The notes beneath the pieces are model-generated. The model was not told where the DNA came from. It made no database searches and saw only the letters and a list, made by a program, of their open reading frames with translations. The translations under genes and the position numbers were made by a program. From Amycolatopsis thermoflava N1165 (lineage in GTDB: Bacteria > Actinomycetota > Actinomycetes > Mycobacteriales > Pseudonocardiaceae), in assembly GCF_000473265.1 (NCBI RefSeq), contig NZ_KI421511.1:6368360-6432359 (forward strand): a stretch of DNA of 64,000 nt, written 5' to 3'. This document shows positions 1 through 64,000 of the stretch, in pieces; the first letter of the stretch is position 1, and every line of letters starts with the position of its first letter.

Positions 1-1
1 G

Positions 2-385
2 GACGCGCTGGGCCGCCCCGACCCGGCCGCCGGTGCCCGCCTGGACCTGCTGACGCAGCTGGTCACGGGCGCGACGTCGGTGCCGGGCCCCGTGCTGACC
101 GCCGTCGTGCACGGCGAGCTGCTCAGCCTGCGGCCCTTCGGCACGGCGGACGGTGTGCTGGCCCGCGCCGCGGCTCGCCTGACCATGACGGCGACCGGGG
201 TCGACCCGAAGGGCCTGAGCGTTCCCGAGGTCGCGTTCTTCCGCCGGGCCGCCCGGTACCAGGAGGCGGCGGCGGCCTTCGCGACCGGAAGCCCCGACGG
301 CGTGCGCTCGTGGCTCCTCTTCGTGTGTGAAGCGCTGGAAGCGGGTGCCCGGGAGGCCAAGAGCATCGCCGACGCGGCCGGCTGA
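2..385 (+). CDS. Fic-fold-like protein, C-terminal part (5' truncated by window)
   Basis: The reading frame is open from the window edge to a TGA at 383-385, so only the last 127 residues or so are seen. The segment HGELLSLRPFGTADGVLAR lines up with the Fic-domain active loop HPFxxGNGRxxR, but the catalytic His is Arg and the GNGR part is replaced by ADGV. If the alignment holds, AMP-transfer chemistry would be lost. Similar proteins, often labelled oxidoreductase, occur next to ssd/tad genes in actinobacteria as I recall. The family call is an inference from motif shape only. It is convergent with murQ, with about 140 bp between the two stops. Confidence 0.5.
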   Translation, partial: DALGRPDPAAGARLDLLTQLVTGATSVPGPVLTAVVHGELLSLRPFGTADGVLARAAARLTMTATGVDPKGLSVPEVAFFRRAARYQEAAAAFATGSPDGVRSWLLFVCEALEAGAREAKSIADAAG

Positions 386-525
386 GCTGCTCCGGCGGTC
401 GCGTCAAGGGGCGCCGCGTGGTGCGCAGTCGACCACACCCGCCGGTCAGGATCTCTCGTGCTCGTAGTCGCGCAATTCCGGGGAAGTGCGACGCTCCCTG
501 CGCACCTCCCCGGGACTGCGCGACC

Positions 526-1449
526 TCAGCTCGTCGCGCAGGCGAGCAGCGCCTCCCGCACGTGCCCGCCGTTCGCGGCCAGCATGTCGGCCGCCGTCGC
601 CGCCTCCACCCCGCACAGCAGGTGCACCAGCGCGACCTTCAGATCACCGTTCGCCTCCGCGAGGGCTTCGGCGGCCTCCCGCTCGTTCGCGCCCGTCGCC
701 TCGCTGAGGATCCGCAGCGTGCGGCCACGCAGCTTCGCGTTGGTCGCGCGCAGGCTGACCATCAGGTTCGAATACGTCCGGCCGAGCTTGATCATCGTGG
801 CCGTGGAGAACGCGGTCAGCAGGATCTTCTGCGCCGACCCCGCCTTCATCCGCGTCGACCCCGCGATCACCTCCGGGCCGGTGTCCACCGAGATGAACAC
901 GTCGACCCCGGCCGGCCTGCCCGCCCGCGCGTTGCCCGAAACCAGACCGGTCGCCGCGCCGAGCCGCGCGGCCGCCTGCAGCGCGCCGATCACGAACGGG
1001 GTGCGGCCGGACGCGGTCAGGCCCAGCACGAAGTCGCCGGCCCGCACCGAAGCCGAGATCTCCGCCGCGCCCGCCGCGGCGTCGTCTTCGGCGTTCTCGA
1101 CCGCTTCGCGCAGCGCCCGATCGCCGCCCGCGTGGTGCGCGACGAACCAGTCGGACGGCACGTTGAACGTCGGCACGAGCTCGGCCGCGTCCAGCGTCGC
1201 CAGCCGGCCGGACGTGCCGGCGCCGACGTAGTGCACACGATGGCCGGTGCGCAGCGCCTCCACCGCATGATCGACCGCGTCCGCCAGCTCGGGCAGGACC
1301 TTGGCGACCGCATCGGGGACCAGGCGATCCTCGTCGTTGATCATGGTCAGGATGCCGAGGGTCGACATCCGGTCGATCTCGGTGGTGCGGGGGTTGCGCT
1401 GCTCGGTCGGGGAATCGACGTGGACCACCTGACTCGGCACCGTCATCAT
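526..1449 (-). CDS. murQ: N-acetylmuramic acid 6-phosphate etherase MurQ
   Basis: MurQ is a cytoplasmic lyase that splits the D-lactyl ether of MurNAc-6-P to give GlcNAc-6-P and D-lactate, the last specific step of muropeptide sugar recycling. The protein (307 aa, family about 300) shows the SIS fold with a sugar-phosphate-binding GAGTSGRL loop near residue 70, LTASGRTPFV in the second half, and the family signature STRMKAGSAQK. I chose the ATG at 1449. A GTG at 1476 that overlaps the murR stop as GTGA is an equally plausible start and would add 9 residues. It is the second gene of a murR-murQ pair. Confidence 0.93.
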   Translation of the reverse strand: MMTVPSQVVHVDSPTEQRNPRTTEIDRMSTLGILTMINDEDRLVPDAVAKVLPELADAVDHAVEALRTGHRVHYVGAGTSGRLATLDAAELVPTFNVPSDWFVAHHAGGDRALREAVENAEDDAAAGAAEISASVRAGDFVLGLTASGRTPFVIGALQAAARLGAATGLVSGNARAGRPAGVDVFISVDTGPEVIAGSTRMKAGSAQKILLTAFSTATMIKLGRTYSNLMVSLRATNAKLRGRTLRILSEATGANEREAAEALAEANGDLKVALVHLLCGVEAATAADMLAANGGHVREALLACATS

Positions 1450-1472
1450 GCGTCTCACCGTTTCCTTCGTGC

Positions 1473-2465
1473 TCACTTTCCGGTTTCCCGCGGACGCCTC
1501 CGGCCGTCCGGTCGCACGCCGAGGCGGTGACCGCCGACGGCGTCGCGAGTGGCTTCCAGCGCGGCGGACGCGGTCTCCATGTGGCGCTGCGCGACCCCGA
1601 TGAACAGGCAGTCGATGACCGTGAGCTGGGCGATCCGGCTCGCGGTCGCGCCCGAGCGGAACGTCGTCTCGCGGGCGGCCGTGGTCAGGACGTAGTCGGC
1701 GACCTCGGTGATCGGCGAGCGCGGGAAGTTGGTCAGCGCCACGGTGGTCGCCCCGTGCTCGCGGGCCACCCGCAGCGCCTCCACGGTGTCGGTGGTCGCG
1801 CCGGTGTGGGAGACGCCGATCGCGACGTCGCCTGCGCCCAGCACGGCGGCCGAGGTCAGCATGATGTGCGTGTCCGACCAGGCGAAACACACGCGGCCGA
1901 TGCGGTGCAGCTTCTGCTGCAGGTCGGCGGCGACGAACGCGCTCGCGCCCACGCCGTAGACGTCGGTGCGCCCGGCGTTGGCGAGCAGTTCGATCACGCG
2001 CTGCAGGGTCGCGATGTCGAGCTGGTCGGCGGTCTCCTCGACGGCGCGCGCGTCGGCGAAGCTGACCTTGCCGACCACGGCGGCCAGGTCGTCGTCCACG
2101 GCGATCTCGCCGCCCAGATTCCGTGCCGACCGCGCTTCCGAACGGGCGGTGTCGGCGGCCAGCGCGATCCGCAGCTGCGGGTACCCGCCGACCCCAACGG
2201 CCTTGCAGAACCGGGTCACCGTGGTCTCGCTGGTGTTGGCCGCGAGAGCCACCTCGGTGATCGACCGGCGCGCTACTGCGGACGGGTCATCGAGGACGAC
2301 TTTGGCTACGCGCTGTTCCGCCCTGGCCAGACCGGGCAGCAGCGACCGAATCCGAACCAGGGGACTGGTTTCGGACTCGCGCACGACCGAACCGATCTCG
2401 TTCGGTGCCTGTCCCGTCACGGAATCGGTATCCGTTTCCGTGGGAAACTTACTAACCGTAGGCAT
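1473..2465 (-). CDS. murR: MurR/RpiR family transcriptional regulator
   Basis: It has an N-terminal RpiR helix-turn-helix (LARAEQRVAKVVLDDP..., then TSETTVTRFCKAVG) and a C-terminal SIS sugar-phosphate sensing domain (GVGASAFVAADLQQKL, GVSHTGATTDTVEAL). It is translationally coupled to murQ, so it probably senses MurNAc-6-P or a related phosphosugar and controls this cluster. The start is uncertain: ATG 2465 lacks a clear ribosome-binding site, and an in-frame ATG at 2486 sits right after AAGG. The final residues (RPDGRRRPRETGK) are a basic tail. Confidence 0.88.
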   Translation of the reverse strand: MPTVSKFPTETDTDSVTGQAPNEIGSVVRESETSPLVRIRSLLPGLARAEQRVAKVVLDDPSAVARRSITEVALAANTSETTVTRFCKAVGVGGYPQLRIALAADTARSEARSARNLGGEIAVDDDLAAVVGKVSFADARAVEETADQLDIATLQRVIELLANAGRTDVYGVGASAFVAADLQQKLHRIGRVCFAWSDTHIMLTSAAVLGAGDVAIGVSHTGATTDTVEALRVAREHGATTVALTNFPRSPITEVADYVLTTAARETTFRSGATASRIAQLTVIDCLFIGVAQRHMETASAALEATRDAVGGHRLGVRPDGRRRPRETGK

Positions 2466-2574
2466 TTGAGACAAGGTTACCCACATCCTTAGGGATGATC
2501 GCAACTCGCCCGCCCCTGCACGGCCGAGCTGCGGTGACTCAGTTGCCCGGAAAGTCGCCAACTACGTCGTGGTT

Positions 2575-2594
2575 GTTAACGTCATCAAGTTAAC
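2575..2594. promoter_or_regulatory. Paired GTTAAC hexamers, possible operator upstream of murR
   Basis: Two GTTAAC palindromes are separated by 8 bp (2575-2580 and 2589-2594), giving a 20-bp inverted repeat about 110 bp upstream of murR. They are AT-rich in a GC-rich setting. This is the clearest structure in the gene-free stretch 2466-2875 between murR and the amiE-like gene; I see no coding sequence there. A role as a MurR site is a guess from position. Confidence 0.35.
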
Positions 2595-2875
2595 GACTTG
2601 GCAACTTCCTATGGTTCCCGAAACAGCCGACGATCGTCGGTGGCTCCCGCTCGCGTCTCAGTGATAGGGACTTCCCCGCCACGATGGTATGACGCGACTC
2701 TGCGCACTTTAAGTACGAATGGAGCAGCCGTTCGGTAGCTGTCCGTGACGGACGCGAGTGTCCGAAATTCGTTGGCGCTGGTTGGTGGCACACCACCCGG
2801 ATGCACGGTGAGTGTTCGCTCGCCGAAAGATCACCTGTCCGGCCGCGGGTAATTGTGCCTACAGCCGGTCCCGGT

Positions 2876-4165
2876 TCACCGCGCTCCGGCCAGCGAGCTC
2901 GCCCATTTCTCGCGGGCCGGGTTGATCGAACCCCAGTCGCGGGTCGGGTGAACGCGGTTGGTCAGCAGGATGGCGAAGGACCGGGACACCGGATCGACGA
3001 CCAGCGACGTGCCGGTGAAGCCGGTGTGCCCCGCGGTGGTGGGCGCGGACAGCGCTCCCATGTAGAACTGCTGGTCCAGCTCGAACCCGAGGCCGTGCGC
3101 GTGACCGGGGAACGCCTGGTTGTAGTCGGTCAGCATGTCCCGGACCGTCTCCGGACGCAGGATGCGCGCGTCCCGGTAGGCGCCGCCGTTGAGGATCGTC
3201 TGCGCGAGCACCGCCAGGTCGGGCGCCGTGGAGAAGATCCCGGCGTGACCGGACACCCCGCCCAGCGCCCACGCGTTCTCGTCGTGGACCTGGCCGCGCA
3301 CCATGCCGCGCGCCGGATCGGCTTGGAACTCGGTGGCCGCGATCCGGCCGAGCTTCTCCGCGGGCGGGTTGAACGCCGTGTCGGTCATCCCGAGCGGCTG
3401 GGTGATCCGCTCCCGCACGACTACGTCGAGCGGTTGCCCGGCGATCCGCTCGACGAGGAAGCCGAGGGTCATCAGGTTGATGTCCGAGTAGAGGTACGTC
3501 GTGCCCGGCTCGTTCACCAATGGACTGTCGAGCACCGCCTTCCGCCGGGACGGGATGTCCGGGTAGCCCTCCCACAGGGAGGGGCGCGGGTCGGCGGCCA
3601 GGCCCGAGGTGTGGGTGAGCAGCTGCCGTACGGTGACCGCCTGCTTCCCGTTCGCCGCGAACTCGGGCAGGTACTCGGCGACCGGCCGGTCCAGGGCGAC
3701 CTTGCCGTCGTCGACGAGCTGCATCACCGCGAGGGACGTGAACACCTTGGTGATCGAGGCCAGGTCGAAGATCGTGTCGGCACGCACCGGCACCTGCTGG
3801 TCCGGCGGCAGCTCGGCGCCCGCGGCGTCGGCGTACCGGAGCGCCCCGCCGGTCGCGGTCTCCTCGACGATCACCCCGTCGTGCGCGAGGATCGCGGCCG
3901 CGCCGGAGAAGTGCGGGTGCCCGGAGGCCGGGTCCGGTTTGGCCCAGTCGGCCAGGAACTGCTCGGCGGCCAGCAGCGGCGCCGGATCGAGCCCCACCTC
4001 GCCGGGCGCGCCCGGGCGCAGCACCGTGTCGGCCGGTGCGAACTCGTAGTGCGGACGGTCGATCCGCCCGGTGTGGGCCTGTTCGGTGATGGTGGTACTC
4101 GCTCCGGGGACGGTGAGGGCGGAAACGGTCAGCACCGCCGCGACCAGTAGTTTGCCCGTTCGCAC
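2876..4165 (-). CDS. Secreted serine beta-lactamase-fold hydrolase, AmiE-like
   Basis: The 429-aa protein starts at a GTG, with a signal peptide of about 25 residues. The serine-hydrolase triad motifs are present: SITK (SxxK) near residue 140, a YSD element (YxN equivalent), and HTGFTG near residue 370. In Bacillus subtilis the same neighbours (nagZ, namZ, murR, murQ) include AmiE/YbbE, a protein of this fold that releases peptide from MurNAc. By context I propose the same role here: trimming stem peptides from muropeptides outside the cell. It lies 7 bp after namZ and is surely in the same transcript. A D,D-peptidase or esterase role is the alternative. Confidence 0.8.
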   Translation of the reverse strand: MRTGKLLVAAVLTVSALTVPGASTTITEQAHTGRIDRPHYEFAPADTVLRPGAPGEVGLDPAPLLAAEQFLADWAKPDPASGHPHFSGAAAILAHDGVIVEETATGGALRYADAAGAELPPDQQVPVRADTIFDLASITKVFTSLAVMQLVDDGKVALDRPVAEYLPEFAANGKQAVTVRQLLTHTSGLAADPRPSLWEGYPDIPSRRKAVLDSPLVNEPGTTYLYSDINLMTLGFLVERIAGQPLDVVVRERITQPLGMTDTAFNPPAEKLGRIAATEFQADPARGMVRGQVHDENAWALGGVSGHAGIFSTAPDLAVLAQTILNGGAYRDARILRPETVRDMLTDYNQAFPGHAHGLGFELDQQFYMGALSAPTTAGHTGFTGTSLVVDPVSRSFAILLTNRVHPTRDWGSINPAREKWASSLAGAR

Positions 4166-4172
4166 GCCGGCC

Positions 4173-5444
4173 TCACCAGTAGAGCAGGTGCGGCCGCCTG
4201 TGGGCGGTGAACTCGTCGAGCTCCGCCTGCCAGGACCCGACGATCTCGTCCACCCCCGCCCCGCGGTCGACCATCGTGCGCAACCGGTCCGAGCCGCTGA
4301 GCTTGTCGATGCCGTTGTCCGCGCGCCAGCCGAAGAGGTCCGGGTGCAGCTTCTTGGCCGTGACGAGCATGGCCACCGCCGTGCGGATGGCGTCGAACGA
4401 GGCCGGGTCGGTGACCGTGAGCTGCACCCCGCCGCAGGTCTGGTTGACGAACTTGCCGAACGTGGGCACGAAGTAGGTCTCCCGGAACCGCACGCCCGCG
4501 AGCCCCAGCGCGGTCAGCTCGTCCCGCCACCGCCAGTCGATGCCGGGCGCCCCGATGATCTCGAAGGGCCGCGTCGTGCCGCGTCCCTCGGAGAACACGG
4601 TGCCCTCGAACATCCCCGTGCCGGGGTAGACCAGCGCGGTGTCCGCCGTCGGCATGTTCGGGCTCGGTGGCGTCCAGGTCAGCCCGGTGCCCGCGAAGAA
4701 CGTGTCCCTGCGCCACCCCTCGGTCTGCACCACCTGCAGATCCGCCAGCCGCACCCCCTCGGCAGGCAGCAGCTCCGCGGCGAAGTACTTCGCCAGCTCG
4801 CCGACGGTCATGCCGTGCTGCTGCACGATCGGCTTGAGCCCGACGCCGGAGGCGAACTCCGGGCGCAGCATCGGGCCGAAGGCCTTGCCGCCGATCGGGT
4901 TGGGCCGGTCCAGGACGACGAAGGCCGCGCCGGTGCGGCCGGCCGCGACCATCGCCGTGTACATCGACCAGATGTAGGTGTAGAAGCGGGCGCCGACATC
5001 GGCGATGTCGAACACCACCGTGTCCACGCCGGCCTTGGTGAACATCCCGGCCAGTTTCGCGGCGTCCGCGCCGTACGCGTCGTACACCGCGATGCCGGTG
5101 CGCGGGTCCGTGTAGTCGCCCTCCGAACCACCGGCCTGCGCGCTGCCCCGGAAACCGTGCTCCGGCCCGAAGGCGGCGACCGGCCGGACGCCGGCGGCGA
5201 TCATCGAGTCGACGATGTGGTCGCCGTTCTCCAGCACGCCCGTCGGGTTCGACAGCACGCCCACCTTTCGGCCGGCGAGCGAGCGCCAGCCCTGCCGGGC
5301 GAGGATGTCGGCTCCGGTGACGACCGGCCCCCGCGACGCGGCCGGCAACACGCGTGCCGGTTCGGCCAGAGCGGAGCCGCCGGTCAGAAGGGGTGTCGCG
5401 AGGGCGCCGGTGACCAGGAACCCGCGCCGGTTGAAGCTCACCAT
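4173..5444 (-). CDS. namZ: Exo-beta-N-acetylmuramidase NamZ (DUF1343)
   Basis: NamZ-family enzymes remove terminal MurNAc from the non-reducing end of peptidoglycan fragments. The 423-aa protein has a twin-arginine signal (NRRGFLVTGALA), so it is probably exported folded. DUF1343 hallmarks follow: VGVLSNPTGV near residue 60, GPEHGFRG, FDIADVGARFYTYI, and EGRGTTRPFEIIG near residue 295. The ATG at 5444 overlaps the nagZ stop by 7 bp, so the two glycosidases are translationally coupled. NagZ would act next, on the exposed GlcNAc. Confidence 0.9.
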   Translation of the reverse strand: MVSFNRRGFLVTGALATPLLTGGSALAEPARVLPAASRGPVVTGADILARQGWRSLAGRKVGVLSNPTGVLENGDHIVDSMIAAGVRPVAAFGPEHGFRGSAQAGGSEGDYTDPRTGIAVYDAYGADAAKLAGMFTKAGVDTVVFDIADVGARFYTYIWSMYTAMVAAGRTGAAFVVLDRPNPIGGKAFGPMLRPEFASGVGLKPIVQQHGMTVGELAKYFAAELLPAEGVRLADLQVVQTEGWRRDTFFAGTGLTWTPPSPNMPTADTALVYPGTGMFEGTVFSEGRGTTRPFEIIGAPGIDWRWRDELTALGLAGVRFRETYFVPTFGKFVNQTCGGVQLTVTDPASFDAIRTAVAMLVTAKKLHPDLFGWRADNGIDKLSGSDRLRTMVDRGAGVDEIVGSWQAELDEFTAHRRPHLLYW

Positions 5445-7219
5445 GTCAGTCCTGTGCCGAAGGGATACCGGATCTGGCCGGCGTCGTCGCCTGCCGGGAT
5501 GTCGACGGGCAGCTTGCCCTGCGGCGCAATCTCGCCCGTCAGCACCTTGGCCAGCGAAGCCATCGTCACATCCCGCCAGTCGTACGTCGCCACCCAGGTC
5601 GGTACGTCGGCGTAGCCCGGGTCGTACGGTTCCTGGACGCTCACTGCGACGACCGGTTTCCCGGTCGCGAGCAGTTCACGCACAAGATCACCCTGGGCGG
5701 TGTCGCTGCGCAGCCCGTTGGTCAGCACGACGACCGTGTCCGCTTCGCCGGCGGCCGCCACCGCTTCGGCGATCTTCGCGGCGGTCGGCTTGGCGCCGGT
5801 CGAGACGGCCGTGCCGCCGAGCCGCTCGGCCAGCGCCCGGACCGGCTCCGCCGGGTAGCCGGGGTAGTTCGGGTTGTTCCAGCCGGTCACCACGACCTTG
5901 CCCGGGTCGCGGCGGGGCAGCAGGCCGGCGTCGTTGCGGAGCACGGTGGTGGTGCGGTCGGTGATGGCCTGGATCTTGTCCCGGTTGGCCGCACTGCCGA
6001 CGACCTGCTTCACCGCCCGCGGGTTGACCAGTGGGCTCGCCACGATGCCGCGCTTGTCCTTGAGCTTCAGGATCCGCAGGACGCTCTGGTCGATCCGCTC
6101 CTCGGTCAGCCTGCCGCTCTTGACCGCGTCCAGCACGCTGTTGATCGCGAGCCCCAGGTCCGGCGGCATCAGCATCTGGTCGACCCCGGCCTCCAGCGCC
6201 AGCACCGGGATCTCCGCGTCGGTGTGCAGCTCGCGCACGCCGGCCATCTGCAGCGAGTCGGTCGCGACCACCCCGTCGTAGCGCAGTTCGTCCCGGAGGA
6301 TCCCGGTCATGATCGGCTTCGACAGCGTCGCGGGCTCACCCGACGGGTCGAGGCTGGGCACGGTGATGTGCGCGGACATGATCACGTCGGCGCCCGCGTC
6401 GATCGCCGCCCGGAACGGCGGCAGGTCGATTTGCCGCCACTGTTCCTCCGTGTGGTTGATGACCGGCAACCCGGTGTGGCTGTCGGTGGCGGCGTCCCCG
6501 TGGCCGGGGAAGTGCTTGGCCGCCGCGGAAACCGTCTCCGTCGCCGGCCCCGAGTTCTGGTAGCCGTCGACCTCGGCCGCGACCAGCTCACTGGCCAGCG
6601 CCGGATCGGCGGAGAAGGACCGGGAGCCGATGACCGGGTTGAGCGGGTTGGAGTTGACGTCCGCGTCGGGGGCGAAGTCCTGGTTGATGCCCATCGCCCG
6701 CAGCTCGTGGCCGTTCACCGTGGCCAGCGTCCGCGCGTCCGCGGCGCTGCGGCCCGCCCCGACGGCCATGCTGGACGGGAACTCCGTGGCCGGGGCCGCG
6801 ATGCGCGTGACCCGGCCGCCCTCCTGGTCGATCGAAACGATCAGCGGCACCTTCGCGCCCGACGCCAGCGCGGCCTGCTGCAGCCCGTTCGAGAAACGCG
6901 CGACCTGCGCCGGGTCGTCCACGTTGTCGGTGCCGGAGTTGTTGAAGTAGATGACGCCGCCCGGGTGGTAGCGCTGGACGACCTCCGCGGCCGTGTCCAC
7001 GCCGTACTTCTTCCGGTTGCCCTCGTCGGCCTGGCCGGCGGACTTGCCCCAGACGTCGGCGACGAAGAGCTGGCCGACCTTCTCCTCGAGCGACATCCGC
7101 CGCAGCGTCTGCTCGGCCCAGCCGTCCTGGCGTCCCGGTGCGGCGGAGGACGCGCCGACCGCGCTCACGCCGAGAACCCCCACGACGATCGCGGCAAGCA
7201 CATGACTCCTCCGGCGCAT
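5438..7219 (-). CDS. nagZ: Secreted beta-N-acetylglucosaminidase NagZ (GH3)
   Basis: This is a GH3 enzyme releasing GlcNAc from GlcNAc-MurNAc muropeptides. The 593-aa protein has a signal peptide (MRRRSHVLAAIVVGVLGVSA), so it works outside the membrane, like the Bacillus enzyme and unlike cytoplasmic E. coli NagZ. The family signature KHFPGHGDAATDSH near residue 235 carries the catalytic His/Asp pair, and the nucleophile Asp lies in VVATDSLQMAGV near residue 320. A second domain of about 200 residues follows, as in two-domain Gram-positive NagZ. The start is ATG 7219 with GGGGAGG upstream. First gene of nagZ-namZ-amiE. Confidence 0.93.
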   Translation of the reverse strand: MRRRSHVLAAIVVGVLGVSAVGASSAAPGRQDGWAEQTLRRMSLEEKVGQLFVADVWGKSAGQADEGNRKKYGVDTAAEVVQRYHPGGVIYFNNSGTDNVDDPAQVARFSNGLQQAALASGAKVPLIVSIDQEGGRVTRIAAPATEFPSSMAVGAGRSAADARTLATVNGHELRAMGINQDFAPDADVNSNPLNPVIGSRSFSADPALASELVAAEVDGYQNSGPATETVSAAAKHFPGHGDAATDSHTGLPVINHTEEQWRQIDLPPFRAAIDAGADVIMSAHITVPSLDPSGEPATLSKPIMTGILRDELRYDGVVATDSLQMAGVRELHTDAEIPVLALEAGVDQMLMPPDLGLAINSVLDAVKSGRLTEERIDQSVLRILKLKDKRGIVASPLVNPRAVKQVVGSAANRDKIQAITDRTTTVLRNDAGLLPRRDPGKVVVTGWNNPNYPGYPAEPVRALAERLGGTAVSTGAKPTAAKIAEAVAAAGEADTVVVLTNGLRSDTAQGDLVRELLATGKPVVAVSVQEPYDPGYADVPTWVATYDWRDVTMASLAKVLTGEIAPQGKLPVDIPAGDDAGQIRYPFGTGLTW

Positions 7220-7308
7220 CGCGAACCTCCCCTGTGGTGATCGCCGACGGACGAGCCGGCATTGGGGGAAGCTACTCAGTCGCTCCGGACGAGGTCAACG
7301 ACCGCCTT

Positions 7309-7338
7309 ACTTTCGGAGGAGTCCGAAAGTGTCTTTCA
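7309..7338. promoter_or_regulatory. Palindromic candidate operator upstream of nagZ
   Basis: ACTTTCGGA and TCCGAAAGT form a perfect 9-bp inverted repeat with a 4-bp spacer (7309-7330), about 90 bp upstream of nagZ. It overlaps a second smaller one, GAAAG-TGT-CTTTC (7325-7337). Position and symmetry fit a repressor site for the nagZ operon. MurR is the obvious candidate, but the binding protein is unknown. The rest of 7220-7380 shows nothing else I can name. Confidence 0.45.
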
Positions 7339-7375
7339 GGTTCTGTCACTCTCGCGGGCTAATCCGTTGGACATA

Positions 7376-7417
7376 AAAATGCGCGGGCGCCGCCGACGAT
7401 GTGCCGGCGGCGCCCGC
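7376..7417 (-). terminator. Rho-independent terminator, minus strand
   Basis: A perfect 13-bp GC stem (7383-7395 with 7405-7417) with a 9-nt loop is followed on the minus strand by CGCATTTTTAT. It ends transcripts coming from the HAD gene side and insulates the nagZ operon. Confidence 0.8.
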
Positions 7418-7461
7418 CCGCGCGGACTGCTCAGGTGACCAAGCTGCAACTCGTGTCGTAC

Positions 7462-7647
7462 CTACGGGGACTCGGCGTCCGGCGTCCCGGTACGCAGTCC
7501 CTCGACGACAAGCCTCCCGCGGCGCGCTGCGCGTGGGTGCCTGGAGTCCGCGCACGGAGGTTGTCGGGGAGGAACGAGGCTCATCTTCGTCTCGTCCTGG
7601 GCCGAACAACGTCCGCACTTCACTTTGTACCCAGTGACCGCCGTCAC
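7462..7647 (-). CDS. Possible small basic CxxC protein
   Basis: A 61-residue frame (GTG 7647) lies between the HAD gene and the terminator on the same strand. It contains YKVKCGRC, which resembles half of a zinc ribbon, then an Arg-rich stretch. A single later Cys lacks a partner, and there is no convincing ribosome-binding site. It may be real because the terminator lies only after it. The rest of 7418-7720 holds nothing else recognisable. Confidence 0.25.
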   Translation of the reverse strand: MTAVTGYKVKCGRCSAQDETKMSLVPPRQPPCADSRHPRAARRGRLVVEGLRTGTPDAESP

Positions 7648-7720
7648 TTCAAGGGGTCGGACGGGTGCACCGGTACAGACGCTCGATCCGGTGAGGCGGG
7701 CACCCTCAGCGACTAGACTT

Positions 7721-8563
7721 CTACGTTCCCCCACGGCGTTTGCGCGTCAGCCCGTACCAGGTCACGCCCGCCGCGGCGACCGCGCCGAGACCGAGTCCGA
7801 CCGCCAGCGTCGCCGTCGACGGCGCCGGGAACCGGCTCCGCAACGAGACCGGTTTGGTGAACTCCAGCACCGGCCAGCCGCGGTCGAGCGCGGTCCGGCG
7901 AAGCAGGCGATCGGGGTTCACGGCGTGCGGCTTCCCGACCGTCTCCAGCAGCGGGACGTCGGTGCTGGAATCGGAATAGGCGTAGCACTCGGCCAGGTCG
8001 TAACCGTTCTCCGCGGCCAATTGTTTCGCCGCAACCGCTTTTTGTTCGCCGTAGCAGTAGAAAGCGATTTCCCCCGAATAGCGACCGTCCACGACGGCCA
8101 TTCTCGTCGCGACGCTGCCCGTCGCGCCGAGCATCGCCGCGATCGGCGTCACGACCTCGTCGCCCGCCGCCGACAGCACGATCACGTCGTGGCCCTCCGC
8201 CTGGTGCCACGCGATCAGCTCGGCGGCCTCGGAGTAGACGAGCGGGTCGACGATGTCGTGCAGCGTCTCGTTGACGATCGCCCGCACCTGTGCGACGTCC
8301 CAGCCCGCGCACAACGCGGAGATCTCGGCGCGCATCCGCTCGGTCCGGTCGGCGTCCGCGCCGGACAGGGAGAAGACGAACTGCGCGTACGCGCTCTTCA
8401 GTGCCGCCCGCTTGCTGATCAGCCCCTCGCGCAGCAGCGGCTTGCTGAAGGCCAGTGCGCTGGAGGAGGCGATGATCGTCTTGTCCAGGTCGAAGAAGGC
8501 CGCGACACCGGTTCCGGTCGCGGCGCGCCGGTCGCCCGGCGGCGAGCTGGGAGGTTCTGCCAC
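7721..8563 (-). CDS. HAD-superfamily IB phosphatase with C-terminal membrane anchor
   Basis: It is a SerB-like HAD subfamily IB hydrolase. The nucleophile loop AFFDLDKTII (DxDxT) is near residue 25, VLSAAGDEVV is motif II, and YAYSDSSTDVPLL is the acidic motif. The C terminus carries one transmembrane helix (TLAVGLGLGAVAAAGVTWYG) and a basic tail, so it is probably tethered to the inner face of the membrane. The start is GTG 8563; longer frames upstream run through the non-coding region. The partner gene Rv3661 in M. tuberculosis also sits beside ssd. The substrate is unknown. Confidence 0.85.
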   Translation of the reverse strand: MAEPPSSPPGDRRAATGTGVAAFFDLDKTIIASSSALAFSKPLLREGLISKRAALKSAYAQFVFSLSGADADRTERMRAEISALCAGWDVAQVRAIVNETLHDIVDPLVYSEAAELIAWHQAEGHDVIVLSAAGDEVVTPIAAMLGATGSVATRMAVVDGRYSGEIAFYCYGEQKAVAAKQLAAENGYDLAECYAYSDSSTDVPLLETVGKPHAVNPDRLLRRTALDRGWPVLEFTKPVSLRSRFPAPSTATLAVGLGLGAVAAAGVTWYGLTRKRRGGT

Positions 8564-8731
8564 GGCTTCAGGATAGAAGTAGATCGTTCGCGGGGCGGTG
8601 AGGTGACCACGAACGGTGTCGCCCGGTCGGAAATTCGTTGCCCACGGTGGAAATCGATTGCCGGTGCCGTTACCGAATTGTGGGTGTCGCGGGCGGCGTT
8701 GCGGGCCGGTCGGCGGAGTTACAGTGGACCG

Positions 8732-8825
8732 CATCCGGTGTTCCCACCGGCGGTTCAGTCCAACCCCCCGGGGCTGAACCCTCGGCGACCCCCGCCCCTC
8801 CCCCCTGGCGGGGGTCGCCCCTTTT
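8732..8825 (+). ncRNA. 6C small RNA (B11 homologue)
   Basis: Two hairpins with C-rich loops are the hallmark of the actinobacterial 6C RNA. Hairpin 1 (8754-8778) has stem TTCAG/CTGAA and a loop holding CCCCCC. Hairpin 2 (8784-8819) has a perfect 13-bp stem and the loop CCTCCCCCCT, followed by CCTTTTC, which also serves as terminator. A small upstream hairpin CCGGTG/CACCGG is at 8735-8750. A weak promoter may be TTGCGG (8699) with TACAGT (8720); the 5' end is therefore a guess. In M. tuberculosis B11 lies in the same gap, between ssd and the HAD gene, which supports the call. In mycobacteria it pairs through its C-rich loops with mRNAs such as panD. Confidence 0.85.
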
Positions 8826-8897
8826 CTCCGCGCGCGGGCGCGGATCTTGCCACAGCGCACCGACGATCCCGCTCTGCCGAGCCGCCTCGGTCGCGAG

Positions 8898-8924
8898 TTG
8901 TCCACAGGACCCCAGTTGTCCACA
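8898..8924 (+). promoter_or_regulatory. Two DnaA-box-like 9-mers (TTGTCCACA)
   Basis: TTGTCCACA occurs at 8898-8906 and 8916-8924, same orientation, 18 bp apart, each followed by GG. This is the high-affinity DnaA box form known from Streptomyces. The pair lies about 85 bp upstream of ssd and 75 bp after the 6C RNA. With the HAD promoter area it makes up the gene-free stretch 8564-9008. Other structure there: a 14-nt direct repeat with two or three mismatches, GGAAATTCGTTGCC (8629) and GGAAATCGATTGCC (8649). Confidence 0.5.
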
Positions 8925-9008
8925 GGTCCCGCCGGAGCTCCTTGTCGCGGCACGGCGCGAGCACGACGGTGGAGTCAGGTCAAACACCGATCACCACTGG
9001 GGGCCGTC

Positions 9009-10082
9009 ATGGAACACGCTCGTCCGCTCGTCATCGCCCACGACGAGGTCATGCTCGACGAAATCCTGCGCGTCGCCGCGGCCGTGGGCTGCGAGACGCA
9101 GCGCGCGCCCGATCTGCTCGCCGCCCGGCCGCGGTGGCCGGACGCGCCGCTGGTGCTGGTCGACGAGCAGGCTGTCGACGGCGAGGTGGAGCTGCCGCGT
9201 CGGCCCGGCATCCTGCTGATCACCAAGGGCGCGCCGGATTCCCGGACATGGCGACGGGCTTTCCGCGCCGGTGTCGAAGCTGTCGTGTCGTTGCCGGAGG
9301 ACGAATCGGCGCTGGCGTCGGCGCTGGCCGACGTCGTGGACGGGCCGGGGTTGCCGGGCGGGCGGATCATCGGCGTGCTGGGCGGTCGCGGTGGAGCCGG
9401 GGCGTCCGTCCTGGCGGCGGCCACCGCGCTGGTCGCGTGCCGCACCGACCCCGGCGGGCTGCTGGTGGACTGCGATCCGTTGTCCGGTGGGATCGACGCG
9501 CTGCTGGGAGCCGAGAACACGGAGGGGCTCCGCTGGCCCGAGCTGCGACCAGGAGCCGGCCGGTTGTCGATGCCCGCGCTGCTCGAATCGCTGCCCGAGT
9601 TCCGGTACCGCGGCCTGCGGCTGCCGTTCCTGTCCTGCCACCGCAATGGCGACGGGCCGACCGGGCAGGGCGTGGCGGCGGTGGTCGAGGCCGGTCGCCG
9701 GGCGGGCCGGACGGTGGTGTGCGATCTGCCGCGTCACCTCGACGGTCCTGGCCTCGCGGTGATCGCGCGTGCCGACCTCGTGATCGTGGTGATCCCGGCC
9801 GAGATGCGCGCCTGCCTGGCCGCCCGCCGGGTGGTCAAGCAGCTGGGTGACCAGGCCGGCCGGGTCCGGCTCGTCGTCCGCGGGCCTGCGCCGGGTGACC
9901 TCGAGCCGAGCGTCGCGGCCGGCGCGATCGGGCTGCCGCTGCTGACGTCGATGGCCGTCGAACGCCAGCTGGACCGGGAGATCGAGCGCGGCAACTTCCT
10001 CCCGCGGCCGCGCGGCGCGCTGATGGAGACCGCGCGCCTGATCGTGGAGCAGTCGCAGTCGAAGCAGGTGCTGGCGGCATGA
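9009..10082 (+). CDS. ssd: Septum-site-determining protein Ssd (MinD/CpaE-like)
   Basis: This is a 357-aa ParA/MinD-superfamily protein. The N-terminal third looks like a receiver-type domain (VIAHDEVMLDEIL...). The ATPase half starts with a glycine-rich loop GVLGGRGGAGASVLAAATAL; the deviant Walker Lys near its start is missing and the usual GKS is GAS, so ATP binding may be altered. In mycobacteria Ssd slows septation, and CpaE relatives place Tad pilus machinery. Start ATG 9009 was chosen over upstream codons because homology begins there. The stop overlaps tadA as ATGA, so it leads the tad operon. Confidence 0.85.
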   Translation: MEHARPLVIAHDEVMLDEILRVAAAVGCETQRAPDLLAARPRWPDAPLVLVDEQAVDGEVELPRRPGILLITKGAPDSRTWRRAFRAGVEAVVSLPEDESALASALADVVDGPGLPGGRIIGVLGGRGGAGASVLAAATALVACRTDPGGLLVDCDPLSGGIDALLGAENTEGLRWPELRPGAGRLSMPALLESLPEFRYRGLRLPFLSCHRNGDGPTGQGVAAVVEAGRRAGRTVVCDLPRHLDGPGLAVIARADLVIVVIPAEMRACLAARRVVKQLGDQAGRVRLVVRGPAPGDLEPSVAAGAIGLPLLTSMAVERQLDREIERGNFLPRPRGALMETARLIVEQSQSKQVLAA

Positions 10083-11242
10083 ACTCCGAACTGGTCGAGC
10101 GGGTCCGCCTCCGGCTGGCGGGCGCTGGCGCCGGGACGGACCCGGCGACGGTGGCGGACGCGGTGCGTGCCGAAGCCGGGCGTCCGGTCGGGCACACGGA
10201 GGCGCTCGACGCCCTTCGGCTCATCCGGCAGGAGCTGGCCGGTGCCGGTCCGCTGGAACCGTTGCTCGCCCTGCCCGGCGTCACCGACGTGCTGGTCACG
10301 GGCCCGGACGATGTGTGGGTCGACGGGGCCGGCGGGTTGCGCCGCGCCGATGCCCACTTCGAGGGCGAGGAGGGAGTGCGCCGTCTCGCCCAGCGGCTCG
10401 CGCTCGCCGCCGGACGGCGGCTCGACGACGCCCAGCCCTACGTCGATGGCTGGCTGCCCGGGCTCGGGCCGCACGGCCGCGTCCGGTTGCACGCAGTGCT
10501 GCCACCGATCGCCGCCGACGGAACCTGCATCTCGTTGCGGATCCTCCGTCCCGCCGTGCACGACCTCGCCGCGTTGCGTGAGCTGGGCACCTTCGGGGCC
10601 GAAGGCGCGGAGCTGGTGGAGTCGGTGGTCGCCGCCCGGCTGGCCTTCCTCGTCACCGGTGGCACCGGCGCGGGCAAGAGCACCCTGCTCGCCGCGATGC
10701 TCGGGGCGGTGTCCCCGGCTGAGCGGATCGTCTGTGTCGAGGACGCCGCCGAACTCCAGCCCGCGCACCCGCAGTTCGTGCGGTTGACCGCCCGGCCGCC
10801 CAACGTCGAGGGCGCGGGGGAGGTCGGCCTGCGGGACCTGGTGCGTCAGGCGCTGCGGATGCGACCCGACCGGCTCGTGGTCGGCGAAGTGCGCGGCCAG
10901 GAGGTGTGCGAGCTGCTCAACGCGTTGAACACCGGTCACGACGGGAGCGCGGGAACGTTGCACGCGAACTCGACGGCGGAGGTGCCGGCCCGGTTGGAAG
11001 CGCTTGCCGCGCTGGGCGGTCTGTCCCGCGGGGCCTTGCACAGCCAGCTCGCGGCCGCGGTGCAGGTCGTCCTCCACATGCGCCGGTCGTCGTCGGGGCA
11101 GCGGGAACTGGCGGAGGTCGGCGTGCTGAGCCGGAGCGACAACGGGGACGTCCGGGTGCTTCCGGTGTGGCAGGACGGTGGGTGGACGAAGCGGCAGGTC
11201 TTGTTCTCCGCGTTGCTGCCCCGGGGAGGCGAGTCGTGCTGA
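10079..11242 (+). CDS. tadA: TadA/CpaF-type pilus assembly ATPase
   Basis: This is a secretion/pilus ATPase of the type II/IV GspE-CpaF superfamily, 387 aa. An N-terminal helical region and N2-like domain are followed by the RecA-like core with Walker A GGTGAGKST near residue 195, an Asp box (CVEDAAELQPAHPQ), and Walker B with GEVRGQEVCELLNALNTGHDG. It powers assembly of the Flp-type pilus from tadB/tadC and the pilin genes downstream. It overlaps ssd by 4 bp and tadB by 7 bp. Confidence 0.93.
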   Translation: MNSELVERVRLRLAGAGAGTDPATVADAVRAEAGRPVGHTEALDALRLIRQELAGAGPLEPLLALPGVTDVLVTGPDDVWVDGAGGLRRADAHFEGEEGVRRLAQRLALAAGRRLDDAQPYVDGWLPGLGPHGRVRLHAVLPPIAADGTCISLRILRPAVHDLAALRELGTFGAEGAELVESVVAARLAFLVTGGTGAGKSTLLAAMLGAVSPAERIVCVEDAAELQPAHPQFVRLTARPPNVEGAGEVGLRDLVRQALRMRPDRLVVGEVRGQEVCELLNALNTGHDGSAGTLHANSTAEVPARLEALAALGGLSRGALHSQLAAAVQVVLHMRRSSSGQRELAEVGVLSRSDNGDVRVLPVWQDGGWTKRQVLFSALLPRGGESC

Positions 11243-12033
11243 CCCACTCGCTGGCCTGCGCGGCCGCGGCCGCCTTGTGCTGGCCGCCGGTGCGTGGCTC
11301 GGCGGCTCGGCTGGGCGCGCTCGCGCCGTCTCCGGCACGCCGCGGATTGCCGAAGGCGCGAAAGGCGGTCGCGCTCGGGCTGGTTCCGTTGCTGTTGGTT
11401 GTGCCACCGATGGTGTGGGCGGCAGGCGCGTTGCTCGGCTTGGCCGGCTGGCGCCAGTGGCACGCGCGTCGCCGGTCGAAGTCCGGGCTCGCGATGCGCC
11501 GGGCGATGGCCGAGGCGCTGCACGCGATGGTGGTGGACCTCCGGGCCGGCGCGACGCCCGCGCTGGCCGCCGAGTCCGCCGCGGCCGACGCTCCTCGCCC
11601 GGTCGCCGAGATCCTCGACGCGGTGGCCGGCGCCTGCCGCCTTGGCGGAAACCTCGCCGAAACACTGGCGACGGTCACCACGGCCGAACCACTGTCCGCG
11701 GCGCGGAGACGTCTGGTGCGAGCGTGGTCGCTCAGCCAACGGCACGGCCTCCCACTGGCCGACCTGCTCGACGCGGTTCGCCAGGACATCACCGCCGAGC
11801 TGCGGTTCACCAGCCAGTCGGAGGCAGCGATGTCCGGCCCCCGAGCGAGCGCGATGGTCCTCGCCGCCCTGCCGGTCTTCGGACTGCTGCTGGGCGAGGG
11901 CATGGGAGCCCACCCGACCCACATCCTGTTCGCCACCCCGAGCGGCAACGCCCTCCTCCTGCTCGGCACAGCGCTGATCATCACCGGCGGCGCATGGAGC
12001 GCCCACCTCACAAGACGAGGCACCCCGCGATGA
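11236..12033 (+). CDS. tadB: TadB-like type II secretion F-domain membrane protein
   Basis: This 265-aa membrane protein is one of the two GspF-type platform subunits. Hydrophobic segments sit near the N terminus (LGLVPLLLVVPPMVWAAGAL) and at the C terminus. The central T2SSF helical domain carries RRAMAEALHAMVVDLRAG and AETLATVTTAEPLSAARRRL. GTG 11236 follows GGGGAGG and overlaps the tadA stop. Directly after its stop an ATGA overlap opens a short repeat-derived frame instead of tadC, which is displaced 1.66 kb downstream by the repeat/IS block. Confidence 0.88.
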   Translation: MLTHSLACAAAAALCWPPVRGSAARLGALAPSPARRGLPKARKAVALGLVPLLLVVPPMVWAAGALLGLAGWRQWHARRRSKSGLAMRRAMAEALHAMVVDLRAGATPALAAESAAADAPRPVAEILDAVAGACRLGGNLAETLATVTTAEPLSAARRRLVRAWSLSQRHGLPLADLLDAVRQDITAELRFTSQSEAAMSGPRASAMVLAALPVFGLLLGEGMGAHPTHILFATPSGNALLLLGTALIITGGAWSAHLTRRGTPR

Positions 12034-12665
12034 GCAAGCCCACCCCAGCCCCCGCGGCCCACACCACCCCGACCCGAGCCAGTTCCCCCACTTCACCCCC
12101 GCCCTCCAACGCCTCCCACGTCCCCTGCTCGCCCTTCCCCGCGAGCGGCTACCTCTGCAGCCACAAAGGAGAAGCCCCGCGATGAGCACGCGCTGGTTGC
12201 TTCCGCCGCAACCCGGGAGCCCCACGGTGAGCACGCTTGTCCGCGTCCCGCTGCCGGCAGCCTTTCCACACCAAGCCAAATCTTTCCCGCGCTTCGGTTC
12301 GGCCCACTTGCTGCCGAGGCGGTCGCAGCAATTCCGCCCCGCCCCGAGCCAGTGCCGGTCCGACCCGGCGCGGTCTTGCCGCACCTGGCTACTTCCGCCG
12401 CAACCCGGGAGCCCCACGGTGAGCACGCCTACCCTCGTCCCGCTGCCGACAGCCTTTCCACCCCAACTCGAGCCAGTTGCCCGGTTTCGGTTCGCCCCAC
12501 TTGCTGCCGAGGCGGTCGCAGCAATTCCACCCGGCCCCGATCCAGTGCCGATCCAATCCGGTGTGGTCCTGCCACATCTGGGTACTTCCGCCGCAAACCG
12601 GGGAGCCTCGCGATGAGCACGCTTACCCTCGTCCCACTGCCCGCAACCCTTCCAGCCCGACCTAA

Positions 12666-13550
12666 CAACTCGTTTCATAATGAAGTCGGCAGCTTGCGGT
12701 AGCAGATGAGGACGCAGGCCAGGTGCATGAGGCCAAGGTGGATGTCGGCTCGGCGTTCCCAGCGGATCCGTAAACGCTTGAACTGGTGCAGCCAGGCGAA
12801 CATCCGCTCAACTACCCATCTGATCTTGCCGAGACCGGAGCCGTGAGCGGTGTTCTTGCGAGCGATTCGCGGGACGATGCCCTTGTCTCGCAGGGTCTTG
12901 CGGTGATGGTCGTAGTCATAGCCGCGGTCGCCGTAGAGCCAGCGCGGGCGCTGACGAGGCCGGCCGCGTTTCCCGCGGATCACTGGAAGCGCCTCGACCA
13001 GCGGTATGAGCTGCGTGCTGTCGTGCCGGTTGCCACCAGTAACAGACACCACGAGCGGAATACCGTTGCCGTCGGTGATCACATGGTGCTTGGAACCGAG
13101 CCGAGCCCGATCGACGGGCGAGGGGCCCGTCGCTTCCCCCCTTTCAACGCCCGTACATGCGACCCATCCACCACCGCCACATCCAGATCGAGCCGATCCA
13201 GCGCTCGCAGCTGGTCAAGCAAGAGCTTGTGCACCGCGTCGAACACCCCGGCCTCGGTCCAGGCCCGCAACCGACGCCAACAGGTCACCCCGGAGCAGCC
13301 GAACACCTCACGCGGCAGCTCCCGCCACGAGATCCCGGTCTTGAGCACGAACACGATCCCCGCCAACGCCGCCCGGTCATCCACCGGCAACCGACCCGGA
13401 TACCGACTCCGCCGCACAGGCCTCGGCGGCAGCAACGGCTCCACCCGCTGCCACAGACTGTCGGGAACCAACTTCTCAATCACCACATCAGCATGCCCAC
13501 ACTTGATCAACTACGGCCAGCAGACGCGCCGATCATTTTGAAACGAGTTG
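12666..13550 (-). mobile_element. IS5-family insertion sequence, 885 bp
   Basis: The ends are near-identical inverted repeats: CAACTCGTTTCATAATGA at the left, and CAACTCGTTTCAAAATGA as the complement of the right end. They are flanked by the 3-bp direct repeat TAA (12663-12665 and 13551-13553), a TNA-type target typical of IS5-family members of this size. The element carries two overlapping transposase frames on the minus strand. Intact ends, target duplication and frames suggest a recent insertion. It sits inside one unit of the tad repeat array, against the direction of the tad operon. Confidence 0.92.
12675..13510 (-). CDS. IS5-family DDE transposase made by -1 frameshifting
   Basis: orfA (13510 to 13079, 143 aa) has the DUF4096-type helix-turn-helix domain (LWQRVEPLLPP, GISWRELPREVFG) and the first catalytic Asp in VAVVDGSHVRALKGG. 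orfB (12675-13082 and upstream in frame) has YGDRGYDYDHH with the second Asp and VVERMFAWLHQFKRL with the Glu. Between them the minus strand reads AAAGGGGGGAAG (13144 down to 13133). A -1 slip on the G run gives KGGEATGPSPVDRARLGSKH, the usual IS5 junction. The complete DDE set suggests an active enzyme. Confidence 0.9.
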
Positions 13551-13694
13551 TAAGTCTTTTCCCCCGTTTCGGTTCGGCTCGCGCGCTGCCTTCCCGGTCG
13601 CAGCAATTCCTCCCCGCCCCGAGCCAGTGCCGATCCCCTCCGGCGCGGTCTTGCCGCACCTGGCTACTTCCGCCGCAACCCGAGGAGTCCCGCG

Positions 13695-14276
13695 ATGAGC
13701 ACAGCCGCCGTGGTGGTCGCGTTGCTGGGCGCGGCACTGTTGACCCTTCCCGGCAGGCCTGTCCCAGGTCTGCGATTGGCGCACCTCTTTCCCTCGCCAC
13801 GGTCACCTGCGCGCATTCGCGGTCGGCCGCCTCGGAGCGATCCCCTCGACCTAGCCGCGACGTGGGATCTGCTCGCAGCCTGCTTGCGCGCCGGGCAACC
13901 GGTGCCCGCCGCTCTCCGCGCCGTCACCGATGGCGTCGCAGGGCCGGAAGTGGATGCCCTTCGCGCTACTGCCGGTCTGCTCGAACTCGGCGCTGATGCG
14001 ACCGAAGCGTGGATGCCGGCGCTCCGTTGTGCCGGCACCGCCGAGTTCGCCCGCGCAGCCAAGCGGACCGCGCGCAGCGGGACCACCCTCGCCGACGCCG
14101 CCACCGACCTCGCCCGCGGAATCCGCGCGTCACTCGGCGATCGCGCCGAGGCGCGGGCTCAGCGCGCGGGCGTGCTGATCGCCGGCCCGCTGGGGCTCTG
14201 CTTCCTCCCGGCCTTCGTGTGCCTCGGGGTCGTTCCGGTGGTCCTCGGCCTCGCCGGACGCCTCAACGTGTTCTGA
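13695..14276 (+). CDS. tadC: TadC-like type II secretion F-domain membrane protein
   Basis: It is the second GspF-type platform protein of the Tad system, 193 aa. It has a hydrophobic N terminus, a T2SSF helical core (DLAATWDLLAACLRAGQPVPAALRAV; RSGTTLADAATDLARGI), and a C-terminal transmembrane pair (AGPLGLCFLPAFVCLGVVPVVLGL). The start ATG has GAGGAG upstream, so it can be translated independently. Its distance from tadB, with a repeat array and an IS between, means transcription from the ssd promoter may not reach it. Confidence 0.85.
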   Translation: MSTAAVVVALLGAALLTLPGRPVPGLRLAHLFPSPRSPARIRGRPPRSDPLDLAATWDLLAACLRAGQPVPAALRAVTDGVAGPEVDALRATAGLLELGADATEAWMPALRCAGTAEFARAAKRTARSGTTLADAATDLARGIRASLGDRAEARAQRAGVLIAGPLGLCFLPAFVCLGVVPVVLGLAGRLNVF

Positions 14277-14305
14277 CCCTCCACAACAGACAAAGGAGAA
14301 CCCCC

Positions 14306-14542
14306 ATGTTGTTCCGCACCAAGCCCGCCGGCCGCCACGCAGCCCCCGCCCGTCCCCGATGGTGGCGTCGCTGGCTGCGCCCGGTGCTGGCCGCCGACGA
14401 CGGTATGAGCACCGCCGAGTACGCGATCGGCACGATCGCCGCCGCGGCCTTCGGGGCGTTGCTGTATACCGTCGTCACCGGCGACTCCGTGGTCGGCGCC
14501 CTCACCGGACTGGTCGAGCAGGCCCTCACGGTGCAGTTCTGA
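14306..14542 (+). CDS. DUF4244 pilin-like small membrane protein
   Basis: This 78-aa protein has a basic N terminus, then DDGMSTAEYAIGTIAAAAFGALLYTVVTG. The Gly/acidic then hydrophobic pattern with AEYAIGTIAAA is the Flp-pilin-like class III signal and helix. It is probably the major pilin of the Tad apparatus. The ribosome-binding site AAAGGAGAA precedes the ATG. The stop shares one base with the TadE-like start (TGATG). Homologue by position: Rv3656c. Confidence 0.85.
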   Translation: MLFRTKPAGRHAAPARPRWWRRWLRPVLAADDGMSTAEYAIGTIAAAAFGALLYTVVTGDSVVGALTGLVEQALTVQF

Positions 14543-14913
14543 TGAAGACACGAGCCCGCGCCGGTCCCGCGGACCGCGGCGCGGTGACGGTCGAAGCGGC
14601 GATCGCGCTGTGCGCGCTGACCGTGGTGGTGGGACTGGTGCTCGCGGGCTTCACGGCGGTGGCCGGTCAGCTCCGCTGCACCGACGCAGCCCGCGAGGCA
14701 GCGCGGCTCCTCGCCCGGGGTGAACCGCAACTGGCCGCGCAGGCGGTCGAGCAGATCGCCCCGCCGGGCGCGCAGCTCGCGGTGAAGACCGAGGGAAACA
14801 GCATCACCGTCGAGGTGCGGGCCGCCGCGGCCGGCGGGCTCCTGCCCGGGCTCCGCCTGGCGGCGCGCGCCTTCGCCGTCCTCGAGCCAGGAGCCGCCGA
14901 TGCCCCTCCCTGA
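14542..14913 (+). CDS. tadE: TadE-like pseudopilin
   Basis: This 123-aa protein has the TadE motif DRGAVTVEAAIALCALTVVVGLVLAGF at its N terminus, a single transmembrane helix, and an extracytoplasmic domain with RCTDAAREAARLLARG, typical of TadE-like proteins. A minor pilin role in Flp pilus assembly is expected. It overlaps the next gene by 14 bp. Confidence 0.85.
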   Translation: MKTRARAGPADRGAVTVEAAIALCALTVVVGLVLAGFTAVAGQLRCTDAAREAARLLARGEPQLAAQAVEQIAPPGAQLAVKTEGNSITVEVRAAAAGGLLPGLRLAARAFAVLEPGAADAPP

Positions 14914-15337
14914 CCTGATCCGTCTGCGCCGGCCGGTCTGCCTCGCCCAAGGGCCGTTGGCTGTCCGACCGCTGACCCGGCTCCCGGCCGGCCGGGCTTC
15001 GGTGAGGGATCCGCACCGGCGGGATCGGGGCGCGGCGACCGTCTGGGCCGCGTGCGCCATCGCCGGCCTGGTCGTCGTCGCGGGGTTGTTGTGGGGGCTC
15101 GGGTCGGCAGCGATCGCTCGGCACCGGGCTGCCGGCGCGGCCGACCTCGCTGCCCTCGCGGCTGCAGGTCTGGCTGCCGAGGGGAGCGATGTCGCCTGCG
15201 GGCAGGCGCTGTGGGTGGCCGAGCGGATGGGCGCCCGGGTGGTGAGTTGCCGCTTCGAGGGGTGGGACGCACTCGTCGAGGTGGTCGTCGACACCGGGCT
15301 CGGTCCCGCGGCCGGCCGGGCCCGTGCCGGTCCCTGA
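14900..15337 (+). CDS. Rv3654c-type TadE/TadG-like protein
   Basis: This 145-aa protein has a Pro/Arg-rich N-terminal region, then DRGAATVWAACAIAGLVVVAGLLWGLG (single membrane helix) and RHRAAGAADLAALAAAG, the hallmark of the TadG/Rv3654c helicase-secretion neighbourhood family. An alternative start nearer residue 40 is possible. It ends the visible tad gene set. Confidence 0.82.
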   Translation: MPLPDLIRLRRPVCLAQGPLAVRPLTRLPAGRASVRDPHRRDRGAATVWAACAIAGLVVVAGLLWGLGSAAIARHRAAGAADLAALAAAGLAAEGSDVACGQALWVAERMGARVVSCRFEGWDALVEVVVDTGLGPAAGRARAGP

Positions 15338-15811
15338 GGGGCGGTGGGCTGGTCCGGCCGCCCTTGAGTCGCGTCGCCACCGGGCGGGCTGGTCGACGGA
15401 CCGCCACCCGCGCCGGGGCCGGCCCGGGGAGGGCAGCCTCGTGCTGGGGCTGCGACGAACGGTCGGTTCCGCGCCGAACGGTAGGTGCCCCGACGGAGGT
15501 TGGACGGTCGCCCTCGCGCGCCGAGCGGTCACAGGCGGTGGCGCCGGCGAGTGGCGCGCGAGGTCGGAAACCGTTGGTATGCAGGAGAAACGTGTGCTGG
15601 AGATCACGATTGACGAGCGGCGCCGTCAACCGCTCGTCGTCGATGAGCAGCGGCCGAGCGGCGTTCGGCCGCGCCGAGCAGGGGATCGTCGCTCGTCGCC
15701 CGGGAGCAGCCGGTTGTCGCGTGGCGGGTTCCGGCACTTTGCAACTTGCCGTTTATTGGGAACCAGACAGCCACCGCGAGCGGTGGAACAAGCAAGGAGT
15801 TGTGGACGGAA
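15338..15811 (+). other. Gene-free stretch upstream of the primase-like gene
   Basis: This 474-bp stretch has no frame with convincing protein features on either strand. The last 90 bp become AT-richer (CTTTGCAACTTGCCGTTTATTGGGAACC region, 15735-15765) and probably hold the promoter of the next gene. Confidence 0.5.
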
Positions 15812-16438
15812 ATGTTGGACACGGATTGGTCGGACAGCTGGCGGGGCGCCTTCCGCATCGAGCTACGCGCGGAGGCCATCGGTCTCGCCTGGCACGGGTG
15901 GCCGGTGCTGCCCGGCACCTTTCCGGCGCAGGCGGACGCCGAGGGCTCCTGGACCGGCCCGGTGCCCGTCCACGAGGACTGGGCCGACCGGCTCGGCGCC
16001 CACCCCAACGAGGTGGCCGGCTGGTGGACCGGACAGCCCTACAGCCTGCTCGTCGCGACCGGCACCGTGCTGGACGCCGTCGAGGTTCCCGATGAACTGG
16101 GCAAGCGTGCCGCCCGCCTGCTCCGCGCGACCGGCCACCCCGCGCCGATCGTCGCGACGCCCGACGGCCGCTGGCTGTTCCTGACCACGGTCGCCGACCG
16201 CATCCCGGAGGAGCTCGCCACCGACGGCGAGGTCCGCTGGCACGGCCAGGGCAGCTGGATCCCGCTCCCGCCCACGCCGTTCCAGCACGGCGTTGTGCAC
16301 TGGCGGGTCAAGCCGGATGTGTGGAGCTGGCGGCTGCCGTCCGCCGACGCCGTGCACTCCGTGCTCGCCCGCGCTCTCGACCAGCAGGGTTCCGACCGGA
16401 CCGCCCTCGTCGGCGCCGGTCAGTTCGCCGCAGCCTGA
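15812..16438 (+). CDS. Bifunctional DNA primase/polymerase-like domain protein, possibly inactive
   Basis: This 208-aa protein resembles the N-terminal prim-pol (AEP) domain: IGLAWHGWPVLPGTF, then EVAGWWTGQPYSLLVATGTVLDAVEVP, which matches the WWtxxPxxNigvaTG...vDvD core. In active enzymes the second strand carries DxD; here it reads LDAVEV, so one acidic ligand seems absent. It is a standalone domain without helicase. Its function is unknown; nucleic-acid binding is likely. ATG 15812 was chosen with AAGGAG 12 bp upstream. The 3' end overlaps the helicase tail to tail by 19 bp. Confidence 0.7.
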   Translation: MLDTDWSDSWRGAFRIELRAEAIGLAWHGWPVLPGTFPAQADAEGSWTGPVPVHEDWADRLGAHPNEVAGWWTGQPYSLLVATGTVLDAVEVPDELGKRAARLLRATGHPAPIVATPDGRWLFLTTVADRIPEELATDGEVRWHGQGSWIPLPPTPFQHGVVHWRVKPDVWSWRLPSADAVHSVLARALDQQGSDRTALVGAGQFAAA

Positions 16439-19400
16439 GCCACCCCGTGGTCGTGCCGGGCACTGTGAAGACTCACCGCCCCGAGCACGGTTTCCAGCAC
16501 GGCCACCGCCCCCGCCTTGTCCAGTGGGTCGTTACCGTTCCCGCACTTCGGTGACTGCACACAGGACGGGCATCCCGCCGGGCACTCGCAGGAGAGAATG
16601 GCCTCCCGCGTAGCGGCCAGCCACGGGACAACAGCAGCGAAACCGCGATCGGCGAATCCCGCGCCTCCGGGATGGCCGTCGTGCACGAACACCGTCGCCT
16701 CCCCGGTGTCAGCGTGCAACGCGGTCGAGACGCCGCCGATGTCCCACCGGTCGCACGTAGCGAAGAGCGGTAGCAGGCCGATCGCCGCGTGCTCGGCGGC
16801 GTGCAGGGCGCCGGGGATGCGCGCCGGATCCAGACCGGCGCCCCCCGGCGCCCCGCCGAATCCGAACGGGCCACCGCTTCCGGACGCCTGGACAGTTCCA
16901 AGCGCGCTGCCGGTTCCAGAAGGCTGGCTGGCTCCGTGCGGGGCGTCGGCTCGAGACGGCTGGTTGGCTCCGAGCGGGCCGTCGCTTCCGGACGCCCGGT
17001 CAGTTCCGAGCGGGCCGCCGGTTCCAGACGGCTGGTTGGCTCCGTGCGGGGCGTCGGCTCGAGACGGCTGGTTGGCTCCGAGCGGGGCGCCGGCTTGGGA
17101 GGGCTGGCCGGCTTCAAGTGGGCCGCCGGCTTCGACCGGTGTGCCGGCTCCCGGTGGGTTACCGGTTCCCGTGGTCCTGGCGGCCGCCAGGGGGGCGCCG
17201 GTTCGGGATGCCTGGCCGACTCTCGGTGGGCAGGTTTCCGACGGCGTGCCGACCTCGGGCAGTGCGCCGGGGACTTCGCCGGGTACGGCCGGTTCGGGCG
17301 GACCGCTGGGGGCTTCGGTGGGGCCGCCCGGCTCGGGCAGACCGGTGGCGGCTTCGCCGGGTCCGGCCGGTTCCGGCGGACCGGTGGGGGTTTTAGAGAG
17401 CCCGCCCGCTTCGGGCAGACCGCTGGCGGCCCCGGTGGGCCCGCCCGCTTCGGCCGGACCGCCGGCCTCTAGTCGGCCGTTGGCCGGAGCTTGGGCGCCT
17501 GTGTTGGGTGCTCCGTCGCGGGTCGGTGCTCCGCTGGCCGTACTGGCGCCCCGAGGGGCTTCCAGCAGTTCCGGGCTGATCGTGTACCACACGGCCCGCG
17601 TCTCGAGCGTCTGCGCCGGCAGGTCCAAAGCCACCTGGTCCAGGACCTCGCCGGACGGGCGGCGTCTCAGGTAGCCGACCACCTGGGAGGTCACCGCGAC
17701 CTCGCCCAGGCACACGCTCACCCCGCCGTAGTCGAGGCGTTCCTGCGTGCTCAGCACGGTGATGTCGGCGACCTCCCGCGCCGACGTCGTCCACTCCGGG
17801 TCTTCCGCATGCACCAGCGCGATCCCGGACTCCAGGTCCAGCTCGTCCACCACGTACGACGAACCCTGGTGCAGGTACACCGCGCCCGGGTGCACCGTCG
17901 TGCACGCCGAGCCCGGGTCGACCGTTCCGAGCAGCCTCGACGTGTCCGCCTCCACCACCGCGATCTGCTCGCCGCCCGAACCACGAATATCCACCTCGTA
18001 GTGGGGGCGGTCCCGGGACGTCCAGTACCAGCCGCTGGGCCGCCGCCGCAGCAGCCTGTCCGCCACCAGCCTGTCCAGCACCTCACGCGCCGCCGCGCCG
18101 CCGAACGTGTCCAGCTCCCCCGTGGTCAGCGGCAGCTCCGCCGCGGCGCACGCCAGCTGCGGCGCCAGCACGTACGGGTTCGACGGGTCCAGCACCGCCG
18201 TCTCCACCGGCCGCTCCAGCACCGCCGCCGGGTGGTGCACCAGGTACGTGTCCAGCGGGTCGTCCCGCGCCACGAACACCACCAGCGCGTCGTCACCGGA
18301 CCGGCCTGCCCGGCCCGCCTGCTGCCAGAACGACGCCAGCGTCCCCGGATACCCCGCCAGCACCACCGCGTCCAGCCCCGCGATGTCCACACCCAGCTCG
18401 AGCGCGTTCGTCGTCGCCACGCCCTTGAGCTCGCCCGACAGCAGCGCACGCTCCAGCGCCCGCCGCTCCTCCGGCAGGAAGCCCGCCCGGTACGCCGCCA
18501 CCTGCGACGGCAACTCGCTGTCCACTTCGGACAACAACCGGCGGGCGCCGAGGGCCGTCAGCTCCGCGCCCCGCCGCGACCGCACGAACGCCAGCGTCCG
18601 CGCACCCTCGATGACCAGCTCCGCCAGAATCCGGCTCGCCTCCGCACCCGCCGACCGGCGCACCGGCGCACCGTTCTCACCCCGGTGGTCCTCCACCAGC
18701 GGCGGCTCCCACAACGCCACCGTCCGCGCCCCGCGCGGCGACGCGTCCTCGACCACCGGCACGCAGTCCTCGCCCACCAGACGGCACGCGAACTCGCCCG
18801 GCTCCGCCGTCGTCGCCGACGCGAGGATGAACACCGGCGACGAACCGTAGTGCCGCGCCACCCGCTGCAGCCGCCGCAGCAGCAGCGCGACGTGCGACCC
18901 GAACACGCCCCGGTAGCTGTGGCACTCGTCGATCACGACGTAGGACAGCTTGCGGAACAACCGCGCCCACCGCGAGTGCGCGGCCAGGATGCCGCGGTGC
19001 AACATGTCCGGGTTCGTGAACACCCACCGCGCGTGCGCCCGCACCCAGTCGCGCTCCGCCATCGGAGTGTCACCGTCGTACGACGCCGCCCGCACCCCGG
19101 GAACGTCCAAAGCGGACACCGACCGCAGCTGGTCGGCGCCCAGCGCCTTCGTCGGCGACAGGTACAGCGCGCACGCCTTGTCGTCCGCGACCAGCTTCGA
19201 CAACACCGGCAGCTGGTAGCACAGCGACTTGCCGGATGCCGTGCCCGTCGACACCACGACGTGCCGTCCCTCGAAGGCCAGCGACGCCGCCTCCGACTGG
19301 TGCGCCCACGGCCGCTCCACCCCGCTCGATCGCAGGGCCGTCACCACCCGCGGGTCCGCCCACGACGGCCACTCGGTGTGCCGCGCCTCGCGGGCGGGCA

Positions 19401-19494
19401 GGTCGGCCACGTGGGTCACCGGGTTCTCCCGGATCCCGGCGGTGACCCGGTGCAGCAACCGCCGCGCGCGCTCGGTTCCCGCAACCACATCCAC
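16420..19494 (-). CDS. DEAD/DEAH-box helicase of the MrfA/SftH (YprA) family with a large low-complexity insertion
   Basis: This superfamily II ATPase is expected to be a 3'-5' DNA translocase in DNA repair. Walker A is VVSTGTASGKSLCYQLP near residue 80, motif II is VIDECHSYRG near residue 190, and motif VI is QQAGRAGRSGDDALV near residue 400. The C-terminal DUF1998 region ends with the four-Cys cluster CECPAGCPSCVQSPKCGNG. Residues about 645-885 are an inserted Gly/Pro/Ala-rich stretch with imperfect repeats (for example ANQPSRADAPHGANQPSGTG). Family members are usually 750-800 aa; this one is 1024. The insertion splits DUF1998, so it probably loops out. Confidence 0.88.
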   Translation of the reverse strand: MDVVAGTERARRLLHRVTAGIRENPVTHVADLPAREARHTEWPSWADPRVVTALRSSGVERPWAHQSEAASLAFEGRHVVVSTGTASGKSLCYQLPVLSKLVADDKACALYLSPTKALGADQLRSVSALDVPGVRAASYDGDTPMAERDWVRAHARWVFTNPDMLHRGILAAHSRWARLFRKLSYVVIDECHSYRGVFGSHVALLLRRLQRVARHYGSSPVFILASATTAEPGEFACRLVGEDCVPVVEDASPRGARTVALWEPPLVEDHRGENGAPVRRSAGAEASRILAELVIEGARTLAFVRSRRGAELTALGARRLLSEVDSELPSQVAAYRAGFLPEERRALERALLSGELKGVATTNALELGVDIAGLDAVVLAGYPGTLASFWQQAGRAGRSGDDALVVFVARDDPLDTYLVHHPAAVLERPVETAVLDPSNPYVLAPQLACAAAELPLTTGELDTFGGAAAREVLDRLVADRLLRRRPSGWYWTSRDRPHYEVDIRGSGGEQIAVVEADTSRLLGTVDPGSACTTVHPGAVYLHQGSSYVVDELDLESGIALVHAEDPEWTTSAREVADITVLSTQERLDYGGVSVCLGEVAVTSQVVGYLRRRPSGEVLDQVALDLPAQTLETRAVWYTISPELLEAPRGASTASGAPTRDGAPNTGAQAPANGRLEAGGPAEAGGPTGAASGLPEAGGLSKTPTGPPEPAGPGEAATGLPEPGGPTEAPSGPPEPAVPGEVPGALPEVGTPSETCPPRVGQASRTGAPLAAARTTGTGNPPGAGTPVEAGGPLEAGQPSQAGAPLGANQPSRADAPHGANQPSGTGGPLGTDRASGSDGPLGANQPSRADAPHGASQPSGTGSALGTVQASGSGGPFGFGGAPGGAGLDPARIPGALHAAEHAAIGLLPLFATCDRWDIGGVSTALHADTGEATVFVHDGHPGGAGFADRGFAAVVPWLAATREAILSCECPAGCPSCVQSPKCGNGNDPLDKAGAVAVLETVLGAVSLHSARHDHGVAQAAAN

Positions 19495-19732
19495 GCGTTC
19501 CAGCTTCGCACACGTGTACGACAGAACCGGTCGCGTGTGAAAAGATCATGAACCGTGAGCAGGCTCACATGCACCGAGAGTGATCGTTACGGGACGCCCT
19601 GACCGCGCCGGATCCATTACCAATACACTCCCCGCAACCGGCACCACTTGTGGTGTAGATCCCATGCCAGCGTCGGCACGGCTTTCGGAAGGCGAGCTGT
19701 CACTGGCGACAGGAACGTTTCCAGGAGGACGG

Positions 19733-22027
19733 ATGTCCCGGCAGACCCTCGCGGAGGGCCTCGAGTTTTCCGGAGGTGACTACGGCATCGCGGCCGTCGT
19801 CGCCGTCATCGCCTTGGCCGCTCTGGTCATCGGCTGGTTCCTGCTCAAGGAGGTGCTGGCCGCCGGCCAGGGCACCACGAAGATGCAGGACATCGCCAAG
19901 GCCGTGCAGGAAGGGGCGGCCGCGTATCTGAAGCGGCAGCGCAACACCCTCTCGATCTTCGGTGTGGTGGTGTTCCTGCTGCTCCTCGCGCTCCCGGCGG
20001 AGGACTGGAACGAGCGCATCGGCCGCTCGCTGTTCTTCCTCGTCGGCGCGGTGTTCTCGTTCCTCATCGGCTACACCGGTATGTGGCTGGCGACGCGGGC
20101 CAACCTGCGGGTCGCCGCCGCCTCCCGCGAGCCGGGCGGCCGGGAGAAGGCGATGCGCGCCGCGTTCCGTACCGGCGGCGCGGTCGGCATGTTCACCGTC
20201 GGCCTCGGCCTGTTCGGCGCCGCGGTCGTCGTGCTCGTCTACACCGGCCAGGCGCCGAAGGTGCTCGAGGGCTTCGGCTTCGGCGCCGCGCTGATCGCGA
20301 TGTTCATGCGTGTCGGCGGCGGCATCTTCACCAAGGCCGCCGACGTCGGCGCGGACCTGGTCGGCAAGGTCGAGCAGAACATCCCGGAGGACGACCCGCG
20401 CAACGCGGCCACCATCGCCGACAACGTCGGCGACAACGTGGGTGACTGCGCCGGCATGGCGGCTGACCTCTTCGAGTCCTACGCGGTGACCCTGGTCGCC
20501 GCGCTGATCCTCGGCAGCACCGCGTTCGGCGTGGACGGCCTGCTGTTCCCGCTGATCGTGCCCGCCATCGGTGTCATCACCGCGGTCATCGGCGTCTACA
20601 TCACGCGCGCCCGCTCCGGTGAGAACGGCCTGGTCACCATCAACCGCTCGTTCTACATCTCGGCAGCCATCTCCGCGGTGCTGTGCGCGATCGCCGCGTT
20701 CGTCTACCTGCCCGGCTCGTTCGCCGAGTTCGGCGCGGACCAGGCGGGCATTGAGGGCAACCCGGCGCTCATCGCGTTCATCGCGGTGATCATCGGCATC
20801 GTGCTGGCCGGCGTGATCCTGAAGCTGACCGGCTACTACACCGGCACCGAGCACGGCCCGGTGAAGAACGTCGGGGAGACCTCGCGGACCGGCGCCGCGA
20901 CCGTCATCCTGTCCGGCATCTCGGTCGGCTTCGAGTCGGCCGTCTACACGGCGCTGGTGATCGGCGCGGCGGTGTTCGGCGCCTACCTGCTCGGCGGCAC
21001 GATCGCGCTGTTCGCGGTCGCGCTCGCCGGCACCGGCCTGCTGACCACGGTCGGCGTCATCGTCGCGATGGACACCTTCGGCCCGGTCTCGGACAACGCG
21101 CAGGGCATCGCGGAGATGTCCGGCGAGGTCGACGAGAACGCGGCGCAGATCCTGACCGAGCTGGACGCGGTCGGCAACACCACCAAGGCGATCACCAAGG
21201 GCATCGCGATCGCGACCGCCGTGCTCGCGGCGACCGCGCTGTTCGGTTCGTACCAGGACTCGATCTCCAAGGCGCTCGCCGACATCGGTGAGTCCGCCGC
21301 GGGCGTGAAGTCGTTCGTGGACACGATCGTCAGCCCGAACACGCTGGTCGGCGTGATCATCGGCGCCGCGGTGGTCTTCCTGTTCTCCGGTCTCGCGGTC
21401 AACGCCGTGTCCCGCGCCGCCGGCGCGGTGGTGTACGAGGTGCGCCGCCAGTTCCGGGACATCCCGGGGATCATGGAGGGCACCACGCGGCCCGAGTACG
21501 GCAAGGTCGTCGACATCGTCACCCGCGACTCGCTGCGTGAGCTGGCCACCCCGGGTCTGCTCGCGGTGTTCGCCCCGATCGCCGTCGGCTTCGGCCTGGG
21601 CACCGGCGCGCTGGCCGGGTACCTGGCGGGCGCGATCGCGACCGGCACCCTGATGGCGATCTTCCTGGCCAACTCCGGTGGCGCCTGGGACAACGCGAAG
21701 AAGCTGGTCGAGGACGGCCACCACGGTGGCAAGGGCTCCGAGGCGCATGCCGCGACGGTCATCGGCGACACCGTCGGCGACCCGTTCAAGGACACCGCGG
21801 GCCCGGCGATCAACCCGCTGATCAAGGTGATGAACCTGGTCTCGGTGCTGATCGCGCCCGCCGTCGTGCAGTTCTCGATCGGGCCGGACGCCTCCGCTGG
21901 CGTGCGGATCGCGATTTCGCTGGTCGCGGTGGCGATCATCATCGCCGCGATCGTGGTGTCGAAGCGGCGCGCGAGCGTCATGACGGAGACGCCGAGCGAG
22001 GACGCCACTCCGGCGAAGACCGCCTGA
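19733..22027 (+). CDS. hppA: Membrane-bound K+-independent H+-translocating pyrophosphatase
   Basis: It hydrolyses cytoplasmic PPi and pumps protons out. The 764-aa protein has about 16 membrane helices. The active-site motif DVGADLVGKVE is near residue 205, DNVGDNVGDCAGMAADLFE follows, and the C-terminal motif is IGDTVGDPFKDTAGPAINPL. The selectivity position reads GNTTKA near residue 480; Lys there marks the K+-independent class, Ala the K+-dependent one. Start ATG 19733 has CCAGGAGG upstream. The window also codes for soluble Ppa, so this cell has both PPi sinks. It is divergent from the helicase, with a 238-bp gap. Confidence 0.95.
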   Translation: MSRQTLAEGLEFSGGDYGIAAVVAVIALAALVIGWFLLKEVLAAGQGTTKMQDIAKAVQEGAAAYLKRQRNTLSIFGVVVFLLLLALPAEDWNERIGRSLFFLVGAVFSFLIGYTGMWLATRANLRVAAASREPGGREKAMRAAFRTGGAVGMFTVGLGLFGAAVVVLVYTGQAPKVLEGFGFGAALIAMFMRVGGGIFTKAADVGADLVGKVEQNIPEDDPRNAATIADNVGDNVGDCAGMAADLFESYAVTLVAALILGSTAFGVDGLLFPLIVPAIGVITAVIGVYITRARSGENGLVTINRSFYISAAISAVLCAIAAFVYLPGSFAEFGADQAGIEGNPALIAFIAVIIGIVLAGVILKLTGYYTGTEHGPVKNVGETSRTGAATVILSGISVGFESAVYTALVIGAAVFGAYLLGGTIALFAVALAGTGLLTTVGVIVAMDTFGPVSDNAQGIAEMSGEVDENAAQILTELDAVGNTTKAITKGIAIATAVLAATALFGSYQDSISKALADIGESAAGVKSFVDTIVSPNTLVGVIIGAAVVFLFSGLAVNAVSRAAGAVVYEVRRQFRDIPGIMEGTTRPEYGKVVDIVTRDSLRELATPGLLAVFAPIAVGFGLGTGALAGYLAGAIATGTLMAIFLANSGGAWDNAKKLVEDGHHGGKGSEAHAATVIGDTVGDPFKDTAGPAINPLIKVMNLVSVLIAPAVVQFSIGPDASAGVRIAISLVAVAIIIAAIVVSKRRASVMTETPSEDATPAKTA

Positions 22028-22036
22028 CACGTCCGG

Positions 22037-22082
22037 AAGGCCGGGTTCGTCGCGCACGGAGCGTGACGGGCCCGGCCTTTTC
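22037..22082 (+). terminator. Rho-independent terminator after hppA
   Basis: AAGGCCGGG (22037-22045) pairs with CCCGGCCTT (22071-22079), followed by TTTCC. The A/T pairs at the base allow use on both strands, though only hppA reads into it. Confidence 0.7.
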
Positions 22083-22159
22083 CATGCCCGGCGGTTGCGA
22101 TCCGCAATCGTCTCGGTACCGTCGGGAAAGAGCTCACGTCGGCAGCTGGAGGTGTGTGG

Positions 22160-22756
22160 GTGCGGCCCGGGAAGTCGCTGTTCCTTGTGGTGCTGACCGG
22201 GCTCTGTGTGGGCCTCTCCGGATGCGGCCAGCAGCCCGCGAGAACCGTCGAGCCGGGCGGCCCCGGCCTGTCGCAGGAACAGGTCCGGCAGCAGGACGCC
22301 GCCGCGCGGTGGGCCGACGACTACTGCGTCGCGGTCGGCTCGCTGGTCCAGGGCCTGGCGACGATGCCGAGCGTGGACCCGAGCAGCCCGCAACGCGCGG
22401 TGCGCACGTCGAGCGAACTGCTCGGGTCGGTGATCGGCGGGCTGGACCGCGCGCTGGACGGGCTCGGCAAGCTGCCGCCGTCCCCGGTGCCGGGTGGCGA
22501 CCAGGTGCGGGCCCAGGCCGTGGCGGACTTCCGGGGCGTGCGTGACCGCGCCTCCGCCGTCCGGCAGCGGCTAGATGCCACTGACGCGAGCGAAATCGAC
22601 GAGGCCACGCTCGGGCAGGCGCACGGCCCGCTGGACGAGGTGTCCCGCCTCGACCTGCTGAACCGCTTCGACGCCGTGCCCGAGCTGGCCACCGCGATCG
22701 CGCACGCCCCGGTGTGCCAGCAGCTCACGGTGCAGGTGACCGCCGCGCCCCGCTAG
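22160..22756 (+). CDS. Lipoprotein of unknown function
   Basis: This 198-aa protein has a type II signal peptide and lipobox LSGC near residue 20. The mature part is helical and Ala-rich, with three further Cys (DYCVAVG, APVCQQL). I do not recognise a family. GTG 22160 is preferred over GTG 22154 because GGAGG lies 7 bp before it. The stop codon TAG is shared tail to tail with the regulator on the other strand. Confidence 0.75.
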   Translation: MRPGKSLFLVVLTGLCVGLSGCGQQPARTVEPGGPGLSQEQVRQQDAAARWADDYCVAVGSLVQGLATMPSVDPSSPQRAVRTSSELLGSVIGGLDRALDGLGKLPPSPVPGGDQVRAQAVADFRGVRDRASAVRQRLDATDASEIDEATLGQAHGPLDEVSRLDLLNRFDAVPELATAIAHAPVCQQLTVQVTAAPR

Positions 22757-23514
22757 CTCATCCGGGCGCGGGCGTACGCGGCCATGGCGTCACGCAGGTA
22801 CTCGGCGAGCCCGGGGTGGATCGCCTCGTAGACCCCGCGGAAGCGCTCGTCGTCGCTGTAGAGCCGGCCGAGGCCGGTGTAGGATTCGGCGTCCGGCGTC
22901 CAGAAGTTCTCCAGCCAGGCGCGGTGGGCCGCGACCGCGTCGAGCGCGCGCTCGTCGTCGGCCGGGACGCCCTCGCGGAGCAGCTCGGCCAGCCGCTCGG
23001 CCGCCTCGGCGCCCTGCCGCTTGACGGCGTCCCACTTCTCGTCCGACCAGCGCTTGCTCCGCTCGTGCGACTGCACGGCGTCCTCACCCCACCGTTCGAC
23101 CGCTTCCTCTGCCAGCCACTTCGCCTTCTCCGAGTGCGGCGAAAACCCCTCGAACAGTTCCTTGGCGGACATGTGTTCCCCTCCTTCCAGTTCTTCGATG
23201 GTCCGGGCGACGGTGTCGGCGAGCCGGTCCAGCCGATCGCGCTCCGCCAGCAGCCATTTCCGGTGCAGCCGCAGGGCCTCGGCCCTGGACACCGATCCGT
23301 CGAGCACCTCGGCGATCGTGTCCAGGCCGAGTCCCAGCTCCCGCAGCAGCAGGATCTGCTGCAGCCGGATGAGCTGTTCCCGCTGGTAGTAGCGCCTCCC
23401 GCTGGTGTCGGCGAAGGCCGGTGGCAGCAGGCCGATGTCGTCGTAGTGCCGCAGGGTCCGGGAGGTCACCCCGGAGGCCTTGGACACCTGGACGATCGAC
23501 AGCGGTTCGTCCAT
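22753..23514 (-). CDS. MerR-family regulator with TipAS effector domain
   Basis: The N-terminal winged helix (SIVQVSKASGVTSRTLRHYD, then RRYYQREQLIRLQQILLLRELG) is followed by a coiled-coil dimer helix and a C-terminal TipAS-like domain of about 125 residues (EAVERWGEDAVQSHERSKRW; LYSDDERFRGVYEAIHPGLAEYL), a pocket for bulky, often thiopeptide-like, ligands. ATG 23514 was chosen with GGAG 5 bp upstream; ATG 23544 would add 10 residues. A MerR-type operator lies about 40 bp upstream, so autoregulation is likely. Confidence 0.88.
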   Translation of the reverse strand: MDEPLSIVQVSKASGVTSRTLRHYDDIGLLPPAFADTSGRRYYQREQLIRLQQILLLRELGLGLDTIAEVLDGSVSRAEALRLHRKWLLAERDRLDRLADTVARTIEELEGGEHMSAKELFEGFSPHSEKAKWLAEEAVERWGEDAVQSHERSKRWSDEKWDAVKRQGAEAAERLAELLREGVPADDERALDAVAAHRAWLENFWTPDAESYTGLGRLYSDDERFRGVYEAIHPGLAEYLRDAMAAYARARMS

Positions 23515-23552
23515 CTCGTCTCCATCCTCGCCCGTGAAATCCACGGTAGAGC

Positions 23553-23567
23553 TTGACGCTGCGTCAA
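23553..23567. promoter_or_regulatory. MerR-type palindromic operator
   Basis: TTGACGC-T-GCGTCAA is a perfect 15-bp palindrome in the 117-bp gap between the MerR/TipAS gene and the divergent WhiA-like gene. MerR-type activators bind such dyads inside long promoter spacers, so it could control either or both genes. Confidence 0.6.
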
Positions 23568-23630
23568 CTTCAAGAACTTTTTCGCGCGACGACTCGCGGG
23601 AAATCGAACGGGTGTTCTACCCTGTCCGCT

Positions 23631-24227
23631 GTGGATCAGATGTCGCTCTTCTCGGCGGAGGCGAGCGGCCCGGACATCGCCGACCTGAGCGGCGTCCTGT
23701 GCGGGCAGGGCCAGATCACCGGCTTCGCGCGCACGGCCGCCCGGCTCACCGTCGAGGTGGACGAGGTGTGGCGCGCGCGCGTGCTGGTCGCCGAGTTCGG
23801 CAGGCGCGGGGTCGCGGCGGAGCTGGGCCGGACCGAGGACGGCGGACCCGTGGTCCGCACCGCGTTCCGGTCCGATCTGATCGGGCTGGCCAGGGCGTGG
23901 CTCGACGACGAGGGGAAGTCGTTGCCGGGACGGTTCCGGCTGACCGGCGCGGCGCTGCGGCTGTGGGCGCTCGCGGCGGGCCGTCCGGGAGTCCAGGGGT
24001 ACCTGTTGGCCGTCGACGAGCGCGCGCCGGGCACGCACGAGCCGCTCGCCGAGGCGTTCCGGCAGCTCGGCGTGCCCGCGCAGCTCGTCGGGCCGAAGGG
24101 CGGCGGGCCTGCCGTCCGCGTCACCGGCCGCCGCCGTCTCGCGACGCTGGCCGAGCTCATCGGCATGCCCCCGCCGGGCGCCGAGCCGGTGTGGCCGCAG
24201 CACGCACCGGCCCGGCAGGCGGTGTGA
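23631..24227 (+). CDS. WhiA/LAGLIDADG-fold-like protein (tentative)
   Basis: This 198-aa protein has two similar halves: DLSGVLCGQGQITGFARTAARLTVEVDE..., and LRLWALAAGRPGVQGYLLAV...EPLAEAFRQLGVPAQLVG. The second ends AVRVTGRRRLATLAELIGM. The pattern resembles WhiA's N-terminal double LAGLIDADG fold without its C-terminal DNA-binding helix. WhiA controls sporulation and division genes; this shorter protein may be a domain relic or partner. GTG 23631 or ATG 23640 could be the start. No ribosome-binding site is visible, so it may be leaderless. It ends directly against the protease gene. Confidence 0.5.
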   Translation: MDQMSLFSAEASGPDIADLSGVLCGQGQITGFARTAARLTVEVDEVWRARVLVAEFGRRGVAAELGRTEDGGPVVRTAFRSDLIGLARAWLDDEGKSLPGRFRLTGAALRLWALAAGRPGVQGYLLAVDERAPGTHEPLAEAFRQLGVPAQLVGPKGGGPAVRVTGRRRLATLAELIGMPPPGAEPVWPQHAPARQAV

Positions 24228-25073
24228 TCAGGCGGGAATGGGAACCGGCAGCGCCACGTTCGGCTTGGGCAGCAGGCACCCGTCCCGCACCAGGCTGAGC
24301 TGGTTGTTCTTGGCGAAGCAGGCCGGGATCCGGTAGGTCTGCTGCCCGTAGGTCAGGCCCTGCCGGGCGAACACCACGCCGTTCTCGTCGACCTCGCACG
24401 GGTTGTTGAACGTGCAGACCTCGCCGTTGTCGTTGCCGGTGTTGTTGATGCCGACGACTTCCCGGCTGCCCTGGTCGACGATCGGCGAGCCGGACGTGCC
24501 GTGGACGGTGTCGCAGCCGGGCGCGTACCGGATCGAGTCCTTCCAGGTCCAGCCCGCCTCGCGCACCGAGTACACGACGCGCTCGATCGAGCAGTTCCAG
24601 GTGCGGGTGAAGAACCCGGAGACGACGCTGACCGGGGTGCCGACGTTGGCGGGCGAGGCCGCCACGGTCAGCGGGTGCCCGCCGAAGTCGCGGGCGATCT
24701 CCCGGTAGGAGGAGTCGAGGGCGTAGAGCGCGACGTCGGTGTCGGTCATCGTGGCGTAGACGAGCTTCGTCGCGCGGATCTGGCCCAGCTCGCGGCCGTC
24801 GGCGCCGAGCAGCACCATCTTGCGGTCGGCAGGCCGGTTGACCAGGACCTCACCCGCCTCCGGCATGCCCGACTCCAGGCAGTGACCGTTGGTGAGGACG
24901 AGCGCGCGGTCGAACTCGTCCGACTGGGGCAGCCGGACGAGTGAACCGGAGCAGTTGCTGAGCTTGACGATGCCGCTGTAGTCGGCGGCGGGTGCGGCGG
25001 ACGCGGCGCTGACCCCGGCCAATGCGGGACCGGTCAGCAGAACGGCGAGGATCGTGAACAGGCGGCGGAACAT
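24228..25073 (-). CDS. Secreted trypsin-fold serine protease
   Basis: This 281-aa protein has a signal peptide (MFRRLFTILAVLLTGPALAGVSAASA). The S1-type triad is visible: LTNGHCLE (His), TDTDVALYAL (Asp), GTSGSPIVD (Ser, with small residues around it). Several Cys pairs are expected to form disulfides. The export signal and the GTSGSP motif fit an extracellular glutamyl-endopeptidase-like or trypsin-like enzyme. The substrate is unknown. Start ATG 25073. Confidence 0.85.
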   Translation of the reverse strand: MFRRLFTILAVLLTGPALAGVSAASAAPAADYSGIVKLSNCSGSLVRLPQSDEFDRALVLTNGHCLESGMPEAGEVLVNRPADRKMVLLGADGRELGQIRATKLVYATMTDTDVALYALDSSYREIARDFGGHPLTVAASPANVGTPVSVVSGFFTRTWNCSIERVVYSVREAGWTWKDSIRYAPGCDTVHGTSGSPIVDQGSREVVGINNTGNDNGEVCTFNNPCEVDENGVVFARQGLTYGQQTYRIPACFAKNNQLSLVRDGCLLPKPNVALPVPIPA

Positions 25074-25304
25074 GACGCGGAGCGTAGCGGAACGGCTACT
25101 CAGAAGCCCCGCGAAGCGTGTGGCCGGTATCACGTGCTAGGTGTGGAAAGGGGAAGATGACGCACGCCGCGGCCCGTCCCGGCCGGGAAGCGCGGCGGCG
25201 TGTTACGTCACCTCGGGGGACATCACCGGCAGGCAACGTGCACACTTGCTGGTTGAACAGGCGCCGCTGCTGCAGCGGCGGGATGGAGCAGGAGAGCGGA
25301 CAGC

Positions 25305-28067
25305 GTGGCTGGATCGACGAAGACGAAGAAGGACGACACCGGGGCGAACGGCGCCGGTCGTCGGCGGTTGGTGATCGTCGAGTCGCCCGCCAAGGCCCGC
25401 AAGATCGCCTCCTACCTCGGCCCGGGCTACGTCGTGGAGTCCTCGGTCGGGCACATCCGCGACCTGCCGTCGAAGGCGGAGGACGTCCCCGCCAAGTACA
25501 AGGGCGAGTCCTGGGCGAAGCTCGGCGTGAACGTCGACCACGACTTCGAGCCGCTCTACGTCGTCTCCGCGGACAAGAAGTCCAAGGTCACCGAGCTGAA
25601 GAGCCTGCTGAAGGACGTCGACGAGCTCTTCCTCGCCACCGACCCCGACCGCGAGGGCGAGGCCATCGCCTGGCACCTGCTGGAGACCCTCAAGCCGAAG
25701 GTCCCGGTGCGCCGGATGGTCTTCCACGAGGTCACCGAGCAGGCCGTCCGCGCGGCCGCCGAGGACACCCGCGAGCTGGACGGGGACCTCGTCGACGCGC
25801 AGGAGACCCGCCGCATCCTGGACCGGCTCTACGGCTACGAGGTCTCGCCGGTGCTGTGGAAGAAGGTCATGCCGCGGCTGTCGGCGGGCCGGGTGCAGTC
25901 GGTCGCGACGCGGCTGGTCGTGGAGCGCGAGCGGGAGCGCATCAAGTTCACCTCGGCCTCGTACTGGGACATCTCCGCGACAATGGACGCGGGCGAGGAC
26001 GCCACCCCGCGCCAGTTCCCGGCGCGCCTGGTGTCGGTCGACGGCGCGCGCCTGGCCACCGGCAAGGACTTCGACGCCTCCGGGCAGCTCAAGGCGAACG
26101 CCAAGGACGTCCGGGTGCTCGAGGAGGCGGCGGCGCGTGCGCTGGCCCAGGGCCTGCACCAGCGGGACTTCAAGGTCACCAGCGTCGAGGAGAAGCCGTA
26201 CACGCGGCGGCCGTACGCGCCGTTCATGACCTCCACGCTGCAGCAGGAGGCCGGCCGGAAGCTGCGCTTCAACGCCGAGACCACGATGCAGATCGCGCAG
26301 CGGCTGTACCAGAACGGGTACATCACCTACATGCGTACCGACTCCACGACGCTGTCGGAGTCGGCGCTCGCGGCGGCCCGCAGCCAGGCGACCGAGCTGT
26401 ACGGCAAGGACCACGTCTCGCCGACGCCGCGGCAGTACACCCGCAAGGTCAAGAATGCCCAGGAGGCCCACGAGGCGATCCGCCCCGCCGGCGAGGTGTT
26501 CCGCACGCCCGGCCAGGTCGCCGGTGAGCTGCAGGCCGACGAGTTCCGGCTGTACGAGCTGATCTGGCAGCGCACGATCGCCTCGCAGATGGCCGACGCC
26601 AAGGGCACCACGATGTCGGTGCGCATCACCGGCACCGCGAGCACGGGCGAGGAGTGCGTGTTCGCCGCGTCCGGCCGCACGATCACCTTCGCCGGCTTCC
26701 TGAAGGCCTACGTGGAGGCGGTGGACGCCGACTCCGGCGCCGAGGCCGACGACAAGCAGAGCCGCCTGCCGCAGCTGGTCAAGGACCAGGCGCTGACCGC
26801 GACCGACCTGTCCCCGGACGGGCACGCGACCACGCCGCCGGCGCGCTACAACGAGCCCAGCCTGGTCAGCAAGCTGGAGGAGCTGGGCATCGGCCGCCCG
26901 TCGACGTACGCGTCGATCATCAAGACCATCCAGGACCGCGGGTACGTCTGGAAGAAGGGCGCCGCGCTCGTCCCGTCGTGGGTCGCGTTCGCCGTGGTCG
27001 GGCTGCTGGAGCGGCACTTCGAGCGGCTGGTCGACTACGACTTCACCGCGGCGATGGAGGACGAGCTCGACCGCATCGCGGCCGGGAACGAGCAGCGCAC
27101 CCGCTGGCTGTCGCGGTTCTACTTCGGCGGCGAGCAGGGCGTGGACGGCTCCGTCGGGCGCCTCGGCGGGTTGAAGAAGCTGGTCAGCGGCGGGGTCGAG
27201 GACATCGACCCGCGCGAGATCAACTCCATCCCGATGTTCGAGGACAACGACGGGCACACCGTGCACGTGCGGGTCGGCCGCTACGGCCCGTACCTGGAGC
27301 GCGAGGTCGACGGCAAGCCGCAGCGCGCGAACCTGCCGGAGGACCTGCCGCCGGACGAGCTGACCGTGGAGATCGCGGAGAAGCTGTTCGCGACCCCGCA
27401 GGAGGGCCGTGACCTCGGCGTCGACCCGGTCACCCAGCACCGCATCGTCGCCAAGGAGGGCCGGTTCGGCCCGTACGTCACCGAGGTGCTGCCGGAGCCC
27501 GAGGAGACGGAGGGCAAGAAGACCAGCAAGGCGAAGAAGCCGAAGCCGCGCACCGGTTCGCTGTTCCAGTCGATGTCGATCGAGACGGTGACGCTGGAGG
27601 ACGCGCTCAAGCTGCTGTCGCTGCCGCGGGTGGTCGGCAAGGACCCGGAGACCGGTGAGGAGATCACCGCGCAGAACGGGCGCTACGGGCCGTACCTGAA
27701 GAAGGGCACGGACTCGCGGTCGCTGTCGAGCGAGGACCAGATCTTCTCGATCACGCTCGACGAGGCGCTGAAGATCTACGCGGAGCCGAAGCAGCGTGGC
27801 CGCCGGGGCGCCGCGAAGCCGCCGCTGAAGGAGCTGGGCGAGGACCCGGTGTCCAAGAAGCCGATGGTGGTCAAGGACGGCCGGTTCGGCCCGTACGTCA
27901 CCGACGGGGAGTACAACGCGACCCTGCGCAAGGGCGACAGCATCGAAGGGCTGACCCCGGAGCGGGCGTCCGAGCTGCTCGCCGAGAAGCGCGCGAAGGG
28001 CCCGGCGCCGAAGAAGAAGGCGCCGGCGCGCAAGGCCCCGGCGAAGAAGGCGGCCGCGAAGAAGTAG
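25305..28067 (+). CDS. topA: DNA topoisomerase I
   Basis: This type IA topoisomerase relaxes negative supercoils. The 920-aa protein has the Toprim domain RRLVIVESPAKARKIASYLG at residue 22, the acidic triad in FLATDPDREGEAIAWHL, and the active-site Tyr in YITYMRTDST near residue 345. After the core come four repeated TopoC-type domains (each with GRYGPYL or GRFGPYV), and a Lys/Ala tail (APKKKAPARKAPAKKAAAKK) known in mycobacteria to add processivity. There are no zinc fingers, as usual for actinobacterial TopA. Start GTG 25305. Confidence 0.97.
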   Translation: MAGSTKTKKDDTGANGAGRRRLVIVESPAKARKIASYLGPGYVVESSVGHIRDLPSKAEDVPAKYKGESWAKLGVNVDHDFEPLYVVSADKKSKVTELKSLLKDVDELFLATDPDREGEAIAWHLLETLKPKVPVRRMVFHEVTEQAVRAAAEDTRELDGDLVDAQETRRILDRLYGYEVSPVLWKKVMPRLSAGRVQSVATRLVVERERERIKFTSASYWDISATMDAGEDATPRQFPARLVSVDGARLATGKDFDASGQLKANAKDVRVLEEAAARALAQGLHQRDFKVTSVEEKPYTRRPYAPFMTSTLQQEAGRKLRFNAETTMQIAQRLYQNGYITYMRTDSTTLSESALAAARSQATELYGKDHVSPTPRQYTRKVKNAQEAHEAIRPAGEVFRTPGQVAGELQADEFRLYELIWQRTIASQMADAKGTTMSVRITGTASTGEECVFAASGRTITFAGFLKAYVEAVDADSGAEADDKQSRLPQLVKDQALTATDLSPDGHATTPPARYNEPSLVSKLEELGIGRPSTYASIIKTIQDRGYVWKKGAALVPSWVAFAVVGLLERHFERLVDYDFTAAMEDELDRIAAGNEQRTRWLSRFYFGGEQGVDGSVGRLGGLKKLVSGGVEDIDPREINSIPMFEDNDGHTVHVRVGRYGPYLEREVDGKPQRANLPEDLPPDELTVEIAEKLFATPQEGRDLGVDPVTQHRIVAKEGRFGPYVTEVLPEPEETEGKKTSKAKKPKPRTGSLFQSMSIETVTLEDALKLLSLPRVVGKDPETGEEITAQNGRYGPYLKKGTDSRSLSSEDQIFSITLDEALKIYAEPKQRGRRGAAKPPLKELGEDPVSKKPMVVKDGRFGPYVTDGEYNATLRKGDSIEGLTPERASELLAEKRAKGPAPKKKAPARKAPAKKAAAKK

Positions 28068-28106
28068 GCCTCGAACAGCAGTTCGACCGAAACTGTCGTA
28101 CCCCGC

Positions 28107-28916
28107 GTGCACACTGCCCCCGTGACGACGATCGACGAACTGCTGACCGAGGCCGCCCGGCCGGTGCTGGACGCCGTGCCGGAGCGCGCGAGCACCTGGG
28201 ACCTGTACGCGCCGTACGCGACGGACGACGACGTCGAGCGGATCCGGTACCCGCTGAGCCGATCGGACGACCCGGCCGACCTGGTCGCCGAGGCCGAGGA
28301 GCACAACGCCTGGATGGCGCAGCTGCGGGACTCGCCGTTCGTCGAGGGCGGCGACCTGACGGACGACGCGATGCGGGCGTTCGCGCTGATGTTGCGCGGT
28401 CCGATCCGGATGGTGCTCACCGGCGTGCACAGCGGGCTCGCCGGGCCGCTCGACGTGCGGGTCTACGCCGACACGGCCGCCGGGGTGCTGTGGAGCTGGC
28501 GGCCGGACAGCACGCAGGTCGGCGGCTGGGGCTACCGCGAGCTGCGCACCCTGTTCGACCGGGTGGTCGGGTTCGTGCCCGAGCAGCGCCGCGGCCGGTT
28601 CGGTTCGGTGATGCTGCAGGCGGGCCCCTCCGGTGAGCTGGCCGGGCGGGACGCCGAGCAGGCGGCGCGGGTGCGGGAGTTCCTGCGGCGGCCGCGCACC
28701 GGCACGACGGTGGTCGACCTGATGGCGTTCGACCGGCGCTGCGCGCAGTTCCCGCGGCTCGGCTACGTGGTGGTGGACAACGACCTGGGGCGACACGTCC
28801 TGGCCACGGTCACCGAACCGGGCGAGGGCACGCAGCTGTTCCTGGTCCCGTCCGACCGCGACCGGCTCGCCCAGTGGATGACCGACGCGGTCGAGGCGGC
28901 GATGACCTGTGCCTGA
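28107..28916 (+). CDS. EspG-like ESX-associated protein (tentative)
   Basis: The C-terminal half of this 269-aa protein follows the EspG pattern: GRFGSVMLQAGP..., then DLMAFDRR, then LGYVVVDNDLGRHVLAT and a final helix DRDRLAQWMTDAVEAA. The middle (DVRVYADTAAGVLWSWRP) fits the beta core. EspG proteins are cytoplasmic chaperones that bind PE/PPE substrates of ESX secretion. No ESX substrate lies beside it. GTG 28107 or GTG 28122 could be the start; neither has a ribosome-binding site. Confidence 0.5.
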   Translation: MHTAPVTTIDELLTEAARPVLDAVPERASTWDLYAPYATDDDVERIRYPLSRSDDPADLVAEAEEHNAWMAQLRDSPFVEGGDLTDDAMRAFALMLRGPIRMVLTGVHSGLAGPLDVRVYADTAAGVLWSWRPDSTQVGGWGYRELRTLFDRVVGFVPEQRRGRFGSVMLQAGPSGELAGRDAEQAARVREFLRRPRTGTTVVDLMAFDRRCAQFPRLGYVVVDNDLGRHVLATVTEPGEGTQLFLVPSDRDRLAQWMTDAVEAAMTCA

Positions 28917-29026
28917 ACTTCCGGTTGCGGACAGTGATCACGGCGTTGCCCGGATGGGCGCGTGCGCATCGCGAAAAGCCAACTACGCTGGGGCGAGGTG
29001 TTTCCGATCGCACGGGAGTGGTCACC

Positions 29027-29527
29027 ATGGGTCCGGCCAAGGACGACGGTCGGTTCGGCGACGGCACGCAGTCCGGCCTGCCACCGCTGACGTTCGGCGA
29101 CGCCGTCTCGGGGTCGGTCGACGACGAAGAGGGCTACCAGCCGTTGAAGGTGGCCAAGCCGGTCGAGCCGGACCCCGAGAAGGTCCGCGAGATGATCGAG
29201 GCCATGTCGGACAAGCCGGCGGCCCCGGCCGAGACGCCGGTGGACGACACGCCGCCCGCGGCTCCCGCCCCGGCGGTCCCGCCCGCGCCGCCACTGGGCA
29301 TCCTGCCGCGTCAGCGCACGTGGACCGGGCGTCAGCGGATCGGTTCGTGGTCCAAGCCGTCGTTCCGCCTGCCGCGGCCGGGCCAGGGCGGCTCGGTCCG
29401 CAGGGCGAAACCGTCCAGCGGGTCCGCGGCGTTCCTCGTCGCGATCTTGTTGATGGTCGTGTTCGGCGTGCTCGCGATCCAGTTCCTGTCCAGCTTGATC
29501 GACACCCTGAGCGGCATCTTCGAATAG
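29027..29527 (+). CDS. Proline-rich single-pass membrane protein of unknown function
   Basis: This 166-aa protein has an acidic N-terminal region (DDEEGYQPLKVAKP), a Pro/Ala linker near residues 65-90, a basic stretch with RQRTWTGRQRIG, and one C-terminal transmembrane helix (AAFLVAILLMVVFGVLAIQFL), so most of it faces the cytoplasm. No family is recognised. It lies 100 bp before the MFS fusion gene in the same direction. Confidence 0.7.
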   Translation: MGPAKDDGRFGDGTQSGLPPLTFGDAVSGSVDDEEGYQPLKVAKPVEPDPEKVREMIEAMSDKPAAPAETPVDDTPPAAPAPAVPPAPPLGILPRQRTWTGRQRIGSWSKPSFRLPRPGQGGSVRRAKPSSGSAAFLVAILLMVVFGVLAIQFLSSLIDTLSGIFE

Positions 29528-29631
29528 TCCGCGACGGGACGATCTTCGCGTTTCGGACGTCTACCGCCCACCACGACGGGCACTCTCAGATCGGCAGAGC
29601 TACCCTGGCCCCACGGTTGGGGGATGCCGTT

Positions 29632-31773
29632 GTGTCGCGCGAGGGGTTCCCCAGCGCCACGGGAATGAGTGGGGTGGGTCCGATCAGCGAGGTCGTGCAC
29701 GTGGAACCCGGCGCAGGAAGTGAGGCGCCGGCAGGGCGTGACGCCTCGACGATCCACCGGGCCCGGCGGGTCCTGGCGATCCGGCCGTTCCGGCGGCTGT
29801 GGGGCGTCACCTACCTGTGCAGCGTCGCGGACTGGCTCACCATCCTGGGTTTGACCAGCCTCGCGACCCAGCTGACCACGAACTACACCGCGCAGAACTT
29901 CGCCTTCACCGGCGTCCTGCTCTCCGCGCTGCTGCCCGGCCTGATCTTCGCCCCGCTCGGCGGGCTGCTCGCCGACCGCTTCGACCGGCGCAAGGTCATG
30001 TTCGTCGCCGACCTGTTCCGCTGCGGCTTCCTGCTGTCGGTGGCGTTCGTCGGCACGTCCTGGTGGCTCTACATCGCGAACTTCCTGGCCAGCGCGAGCG
30101 CGATGATGTGGATCCCGTCCAAGGAGGCGGCGGTCCCGAACCTGCTCAAGCGCCCGGACCAGGTGGAGACGGCCAACCAGCTCGGCCTGGTGATGACGTA
30201 CGGCCTCGCCACGGTCACCGCGGGCGGCCTCTACGCCGTGGTGACCCGGATCGCGGCCTCGGTCGGCCTTCCGTCCGGGTTCTTCGGCGAGCTCGGCGTC
30301 GCCAAGGTCATCGTCGTGCTCATCGCGCTGCTCTACCTGGCCAGCGCGATCCTGGTGCTGACCCGCATCCCGGAGTTGTCGATCCGCAAGCCGCGGATGG
30401 CCGAGATCTCGCACGAGCAGGCCGAGAAGGCCGCGAAGCCGATCGCGGAGGCGGACAAGCCCGGGCTGGGCGCCCTGATCAAGGACGCGGGCAAGTACGT
30501 GCGGAGCACACCGCTGGTCCGCGGCCTGCTCATCGGCGCGGCCGGCGCGTTCGCCGCGGGCGGCGCGGTGGTCGGGTCGGCCAAGCCGTACTCGTCGAGC
30601 CTGCTGGCGGGCGACTCCGCGTGGGGCCTGCTGGTCGTGGCCGTGTTCATCGGGCTGGCGACCGGTATGGGGGGCGCGCCGAAGCTGGCCCGGCGGTTGC
30701 CGCACGACCGGCTCTTCGGCATCTCGATCGTGCTCGCCGGGCTGGCGCTGATCCTGGTGGCGCTGTCGCCGCACCTGACCGTGTCGCTGATCGCGGTCGC
30801 GATCGTCGGCGCGTGTGCCGGCGCCGCGTTCCTGACCGGCGTGACGATCATCGGTTCGCAGGTCGACGACGCGATCCGCGGCCGGATCAACGCGATCTAC
30901 CAGTCGATGATGAAGATCATCGTGTTCGGGTCGGTCTCGCTGGTGCCGCTGCTGATCGGCCTGACGAAGCCGCGGACGATCACGGTCTGGGGCAACCCGA
31001 TCATCATCGACGGCACCCGCCCGGTGATGCTCGGCGGCGGCGCCCTCGCCGCGGTCGTCGGCATCGTCGCCTACCGGCAGATGGACTCGCGCCGGTCCGA
31101 GCCGATCATGGCCGACCTGCGCAACGCGATCCGGCGCCGCCCGCGCCGCGTGAACGGCCTGCTCATCGCGCTGGAGGGCACCACGGCCGCGGACACCGCC
31201 GTGCAGGCGTCGAAGCTCGCCGAGTGGCTGCGGTCGGCCAGTCCGCGCCCGGTGGTGCTGGCCGCGGACCCGGCGCTGGACGACGAGCGGCTCGCCGCGC
31301 TCATCGGCAACGCGTCGCTGTCCGGGGCGCGGGCGCAGGCCCTCGCGGCCGCCGCGGTGCGTGCCGACATCGTGGAGCGCAACGTCAACCCGGCGCTGGA
31401 CGGCGGCGCGATCGTGGTGATGGAACGCTTCGTCGACTCGCCGCTCGCGCACCTGTCCGCCGTCGCCGGGCTGGACGCCAAGGAGCTGGAGGGGCTCGCC
31501 GACTGGGCCACCGGCCGCCTCCGGCCGGACGTGACCGTGCTGCTGGACGCCGACCCCGGCGCGAACGCGCCCGGCCCGATCTCGGTCGAGGACCAGTGGC
31601 GCGTGCAGAACCTGCTCAGCGAGATGGCCGCCGCCGACCCCGACCACTACGTGGTGGTGGACGCCGACGGGCCCGCGGAGGAGGTCGGCGACCGGGTGCG
31701 CACCGCGGTCACCGCCGTGCTCGCCCAGCGCAAGCTCGGACTGGTGCCGCTGGCCGAGGTGGAGGCCAGGTGA
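29632..31773 (+). CDS. MFS transporter fused to a degenerate thymidylate kinase domain
   Basis: This 713-aa protein has an MFS domain at residues about 40-490, with about 10-12 helices and LADRFDRRKVMF between helices 2 and 3. A thymidylate-kinase-like domain occupies about 505-700. The fusion itself is known in Streptomyces. Here the kinase P-loop reads ALEGTTAADTAVQ where active enzymes have EGGEGAGKST, so the Lys and Ser/Thr that hold ATP phosphates are gone. The DRY motif reads MERFVDSPLAHLS. Catalysis looks impossible; nucleotide sensing or a structural role is left. GTG 29632 follows GGGGG. The stop overlaps holB as GTGA. Confidence 0.85.
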   Translation: MSREGFPSATGMSGVGPISEVVHVEPGAGSEAPAGRDASTIHRARRVLAIRPFRRLWGVTYLCSVADWLTILGLTSLATQLTTNYTAQNFAFTGVLLSALLPGLIFAPLGGLLADRFDRRKVMFVADLFRCGFLLSVAFVGTSWWLYIANFLASASAMMWIPSKEAAVPNLLKRPDQVETANQLGLVMTYGLATVTAGGLYAVVTRIAASVGLPSGFFGELGVAKVIVVLIALLYLASAILVLTRIPELSIRKPRMAEISHEQAEKAAKPIAEADKPGLGALIKDAGKYVRSTPLVRGLLIGAAGAFAAGGAVVGSAKPYSSSLLAGDSAWGLLVVAVFIGLATGMGGAPKLARRLPHDRLFGISIVLAGLALILVALSPHLTVSLIAVAIVGACAGAAFLTGVTIIGSQVDDAIRGRINAIYQSMMKIIVFGSVSLVPLLIGLTKPRTITVWGNPIIIDGTRPVMLGGGALAAVVGIVAYRQMDSRRSEPIMADLRNAIRRRPRRVNGLLIALEGTTAADTAVQASKLAEWLRSASPRPVVLAADPALDDERLAALIGNASLSGARAQALAAAAVRADIVERNVNPALDGGAIVVMERFVDSPLAHLSAVAGLDAKELEGLADWATGRLRPDVTVLLDADPGANAPGPISVEDQWRVQNLLSEMAAADPDHYVVVDADGPAEEVGDRVRTAVTAVLAQRKLGLVPLAEVEAR

Positions 31774-32978
31774 CCGCTGTCGTCGCGCCGGCCGGGGTGT
31801 GGGGCCAGCTGGTCGGGCAGGACCACGCCGTCGACGTGCTGTCCGCGGCAGCGCGGGCGGCGGCGCAGATCGTCGCGGGTGAGCCCGCGCCACCGGGGGC
31901 GATGACGCACGCCTGGCTGCTCACCGGCCCGCCCGGCTCCGGCCGGTCGGTGGCGGCGCGCGCGTTCGCCGCGGCCCTGCAGTGCATCACCGGCACCGGC
32001 TGCGGCCAGTGCCCCGGCTGCCGCACCGCGATGCACGGCACGCACGCCGACGTGCGCCTGGTCATTCCGGAGGGCCTCTCGATCTCGGTCGCGGAGATGC
32101 GTGCGCTGGTCCAGGCCGCGGCGCGCCGCCCGACGACCGGGCAGTGGCAGGTCGTGATCATCGAGGACGCCGACCGGTTGACGGAGGGCGCGTCGAACGC
32201 CCTGCTCAAGGCGGTCGAAGAGCCGCCGGAGCGGACGGTGTTCCTGCTGTGCGCGCCGTCGGACCACCCCGAGGACATCTCGGTCACGATCCGTTCCCGG
32301 TGCCGTCTGGTGACGCTGCGGACGCCGGCCGCGGAGGCGATCGCCCGCGTGCTGGTCGACCGGGACGGCGTCGATCCGGAGCTGGCCGAATGGGCGGCGT
32401 CGGTGTGCGGCGGTCACGTCGGCCGCGCGCGGCGCCTGGCCACGGACGACAACGCCCGCAAGCGCCGGGCCGCGGTGCTGCGGATCCCGCTTGGCCTGTC
32501 GCGCCCCGGTGACGTGTTCCGCTGCGCCGACGACCTGATCGCCGCCGCCGAAGCGGACGCGACCGAGGAGAGCAAGGAACGCGACGAGGCCGAGAAGGCG
32601 GAGCTGCGCAACGCGATGGGCGGTGACGCGACCGGCAAGGGCGTCGCCGGCGCCAAGCGCGCGGCCGAAGCGGCGGTCAAGCAGCTGGAGAAGCGCCAGA
32701 AGTCCCGGGCGACCCGCACCCAGCGCGACACGCTGGACCTCGCGCTGGTCGACCTCGCGGGCTTCTACCGGGACGTGCTGGTGGCGGTCAGCGGCGCCGA
32801 CGCCCGCTACAACCACCCCGACCACGCCCAGGACATCGAGCAGGCCGCCCGCCAGTGGACGGCGGAGTCGACGCTGAAGCGCCTGGAAGCGGTGCTGGCC
32901 TGCCGCGAAGCGATCCTGTGGAACGTCAAGCCGCGGATCGCGGTGGAGGCGATGCTGACGGCCCTGCGCCACGGCTGA
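31770..32978 (+). CDS. holB: DNA polymerase III subunit delta'
   Basis: This is a clamp-loader subunit of 402 aa with an N-terminal AAA+ module (VWGQLVGQDHAVDVL, GPPGSGRSVAARAFA with Arg for the Walker Lys as is usual for delta'). It has a Cys4 zinc module (CGQCPGC), VVIIEDADRLTEGASNALLKAVEEPP, and an SRC motif (SRCRLVTL). A charged Lys/Glu-rich linker (residues about 265-315) precedes the C-terminal collar domain and is longer than in E. coli. It is coupled to the MFS-Tmk gene, matching the usual tmk-holB pairing. Confidence 0.92.
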   Translation: MTAVVAPAGVWGQLVGQDHAVDVLSAAARAAAQIVAGEPAPPGAMTHAWLLTGPPGSGRSVAARAFAAALQCITGTGCGQCPGCRTAMHGTHADVRLVIPEGLSISVAEMRALVQAAARRPTTGQWQVVIIEDADRLTEGASNALLKAVEEPPERTVFLLCAPSDHPEDISVTIRSRCRLVTLRTPAAEAIARVLVDRDGVDPELAEWAASVCGGHVGRARRLATDDNARKRRAAVLRIPLGLSRPGDVFRCADDLIAAAEADATEESKERDEAEKAELRNAMGGDATGKGVAGAKRAAEAAVKQLEKRQKSRATRTQRDTLDLALVDLAGFYRDVLVAVSGADARYNHPDHAQDIEQAARQWTAESTLKRLEAVLACREAILWNVKPRIAVEAMLTALRHG

Positions 32979-32990
32979 CGGACGCGTGAA

Positions 32991-33024
32991 GAAGGGGCGG
33001 CGCCGGTTGCGGCACCGCCCCTTC
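32991..33024. terminator. Hairpin terminator between convergent holB and surface-protein gene
   Basis: GAAGGGGCGG (32991-33000) pairs with CCGCCCCTTC (33015-33024), and an inner GCC/GGC pair extends the stem. It lies between two convergent stops and probably serves both strands, although no T-run follows. Confidence 0.55.
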
Positions 33025-33033
33025 CTCAGTACG

Positions 33034-34671
33034 TCAGTCCCGTGGCCGCGGTGACGGCTTCACCGGCACCGCCTTCAACCGCTTCCGGGCCGGGAACGCC
33101 GCGACGAGCACGACCCCGAGCAGCAGCATCGCCGTGCCGGTCCAGAACATCGGCACCGCCGAGTAGGCGCCGGCCGTGTAGGCGAGCTTCTGCGGCCCGG
33201 CCGGGGGAGCCGCGTTGCCCGGCGGCGGCGTGGTCGTCGTCCCGCACACGACACCGCCCTCGGGCGCGTACGCCCGCCCGATCTGCTCGCCGAGGGACAG
33301 CTGCGCCAGCGACGACGGCAGTGCGTCGCTGCCGGCCGGGAGCAGGTCCTTCAGCCCGGCGGTCGGCAGGATCTGCAGGTCCAGCAGCCGGGCGGAGGCG
33401 CCCAGCTGGTAGCCCTTGAACGGGTCGGTGAGGTTCTGGCCCTTCTGGGTCAGCTCGGCGATGCTCAGCCGCAGGACGCCGAGGTCGAGCACCTTGCCCG
33501 CGGTGTCCGAGACCTGCTGCAGGCCCTTCTGCGCGGTGGCGACCAGGCCGCCGACCACCGGCAGGTCCTCCAGCGGGCCGAACTGCTGGGACAGGCCGGA
33601 CAGCGGCAGTCCGATCGGGATGTCCTTCGTCGGGTTGGTCGCGTCGAGCGTGTAGAGCACCTTGCCCTGCCGCTCGATCGTGATCACCGGCGCCGTGTAC
33701 TCGACCTTCGAGGTCTTCTCGTCGCCGGTCGAGGTGACCTTCAGGGTCGGCTGGCTGACGACCTTCAGCGTCAGCTCCAGCGGGGTGCCCTTGAGGATCT
33801 CGATGTCCGCGGCCTGCAGCGTGGAGACCGACTGGACCGCCTTGTTCGGCGAACCGGGGATGTCGACCAGCTGCACCACCGACCGCGACGACAGCGTGTT
33901 CGGCAGGCTGAGCACGGAGTTCGTGCCGTCGGCCTTGGTCTGGTTGCCGCCGCTGAGCAGGCCGCCGAGGGTCTGCAGGCCCTGCGCCGGGTCGAAACCG
34001 TCGGCCAGCTGCACGTTCTGCAGGTCGAGGCCGTCGATCGGCAGGTTGGGCAGTGACGGGATGGCGTTGAGCAGCGACAGGCTCGCCAGGGAGGTGCTGG
34101 CGTCGGCGATGGTGCCGACGCACGGGCCGAGCGTCGGGCTGTAGCGGGCGTGCACCTTGCCGTTCAGCAGGCCGACGTTGAGCAGCGGGTTCTCCGGCGC
34201 GTTGAGGCCGCCGGTGAGCGGCTTCTCGTTGTCCGGCAGCGCGGTCTGCACGAGGCTGCCCGGCGCCTGCGGCGCGTTCCCGCCGATCGCGAGCCCGAGC
34301 GGGGAGGACTGGGCGATCGACTTCTCGTAGCTGAGCAGCGCCTCGGAGTTCGCCTGCGCGCTGGACAGGCCCATCCCGGCTTCGAGCGCCGACTGCTTGG
34401 GCAGCTGCTCGCCGTAGCCGGGCAGGATCGTGCTGGTCGGGACCGAGTTCGGCAGCAGGCGCAGCACACCGAGCGCGGCGGCCGCGTCGGCGACCGCGTG
34501 GCCTAGTGGCTGCGGACCCTCCTGGCCGACGAACGGTGGCTGCCCCGGGTTGGCCGGCTGCGGGGTCGGGGTGGTGGGGATCGTGCTCTGCGCCACGGCG
34601 GGCGTGGCCGACAGGACGAGCACGGCCGCGGCGACCGGCAGCGCCAGCGCGCGAGGCATGCGTCGACGCAT
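33034..34671 (-). CDS. Large secreted/cell-surface protein with C-terminal anchor
   Basis: This 545-aa protein has a signal peptide (ALALPVAAAVLVLSATPAVA), a long exported region rich in Leu/Gly/Pro with several beta-type stretches, and a C-terminal helix (AVPMFWTGTAMLLLGVVLVAA) ending in RKRLK. Just before that helix it reads QKLAYTAGA. Class E sortases of actinobacteria use LAxTG; here LAYTA lacks the Gly, so plain membrane anchoring is as likely. Conserved in Pseudonocardiaceae as far as I recall; function unknown. Start ATG 34671 with GGGAGG upstream. Confidence 0.75.
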   Translation of the reverse strand: MRRRMPRALALPVAAAVLVLSATPAVAQSTIPTTPTPQPANPGQPPFVGQEGPQPLGHAVADAAAALGVLRLLPNSVPTSTILPGYGEQLPKQSALEAGMGLSSAQANSEALLSYEKSIAQSSPLGLAIGGNAPQAPGSLVQTALPDNEKPLTGGLNAPENPLLNVGLLNGKVHARYSPTLGPCVGTIADASTSLASLSLLNAIPSLPNLPIDGLDLQNVQLADGFDPAQGLQTLGGLLSGGNQTKADGTNSVLSLPNTLSSRSVVQLVDIPGSPNKAVQSVSTLQAADIEILKGTPLELTLKVVSQPTLKVTSTGDEKTSKVEYTAPVITIERQGKVLYTLDATNPTKDIPIGLPLSGLSQQFGPLEDLPVVGGLVATAQKGLQQVSDTAGKVLDLGVLRLSIAELTQKGQNLTDPFKGYQLGASARLLDLQILPTAGLKDLLPAGSDALPSSLAQLSLGEQIGRAYAPEGGVVCGTTTTPPPGNAAPPAGPQKLAYTAGAYSAVPMFWTGTAMLLLGVVLVAAFPARKRLKAVPVKPSPRPRD

Positions 34672-34786
34672 GTGGAAGGTCCTCCCAGTACGACCGGGCC
34701 GATCTTCGAGTGACCGGCGTCGCACAGCCTAACGACGCGGGGGGTGCTGAAGTGACGCGAACGGGGCCGCTACACTAGTTCGTGTT

Positions 34787-34860
34787 GCCGCCTTAGCTCA
34801 GTCGGCCAGAGCGGCTCACTCGTAATGAGCAGGTCAGGGGTTCGATTCCCCTAGGCGGCT
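34787..34860 (+). tRNA. tRNA-Thr (anticodon CGU)
   Basis: The cloverleaf is clear: acceptor GCCGCCT/AGGCGGC, D-arm AGCTCAGTCGGCCAGAGC, anticodon stem GCTCA/TGAGC with loop CTCGTAA, T-arm GGGGTTCGATTCCCC. The loop position gives CGU, reading ACG. The 3' CCA is not encoded (CCG follows the discriminator T). Confidence 0.97.
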
Positions 34861-34869
34861 CCGGCAACG

Positions 34870-34901
34870 GTCGGGGGCTCTCCACTCGGAGGGCCCCCGA
34901 C
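34870..34901 (+). terminator. Terminator hairpin after tRNA-Thr
   Basis: GTCGGGGGC (34870-34878) pairs with GCCCCCGAC (34893-34901) with an inner TCC/GGA extension, then GTCGTTTCC. It closes the tRNA transcript. Confidence 0.7.
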
Positions 34902-34928
34902 GTCGTTTCCGGCCTAGGCTCTCCGGCC

Positions 34929-35714
34929 ATGGCCCGCCGCTCCGAGACGATCAGTCCGACCGCCCACTACACCGGCTTCGTGTGGGTGCGCAGCGGGCTC
35001 TCCGACCCCGCCTTCGCCACCGCCGAGGGACGCGTCCTGCACGGGCTGCTGCGGCCGCTGATGGCAGCCAGCGGCGCGCTGGGCGGGCCGACGCTCGACG
35101 GCTTCCTGCTGGCCCGGCACCGCCTGATCGACCGGCTCCTCACCGACGCCGTCGAGCGCGACGGGATCACCCAGGTCGTCGAGATCGCGGCCGGGCTGTC
35201 CGCCCGCGGCTGGCGCTTCACCCGCCGCCACCCCGGCCTCATCTACCTCGAAGCGGACCTGCCGGACATGGCCGAGCGCAAACGCCGCACCCTGCGTGGC
35301 GCGCTTCCGACCGGGCCCGGGCACCGCGTGGCCGAACTGGACGTCCTCGACGAGACCGGTCTGGACCGGCTGGTGGCCGACCTCGACCCGGCCCGCGGGC
35401 TGGTGATCGTCACCGAAGGGCTGGTCAACTACTTCGACGAGCCGGCGGTGCGGGCGATGTGGGCGCGCTTCGCCAGGGCGCTGGGCCGGTTCGAGCGCGG
35501 CCGGTACCTGTCCGACCTGCACCTGGCCACTTCCGACTTCGCGGTGCGGGCGTTCGTCCGGGCGCTGTCGGCGTTCGTGCGCGGGCAGGTGCACCTGCAC
35601 TTCACGGGTGCGGCCGAGGCGGAGGCGGCGCTACTCGCGGCCGGATTCGGCCGGGCGGTGCTGCACGTCCCGCCGGAGACGGGGCTCGTCCGGGTCGTCG
35701 AGGCCACGCCCTAG
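34929..35714 (+). CDS. SAM-dependent methyltransferase, LCM-like
   Basis: This 261-aa protein fits the leucine-carboxyl-methyltransferase-like family common in actinobacteria: QVVEIAAGLSARGWRF is the SAM-binding loop near residue 82, IYLEADLPDMAERKR is motif II, and VTEGLVNYFDE is the family EGLxxYL motif near residue 160. The substrate cannot be deduced. The 3' end overlaps the convergent membrane-protein gene by 84 bp. Confidence 0.82.
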   Translation: MARRSETISPTAHYTGFVWVRSGLSDPAFATAEGRVLHGLLRPLMAASGALGGPTLDGFLLARHRLIDRLLTDAVERDGITQVVEIAAGLSARGWRFTRRHPGLIYLEADLPDMAERKRRTLRGALPTGPGHRVAELDVLDETGLDRLVADLDPARGLVIVTEGLVNYFDEPAVRAMWARFARALGRFERGRYLSDLHLATSDFAVRAFVRALSAFVRGQVHLHFTGAAEAEAALLAAGFGRAVLHVPPETGLVRVVEATP

Positions 35715-36320
35715 CAGCCGGTCGAGCAGCATCGCGCCGAACGCGAGCGCGAGGAACAGCACCGCGATCACCAGGCAGTTCACCGCCACCCGCCCGTACC
35801 CGAGCGCGGTCACGTCGATGAACGGGTACGGGTAGAAGCCGTCGACCGCGCCGCGGACCAGCGTGAACGCCACCCACGCGACCGGGTAGACCACCGACCA
35901 GCCGATGATCCGCGGGGTGACCGCGCGGCGCGGCCCGAACAGCAGCCACCCGAGCACCCCGAGCAGCGGGGACGCGGTGTGCAACAGGAAGTCGGCCACC
36001 CACGCCCAACCGGTGAGGTCCTGAAGGTCGGCCAGCACGAGGTGGAACACGATGCCGGTGATCGCGATCGCGAGCACGCCGTCCAGCCGCAGGGTGCGGA
36101 ACACTGTGGACGTCCGCAGTGGACGGATCGCCAGCAGCAGACTCGTGAATCCCACGATCAGGTTGGACTGGATCGTGAAGTAGGCGAACACGTTGGCCAT
36201 CCGCGCGGCCGCGGACTCGTAGCGGCCGCCCATCACGCCCGAGGTGACGAACAGCTGTGTGACCACGCCGGTCAGCACCACCAGGGCGTGCAGCCCGAAC
36301 CAGACGCGAGCGATCCTCAT
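35631..36320 (-). CDS. Pr6Pr-type integral membrane protein
   Basis: This 229-aa protein has six or so membrane helices, matching the FAR-17a/Pr6Pr-like family: FAYFTIQSNLIVGFTSLLLA near residue 50, HLVLADLQDLTGWAWVADFLLHTASPLLGVL, and FYPYPFIDVTALGYGRVAVN. The conserved motifs are a family feature whose function is unknown. Start ATG 36320. The C-terminal 28 residues are read from DNA that also codes for the methyltransferase end. Confidence 0.78.
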   Translation of the reverse strand: MRIARVWFGLHALVVLTGVVTQLFVTSGVMGGRYESAAARMANVFAYFTIQSNLIVGFTSLLLAIRPLRTSTVFRTLRLDGVLAIAITGIVFHLVLADLQDLTGWAWVADFLLHTASPLLGVLGWLLFGPRRAVTPRIIGWSVVYPVAWVAFTLVRGAVDGFYPYPFIDVTALGYGRVAVNCLVIAVLFLALAFGAMLLDRLLGRGLDDPDEPRLRRDVQHRPAESGRE

Positions 36321-36485
36321 GCTCGCAACGTAACCGCTCCGGCACTTCCGGTGACGCTCGACACACCGGCGGCCGCGAATAGTCCCGGCGATCACCGGCA
36401 AGCCACCCGGTGAGGCCGAAAACGGCTTCGCGCAAGGAGAAAACGCCTCATCTACCGCTCGTCGGTAGAGAAAGGACGATCGAGA

Positions 36486-36746
36486 ATGCGCATGATCACT
36501 CGCACTGTCGCCGCCGGCGCCATCGCCCTGCCGCTGACGCTCGGGGCCGCCGGGATCGCCTCCGCGGACACCGTCGAGGAGCACGAGGGTGTCGCCTACC
36601 AGCAGGTGTCGGCGACGGCGGGCCCGGACGGCGCGTCGTACAGCGCCACCGCCGCGGCCGCCGAGGAAGGCACGCACGCCGACCACGACGGCACGTACGC
36701 CGACCAGGACGATGACGGCGGTCTGCTGGACATCCTGGGTCTGTGA
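36486..36746 (+). CDS. Small secreted acidic protein
   Basis: This 86-aa protein has a clean signal peptide (MITRTVAAGAIALPLTLGAAGIASA). The mature 58 residues are Asp/Glu/Ala-rich, ending DDDGGLLDILGL. GAAAGGA lies upstream of the ATG, and its own terminator follows. No family is recognised. Isolated gene, so a small exported peptide or cell-wall component is possible. Confidence 0.7.
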   Translation: MRMITRTVAAGAIALPLTLGAAGIASADTVEEHEGVAYQQVSATAGPDGASYSATAAAAEEGTHADHDGTYADQDDDGGLLDILGL

Positions 36747-36761
36747 CGCGCACCCGTCCGG

Positions 36762-36792
36762 ACGGCCCCCGGGACGAGCACCCGGGGGCCGT
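36762..36792 (+). terminator. Hairpin terminator after the small secreted protein gene
   Basis: ACGGCCCCCGGG (36762-36773) and CCCGGGGGCCGT (36781-36792) form a perfect 12-bp stem with a 7-nt loop, followed by TC rather than a T-run. Confidence 0.65.
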
Positions 36793-36852
36793 TCAGGACA
36801 GCGGTCCCGAAGGTTAGGCTGGGCGTCCTCGTCGTTCCAGGAGGACACCGCA

Positions 36853-37434
36853 GTGACCGTCACCCCGCCGGGGCAGCGCGAGCGGCTTTCGCCGAACCAG
36901 CTCGCCAAGCAGGAGCAGATCGTCGAAGCCGCCCGGCAGGTGCTGGCCAGGGACGGGCTCGCCGGGTGCACCGCCCGCGCCATCGCCGACGCGAGCCCGC
37001 TCACCAAGAGCGCGATCCACTACTACTTCAGCGACACCGACGTGCTCGTCGACCGCGCGATGGCCGCGCACGTCACGACGTTCCTCGACGACCTCCGCGG
37101 GGTGGCCGCCCGCCACGACGACCCGCGGGACAAGCTGTGGGCGGTCCTGGAGGCCTACCTCGACGCCTTCACCGAGCGCCCCAACTCCGCGTTCCTCTGG
37201 TTCGAGTACTGGATCGCCGTCAGCAGGGCCGACCACCCGGAGGCGATCGAGGCGATGCTCCGGTCGGTCACCGAACTGCTCACCGAACTGCTGGCGGACG
37301 TCGGCGTCATCGACCCGCGGGCCCGCGCCCGTGCCCTGATGTCCTACCTGCTCGGCGCGGTCGTGCAGCAGCGCGTCCGGCGGCGCCCGTTCGCCACCCT
37401 CCGTGAGGAGATCGAGTCGCTCTGCCTGCCCTAA
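36853..37434 (+). CDS. TetR-family regulator
   Basis: This 193-aa protein has an N-terminal TetR helix-turn-helix: QIVEAARQVLARDGLAGCTARAIADASPLTKSAIHYYFSD, broken here only by normal family variation. It has an all-helical ligand domain with ALMSYLLGAVVQQRV near the end. GTG 36853 follows CCAGGAGG. It lies 10 bp before the carbonic anhydrase gene and is probably cotranscribed. The ligand is unknown. Confidence 0.88.
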   Translation: MTVTPPGQRERLSPNQLAKQEQIVEAARQVLARDGLAGCTARAIADASPLTKSAIHYYFSDTDVLVDRAMAAHVTTFLDDLRGVAARHDDPRDKLWAVLEAYLDAFTERPNSAFLWFEYWIAVSRADHPEAIEAMLRSVTELLTELLADVGVIDPRARARALMSYLLGAVVQQRVRRRPFATLREEIESLCLP

Positions 37435-37444
37435 GGTTCCGGGT

Positions 37445-37966
37445 ATGCCTCTGTTCTCCTTCGAGGGCGTGAGCCCCACCGTGCACCCGGACGCCTGGAT
37501 CGCGCCCACCGCGACCCTGATCGGCGACGTCGTGATCGAAAAGGACGTCTCCATCTGGTACGGCGCGGTGCTCCGGGCCGACTTCGGCAAGATCATCGTG
37601 CGCGAGGGCGCCAACATCCAGGACAACTCCGTGGTCCACGTGAACACCGGCGTGTGCGAGATCGGCCGCAACGTCACCGTCGGCCACATGTGCCTCGTGC
37701 ACGACTGCACGGTCGGCGAGCAGGCCCTGATCGGCAACGGCTCGACCGTGCTGGACCAGTCGGTGATCGGCGAGCGCGCGCTGATCGCCGCCGGCTCCAC
37801 GGTCACGCCCGGCACCCAGGTGCCGCCGGAGGTCATCGCGATGGGCAGCCCGGCCAAGAAGTTCGTGCCGCTGACCGACTCCGCGAGAGGCTGGGTCGAC
37901 CACAACGCGGCCATCTACCAGCAGCTCGCGCGGCGGCACGCGGAAGGTGTCGCACCCGTCGACTAA
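37445..37966 (+). CDS. Gamma-class carbonic anhydrase-like hexapeptide protein
   Basis: This 173-aa left-handed beta-helix protein has hexapeptide repeats from residue 10 to 140. Likely Zn ligands are the His in NSVVHVNTG and the two in VTVGHMCLVHDCTV, the H...H...H pattern of gamma carbonic anhydrases (YrdA/CaiE group). Many members show little carbonic anhydrase activity, so the reaction is not proven. Start ATG 37445. Confidence 0.85.
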   Translation: MPLFSFEGVSPTVHPDAWIAPTATLIGDVVIEKDVSIWYGAVLRADFGKIIVREGANIQDNSVVHVNTGVCEIGRNVTVGHMCLVHDCTVGEQALIGNGSTVLDQSVIGERALIAAGSTVTPGTQVPPEVIAMGSPAKKFVPLTDSARGWVDHNAAIYQQLARRHAEGVAPVD

Positions 37967-37983
37967 GCTGGGCGCACAGCAAC

Positions 37984-38058
37984 TTGCGACTGGCGCCGTA
38001 GAGGTGGAGCACCACCGGGAAGCGACCGACGAGGCCGGCACCGCGCGCCTGGGTGTGG
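37984..38058 (+). promoter_or_regulatory. ZTP (pfl) riboswitch upstream of glyA
   Basis: Conserved blocks of the pfl motif are in order: GCGACTGGCGCC (37986), a hairpin GGTGGAGCACC, then ACCGGGAAGCGACC (38014), a variable stem (GGCCGG region), and CCGCGCGCCTGGG (38041), the 3' pseudoknot strand. The aptamer senses ZMP/ZTP, which builds up when 10-formyl-tetrahydrofolate is short, and turns on one-carbon genes. It ends about 20 nt before the glyA ATG, so control is likely at translation or by a short switch region. Confidence 0.85.
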
Positions 38059-38078
38059 CCAGTGTCAGGAGTAGGAAG

Positions 38079-39347
38079 ATGACGCACCAGCCAGCCATCC
38101 CCGAGCTCACCGCTGCCGACCCGCAGATCGCCGGACTCGTCGAGGACGAGGCGCGCCGCCAGGCGGAGAAAATCCGCCTCATCGCCTCCGAGAACTACGT
38201 CTCCCAGGCGGTGCTGGAGGCCACCGGCTCCGTCCTCACCAACAAGTACTCCGAGGGCTACGCGGGCAAGCGGTACTACGAGGGCCAGCAGTTCATCGAC
38301 CAGGTCGAGCGGCTCGCGATCGAGCGCGCCAAGGCGCTGTTCGGCGTCGACCACGCCAACGTGCAGCCGTACTCGGGCTCGCCCGCGAACCTGGCCGCCT
38401 ACCTCGCGTTCGCCAGCCCCGGCGACACGGTGATGGGCATGGCGCTGCCCGACGGCGGCCACCTCACCCACGGCTGGTCGGTGTCGGCCACCGGCAAGTG
38501 GTTCAACCCGGTCCGCTACGGCGTGCGCAAGGAGACCGGCCGCGTCGACCTCGACCAGGTCCGCGAGCTGGCGCTGGAGCACCGCCCGAAGCTGATCTTC
38601 GCCGGTGGCACCGCGATCCCGCGCACCATCGACTTCCCGGCCTTCGCGGAGATCGCGAAGGAGGTCGGCGCCGTGCTGGTGGCCGACATCGCGCACATCG
38701 CCGGCCTGGTCGCCGGTGGCGCGCACCCGTCGCCGGTCGGCCACGCGCCGGTCATCACCACCACCACGCACAAGACCCTGCGCGGCCCGCGCGGCGCGAT
38801 GATCATGACCGACGCCGACCACGCGAAGGCCATCGACAAGGCCGTGTTCCCCGGTCTGCAGGGCGGCCCGCACAACCACACGACGGCCGCCATCGCCGTC
38901 GCGCTGGGCGAGGCGGCCAAGCCGGAGTTCCGCGACTACGCCCACGCGATCGTGGCGAACGCCAAGGCGCTGGCCGAGGCCCTGATCGAGCGCGGCTTCG
39001 ATCTGGTGTCCGGCGGCACCGACAACCACCTGCTGCTGGTCGACCTGACCAGCAAGCAGATCGGTGGCAAGCCGGCCGCGCAGGCGCTGGACCGCGCCGG
39101 CATCGAGCTGAACTACAACACGGTGCCGTTCGACCCGCGCAAGCCGTTCGACCCCTCCGGCATCCGGCTGGGCACCGCGGCCATCACCACCCGCGGGCTC
39201 ACGCCGGAGCACCAGCCGCAGATCGCCGAGTGGATCGACCGCTCGATCGCCGCGGCCGCCGCGAACGACGAGGACGCGATCAACAAGATCGCCGGCGAGG
39301 TCCGCGACCTCCTGGCCGCGTACCCGATCCCCGGCTACCGGGCCTGA
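38079..39347 (+). CDS. glyA: Serine hydroxymethyltransferase
   Basis: This PLP enzyme interconverts serine and glycine, loading one-carbon units on tetrahydrofolate. The 422-aa protein has RLIASENYVSQAVLEATGS near residue 33 and the PLP-lysine in ITTTTHKTLRGPRG near residue 230. NKYSEGYAGKRYYEG is diagnostic. ATG 38079 follows AGGAAG. It is preceded by a ZTP riboswitch and ended by a strong terminator, so it is probably its own unit. It links to the fol operon at 51-53 kb and to panB-type one-carbon demand. Confidence 0.97.
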   Translation: MTHQPAIPELTAADPQIAGLVEDEARRQAEKIRLIASENYVSQAVLEATGSVLTNKYSEGYAGKRYYEGQQFIDQVERLAIERAKALFGVDHANVQPYSGSPANLAAYLAFASPGDTVMGMALPDGGHLTHGWSVSATGKWFNPVRYGVRKETGRVDLDQVRELALEHRPKLIFAGGTAIPRTIDFPAFAEIAKEVGAVLVADIAHIAGLVAGGAHPSPVGHAPVITTTTHKTLRGPRGAMIMTDADHAKAIDKAVFPGLQGGPHNHTTAAIAVALGEAAKPEFRDYAHAIVANAKALAEALIERGFDLVSGGTDNHLLLVDLTSKQIGGKPAAQALDRAGIELNYNTVPFDPRKPFDPSGIRLGTAAITTRGLTPEHQPQIAEWIDRSIAAAAANDEDAINKIAGEVRDLLAAYPIPGYRA

Positions 39348-39349
39348 GC

Positions 39350-39399
39350 ACAAACGAAAGCGCCCCTTCCCCGTGCGGGGAAGGGGCGCTTTCGTTTGT
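39350..39399. terminator. Strong bidirectional terminator between glyA and ppa
   Basis: A perfect 23-bp stem (39350-39372 with 39377-39399) and GTGC tetraloop are bordered by ACAAACGAAAG on one side and CTTTCGTTTGT on the other. T-rich ends occur on both strands, so it stops glyA and the convergent ppa. Confidence 0.92.
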
Positions 39400-39405
39400 C
39401 CGCAC

Positions 39406-39924
39406 TCAGTGGTGCTCGCCGCCCTCGGCGGCCTCCTTCGCGAGCCGGTCGATCTCACGCTGGTAGGAGCGCTTGATCTCGGCCTCCGCCTCGGCGCGGC
39501 CCACCCACTGCGAGCCCTCGACGCTCTTGGCCGGCTCCAGGTCCTTGTAGACCTGGAAGAAGTGCTCGATCTCCAGCTTGTGGAACTCGTTCAGGTGGTG
39601 GATGTCGCGCAGGTGCTCCAGCCGCGGGTCGTCGGACGGCACCGCGAGGACCTTGTCGTCCGGCCCCTTCTCGTCCGTCATCCGGAACATGCCGATCGCG
39701 CGGCAGCGGATCAGGCAGCCCGGGAACGTCGGCTCCTGGACGAGCACCAGCACGTCGAGCGGGTCGCCGTCCTGCCCAAGGGTGTCGTCGATGAAGCCGT
39801 AGTCGGCCGGGTACTGGGTGGCCGTGAACAGGGTCCGGTCCAGGCGGATGCGACCGGTCTTGTGGTCCACCTCGTACTTGTTGCGCTCCCCCTTGGGGAT
39901 TTCGATCGTGGCGTCGAACTCCAC
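39406..39924 (-). CDS. ppa: Soluble inorganic pyrophosphatase, family I
   Basis: This enzyme hydrolyses PPi to phosphate in the cytoplasm. The 172-aa protein has ERNKYEVD near residue 13, [21 protein letters not shown] (metal-binding Asp cluster) near residue 40, and [13 protein letters not shown] 39924 follows GAGGAC. It is divergent from dacB with a 164-bp shared upstream region, as in mycobacteria (Rv3628/Rv3627c). Confidence 0.95.
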
Positions 39925-40088
39925 GGCGTCCTCGCTGACCTCGTCTTTTCCCGCCGGTACCGGCGGCTTACGGTTTCGCTAACTTGTTCTCACTAGTGTG
40001 GACCACGCGCCGTTGGGAAGTCGCACCGATGTCGTCTTGACAACAGTGAGTTTGCCCGCGGTGTGTCGCCGGTCTGGAGGAGGGGTGC

Positions 40089-42011
40089 GTGCCGAGCAAC
40101 GAACAGCCAGAGTGGCCGTCCGAAGACACCGACGTCAGCAGCGGGGAGAGTTCCGCTGACGGCGGCGCCACGGCCCAGCTGCCCGTGCCCGGCAAGGTTT
40201 CCCTGCCCGAATCGCCGACGTTGTTCGTGCCTGCCGAGCGGGACGCGGAGAAGACGCAGTTCATCCCGGCGGCCAAGCCGGACGCGGAAAGCACGCAGGT
40301 CATCGACCTGCGGCAGGTGCCGGAGCAGGAGACCGAGCCGCACCAGGTCCCGCGGCCGCAGCCGCAGCAGTCCGCCGAGCCGGCCCAGCCCCGGCCGCAG
40401 CCCGCCCAACCAGCGCAGCAGCCGCAGCAGCCCGCCCAGCAGCAGCCTGCCGAACCGGCGCAGTCCCGGCCGCAGCCCGCGCCGAACCAGGAGCCGTCGC
40501 AGCCGGTGCCGCCCGCGGCCGTCCCGCCGGTGCAGCCGATGCGCATCGAGCCCAGCGGCGAAATTCACCCCGCGGAGGCGACCACCGGGGATGAGAAACC
40601 GCCCGCCGAACCCGAGCCGGAGCCGAAGCGCCGCCGCAAGGGCGTGCTGATCAGCAGCATCGTGGCGCTGGTGCTGGTCATCGCGGTGGGCGCCGCGTTG
40701 GCCACGCCGTACGTCTCCAACCGGCTCGGCCTGCCGTGGGCGCCGAACCTGCCCAAGGGCGACAGCCCGGAGCCGGTGCCGGTGGCCCTCTCGCTGAAGG
40801 CGCCCAGCGCGTCGGCGCCGGAACCGACGTCGTCCGGGGTGTCCTCGGCGCTGGCCGGCCCGGCCGCGAATGCCGCGCTGGGCACGCTCACCGGCGCCGT
40901 GATCGACCCGGCGACCGGCGAACTGCTGTGGGACCGCAACTCCGGCCAGTTCCGCACCCCGGCGTCCACCACCAAACTGCTGACCACCTCCGCGGCGTTG
41001 CTCGCGATGGACCCGGGCACGCAGCTGAGCACGAAGGTCGTGCAGGGCTCTTCGCCGGACACCGCTGTCATCGTCGCGGGCGGGGACATCACGTTGTCCT
41101 CGTTGCCCGCCGGGCAGCAGTCGGTGTACGCCGGCGCCGCCCACCTCGACGACCTCGTCGCCCAGGTCAAGCAGGCCAGCGGCGGCACGATCAAGAAGGT
41201 CCAGATCGACACCTCGATCTGGTCCGGCGCGCAGACCGCGCCGGGCTGGGCGCCCGACGACGCCCCGATCTACACCGCCGCGATGACCCCGGTGATGCTC
41301 GACGGCGGCCTCACCGACCCGACGAACGACCACTCGGTGCGGGTCGCGCAGCCGGCGAACACCGTGCTGCAGACGTTCGCGCAGCGCCTCGGCGCGACCG
41401 CGTCCGGCCAGGCGACGGCGCCGCAGGACGCGAAGGTGCTCGGCGAGGTGAAGTCCGCGCCGCTGAGCGAACTGATCGCGCACGCGCTGGAGGCCTCGGA
41501 CAACACGCTCGCGGACGCGATCGGCCGGATGACGGCCGTCGCGACCGGCGCCGACGCGTCGTTCGCCGGCGCCGCGCAGGCGACCCTGTCCGTGCTGTCG
41601 CAGAACGGGTTCGACGTCTCGCAGGTCAAGCTGAGCGACAACAGCGGACTGTCCCCGCAGAACAGCGTCCCGGCGAAGCTGCTCGCGCAGGTGCTGGCCG
41701 TCGCCGCGGGACCGGACGGGAAGGACCCGCGCACCGCGAAGCTGCGCCCGATGCTGGCCGGGCTGCCGGTGGCAGGCGGCAGCGGCACCCTCGCCGACCG
41801 CTACGAAGCCCCGAACTCCCGGTCCGGCAAGGGGTGGGTCCGCGCCAAGACGGGCACTCTGTCCGGCGTCCACACGTTGGCAGGGGTAGTGCTGGACGAG
41901 GACGGCCGGGTCCTGGTGTTCGCGTTGATGTCCGACGGCGCCGACCAGGACCCCGCGCGGGCGGCACTGGACGTCGTCGCGGCCTCGCTGAGGGGCTGTG
42001 GTTGCCGATAG
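40089..42011 (+). CDS. dacB: D-alanyl-D-alanine carboxypeptidase/endopeptidase (PBP4/DacB type) with long cytoplasmic N terminus
   Basis: This 640-aa protein has a Pro/Gln-rich cytoplasmic region (1-190), one transmembrane helix (GVLISSIVALVLVIAVGAALA) and an extracytoplasmic class C PBP domain. Active-site motifs: STTK near residue 293, ASDNTL (SxN) near 480, KTGTLSG near 600. It trims or opens peptidoglycan cross-links. The N-terminal region has two similar Thr-Gln spots, EKTQFIP (T56) and ESTQVID (T69), that look like phospho-Thr/FHA docking sites. GTG 40089 follows GGAGGAGG. The metalloprotease gene starts 20 bp after. Confidence 0.92.
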   Translation: MPSNEQPEWPSEDTDVSSGESSADGGATAQLPVPGKVSLPESPTLFVPAERDAEKTQFIPAAKPDAESTQVIDLRQVPEQETEPHQVPRPQPQQSAEPAQPRPQPAQPAQQPQQPAQQQPAEPAQSRPQPAPNQEPSQPVPPAAVPPVQPMRIEPSGEIHPAEATTGDEKPPAEPEPEPKRRRKGVLISSIVALVLVIAVGAALATPYVSNRLGLPWAPNLPKGDSPEPVPVALSLKAPSASAPEPTSSGVSSALAGPAANAALGTLTGAVIDPATGELLWDRNSGQFRTPASTTKLLTTSAALLAMDPGTQLSTKVVQGSSPDTAVIVAGGDITLSSLPAGQQSVYAGAAHLDDLVAQVKQASGGTIKKVQIDTSIWSGAQTAPGWAPDDAPIYTAAMTPVMLDGGLTDPTNDHSVRVAQPANTVLQTFAQRLGATASGQATAPQDAKVLGEVKSAPLSELIAHALEASDNTLADAIGRMTAVATGADASFAGAAQATLSVLSQNGFDVSQVKLSDNSGLSPQNSVPAKLLAQVLAVAAGPDGKDPRTAKLRPMLAGLPVAGGSGTLADRYEAPNSRSGKGWVRAKTGTLSGVHTLAGVVLDEDGRVLVFALMSDGADQDPARAALDVVAASLRGCGCR

Positions 42012-42030
42012 CTTCGGGAAGGTGAACACG

Positions 42031-43083
42031 ATGAGCGAGGTTGCGTCCCGGCCGGTCGTGGACTGGTCACTGGCCGCTTCCACGGGCGCCTTCCTCGCCC
42101 GTGGCGGGCCGGTGGTCTCCCGCGAGGAAGCCGGCCTGGCCGTGACCGAGCTGCGGGAGCTGTCGCTCGACGCCGAGGCCCACGTCCGCGAGCTGACCGG
42201 GCTGGGCGCCGGGCTGCCGCTGCTCCCCGGTGACGTGGTGGACCGGCCCGGCTGGGTGCGCTCGGCGGCCGCCGGGCTCGACGCGCTCACCGCGAAGGCG
42301 CTGCCGCCGAACCCGGCGGGGCCGCTGGGGCCCGTCCTGGCCGGTGGCGCCGGCGTGCAGACCGGCGTGGTGCTGGCCTTCCTGGCCTCGCGCGTGCTGG
42401 GCCAGTACGACCCGTTCGGCGGCCCGGACGGCGGTGGCCGGCTGCTGCTGGTGGCGCCGAACGTGGTCACCGCGCAGCAGGCGCTGCAGGTGCCGGGCCG
42501 CGACTTCCGGCTGTGGGTGTGCCTGCACGAGAGCACGCACCGGCTGCAGTTCACCGCCGTCGGCTGGCTGCGGGACTACTTCGCCGACGAGGTCGAACGC
42601 CTGGTCGGCGGCCTCACCGGCGACGACGACGGGATGGCCGACCTGCTCGGCAGGCTGCCGGACGCGTTGCGCGAGGCCCGGCGCGCCAAGGCGGACGGGC
42701 TGGTCGCGGTGGGGCAGCTGTTGCGCTCGCCCGAGCAGCGCGAGGTGTTCGACCGGCTGCTGGCGCTGTCCACGCTCCTCGAAGGGCACGCGGACTACGT
42801 GATGGACGCGGTGGGGCCGGGCGTGGTGCCCAGCGTCGAGACGATCCGCGCGCGGTTCACCGAGCGGCGCAAGGGCGGCGGCCTGCTGGACCGGCTGCTG
42901 CGGGCGCTGCTCGGGGTGGACGCCAAGATCCGCCAGTACGCGCAGGGCGCGGCCTTCACCCGGCACGTCGTCGACCGGGTCGGGATGGCCGGGTTCAACG
43001 CCGTCTGGACCTCGCCCAACACGCTGCCGACCCGGGCCGAGATCGCCGATCCCGAGGCTTGGGTGCGGCGCGTCCACCCGTGA
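42031..43083 (+). CDS. Zinc-dependent metalloprotease-like protein (Rv3626c type)
   Basis: This 350-aa protein has LWVCLHESTHRLQF (HExxH) near residue 165 and a possible third ligand in LLEGHADYVMDAV near 255, as in the actinobacterial family sometimes named F420 biosynthesis-associated protein. There is no signal peptide, so it is cytoplasmic. ATG 42031 has GGAAGG 8 bp upstream; GTG 41998 would overlap dacB. It ends in GTGA overlap with tilS. Substrate unknown. Confidence 0.82.
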   Translation: MSEVASRPVVDWSLAASTGAFLARGGPVVSREEAGLAVTELRELSLDAEAHVRELTGLGAGLPLLPGDVVDRPGWVRSAAAGLDALTAKALPPNPAGPLGPVLAGGAGVQTGVVLAFLASRVLGQYDPFGGPDGGGRLLLVAPNVVTAQQALQVPGRDFRLWVCLHESTHRLQFTAVGWLRDYFADEVERLVGGLTGDDDGMADLLGRLPDALREARRAKADGLVAVGQLLRSPEQREVFDRLLALSTLLEGHADYVMDAVGPGVVPSVETIRARFTERRKGGGLLDRLLRALLGVDAKIRQYAQGAAFTRHVVDRVGMAGFNAVWTSPNTLPTRAEIADPEAWVRRVHP

Positions 43084-44039
43084 CCGGGCCGCACCCCGCG
43101 GTCGCCGCGGTGCGCCGCGCGGTGCGGAACCTGCTGGCGGAGTGCCCCGGCGTGCCCGCCATCGACGTGGCGCTGTCCGGCGGGGCCGATTCGCTGGCGC
43201 TCACCGAGGCCGCCGTGTTCGCCGGGCGGCGGCTCGGGCTGCCGGTGCGGGCACTGGTCGTGGACCACGGCCTGCAGGCGGGTTCCGCGCGCGTGGCCGA
43301 GGAGGCGGCCGGGACGGCGCGCAAGCTCGGAGTGGACTCCGCCGAAGTCCTGACCGTCGAGGTGACCGGCCCGGGTGGACCGGAAGCGGCCGCCCGGAAC
43401 GCCCGTTATGCCGCGCTCCGCGCACACCACCGCGGGATCGTCCTCCTCGGCCACACCCGCGACGACCAGGCCGAGACCGTCCTGCTCGGACTCGGGCGCG
43501 GCTCCGGTCCGCGCTCGATCGCCGGCATGCGTGCTGTGGATCTCCCGTGGGGTAGGCCACTCCTCGACGTGCCCCGCGCGACCACCCGGGACGCCTGCCG
43601 CGCGCTCGGCCTGACCCCGTGGGAGGACCCGCACAACCGCGATCCGCGCTACACCCGGGTGCGCCTGCGCGCGGAAGTGCTGCCGCTGCTGGAAGACGTC
43701 CTCAACGGCGGGGTCGCGGCGGCACTGGCCCGCACGGCCGCCCAGCTCAGGGAGGATTCCGAGGCGCTCGACGCGCTTGCCGCGGACTTCCTGGCACGGC
43801 ACGGAAAACCGGACATCGGGGAACTCGCGCCGCTGCCCGCATCCCTCCGCAGGAGGATCCTGCGGAACTGGCTCGCCGCGCACGGCGCGCGCGACCTCAC
43901 CGACGCCCACCTGCGGTCCGTCGACGCGCTGGTCGCGCGGTGGCGCGGCCAGGGCGGCGTTTGGCTACCCGGCGGCTTGGTGGTGACCCGGACGCATGGC
44001 AGGCTTGCCATGAATCCACCGGAAACAAGAGGGGACTGA
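43080..44039 (+). CDS. tilS: tRNA(Ile)-lysidine synthase
   Basis: It converts C34 of tRNA-Ile(CAU) to lysidine so that AUA is read correctly. The 319-aa protein is the short actinobacterial form. The N-type ATP-pyrophosphatase loop ALSGGADSLAL is at residue 32. VVDHGLQAGS and LLGHTRDDQAETVLLGLGRGSG follow, then RPLLDVPRAT and PHNRDPRYTRVRLR. GTG 43080 overlaps the metalloprotease stop. Confidence 0.95.
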   Translation: MTGPHPAVAAVRRAVRNLLAECPGVPAIDVALSGGADSLALTEAAVFAGRRLGLPVRALVVDHGLQAGSARVAEEAAGTARKLGVDSAEVLTVEVTGPGGPEAAARNARYAALRAHHRGIVLLGHTRDDQAETVLLGLGRGSGPRSIAGMRAVDLPWGRPLLDVPRATTRDACRALGLTPWEDPHNRDPRYTRVRLRAEVLPLLEDVLNGGVAAALARTAAQLREDSEALDALAADFLARHGKPDIGELAPLPASLRRRILRNWLAAHGARDLTDAHLRSVDALVARWRGQGGVWLPGGLVVTRTHGRLAMNPPETRGD

Positions 44040-44042
44040 CCC

Positions 44043-44597
44043 GTGTACGAAGGCGAGATCGCCTCCGTCCTCATCACCGAGCAGCAGATCAACGACAAGA
44101 TCACCGAGCTCGCCAAGCAGATCGCCGCGGACTACGAGCGCGAGACCTCTGCCGGCGACCTGCTGCTGGTGGGCGTGCTCAAGGGCGCCGTCATGTTCAT
44201 GACCGATTTCGCCCGGGTGCTGCCGATGCCGGCGCAGCTGGAGTTCATGGCCGTCTCCTCGTACGGTTCGTCCACGTCGTCCTCCGGCGTGGTGCGGATC
44301 CTCAAGGACCTCGACCGGGACATCACCGGGCGGCACGTGCTGATCGTCGAGGACATCGTCGACTCCGGACTGACCCTGTCCTGGCTGCTGAAGAACCTGG
44401 CGAGCCGCAACCCGGCGTCGCTGGAGGTCGTCACGCTGCTGCGCAAGCCGGAGGCGGTCAAGGTGGACGTGCCGGTGCGGTACGTCGGCTTCGACATCCC
44501 CAACGAGTTCGTGGTCGGGTACGGCCTCGACTACGCGGAGCGCTACCGGGACCTGCCCTACATCGGCACCCTTGATCCGAAGGTGTACGGCGCCTGA
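44043..44597 (+). CDS. hpt: Hypoxanthine phosphoribosyltransferase
   Basis: This purine salvage enzyme joins hypoxanthine or guanine to PRPP. The 184-aa protein has the PRPP loop [18 protein letters not shown] near residue 98, [15 protein letters not shown], the flexible loop with [12 protein letters not shown], and [17 protein letters not shown]. It starts 3 bp after tilS with a GTG. The tilS-hpt-(ftsH) order is ancient in bacteria; here an ESX-type island separates hpt from ftsH. Confidence 0.96.
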
Positions 44598-44733
44598 ACA
44601 CGGTGCGTGAGCACCGGAAATTCGTGAACCCGAACGTGCCGGAACGCGTCATAACTGTCGGTGCGGTGCGTTAACCTACGCGAACGAGGGTGACGCGCCG
44701 CGATGCGGTACGGACGTGGGGTAGGGAGAACTG

Positions 44734-45102
44734 ATGGGGAGCTACGCGGACGCCGCGGCGTTCCGGAACGCCGCTGTGAACGGGCAGCTGGGGGTCGACC
44801 CGGACGCCGCGCAGGCGGTTCTGAAGAAGATCCGCCTCGGCAAGGACCAGGTGGAGAACCTGCTGCGCAACGCCGGAGCCCTGGCCGAGCCGCCCAAGCT
44901 CGGCAACAACCCGGTCGGCAACGCCATCGCCGCGAAGTTCGTGCAGCGCGCCGACGGGGGCGGCGAGTCGTACGCGACCGCGCTGCGCAACCTCTACAAC
45001 CAGTACCAGCAGGCCGAGGACGCCATCGTCGCGGCGATGAGCCACTACGACAAGATCGAGCAGGCCGCCGAAGACGCGCTGGCGTCCGGTCGTCAGGTCT
45101 GA
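44734..45102 (+). CDS. PE-like ESX substrate candidate
   Basis: This 122-aa helical protein has Ala/Gln-rich amphipathic helices and a C-terminal YQQAED that fits the YxxxD/E type VII export signal. It lacks a signal peptide and the strict PE dipeptide. It lies 20 bp before a WxG-bearing PPE-like gene, as paired PE/PPE genes do. The M. tuberculosis locus between hpt and ftsH also carries PE/PPE/Esx genes. Ribosome-binding site GTAGGGAG. Assignment is from context plus motif. Confidence 0.65.
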   Translation: MGSYADAAAFRNAAVNGQLGVDPDAAQAVLKKIRLGKDQVENLLRNAGALAEPPKLGNNPVGNAIAAKFVQRADGGGESYATALRNLYNQYQQAEDAIVAAMSHYDKIEQAAEDALASGRQV

Positions 45103-45122
45103 ACCCGGGGGGACCGATCACG

Positions 45123-46451
45123 ATGACTTCTCCGAGCAGCGAGCCCAGAGGCGAGGCCGTCCAGCTGGGCGACAACGGCGAGTCCGCCGCGCTGGTGCAG
45201 CAGGCCCGCAACAGCGCGGGCGGGTTCACCTACGGCGGCGACCGCGCCATCGCCAGCCCGCCGAACTGGGCCTCGCAGGAGAGCAACCAGCTCTACCTCG
45301 GCGCCACTCAGAACAACGACCCGGCCACGGCCGAGGCCACCGGGCGGCAGTGGCAGTCCCACGGCGACAGCCTGCACCAGGCGGCCGACGACCTGTACAA
45401 CGCGATCGCCGAGCTGGGCAACGCGTGGATCGGGCAGGGCTCCGGCTCAGCGCAGGGCGCGCTGGTCGGCATCGCCAACTCCAGCAAGCAGGCCGGCGAC
45501 GCGGCGCACACCATGTCGAACCGGATGGCGCAGCAGGCCGCGGCGGCCGCCGAGGTCAAGAAGATGCCCGCGCCGAAGGAGTTCGACCCGGCCAAGCAGA
45601 CCGCGGCGATGCTCGCCGGCGGTCCGGCCGCGATGGTCGCCGACATGAAGGTGCAGGCGGACGAGGCCCGCGCCGTGCACGCCCAGCAGGTCCAGTACTT
45701 CAACGCCTACACCCAGGCGATGGCCGAGGTGGACAGCGCGACCCCGAGCTTCGGCCCGGAGTCGCTCGGCCTGCCTGCGGACGGCCGCTTCGGCGGCACC
45801 TCGGCGCAGTCCGTCGGGGCCGGTTCCGGCGCGGTGCCCGGCGGCCTCGGATCGGTCGGGCTCGGCCCGGTCGGCGGCGTCACCACCGGGATCCCGGGCG
45901 CCGGCGCGGCCGGCTTCGCCGCCGGTGGCCAGCCCGGCGGTGTCCCTGGTCCGCACGGTGTCCCGGCGGCTCCCGCTCCGGCGGCCGGCGCGGCTTCCGG
46001 TGCGGGTCAGGTGACCGCGGTGCCGACGTCGTCCGGTGGCGGCGGTGCGGCGGCGCTGGGCGCGGTGGCGGGTCTCGGCACGGCGGGTCTCGCCGCGGTG
46101 GGTGGCAAGGCCGCTCTCGGCCGCGGCAGCAAGTCCGGCGCCAAGGAGCGCCCGGCCACCGACGAGACGGCGGCCAGCTCGGACCAGTCGCAGCAGGCCC
46201 ACGGCAACGCGCAGCAGCAGGCCCAGCAGCAGAGCCTCATGAACACCGGTGGCACCATCGGCGGGGCAGGCACCCCGCCGCCGGCGTCCGGCATGGGCGG
46301 CGGCATGGGTGCCGGCGCGCAGGGCTCGGAGGACGAGGAGCACACCCGTGCCTCCTTCCTCGTCGAGGCCGACCCCGACGAGGCGTTCGGCGCCAACGTG
46401 GCGACCGCGCCGCCGGTCATCGGGGCCTGGAACGACGAGGACGACCGCTGA
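45123..46451 (+). CDS. PPE-like ESX substrate candidate
   Basis: This 442-aa protein has an N-terminal helical domain to about residue 200 with GNAWIGQGSGSAQG (WxG hairpin) near residue 100. A Gly/Ala/Pro-rich middle (215-330) and a Gln-rich stretch follow. The acidic end HTRASFLVEADPDEAFG...VIGAWNDEDDR is a tail I associate with Pseudonocardiaceae PPE-like proteins. It should pair with the preceding small protein and be held by EspG. No ESX core genes (eccB-E, mycP) are in the window, so export must rely on a distant system. Confidence 0.7.
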   Translation: MTSPSSEPRGEAVQLGDNGESAALVQQARNSAGGFTYGGDRAIASPPNWASQESNQLYLGATQNNDPATAEATGRQWQSHGDSLHQAADDLYNAIAELGNAWIGQGSGSAQGALVGIANSSKQAGDAAHTMSNRMAQQAAAAAEVKKMPAPKEFDPAKQTAAMLAGGPAAMVADMKVQADEARAVHAQQVQYFNAYTQAMAEVDSATPSFGPESLGLPADGRFGGTSAQSVGAGSGAVPGGLGSVGLGPVGGVTTGIPGAGAAGFAAGGQPGGVPGPHGVPAAPAPAAGAASGAGQVTAVPTSSGGGGAAALGAVAGLGTAGLAAVGGKAALGRGSKSGAKERPATDETAASSDQSQQAHGNAQQQAQQQSLMNTGGTIGGAGTPPPASGMGGGMGAGAQGSEDEEHTRASFLVEADPDEAFGANVATAPPVIGAWNDEDDR

Positions 46452-46488
46452 TCCGGCGCAACCGCGCGAACCGGGAAAGAGGGACTTG

Positions 46489-47289
46489 ATGGCGCGAGCG
46501 GAGCTGCTCACTCCGCTGGAACTGGACTTCCTGTGGGAGTCCTTCGGAGCAGGCGAACTGCCGTACCCGCTGGAGGTGCGCTCGCACGGCGCGACGATGG
46601 ACGAGCGCGCGCAGCTGCGACGGCAGACCCTGGACCGGCTCGCCGCGCGCGGCGCGGCCGACGGCCGGGGCCGCCCCGCGCCGCACGTCGAGGAGTTCTT
46701 CGAGGTGCTGGCGGGGTCGGAGACCAGCCTGGACAGCGTGCACATCACCGCGCCGGACGCGCGTCCGCTGCTCGCCGTGGCGGCGGCGCTCGCCGGGCGC
46801 GGCGTGCTCGCGGTGCACGACGAGCGGGGCTTCCACTTCCAGCCGATGCCCGCGGACGGCCTCGCGAGCGCCATCGTGTCCCTGCTGCCCGCCGCCCGGC
46901 GGGGCAGCGAGAAGTCGATCACCGTGCCGCTCGAGCAGCTGATGACGGCCACCGGGGCCGACTTCCTGCAGCGCCGCGCCGCGGCCGGCGAGCGGACCAG
47001 CGCGGACGACGACCGCAAGGCGCTGGCCCGGCTCCAGGCCCAGCCGCGGCTGCGCGGCGGGCAGATCGGCGCCAACGCCCGCAGCCGCAGTGGCGCGAAG
47101 ACGAGGCCGCCGGTGCTGAGCTGGTTCGACACCGACGACGGCCGCTACTTCACGCAGGCCAGCCGCGGGCACGACGGCCGCGACTGGATCACCATCGCCC
47201 CCGCGGACGCGGCGAACCTGCGGCACCGGTTGAGCGAGATGCTGGTCAGCGCGGCTGGCGAGACGCTGGCGCCGGGTGGTGCCTGGTGA
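46489..47289 (+). CDS. espG: EspG-family ESX chaperone, first copy
   Basis: This 266-aa protein opens LLTPLELDFLWESFGAGELPYPL, the EspG signature, and later has LQAQPRLRGGQIGANAR, VLSWFDTDDGRYFT and a last helix ADAANLRHRLSEMLVSAAGE. EspG binds the PPE tip of PE/PPE pairs and keeps them soluble for ESX. It starts 37 bp after the PPE-like gene. Its last 80 bp form the first unit of the 170-bp array that follows. Confidence 0.85.
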   Translation: MARAELLTPLELDFLWESFGAGELPYPLEVRSHGATMDERAQLRRQTLDRLAARGAADGRGRPAPHVEEFFEVLAGSETSLDSVHITAPDARPLLAVAAALAGRGVLAVHDERGFHFQPMPADGLASAIVSLLPAARRGSEKSITVPLEQLMTATGADFLQRRAAAGERTSADDDRKALARLQAQPRLRGGQIGANARSRSGAKTRPPVLSWFDTDDGRYFTQASRGHDGRDWITIAPADAANLRHRLSEMLVSAAGETLAPGGAW

Positions 47290-47770
47290 GCCGTTTTGGG
47301 CAGGCTGGTGGGCGATGCGCTCCCACCCCGGTTGACCTCGCGAGCGTGCGGTGCCGGTTCACCGTCGCTCCCGTGGATGCGGCGAACCTGCGGCACCGGT
47401 TGAGCGAGATGCTGGTCAGCGCGGCTGGCGAGACGCTGGCGCCGGGTGGTGCCTGGTGAGCCGTTTTGGGCAGGCTGGTGGGCGATGTGCCGCCACCCGG
47501 GCCGACCTCGCGAGCGTGCGGTGCCGGTTCACCGTCGCCCCCGCGGATGCGGCGAACCTGCGGCACCGGTTGAGCGAGATGCTGGTCAGCGCGGCTGGCG
47601 AGACGCTGGCGCCGGGTGGTGCCTGGTGAGCCGTTTTGGGCAGGCTGGTGGGCGATGCGCTCCCACCCCGGTTGACCTCGCGAGCGTGCGGTGCCGGTTC
47701 ACCGTCGCTCCCGTGGACGCGGCGAACCTGCGGCACCGGGTGAGCGAGATGCTGGTCAGCGCCACCGGCG
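47200..47770 (+). repeat. 170-bp tandem array derived from the 3' end of espG
   Basis: Four units recur at exactly 170 bp: GGCGAACCTG at 47211, 47381, 47551 and 47721. Each unit holds the espG last-helix codons, the stop and a spacer (GAGCCGTTTTGGGCAGGCTG). Unit spacers 1-2 and 3-4 are almost identical to each other (CGCTCCCACCCCGG), and spacer 2-3 differs (TGCCGCCACCCGGG), so a 340-bp doublet may have been copied. As 170 is not a multiple of 3, the frame rotates and none of the extra units continues espG. The last unit fades into the second espG. This fills the 506-bp gap 47290-47795. Confidence 0.92.
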
Positions 47771-47795
47771 AGACCCCGACCCCGGAGAGCGCCCG

Positions 47796-48599
47796 GTGAA
47801 CCGCCCCGAGTTCTTCACCCCGATGACGTTCGACTTCCTCTGGGAGGCGGCGGGCATCGGCGAGCTGCCGTACCCGCTGCAGGTGCGCTCACACGGCGCG
47901 ACCATGGACGAGCGCGCGCGGCTGCGGCAGCGGGCCCACGAGGAGCTGAAGGCCCGCGGCCTGCGCGACCACTACGGCCGCCTCGACCCCCGGGTCGAGG
48001 ACTGGTTCCGCGTGCTGGCGCAGGGCTCCACCAGCATCGACGCCGTGCACATCCCGGACTTCCAGGTGCCACCGGTGTCGATCCTCGCCGCCACCGACGG
48101 CACGCTCGGCGTGGTCGCCATCCAGGACGCCGACGGCATCTGGATCCGGCCCGCCTTCCCGGAGGGGCTGGCCTCGACGGTCGTCGACCTGCTGCCGCCG
48201 GGCACGCGCGGCACGGAGGCTTCCATCACACTTCCGGTCGACGAGGCGCTGCGCATTCAGCCGGCCAGGGCGGCGGTCCCGGTCGGCGGCGACCCGAAGC
48301 CGCGGCGCCGGTCGCTGTCCGAGGGCTCCTCCGACCCGCGCGAGGCCTACGCGCGGCTCGCCGGCCAGCCCCGGCTGCGTGGTGGTCAACTGGCCGCGAA
48401 CAGCAGGTCCGAGGTGAGCGGTCGTCGCAGGTCACCGGTGCTGGGCTGGTTCGACACGGCCACCGGCCGGTACCTGAGCCTGTCCCGGCCGGGCGCCGAC
48501 GGGCGGGAGTGGGTGACCGTCTCCTCCGCGGACGCGAAAACGCTGCGCACCAGGCTGGGCGAGATGGTGGCGGGCGTCACAACCGAGCCGGGCAACTGA
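47796..48599 (+). CDS. espG: EspG-family ESX chaperone, second copy
   Basis: This 267-aa paralogue of the first copy opens FFTPMTFDFLWEAAGIGELPYPL, then RSHGATMDERARLRQRA, LAGQPRLRGGQLAANSR, and VLGWFDTATGRYLSLSR. It is clearly related along the whole length to the first copy but well diverged, so the gene duplication is older than the 170-bp array. GTG 47796 has GGAG 9 bp upstream. Two EspG copies for one PE/PPE pair suggest a heteromeric or substrate-split chaperone. Confidence 0.85.
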   Translation: MNRPEFFTPMTFDFLWEAAGIGELPYPLQVRSHGATMDERARLRQRAHEELKARGLRDHYGRLDPRVEDWFRVLAQGSTSIDAVHIPDFQVPPVSILAATDGTLGVVAIQDADGIWIRPAFPEGLASTVVDLLPPGTRGTEASITLPVDEALRIQPARAAVPVGGDPKPRRRSLSEGSSDPREAYARLAGQPRLRGGQLAANSRSEVSGRRRSPVLGWFDTATGRYLSLSRPGADGREWVTVSSADAKTLRTRLGEMVAGVTTEPGN

Positions 48600-48798
48600 C
48601 CCGAACCGCTCCGGGGAACCAGACCGCGGCACCGGCCGTTGACCTGCTTGAGACTCGTGCAGGTGCCCATGTCGGCCGGACTGTACCCTGGATGGACGGG
48701 GTGTTCCTCGCACACCGCAAGTTGTTGTCTACACCGTGACGGCGGATGTGACATCTACCGCCTAGCCAGGGAGGGTCGAGGCCGAACGGCCGAGGCAT

Positions 48799-51150
48799 AT
48801 GGACCGGAAGCGCCTGCTCAGGAACCCGCTGCTGTGGATCGTCGCGGTTGTGTTGATCTTCCTCGCGGTCAACACCCTCTTCGACAGCGACCGTGGATAC
48901 ACCCAGGTCCCCACTTCACAGGCGATCGCCCAGATCGACGACAACAACGTGAAGGAAGCCAACCTGGAGGACAAGGAGCAGCAGCTCAAGCTGTCGCTCA
49001 CGAACAAGATCGACGTCGACGGCCAGCAGGTCGACCAGATCATCACGCCGTTCCCGTCGGAGGCGACCGGCTCGATCTACCAGAAGCTGCTCGACCACAA
49101 GAACGTCAAGTTCACCACCACGGTCACGCAGCAGGGCTTCTTCACGCAGATCCTGTACTACATCATCCCGCTCGGCCTGCTGCTCCTGCTGCTGATGTGG
49201 ATGATGAACAACGCCCAGGGCGGCGGCAACCGCGTCCTCAACTTCGGCAAGTCCAAGGCCAAGCAGCTGAACAAGGACATGCCGAAGACGACGTTCGCCG
49301 ACGTGGCAGGCGCGGACGAGGCGGTCGAAGAGCTCTACGAGATCAAGGACTTCCTGCAGAACCCGGCCCGCTACCAGGCGCTGGGCGCGAAGATCCCCAA
49401 GGGTGTGCTGCTCTACGGCCCGCCCGGCACCGGTAAGACGCTGCTCGCGCGCGCCGTCGCCGGTGAGGCCGGCGTGCCGTTCTACACGATCTCCGGTTCG
49501 GACTTCGTCGAGATGTTCGTCGGTGTCGGCGCCTCCCGCGTTCGCGACCTGTTCGAGCAGGCCAAGCAGAACGCCCCGTGCATCATCTTCGTCGACGAGA
49601 TCGACGCGGTCGGCCGCCAGCGCGGCGCCGGCCTCGGCGGCGGTCACGACGAGCGCGAGCAGACCCTGAACCAGCTGCTCGTCGAGATGGACGGCTTCGA
49701 CTCGCGCGGCGGGATCATCCTGATCGCCGCGACGAACCGCCCGGACATCCTGGACCCGGCGCTGCTCCGCCCGGGCCGCTTCGACCGGCAGATCCCGGTG
49801 TCCGCGCCGGACCTGGCCGGCCGCCGCGCCATCCTCGAGGTGCACTCGAAGGGCAAGCCGCTGGCGCAGGGCGTCGACCTGAACGCGCTGGCCAAGCGCA
49901 CCGTGGGCATGTCCGGCGCCGACCTGGCCAACGTCATCAACGAGGCCGCGCTGCTCACCGCCCGTCAGAACGGGCACGTGATCACCGACGCGGCGCTGGA
50001 GGAGTCGGTCGACCGGGTCATTGGCGGGCCGGCGCGCAAGAGCCGGATCATCTCCGAGCAGGAGAAGAAGATCACCGCCTACCACGAGGGCGGGCACGCG
50101 CTCGCCGCGTGGGCGATGCCGGACCTCGAGCCGGTCTACAAGCTGACCATCCTGCCGCGCGGCCGGACCGGTGGGCACGCGCTCGTCGTCCCCGAGGACG
50201 ACAAGCAGCTGATGACCAGGTCCGAGATGATCGCCCGGCTGGTGTTCGCGATGGGTGGCCGCACCGCCGAGGAGCTGGTCTTCCACGAGCCGACCACCGG
50301 CGCGTCCTCCGACATCGAGCAGGCGACCAAGATCGCCAAGGCGATGGTCATGGAGTACGGCATGAGCGCCCGGCTCGGCGCCGTGAAGTACGGCCAGGAC
50401 CAGGGCGACCCGTTCCTGGGCCGCTCCGCGGGGCGTCAGGCGGACTACTCGCTCGAGGTCGCGCACGAGATCGACGAAGAGGTCCGCAAGCTCATCGAGA
50501 CCGCGCACACCGAGGCGTGGGAGGTGCTCAACACCTACCGCGACGTGCTCGACGACCTGGTGCTGGAGCTGCTGGAGAAGGAGACGCTCAGCCGCAAGGA
50601 CCTGGAGCGGATCTTCGCCACCGTCGAGAAGCGGCCGCACATCACCGTCTTCAACGAGTTCGGTGAGCGCACCCCGTCGGACAAGCCGCCGATCAAGACG
50701 CCGGGCGAGCTGGCGATGGAGCGCGGCGAGCCGTGGCCGCCGCCGGAGAAGAAGCCGGCGCCGCGTCAGGTGCCGACGCCGGTCGGGACCGCGCCGGGCG
50801 GCAGCGACCTGCCCGGTGGCCCGCCCTACAGCCAGCCGGAACCGCCGTCGAACCCGTACGCGCCCCCGTCGGGCGGGAACTACCCGCCGCCCAACGGCGG
50901 TGGCCGTCCGTACGGTCCGAACGGCACCGGTCAGTGGCCGCAGCCCTACAACGGCGGCAACCAGTCCGGTCCGCCGAACTACGGTGCGCCTCCGGGCTGG
51001 ACCCCGGCGACCCAGCCGGGTGGCCAGACCCCGTGGCGCCCGAACCAGGGCGAGCAGCCGCGGCAGGGCGACTGGTTCGGTGGCTCCGAGGAGGGCCAGG
51101 GCCAGCACCGGCGGAACCCCGACGAGCAGGACGGTCAAGATCGACAGTGA
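48799..51150 (+). CDS. ftsH: ATP-dependent zinc metalloprotease FtsH
   Basis: This membrane-bound AAA+ protease degrades membrane and regulatory proteins. The 783-aa protein has transmembrane helices near residues 10-28 and 115-135, AAA+ Walker A GPPGTGKT near 210, Walker B IIFVDEID, the SRH region ([22 protein letters not shown]), and the Zn site [10 protein letters not shown] near 428. A Pro/Gly/Asn-rich tail from about 640 is longer than in E. coli (644 aa total) and typical of actinobacteria. folE overlaps its 3' end. Confidence 0.97.
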
Positions 51151-51742
51151 GCTGACGCCCGGGGAGGGGCCGGTCTTCGACCAGGCGCGTGCCGAGAAAG
51201 CGGTGCGTGAGCTGCTGGAGGCCGTTGGCGAGAACCCGGACCGGGAGGGCCTTCGGGACACCCCGGCCCGGGTCGCCCGTGCGTACCGGGAGATGTTCGC
51301 CGGGCTGTACACGGATCCGGCGTCGGTGCTGGAGCGCACGTTCGACGAGTCGCACGAAGAGCTCGTCCTGGTCACCGACATCCCGATGTACAGCACGTGC
51401 GAGCACCACCTGGTGCCCTTCCACGGCGTCGCGCACGTGGGTTACATCCCGAACAGCCACGGCAAGGTCACCGGCCTGTCGAAGCTGGCCCGGCTGGTCG
51501 ACCTCTACGCGAAGCGCCCGCAGGTGCAGGAGCGGCTGACGTCGCAGATCGCCGACGCGCTGGTGCGGAAGCTGGAGCCGCGCGGGGTGATCGTCGTGGT
51601 CGAGGCCGAGCACCTCTGCATGTCGATGCGCGGGATCCGCAAGCCGGGCGCGCGCACCACGACGTCGGCGGTGCGCGGCATGCTGCAGACGTCGGCGACC
51701 TCCCGGGCGGAGGCGCTGGAGCTGATCAAGGGCCGTCGATGA
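51080..51742 (+). CDS. folE: GTP cyclohydrolase I
   Basis: First step of folate synthesis: GTP to dihydroneopterin triphosphate. The Zn and active-site motifs [10 protein letters not shown] and EHLCMSMRG are clear, as are [19 protein letters not shown] and [12 protein letters not shown]. The start is uncertain. Homology begins near [14 protein letters not shown] (51179), but the only in-frame ATG/GTG just upstream is GTG 51080, inside ftsH by 71 bp and without a good ribosome-binding site. A rarer start (ATC or CTG near 51141-51156) cannot be excluded. ATGA overlap with folP. Confidence 0.9.
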
Positions 51743-52572
51743 CCACCGGGGCGCCGGACCGCTGTCTGGTGATGGGCGTCCTGAACGTCACGCCGGACTC
51801 GTTCTCGGATGGTGGGCGGTACCTCGACCTGGACGCGGCGCTGGCCCACGCGCACGAGATGTGGGACCGCGGCGCGGACATCATCGACGTGGGCGGCGAG
51901 TCGACGCGGCCGGGTTCGTCCAGAGTGGACGCGGAGACCGAGATCGCGCGGGTGCTGCCCGTGGTGCGGACGTTGGCCGCCGACGGCCTGCGGCTCTCGG
52001 TGGACACCACGCGCGCCGCCGTCGCGGAGGCGACGCTGGACGCGGGCGCGGAGATCATCAACGACGTGTCCGGCGGCCTGGCCGATCCGGACATGGCGAA
52101 GGTGGCCGCGAGCAGCCAGGCGCCGTGGGTGCTGATGCACTGGCGCGGGCACAGCAAGGACATGAACGCGCTGGCCGAGTACGACGACGTGGTCGAGGAC
52201 GTGCGGCGCGAGTTGCAGGCGCGGGTCGACGCCGCGCTGGCCGCCGGGGTCGCGCCGGAGAAGATCGTCATCGACCCCGGGCTGGGGTTCGCCAAGCGCG
52301 CGGAACACGACTGGGCGTTGCTGAACCGCCTGGACGTGTTCCTGGACATGGGTTTCCCGGTGCTGGTGGGCGCTTCCCGCAAGCGGTTCCTGGGCAGCCT
52401 GCTGGCCGACGACAGCGGTGCGCCGCGGCCGCCGGACGGCCGGGAGGACGCGACGGCGGCGGTGTCGGCGATCGCCGCGGTGAAGGGGGCGTGGGGCGTG
52501 CGGGTGCACAACGTGGGTGCGTCGCTGGACGCGGTCGCGGTCGCCGCGGCGTGGAGGCGCGGGCGTGCCTGA
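51739..52572 (+). CDS. folP: Dihydropteroate synthase
   Basis: It joins p-aminobenzoate to dihydropterin pyrophosphate; target of sulfonamides. The 277-aa TIM barrel has [16 protein letters not shown] at residue 10, [12 protein letters not shown] near 50, [22 protein letters not shown], and GASRKRFLG with the sulfa-loop residues. It overlaps folE by 4 bp and folB by 8 bp. Confidence 0.96.
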
Positions 52573-52927
52573 CCGGATCACGCTCACCGGGCTGCGGGTG
52601 TTCGGGCGGCACGGGGTGTTCGAGCACGAGAAGCGGGACGGGCAGGAGTTCGTCGTCGACATCGTGGCGTGGCTGGACCTCGCGCCTGCCGCCGCTTCGG
52701 ACGATCTGACGCAGACCCTGCACTACGGCGAGCTGGCGCAGCTGGCGGCGGACATCGTCGGCGGTGAGCCGTACGACCTGATCGAGAGCGTCGCGGGCCG
52801 GATCGCGGACGAGGTGCTGAAGGATTCGCGGTTGTCCGCGGTCGAGGTGACGGTGCACAAACCGTCGGCGCCGATCCCGCTGAACTTCGCGGACGTGGCG
52901 GTGACCGTGCACCGGGAGCGCGGGTGA
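52565..52927 (+). CDS. folB: Dihydroneopterin aldolase
   Basis: It forms 6-hydroxymethyl-dihydropterin and glycolaldehyde. The 120-aa protein has GLRVFGRHGVFEHEKRDGQEF with the active Glu, TLHYGELAQLA, LIESVAGRIAD, and VTVHKPSAPIP, all family hallmarks. Start GTG 52565 overlaps folP. Confidence 0.95.
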   Translation: MPDRITLTGLRVFGRHGVFEHEKRDGQEFVVDIVAWLDLAPAAASDDLTQTLHYGELAQLAADIVGGEPYDLIESVAGRIADEVLKDSRLSAVEVTVHKPSAPIPLNFADVAVTVHRERG

Positions 52928-53412
52928 GGGCGGTCCTGTCCCTGGGGTCGAACCTGGGCGACCGGCTGGCGTACCTGAAGTCGGTGATCGGTTTCTTCGG
53001 GCCCGCGGTGGTCGCGGTGTCCAGTGTGTACGAAACGAAACCGTGGGGCGTCGAGGACCAGCCGGATTTCCTGAATGCGGTGTGCATTGTGGACGATCCC
53101 GCGCGGGACGAGTGGGCGTGGCTGCGGGCTGGCCAGGAGCTGGAACGCCGGGCAGGCCGGGTGCGCGAACTGCGGTGGGGGCCGCGCACGCTGGACGTCG
53201 ACGTGGTGACGGTGGACGGGGTGCGCTCGGACGACCCGGAGCTGCTGCTGCCGCACCCAGGAACGCCCGAGCGCGCGAGCGTGCTGATCCCGTGGCTGGA
53301 AATCGACCCGGCCGCGGTGCTGCCCGGCCACGGCAGTGTCCGCGACCTGCTGGCGGCGCGCCCCGACTCCGACCGCGCTTCGGTGCGCCTGCTGCAGCCC
53401 TTCCCGCGCTGA
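52924..53412 (+). CDS. folK: 6-hydroxymethyl-7,8-dihydropterin pyrophosphokinase
   Basis: It adds pyrophosphate to the pterin before folP acts. The 162-aa protein has VLSLGSNLGDRLAYL at the start, VYETKPWGVEDQPDFLNAV, and the signature RWGPRTLDVDVVTVDG with LPHPGTPERASVLIPWLEI. GTGA overlap with folB. Last gene of the fol operon; in mycobacteria the DUF3180 gene follows directly, but here 1.5 kb of other DNA intervenes. Confidence 0.96.
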   Translation: MRAVLSLGSNLGDRLAYLKSVIGFFGPAVVAVSSVYETKPWGVEDQPDFLNAVCIVDDPARDEWAWLRAGQELERRAGRVRELRWGPRTLDVDVVTVDGVRSDDPELLLPHPGTPERASVLIPWLEIDPAAVLPGHGSVRDLLAARPDSDRASVRLLQPFPR

Positions 53413-53441
53413 GCGATCTTTGAACCAAACCCAAGGTAGCT

Positions 53442-53584
53442 GGGTGGTCATCCCGTCGCCTGACACTGGACGATCACCTTGAGCCAGGGCCGCAACCTCC
53501 GCACCCGCGTGAGTTGACATGCCAACCTTGCGGCCCTGGCTCAAGGTGATATGCACAAACCGGAAGGCGACGGGATGACCACCC
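53442..53584. repeat. Nested double inverted repeat, element 1
   Basis: The outer arms are perfect over 19 bp: GGGTGGTCATCCCGTCGCC (53442-53460) and its complement at 53566-53584. The inner arms are perfect over 23 bp: 53473-53495 (ATCACCTTGAGCCAGGGCC...) and 53528-53550. The loop is 32 nt and the arms are separated by 12 and 15 unpaired nt. No T-run follows, and no frame is plausible. Together with element 2 it accounts for most of the gene-free stretch 53413-53920. Arms this exact imply recent spread or selection for the fold. Confidence 0.93.
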
Positions 53585-53726
53585 GGCGACCACCCACCCG
53601 AGGTGAGACGACGACGGTCCCCTGGTCATCCCGGAGCCTGCCCGTCCGGCGAGGACTATCTTTTGATCTTTAAACCCGCGCCTACGCGCGAAAAGCGCCT
53701 CACGGCGCTCAAACGGTCACCTTCCG

Positions 53727-53852
53727 ACCACCCCCGCCCCCGATGCCTGATTGTGTTTCAGTCGCCGAGCAGCGGCGTCAAGGCGGGAAAGCGTGCCTTG
53801 ACCCCGCTGATCGGCGACTAAAGATCGGCTGTGGATCGGGGGCGGGGGAGGT
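53727..53852. repeat. Nested double inverted repeat, element 2
   Basis: Same design as element 1, different sequence. Outer arms of 18 bp with one mismatch: ACCACCCCCGCCCCCGAT (53727-53744) and 53835-53852. Inner arms of 25 bp with two mismatches: 53760-53784 (AGTCGCCGAGCAGCGG...) and 53795-53819. The loop is 10 nt. Between the two elements (53585-53726) are GATCTTTAAACC, which echoes GATCTTTGAACC at 53415, and small GCGC palindromes, nothing coding. Confidence 0.88.
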
Positions 53853-53920
53853 CTGGTTGGGGTGGCCGGCCTACTTGCGTTGCCGGCTCGCTGTTGCGGG
53901 GCGGGAGGCAACCTCGGCGA

Positions 53921-54850
53921 TCACGCCCGCAAAGCCGCCGTCAGCCACTCCACCGCCGGCACCCGCGTGGGCACCTCCGGCCATCCGTTCATGATCGCCA
54001 TCAGTTGCCAGTACCGTTCGGCCCTGCGGTCGGTCCCGACGGCGATCCGGTCGGCCACCGAGGCGCGGAACGCCGGATCCGCGGGGTCCTGCCCGTCCGG
54101 CGCCCACCCCCGCGCGATGTCGTCGGCCAGCTCGCGCCCCTCCGGTGAATCCGGGGCCAGCCCGGCTTCCAGCGCCTTCTGCGCCCGCTCGCTCCAGCCG
54201 ATCCAGTCCTCCTGCGCAGGCACGGCCGCCTGGCCCGCCCGCAGGTCGTCGGCGTGCCGTTCGCTCATCCGCCGCGTCACCGCGCGGAACTCCGGGTCCT
54301 GGATCAGCTCGGCGAACTCGATCCACGCCTCCAGCTGCTCGGGCGACGGGTCGTCGGGCAGCTCCGGTTTCGCCGAACGCATCCGCTCGTAGAACTCCGC
54401 GTCGACCGGCAGGCCGTCGGTCACCTCCCGCCAGAACTCGTCGACCAGGCGGGCCCGCTCTTCGTCGGACATCGCCGCCAGCCTGTTCATCAGTTTCACT
54501 TCCTCCAGCTCGGATTCGCGTTTCACGACCGCACGCAGAACCGCGCGCCGCAGCCGCAGCCTGCGCATCTGCTCGTCGAGCGCGTCGATGTGCCGCCGGG
54601 CGAGGCGGGGGACGCTCGTCTCCCGCGCGAGCACCGCGGCCACATCCGTCAGCCCGAGGCCGAGTTCGCGCAGCGTCTTGATCAGTTCGAGCCGGGCCAT
54701 CGCCGTCACGTCGTAGAGCCGGTAGCCGGAACCGGTGCGGTCGGCGGGCGGGAGCAGCCCCTCGTCGGAGTAGAACCGGATGGTCTTGACCGGCAACCCG
54801 GTCCGCCGGCTCAGCTCGCCGATCGTGAACGTCCCGTCCGCGCGTCCCAT
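53921..54850 (-). CDS. MerR-family regulator with long effector domain
   Basis: This 309-aa protein has an N-terminal MerR winged helix (FTIGELSRRTGLPVKTIRFYSDEGLL, interrupted by no gaps), dimer helix, then a 190-residue helical domain (WIGWSERAQKALEAGLAPDSPEGRELADDI; MAIMNGWPEVPTRVPAVEWL) like TipAS-type effector domains. ATG 54850 has GGAGG 7 bp upstream. It sits with the nested palindromes between folK and the DUF3180 gene, which are neighbours in mycobacteria, so the whole 1.5 kb looks acquired. Confidence 0.85.
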   Translation of the reverse strand: MGRADGTFTIGELSRRTGLPVKTIRFYSDEGLLPPADRTGSGYRLYDVTAMARLELIKTLRELGLGLTDVAAVLARETSVPRLARRHIDALDEQMRRLRLRRAVLRAVVKRESELEEVKLMNRLAAMSDEERARLVDEFWREVTDGLPVDAEFYERMRSAKPELPDDPSPEQLEAWIEFAELIQDPEFRAVTRRMSERHADDLRAGQAAVPAQEDWIGWSERAQKALEAGLAPDSPEGRELADDIARGWAPDGQDPADPAFRASVADRIAVGTDRRAERYWQLMAIMNGWPEVPTRVPAVEWLTAALRA

Positions 54851-54910
54851 GCTCAACCCTCCAGCCGGTGGAGAGTCAACTGTGCCAGATCACCTGGGTA
54901 CCGTGGCGGT

Positions 54911-55372
54911 ATGCACTTCACCCGGCCCCGAGAGCTGGTGATCGCCGGGCTGGTCGGGCTCGTGGCCGCGTACCTGTTGTTCAGGTTCGCCTACGGGGAC
55001 CTGCCCCGCCTGCCGCGGCCGGTCGGCGTCACGCTGTTCGTGCTCGCGGTGATCGAAGTCGCACTGGCCTTCGTGATGCGGTCGCGGGTCCGGTCCGGCC
55101 GGCTCGTCAACGCGGTCTCGGCGGCGCGCACGGTCGCGCTCGCGAAGGCCTCCTCGTTGCTCGGCGCGATCATGCTCGGCGCGTGGGCCGGGATCGCCGG
55201 CGCGTTGATCCCGCGGGCGTCGGAGCTGGCCGCGGCGTCGAGCGACCTCCGCAGTGTCGCGATCGGAGCGGTGTGCGCGGCCGTGTTGATCGCCGCGGCG
55301 CTCTGGCTCGAGCACTGCTGCCGCACGCCGGAAGACGACGAAAGTGATCCCGATCATCACCCGACCGGTTAA
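54911..55372 (+). CDS. DUF3180 membrane protein (Rv3605c type)
   Basis: This 153-aa protein has four membrane helices (LVIAGLVGLVAAYLLFRFAYG; GVTLFVLAVIEVALAFVMR; a central pair; IGAVCAAVLIAAALWLEH). RTVALAKASSLLGA is a conserved patch. It is always near folK in actinobacteria as I recall; function unknown. Confidence 0.85.
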   Translation: MHFTRPRELVIAGLVGLVAAYLLFRFAYGDLPRLPRPVGVTLFVLAVIEVALAFVMRSRVRSGRLVNAVSAARTVALAKASSLLGAIMLGAWAGIAGALIPRASELAAASSDLRSVAIGAVCAAVLIAAALWLEHCCRTPEDDESDPDHHPTG

Positions 55373-55441
55373 CGCTGAGAACCGACCGCTCGAAGTACCA
55401 ACTAGGTCTCGGACGCATAACTAGCGGGTACGGTGTTGGTC

Positions 55442-57223
55442 ATGACTGGCGAGGGTGACGAGACGCGCGGCCGCGTCGTGGGCAGGCCGTGGTTTCTCAT
55501 CGGCCTGGTCCTCGCGGTCGGCGCCACGATTCCGCTGGTGGTCGCCGACGACATCCGCTACCTGCGGCTGGGGATCGTCGCCGCGTTGTGGGCGGCTCTG
55601 ATCGGCGCGTTCCTCGCCGTGCGCTACCGCCGCCAGGCGACGAACACCGAAGAGGCCGTGGCACAGGCGCAGGAGGTCTACGAGCTGGAGCTCGAACGCG
55701 AGATCGCCGCGCGGCGCGAGTTCGAGCTGGAGGTCGAAGCCGAGACGCGGCAACGGGTCGAGTCCGAGTCCCGCAGCGAACTGGACGCGCTGCGCACGGA
55801 AATCGCTTCCCTGCGGGACAACCTGCAGAGCCTGTTCGGCGGCGAGGTGCTGCTGGAGCGCGTCGCGCTGACCGCGCAGGCGACCCGGATGCGGGCGCTG
55901 CACGAGGAGCAGCGGGTCGTCGAGTCCGGCACGAGCCAGCCGCCGCAGATCACCGCGGCGAAGAAGCGGGAGATCACCGACCGGCCGACCGAGTTCATCG
56001 AGCGGGTGCGGGAGAAGGAGCCGGTGCGCGCAGGCGGCCGCCCGAGCGCGCCGGAGCCGCGGCGGCCCGAGGTGTCGATGGACCTCCCCGTCCGCCGGGT
56101 CGCGAACGCCGAACCCGTCGACCCCGAGCGCACGCGGGTGCAGCCGGCGGCGAAGAAGCCGGAACGCCCGCAGACCCGGCCCGTGGAGCCGAGCCGTCCC
56201 GCGCCGAGCCGCCCTGACCGTGGGCGCCCGACAGCCGCGACGACGCCGGTCAAGCGGGAACCGCAGCGGGTGGAGCAGCCGACGCAGGTCGCCAAGGCCG
56301 TCGATCCGGACTGGACGCCGCGAGCCGAGCGTTCGGCCACCGACCTGTCGGCGGCGTTCCCGACCCGCGTGACGCGGCCCGTGCAGCCGGAGCCGTCGCC
56401 GGTGGTCCCCGAGGACCACCCGGTGGTCAACGAGACGTTGCCGGTCGAGGTCCGGCGGCTGGCGCAGCAGGGCAGGCCGGGTGGCCGTCGGCGTCGCGCG
56501 GAAGAGGACGAGGCCCCCGCCGGCCGCCGTCGCCGCCCCGACGAGGCGCCGCGGGTGCCGGACGCCGACGAGGCGCCGCCCGGGCTGCGTTCGGACGCCG
56601 ATGTGCCGGCGAGCCTGCGGACACCGGAGGCCGACGCGGGCCGTCGAGGCGCGGAGCGCGCTCCCGAGGCCGAGGCACTGCCGCGGCTCTCGGTGGCCGC
56701 GGAGGCGGAGGGCCCGGCACGCCGATCGAGCGCGGGCGCCGCGGTCGCCGGACGCCGCTCCGCGGAGTCGACCGGGTACCGTTCCGCCGCCGCGATCTCA
56801 GGCCGCCGCAGCGCCGAAGCGAGCGGCCACCGGGCGGCCGACGAGACGCCCACGGGCCGGCGCAGCGCTGAAGCGACGGGCCATCGCGCCGCCGACGAGG
56901 TGTCCTCGGGTCGCCGCAGCGCCGAAGCGAGCGGCCACCGCGCGACGGACGAGACGCCCGCGGGCCGCCGCAGCGCTGAAGGAACGGGCCACCGTGCCAC
57001 CGATGAGACGCCCACGGGCCGCCGCCACCGCCCCGACGACGAAGCCGCCACGTGGGCGAGCACCGGCCGCCGGGCGAAGCCCGAGCCGGAAACCCCACGC
57101 GGCCGCCGCGCCGCGGTGGAGGAGGACACCGGTTCCCACTCCGCGGGCCGCTCGGTGAGCGAACTCCTGGCAGCGAACGGCAAAACGGCGACCCCCCGAC
57201 GCCGCCGCCGCGCCGAGGACTGA
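55442..57223 (+). CDS. Membrane protein with coiled coil and C-terminal repeats (Rv3604c type)
   Basis: This 593-aa protein has two N-terminal helices (PWFLIGLVLAVGATIPLVVA; LGIVAALWAALIGAFLAV), a coiled coil at about 60-160 (Glu/Arg-rich heptads, EVEAETRQRVESESRSELDAL), then a long charged Pro/Arg-rich region. Residues about 450-530 hold four to five 18-aa repeats of the type GHRAADETPTGRRSAEAT. The end RSVSELLAANGKTATPRRRRRAED is a conserved-looking tail. It probably faces the cytoplasm as a scaffold. The repeats correspond to 54-bp DNA repeats (about 56800-57020). Confidence 0.75.
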   Translation: MTGEGDETRGRVVGRPWFLIGLVLAVGATIPLVVADDIRYLRLGIVAALWAALIGAFLAVRYRRQATNTEEAVAQAQEVYELELEREIAARREFELEVEAETRQRVESESRSELDALRTEIASLRDNLQSLFGGEVLLERVALTAQATRMRALHEEQRVVESGTSQPPQITAAKKREITDRPTEFIERVREKEPVRAGGRPSAPEPRRPEVSMDLPVRRVANAEPVDPERTRVQPAAKKPERPQTRPVEPSRPAPSRPDRGRPTAATTPVKREPQRVEQPTQVAKAVDPDWTPRAERSATDLSAAFPTRVTRPVQPEPSPVVPEDHPVVNETLPVEVRRLAQQGRPGGRRRRAEEDEAPAGRRRRPDEAPRVPDADEAPPGLRSDADVPASLRTPEADAGRRGAERAPEAEALPRLSVAAEAEGPARRSSAGAAVAGRRSAESTGYRSAAAISGRRSAEASGHRAADETPTGRRSAEATGHRAADEVSSGRRSAEASGHRATDETPAGRRSAEGTGHRATDETPTGRRHRPDDEAATWASTGRRAKPEPETPRGRRAAVEEDTGSHSAGRSVSELLAANGKTATPRRRRRAED

Positions 57224-57269
57224 CCACTTCCGCGGATTGCCCTTGCACCACGGCTGCCGACGACAGTGC

Positions 57270-57740
57270 GCCGCGATTCCGCGGGACGCGGCCGACCTGC
57301 CCCGCGCCGATTCCGCGCGGCGGGATTCTGAACCGTGGCGATTTCCCGGGGGTGCCGACCGGGGCCACCGCGATTCGCGGGGGTGGTGGATCTGAACCGC
57401 GACGATTGCGCGCGGTGGGGATCTGAACCACGGCGGTTTCGTGGGCCGTGGATCTGCGTCACTGTGATCCCGCGGCGGCCGACCTTCCCCGCGACGGTTC
57501 CGTGCGGCGGGGTTCTGAACCGTGGCGATTTCGCGGGGCTGCCGACCTGGGCCACCGCGATTGCGGGCTGCCGATCCAAACCACGGCGATCCCGCGCGGC
57601 TGCCGATCTGCATCGCGGCGATTCCGCGGGGTGGCCAACCGGCACCACGACGATCCCACCGGCGGTGGATCTGACCCAGGACGATCCCGCGCGGCGGCTC
57701 ATCTGAACCACAGCAATTCCGCGGGGGTGGCCACCGTGCA
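57270..57740. repeat. Degenerate ~33-bp tandem repeats, non-coding
   Basis: About 14 imperfect units of the type GCGATTCCGCGCGGCGGCCGATCTGAACCACG (shown here as a loose consensus: GCGATTcCGCG, then GATCTGAACCacG) recur every 31-36 bp. Because units are near 33 bp, long open frames appear on both strands. They have no start context or domain, so I treat the region as non-coding. First half of the 1.1-kb gene-free stretch 57224-58337. Confidence 0.75.
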
Positions 57741-57830
57741 TGACGGCACCGCAGCATTGCCGGAGGCAGTGCGCCGCCGAGCACCGCCGCCCGCGGCGGT
57801 TGCACGCTTCGCCGCACTGCGTCACTGGCC

Positions 57831-58064
57831 GTCGCCGTGCCGCTCTCGCGGCAGCATCGTCGTCGTGCTGCTGTGTGGCTGACCGTCGCCGTGCCGGTCC
57901 CGCGGCAGCATCGTCGTCGTGCTGCTGTGTGGCTGACCGCCGTCGTGCCGGTCCCGCGGCAGCATCATCGCCGTGTCGCTGTGGTGATGGACCGCTGCCG
58001 TGCCGCTCTCGCGGCAGCATCATCGCCGTGCTGGTGTGGTGGCTGACCGCCGCCGTGCTGCTTC
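57831..58064. repeat. 54/55-bp tandem repeats, 4.3 copies
   Basis: Units start at 57831, 57885, 57939, 57994 and 58049 (spacing 54, 54, 55, 55). The core is CGCGGCAGCATCGTCGTCGT, followed by GCTGCTGTGTGGCTGACC. The first two copies are nearly identical and the later ones drift. Between this array and PrsW (58065-58337) I see only GC-rich sequence with no gene. Confidence 0.88.
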
Positions 58065-58337
58065 GGTGATTGCGCCCGCTGCGGCTGTGCCGCTCCACGG
58101 CTGTGCCGCCCGCCGGCCAGTCGCGCCCTGTTCCTTCGTGGCTGCCCCGCTGCCCGCTTCTGCTGAGCCGGGGACACCCCCGAGGTGCCCGGCTCGCCGC
58201 TGCGCGGCCGGGCGACTCGGCGCTACGCGACCGCATCGCACGGCGCCGGCGCTGCGGCTGAGCCCGCTGCACCGGGGGCCCCGAAGCACCGCCCACCCCG
58301 CCCGCCCCCGCAGTCCGTCACCGTAGAGTGCCGGGCT

Positions 58338-59471
58338 GTGACGGCACCCCCTCGCAGGCTCACCGTGCTCCTGCCCGTGCTCGGCCTCGTCATCCTGGCC
58401 GTGTGCGGCCTGACCGTTCTCGGCCTGGTCACCGTGCAGGTCGGGCCCCTCGCGGTGGCCATCGGCGTCGCCGCGGCGCTCGTTCCCGTCGCGGTCGTCG
58501 TGGCGACCATCCTGTGGGTCGACCGCTGGGAACCGGAGCCGGCGAAGTTCCTCCTGGTCGCCTTCTTCTGGGGCGCGTGCCTCGCCGCGATCACCGCCCT
58601 GCTGATCAACAACACCGCCGAAACGGTGGGCGACCTGCTCCTCGGCGAGGGCAGCGGCAGCAAGCTCAGCGCGCTCCTGTCCGCCCCGCTCGTCGAGGAG
58701 GCCGCGAAGGCCTCGTTCGTGCTCGCCGTCCTGCTGCGCCGCGCCGACGAGTTCGACGGGGTCATCGACGGCATCGTCTACGCGGGGTTCACCGCGGCCG
58801 GCTTCGCGTTCACCGAGAACATCTACTACTTCGGCCGCGCCTTCGCCGACTACGGCTTCGGCGACGCCACCAGCACCGGTGTGATCGCCGCGTTCGTGCT
58901 GCGCGGCGTGCTGTCGCCGTTCACGCACCCGCTGTTCGCCGCGATCACCGGCATCGGCCTCGGCTACGCCGCCCGCGCCGACAACCGGGCCGTCAAGATC
59001 CTCGCCCCAATCGGCGCCTACCTGGGCGCCGTCCTGCTGCACGCCCTGTGGAACGGCGCGGCGGTCCTCGGCGGGGCGCAAACGTTCCTCAACGTCTACT
59101 TCCTGATCATGGTCCCGATGTTCATCGCGGTCGTGATGCTCGTCCTCCTGCAACGCCGCCGCGAACAACGCATCGTCACCGCCGCCCTGCCCGCGATGGT
59201 CCAGGCGCGGCTGATCGCCCCGTCGGAGGTCGAGCTGCTGTCCACGCTCGCCGGCCGCCGCGAGTGGCGGCGGCAGGCCAGGCAGCAGTCCGGTCGCGAG
59301 GCCGCGAAAGCCGTGGCGCGCTACCAGGCCAGCGTGACCGAACTCGCGTTCCTGCGCCGCCGCAAGGAGACCCCGGACCACGAGAAGCGCAAGCGGGACG
59401 TGCTGGCCACGCTGCGCGCGGCCCGCGCCGACGCGGTCCGGCTGGCGGGTGAAGGCAGTCATACCGGGTAA
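58338..59471 (+). CDS. PrsW-family intramembrane metalloprotease
   Basis: This 377-aa protein has about eight membrane helices and the PrsW motifs: PLVEEAAKASF (EEAAK) near residue 120, FAFTENIYYF (FxxxE) near 155, FTHPLFAAITG near 195, and LHALWNGA near 235. These give two Glu and two His for the active site. Bacillus PrsW cuts anti-sigma factors; the target here is unknown. The basic C-terminal 110 residues are cytoplasmic. GTG 58338 was chosen; TAGAGT 13 bp upstream hints at a leaderless transcript. Confidence 0.87.
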   Translation: MTAPPRRLTVLLPVLGLVILAVCGLTVLGLVTVQVGPLAVAIGVAAALVPVAVVVATILWVDRWEPEPAKFLLVAFFWGACLAAITALLINNTAETVGDLLLGEGSGSKLSALLSAPLVEEAAKASFVLAVLLRRADEFDGVIDGIVYAGFTAAGFAFTENIYYFGRAFADYGFGDATSTGVIAAFVLRGVLSPFTHPLFAAITGIGLGYAARADNRAVKILAPIGAYLGAVLLHALWNGAAVLGGAQTFLNVYFLIMVPMFIAVVMLVLLQRRREQRIVTAALPAMVQARLIAPSEVELLSTLAGRREWRRQARQQSGREAAKAVARYQASVTELAFLRRRKETPDHEKRKRDVLATLRAARADAVRLAGEGSHTG

Positions 59472-59472
59472 A

Positions 59473-59510
59473 CCGGGTCGGGTGAAGCTGGTCACCCGCC
59501 GCCGACCCGG
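59473..59510 (+). terminator. Hairpin after the PrsW-like gene
   Basis: CCGGGTCGG (59473-59481) pairs with CCGACCCGG (59502-59510), and an inner GGGTG/CACCC stem makes it a long rod. It is followed by GGCGTTTCC, a weak T-run. Confidence 0.55.
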
Positions 59511-59617
59511 GGCGTTTCCGCGAGCTACTCTCGCCCCGTCGTCCGGTACCCGCGAACGGAGCGGGACTGGAACGAGCTGAGGAGTTCTGCTGCCATGAGC
59601 GTCCACAGGGGCACGCC

Positions 59618-60511
59618 GTGAGTCGTCCCGCAAGGCTGGGTGTCGGAGTGATCTCCGCCGGCCGCGTGGGCAGCGTCGTCGGCGCCGCGCTGACCCGGTC
59701 CGGGCACACGGTGGTCGCCGCCTCCGGCATTTCCGCCGCTTCCCAGGCCCGCGCCGAGCGCATGCTGCCGGGTGTCCCGCTCAAACCGCCGGACGAGGTC
59801 GCCGCGGCCGCGGACCTCGTGCTGCTGGCCGTGCCCGACGACGAACTCGCCGGCCTGGTCCGCGGTCTGGCCGCCACCGGTTCCTGGCGCCCCGGCCAGA
59901 TCGTCATCCACACCTCCGGCGCGCACGGCCTCGACGTGCTGGCCCCCGCCGCCGCGGCCGGTGCGCTGCCGCTGGCCCTGCACCCGGTCATGACCTTCAC
60001 CGGCCGCTCCGAGGACCTCGACCGGCTCACCGCCTGCAGCGTCGGCGTCACCGCCGCGGCCGACGACGAGGCCGCGTGGAGCGTCGGCGAGGCGCTGACC
60101 GTCGAGATGGGCGCGGAACCGGTGCGGGTGCCGGAAGCCGCCAGGGCGCTGTACCACGCGGCGCTCGCGCACGGCGCCAACCACCTGATCACGCTCGTCG
60201 ACGACTGCGCGGACCTGTTGCGCGGCGCGGGGATCGGCGACGCGGAGCGCATGCTCGGCCCGTTGCTGTCGGCGGCGCTGGACAATGCGCTGCGGCACGG
60301 TGACCGAGCCCTGACCGGTCCGGTCGCCCGCGGTGACACCGGTACCCTGCGCAAGCACCTGGGCGTGCTCGAAGCCACCGAGCCCGCGATCGTGCCCGCC
60401 TACACCTCGCTCGCCCGGCGCACCGCGCAGCGAGCCGAAGCGGCCGGCCTGCTCGACGCCGGCGCCGCCGCCGAGATCACCGAACTTCTGGAAAGGCCGG
60501 AAAACCCGTGA
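59618..60511 (+). CDS. Rossmann-fold DUF2520 dehydrogenase-like protein, candidate ketopantoate reductase
   Basis: This 297-aa protein has an NAD(P)-binding start [32 protein letters not shown], and [16 protein letters not shown]. The C-terminal DUF2520 helical domain has [32 protein letters not shown] and [17 protein letters not shown] (GPxxRGD). The fold resembles 6PGDH/ketopantoate reductases. A GTG start and 4-bp overlap with panC suggest a role in pantoate supply, but this is inference from position. Confidence 0.82.
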
Positions 60512-61392
60512 CCACACCGAAATTCAGCCGCGGGCAGCTGAACACCTACCAGACGCCCGGCGACGTGCACCGGGTCACCGCGGCGCTGCACTCGGTGGGC
60601 CGCAAGGTCGCGCTAGTGCCGACCATGGGCGCGCTGCACGCCGGTCACCGCGAACTGATCCGTCGCGCCAAGCGCCTGCCGAACACCGTCGTCGCCGTGT
60701 CGATCTTCGTGAACCCCCTGCAGTTCGGCGAGGGCGAGGACTTCGACGCCTACCCGCGGCCGCTGGAGCGGGACCTGGAGATCCTCGCCGAGGACGGCGT
60801 GGAGATCGCGTTCGTGCCCAAGGTCGGCGACCTCTACGCAGACGGCCACGCGGTGACCCTGCACCCGGGCCCGCTCGGCGACGAGCTGGAGGGCGCCCAC
60901 CGCCCCGGCCACTTCGCCGGTGTGCTGACAGTGGTGGCGAAGCTGTTCAACATCGTCACGCCGGACTTCGCGTTCTTCGGCGAGAAGGACTACCAGCAGC
61001 TGGTCCTGATCAAGCGGATGGTGCGCGACCTGAACCTCGACGTCCGCGTGATCGGGGTGCCGACGGTGCGGGAATCCGACGGCCTGGCCCTGTCCTCGCG
61101 CAACGTCTACCTCTCGCCGGAACAGCGGGAAGCCGCCGTGGTGCTGTCCGCGGCGCTCGCCGCAGGCGGGCATTCCGGCCCGAACGGCGGGGAAGCGGTC
61201 CTCTCGGCGGCGCGCGCGACGCTGGCCGCCCGCCCGGAGGTCGACGTGGATTACCTCGAATTGCGCGGAACCGATCTCGGTCCCGCACCCGTCGATGGGG
61301 AAGCACGGTTGCTGATCGCCGCCCGGGTCGGGCGGACCCGGCTGATCGACAACGTCCCGGTGGTGCTGGGCGCGTCGGAGGAAGTGAGATAA
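60508..61392 (+). CDS. panC: Pantothenate synthetase
   Basis: It joins pantoate and beta-alanine with ATP. The 294-aa protein has [16 protein letters not shown] (HIGH-like motif) near residue 36, [42 protein letters not shown] (split across the site), and [20 protein letters not shown] (KMSKS-like). GTGA overlap with the DUF2520 gene. It ends 2 bp before panD, so beta-alanine made by PanD is used next door. Confidence 0.96.
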
Positions 61393-61394
61393 CC

Positions 61395-61892
61395 ATGTAC
61401 CGCACGATGCTGAAGTCGAAGATCCATCGCGCGACGGTCACCCAGGCCAACCTGCACTACGTCGGGTCGGTCACGATCGACGAGACGCTGATGGAGGCGG
61501 CCGACCTGCTGCCGGGCGAGCTGGTGGCCATTGTGGACGTCACGAACGGTGCGCGGCTGGAGACCTACGTGATCCCGGGCGAGCGGGACAGCGGCGTCAT
61601 CGGCATCAACGGCGCCGCCGCGCACCTCGTGCACCCGGGCGACCTGGTCATCCTGATCTCCTACGGTCAGATGGACAACGCCGAGGCGGCCACCTACCAG
61701 CCGCGGATCGTGTTCGTCGACGACGAGAACCGCATCAAGCACGAGGGCAGCGACCCCGGGCACGCGCCCGACGGCTCCGGCCTGGTGAGCGGCAGCATCC
61801 CGATCGCCTCGCCGGACCGGGAGAACCCGTTCCCGGTCGCCGAAACCGTCGACGCCGCACGGCTCGACGCGCTGCTGCACGCCGAGGGCTGA
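61395..61892 (+). CDS. panD: Aspartate 1-decarboxylase proenzyme
   Basis: It makes beta-alanine from aspartate. The self-cleavage site Gly24-Ser25 is in HYVGSVTID, giving a pyruvoyl group on Ser25. The 165-aa length includes a C-terminal tail of about 25 residues beyond the mycobacterial form, with [27 protein letters not shown] lies 13 bp upstream of the ATG. In mycobacteria panD mRNA is a target of the 6C RNA, whose gene is also in this window. Confidence 0.96.
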
Positions 61893-61898
61893 ACTCCC

Positions 61899-62684
61899 TT
61901 GCTCCTGGCGATCGACGTCGGCAACACGAACATCGTGCTCGGCCTGTACGAGGGCAGTGGGGACGCGGCCAAGCTCGTCGGGGACTGGCGGATGCGGACC
62001 GACGCGCAGATGACCGCCGACGAGCTGGCGCTGACCATGCGCGGCCTGCTCGGCGAGCACGCCGACGCGATCACCGGGATCAGCGCGTTGTCCACCGTGC
62101 CCGCCGTGCTGCGCGAGATGCGGGTCATGCTCGGCCGCTACTACGCGCGGGTGCCGAAGGTCGTCGTCGAGCCCGGCGTCCGCACCGGCGTGCCGCTGCT
62201 GGTGGACAACCCGCGTGAGGTGGGCGCGGACCGGCTGGTCAACACGCTCGCCGCGCACCACCTGTACCGCACGGCGTGCGTCGTGGTGGACTTCGGGACC
62301 TCGACCAACGTGGACGTGATCTCCGCGAAGGGCGAGTTCCTCGGCGGCGCGTTCGCGCCGGGCATCGAGATCTCGGTCGACGCGCTGGCCTCGCGCGCGG
62401 CGGCGCTGCGCAAGGTCGAGCTGGTCCGGCCGCGGTCGGTGATCGGCAAGAACACCGTGGAGTGCCTGCAGTCCGGCATCGTATTCGGGTTCGCGGGCCA
62501 GGTCGACGGCCTGGTGCGGCGGATCGTGCGCGAGCTGACCGCGCGCACGCACGAGCCGGTCACCGTGCTCGCGACCGGCGGGCTGGCGCCGCTGGTGATC
62601 GGCGAGTCGGAGACGATCACCGAGCACGTGCCCGACCTGACGCTGCTGGGCCTGCGCCTGGCCTTCGAACGCCAGACGCGTTAG
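61899..62684 (+). CDS. coaX: Type III pantothenate kinase
   Basis: First committed step of CoA synthesis. The 261-aa ASKHA-fold protein has [16 protein letters not shown] at the start, [20 protein letters not shown] near 105, and [15 protein letters not shown] with [11 protein letters not shown]. The start is a TTG at 61899, 6 bp after panD with GAGGGC upstream; no ATG/GTG fits the conserved N terminus. Its stop overlaps the convergent methyltransferase by 4 bp. Confidence 0.94.
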
Positions 62685-63436
62685 CGGCGGACGGCGCGCA
62701 GCACCGTCGTCAGCAGCGGCAGGTCGAATTCGCCGTTCGCGGTGGCCGGGTTGGCGCGGAGGAATTCCAGCGTCCGCCGCCGCGTCTCCACACGCTCGGC
62801 ATCGTCCGCGACGAGCAGATGGGAATGCGTGGAGATCGTTTCGACCAGGCTTTCGGGTGTGCGGCGGTGCGAGTGCCGGAACGTCTTCTCCTCGAACGCG
62901 CTGAACGCGGGGTGTTCGGGCAGAGTCGCGACCGACCGGCCGCGCTGCACGAAACCGGACACGCGGGCGAATTCGGCGACCCACGGGACGGAATCGTCGT
63001 TGCCGTTCCACAGCCCCGCGACCACGCCGCCGGGGCGCAGCACGCGTGCGATTTCGGTGAGCGCGGCGCCCGGGTCGAACCAGTGGAACGCCTGGCCGGC
63101 GAGCACGGCGTCGGTGCCGGCGTCGGGCAACGGGATCCGTTCCGCCGTGCCGTCCAGGACTTCGATGCCGGGGTGGCGCCGGGTGAACGCGGCGCGCATG
63201 CCCGGATCGGGTTCGACCGCCGTGACGCGCAGCCCGAGCGCACGCAGGCCGCCGGTGAGCTTGCCGGTGCCCGCGGCCAGGTCCACCACTTCCGCGACAC
63301 CGGGCGGCAACGCCCAGCGGAGACCGTCGAGCGGGTAATCGGGACGGTGCTCGTCGTAGACGTCCGCGTGCCCCCCGAATGAGCGGGACCGCCGGTTCCA
63401 CAGCTCGCGATCGGCGGATGAAGTGGCTTCGCTCAC
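62681..63436 (-). CDS. Class I SAM-dependent methyltransferase
   Basis: This 251-aa protein has the UbiE/Methyltransf_11 type fold: [19 protein letters not shown] is motif I near residue 50, [12 protein letters not shown] is the acidic end of strand 2, [14 protein letters not shown] is motif IV, and [16 protein letters not shown] follows. Relatives act on small molecules. GTG 63436 start. Function not deducible. Confidence 0.82.
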
Positions 63437-63522
63437 TCGCGCGATGCTATCGGTGCGCTTGTGCTGGTCGATACAGGTAATCCGGTTGGCCTAGTAGTCA
63501 CGGGGGTTCGTACCCTATCGGC

Positions 63523-64000
63523 ATGACGGATTCCCCCTCCCCGGATCGCCCGGTGCCCGCTGACGACCTGCCCGAACAAATGCGGGTCCGTCGGGCCAAG
63601 CGCGATCGGCTGCTCGCGGAGGGCGTGGAGCCGTACCCGGTCGAAGTGCCGCGCACCCACACGCTCGCCCAGGTGCGCGCGGCGCACCCGGACCTGCCCG
63701 CCGACACGGCCACCGGCGAGGTCGTCGGCGTGACCGGTCGCGTCATGTTCTCGCGCATCGGCGGCAAGCTGTGCTTCGCGACGCTGCGCGAAGGCGACGG
63801 CACCGAACTGCAGGCGATGATCAGCCTCGCGAACGTCGGCGAGGAAGCGCTGGCCGCCTGGAAGGCGGACGTCGACCTCGGCGACCACGTCTACGTGCAC
63901 GGCGAGGTCATCACGTCCAAGCGCGGCGAGCTGTCCATCATGGCCGACGAGTGGCGGATGGCCGCGAAGGCGCTGCGCCCGCTGCCGGTCGCGCACAAGG
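63523..64000 (+). CDS. lysS: Lysyl-tRNA synthetase, class II (N-terminal part, runs off window)
   Basis: It charges tRNA-Lys. The visible 159 residues give the N-terminal helix ([21 protein letters not shown]) and OB-fold anticodon-binding domain ([63 protein letters not shown]). Catalytic motifs lie beyond the end. TACCCT ends 7 bp before the ATG, so the transcript may be leaderless. Position after coaX matches Rv3598c. Confidence 0.93.

Follow-up and report, generated by a model that had tools for sequence, protein, structure and literature searches.

A dispersed chromosomal repeat of Amycolatopsis thermoflava N1165 shares a covarying nested hairpin and a near-invariant 30-mer with actinomycete integrative conjugative elements

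Two large nested palindromes separate folK from a MerR-family gene in Amycolatopsis thermoflava N1165, which raises the question of what they are and how they came to stand there. They lie in a stretch of 64,000 nucleotides (NCBI RefSeq assembly GCF_000473265.1, contig NZ_KI421511.1, positions 6,368,360 to 6,432,359 of the forward strand), hereafter the window. A preliminary description placed double palindromes at 53442–53584 and 53727–53852; both are real, their coordinates hold and they fold far above shuffled sequences. In the first, here stem A, the outer arms extend over 27 nt (53435–53461/53565–53591, 93% matched), with a single T.G pair as the only deviation over the segments listed in Table 1, and the inner arms of 23 nt match at 100%. 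In the second, stem C, inner arms of 28 nt (53757–53784/53795–53822, 89%) are enclosed by outer arms of 19 nt (53726–53744/53835–53853, 95%). The stems span 149 and 128 nt, respectively. DNA folding gave z-scores of -12.5 and -12.4, and none of 200 shuffles was equally stable. Three of the four arm pairs rank second to fourth among the 30 inverted-repeat pairs of the window, the fourth being shorter than the 20-nt limit of this ranking and hence outside it. Fold scores and ranking together indicate that the palindromes are not due to chance.

The two palindromes had been taken for two elements. Our alignment over 40 places showed that they are instead halves of one repeat unit of about 470 bp, a mosaic of leader, stem A, module B, spacer, stem C and tandem tail, which we call class I (Table 1). 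A search of the own genome with positions 53413–53920 found at least 40 places (the best 40 of 134 candidates scored). Thirty-three of them are nearly full length, and the 32 besides the window copy are 81–92% identical to it. With partial copies and remnants counted, class I occupies at least 45 places in the chromosome. The preliminary description would have favored a one-off duplication had the arms been unique in the genome; with at least 40 places, this explanation is rejected. Some copies are truncated and lack parts of A, B or C. Over the 40 copies, truncated ones included, mean identity to the consensus reaches 99% for module B and 95–96% for the arms of stem A, against 77% for the tail and 74% for the stem A loop. 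In a complete count, module B occurs at 43 places of the own genome with at most 3 mismatches, 40 of them exact, while the reversed control gave 0. At two places that seemed empty we detected a remnant, with the left arm fused to B; these were excluded from the count of empty sites, and they show how stem A can be lost. Two class I copies (L039 and L041) end inside or at stem C, where the adjoining sequence looks IS-like by eye.

Table 1. Features of the folK–MerR locus, in window coordinates
Feature	Position	Strand	Remark
folK (HPPK)	52924..53412	+	native left neighbor; Pfam
Class I repeat, whole	53413..53905	+	between folK and MerR stop codons; right end fuzzy (tail repeat)
Left leader	53413..53438	+	loosely conserved, GATCTTTGAACC..AAGGTA; 71% mean consensus identity
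Stem A outer left arm	53439..53461	+	inverted-repeat, covariation and fold analyses
Stem A inner left arm	53473..53495	+	covarying
Stem A inner right arm	53528..53550	+	inverted-repeat and covariation analyses
Stem A outer right arm	53565..53587	+	inverted-repeat and covariation analyses
Module B	53627..53656	+	near-invariant 30-mer; repeats stem A left arm motif ATCCCGNNGCCTG
Mini-hairpin b inside module B	53644..53656	+	GTCC-GGCGA-GGAC; elsewhere GCCC/GGGC or GCC/GGC
Stem C	53726..53853	+	element 2 of the preliminary description
Tail unit	53854..53901	+	one to several tandem copies at other loci
MerR-family regulator	53921..54856	-	native right neighbor, outside the insert; Pfam
DUF3180 protein	54911..55372	+	Pfam

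Relatives show what the locus looks like when the repeat is absent. Twelve of 18 genus relatives have folK beside the MerR gene and lack any arm, B or stem C motif between the two, so the MerR gene is native to the site. It had been proposed that the palindromes are landing marks of an integrated 1.5-kb block that includes MerR; we reject this block, and the landing marks lose their support with it. The gap between aligned protein ends at these repeat-less sites measures 14–127 nt in 11 of the 12 and 580 nt in G014; only 8 bases (G006) and 7 bases (G015) separate the two stop codons in two of these relatives. The repeat is present at folK in the own genome (G000), in G007 and in G017, where a contig end cuts it, and remnants persist in G009 (with B) and in G016 (stem C only). 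No MerR gene was found near folK within the stretch fetched from G001 and G010. The empty sites that the preliminary description had suggested looking for thus exist in relatives.

Beyond this site, we found matches to the repeat in 17 of 19 genus genomes, the own included, with at most 33 candidates scored per genome. Among the matches listed, which comprise at least 120 stretches, the arm motif appears in many Amycolatopsis species and in Prauserella, Saccharomonospora and Thermocrispum; one match in Ruegeria is probably due to chance. When 90 copies anchored on A+B (among them four loci of class II, described below, and one own-genome locus, L057) were compared with the 40 own loci by their flanking proteins, both flanks agreed for 15 copies, a single flank for 20 and neither for 50, while 5 gave inconsistent matches. 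Of the 20 single-flank cases, nine are 27–34% identical and were taken as paralogs; in nine of the other 11, little sequence, or none, was available on the opposite flank. With the paralogs and L057 set aside, 25 shared-place matches remain, which belong to A. deserti, A. thermalba and A. tucumanensis or to G006, G015 and G017, while other Amycolatopsis clades carry the repeat at other places. Module B with at most 2 mismatches is present in 4 of 394 genomes of the class: the own, G050 and two of another family. One locus of another actinomycete family (L235, in G376) holds an exact module B and a similar nested hairpin whose outer arms differ and still pair; L234 folds differently from the nested hairpin despite its module B match. 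Two species deserve separate mention. In Amycolatopsis sp. GM8 (L181), the repeat lies downstream of a homologue of the L018 gene, with its orientation inverted relative to L018. On the 7,237,391-bp contig of G009, most of the best 40 scored candidates lack stem A and several lack the middle of stem C, with B often kept; this absence of palindromes reflects either loss in the species or an artefact of sequencing or assembly. No plasmid matched the window repeat or the own copy in an integrative element described below, phages gave no match to the window repeat, and viral contigs lacked the exact module B pattern; plasmid and phage origins were rejected.

A second kind of copy was found in actinomycete integrative conjugative elements (AICEs). 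A covariance model of stem A gave matches in 32 of 150 genomes of the family (best 20 per genome), seven of these being the own genome and its genus-mates; some matches in other genera may be long hairpins of unrelated origin. We fetched 20 such loci, and 17 of them have both stem A and B and belong to class II; L198, L203 and L204 lack the pair and were left out. Class II A+B starts abruptly, mostly beside an ORF with GC3 below the host average, and a different hairpin, followed by a conserved end, takes the place of stem C. To its right, various loci hold genes for GntR, DUF218, FtsK/SpoIIIE, RepSA and integrase, as identified by Pfam. Among 17 class II loci with at least 7 kb of right flank, 13, spread over 8 genera, encode FtsK and/or RepSA there, and in 13 of these 13 the genes lie on the A-to-B strand; in the other four (L190, L194, L196 and L197) neither was found in that flank. 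In seven class II loci a 3' fragment of tRNA-Pro, identified through the tRNA in L076, is located 350–1430 bases to the left of A+B (L075 duplicates L191).

One class II copy, which accounts for one of the 43 module B places, belongs to the own genome. It lies in an apparently complete AICE (C1 5540758–5555752) bounded by a perfect 60-bp repeat that reaches into tRNA-Arg, with the order Fic gene, ORF, A+B, GntR, FtsK, RepSA, integrase. Integrase, Rep, FtsK/TraB and att sites are thus all found around this copy, and in part around the other class II loci. The class I copy of the window lies outside any AICE, between folK and MerR. A second RepSA locus of the own genome (L249) has no nested hairpin of this design, which indicates that the A+B site is not general to RepSA elements. 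Together these arrangements hint, from sequence comparison, that AICE machinery gave rise to the repeat or services it.

Several observations suggest that stem A is maintained as a fold. In an alignment of 23 of the 46 copies then found, 99.1% of the cells pair. In these 23 copies, both bases have changed in 7 of the 46 pairs, 6 of which belong to the inner helix, a result reached by none of 500 shuffles, although related sequences can exceed shuffles in such a test. The inner helix also tolerates mismatches on one strand: read from A to B, 143 copies (149 with stem A, minus 5 without a proper B and minus L196 with its poor inner stem) show 57 G.T against 4 A.C. This tilt is present in the 17 class II copies (36 and 0) and in the 126 class I copies (21 and 4), while the almost invariant outer helix has none (4 G.T, 4 A.C). 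Some of the surplus of G.T could arise by deamination of C to T in single-stranded DNA and would then require no selection for the fold. Mini-hairpin b exists as GTCC/GGAC, GCCC/GGGC and GCC/GGC, always paired except in single odd copies. In the variants L200–L202, GACCTG is seen by eye in both the left arm and B, the two having changed together, as expected if one partner reads both or if both pair with the same strand. Stem C has many paired changes too, but its non-standard pairs tilt the opposite way on the window strand (12 A.C against 1 G.T, over 17 inner positions, a range picked after the data had been viewed). Because of this opposite tilt, use of one strand is supported for stem A only.

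The best explanation, which we hold tentatively, is that A+B acts in cis as a single-strand hairpin site of AICEs and that the class I copies are non-autonomous chromosomal derivatives which lose stem A by recombination with B. In the AICE, A+B would fold as single-stranded DNA on the RepSA/TraB coding strand, which we take to be the displaced strand, and would, during rolling-circle replication of the excised circle, most likely serve as a single-strand origin or as a site that aids transfer. The derivatives would have entered beside gene 3' ends at various times and would have been inherited vertically among close species; we found no enzyme that could account for their spread over the chromosome. 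Their decay may proceed by recombination of the left arm with the matching half of B, which would delete stem A; remnants without stem A still hold B. A role in single-stranded DNA is preferred on four grounds: the single orientation relative to the rep and tra genes, the covarying fold, the wobble tolerance on one strand and the lack of any conserved promoter candidate upstream.

Part of this evidence would also suit a structured non-coding RNA, in which A+B, possibly with C, is present in many copies per genome and acts through an A-to-B transcript. Covariation in stem A and hairpin b, tolerance of G.U on one strand, the near-invariant 30-mer between helices and an RNA fold z-score of -14.0 are all consistent with such a molecule. 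Several observations make it somewhat unlikely in our view. We saw no conserved promoter-like sequence directly before stem A in class II loci: of the 15-mers common to at least 4 left flanks, 60 of 62 were listed, and all fall within the tRNA fragment. The nearest left ORF points away from A+B in 14 of 20 class II loci, and the genes flanking class I point every way. The opposite tilt of stem C also fits poorly with one transcript, and Rfam returned nothing at the gathering score for positions 52900–54400, only two sub-threshold miRNA matches. A third reading would make the repeat an ordinary transposable unit of the MITE or REP kind, in which the stems and B are merely binding sites of an unseen transposase. 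Such mobile palindromic units had been suggested from the outset, and the many copies, the mosaic truncations, the repeat-less sites and the other places in distant clades stand in their favor; the hallmarks of a classical MITE did not turn up. At the 40 loci, flanking duplications did not exceed those of 220 control pairs (best score 26, control maximum 28, for long duplications with fuzzy right ends), and in the loci read we saw no autonomous element bounded by such ends. The exception is L209 (G000:C1 2552500–2555200), where a class I copy stands between direct repeats of about 80 bp from a gene 3' end (score 116 against the control maximum of 28); it is the sole locus with a long flanking repeat among those tested. 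The fixed orientation of A+B in AICEs also argues against simple transposition, and we consider this reading unlikely.

The position of the copies on the chromosome bears on the transposable unit and on a further possibility, that selection keeps them as 3'-end or terminator structures by which convergent genes are insulated from one another. The dnaA gene lies at 5.86 Mb and its antipode near 1.53 Mb; of 42 B-bearing class I places, only 3 fall in the region that extends a sixth of the genome to each side of the antipode, against an expectation of 14. The largest gap between these places, 2.30 Mb, arises in 0.02% of random placements, and in G009 and G016 stretches of 1.9 and 2.3 Mb that include the dnaA antipode are free of copies among the matches listed. 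Accessory DNA is expected to gather around the origin antipode, and the scarcity of copies there counts against a transposable unit. Co-orientation with the replication fork was observed at 19 of 45 class I places, which gives no polar replication signal. As to gene ends, the 40 own copies occupy 21 convergent, 18 tandem and 1 divergent junctions, against 8, 36 and 8 among 52 junctions of the window (convergent excess p = 5.5e-8 by number), the classes coming from our own crude gene caller and the baseline from this single 64-kb window, which itself contains the folK locus. This excess is what terminators would produce, but 18 copies in tandem junctions are not, and neither stem is directly followed by a T-run on its 3' side in the locus sequence, as already noted in the preliminary description, contrary to what an intrinsic terminator would have. 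Moreover, L025, L030 and L024 show by eye a separate hairpin with a T-run beside the repeat, the folK site lacks the repeat in 12 of 18 relatives, and the AICE copies abut ORFs of both orientations. We therefore regard the terminator explanation as very improbable.

Compared with known systems, the repeat shares features with several. Palindromic REP/BIME units are short, some 20–40 nt, and RIMEs are mosaic palindromic repeats. Class I copies are likewise dispersed, intergenic, mosaic and located beside gene ends, but the stems exceed the REP/BIME length, and the unit differs in its two long nested stems, its invariant module and its link to conjugative elements. Like MITEs, the repeat is non-autonomous, hairpin-forming and present in many copies, with repeat-less sites; it differs from them in the flanks already described and in that no transposase partner was seen in the loci read. 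Class II A+B resembles rolling-circle single-strand origins such as the ICEBs1 sso in being non-coding, strongly folded, apparently strand-specific and placed in a rolling-circle integrative element. The sti locus of pIJ101 and the stf region of pMEA300 offer further comparisons with single-strand origins, and we know of no case in which such a site is dispersed over a chromosome. In a search of mainly openly accessible papers, we found no description of the stf region of pMEA300 and no earlier description of the repeat. Class II copies sit inside elements of the pSAM2 type, with integrase, RepSA, FtsK and GntR and, in the own case, a tRNA attachment repeat, whereas class I copies lie outside them. 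The part of the source on pSAM2-type AICEs available to us describes the origin and the TraB site clt and, within that part, mentions no nested-hairpin module (PMC3218068).

What connects the chromosomal family with a cis-element that recurs in conjugative elements is the covarying fold together with a 30-mer that hardly varies. Should A+B serve replication or transfer, it would give a handle on how AICEs treat single-stranded DNA and would bear on whether they mobilise chromosomal DNA in Amycolatopsis; should it be an RNA, it would represent a family that Rfam lacks and that has tens of members in each genome. By analogy with Streptomyces TraB, which binds chromosomal clt-like sites according to the portion of the same source available to us (PMC3218068), AICE proteins might even recognise dozens of chromosomal A+B sites and use these as starting points for replicating or moving chromosomal DNA, a prospect we judge highly doubtful.

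The left side of the AICEs carries genes of another kind, encoding TIR, AbiV-type HEPN, GmrSD-type, DUF4411 with an IrrE-like peptidase, DNA methylase and Fic proteins. In a comparison of 10 such proteins with PADLOC models, 6 gave a match at E 0.001, and two of the 6 matched only weakly; in a Pfam search, 6 of 10 left-side proteins were assigned to no family. In L076, L196 and L197, A+B stands beside tRNA-Pro sequence and one accessory gene, and a search of the fetched flank, which is 3.0 kb long for L076, revealed no conjugation genes; these loci are possibly AICE satellites. The Fic protein of the own AICE (L248 775–1962) strongly matches the SoFic defence model.
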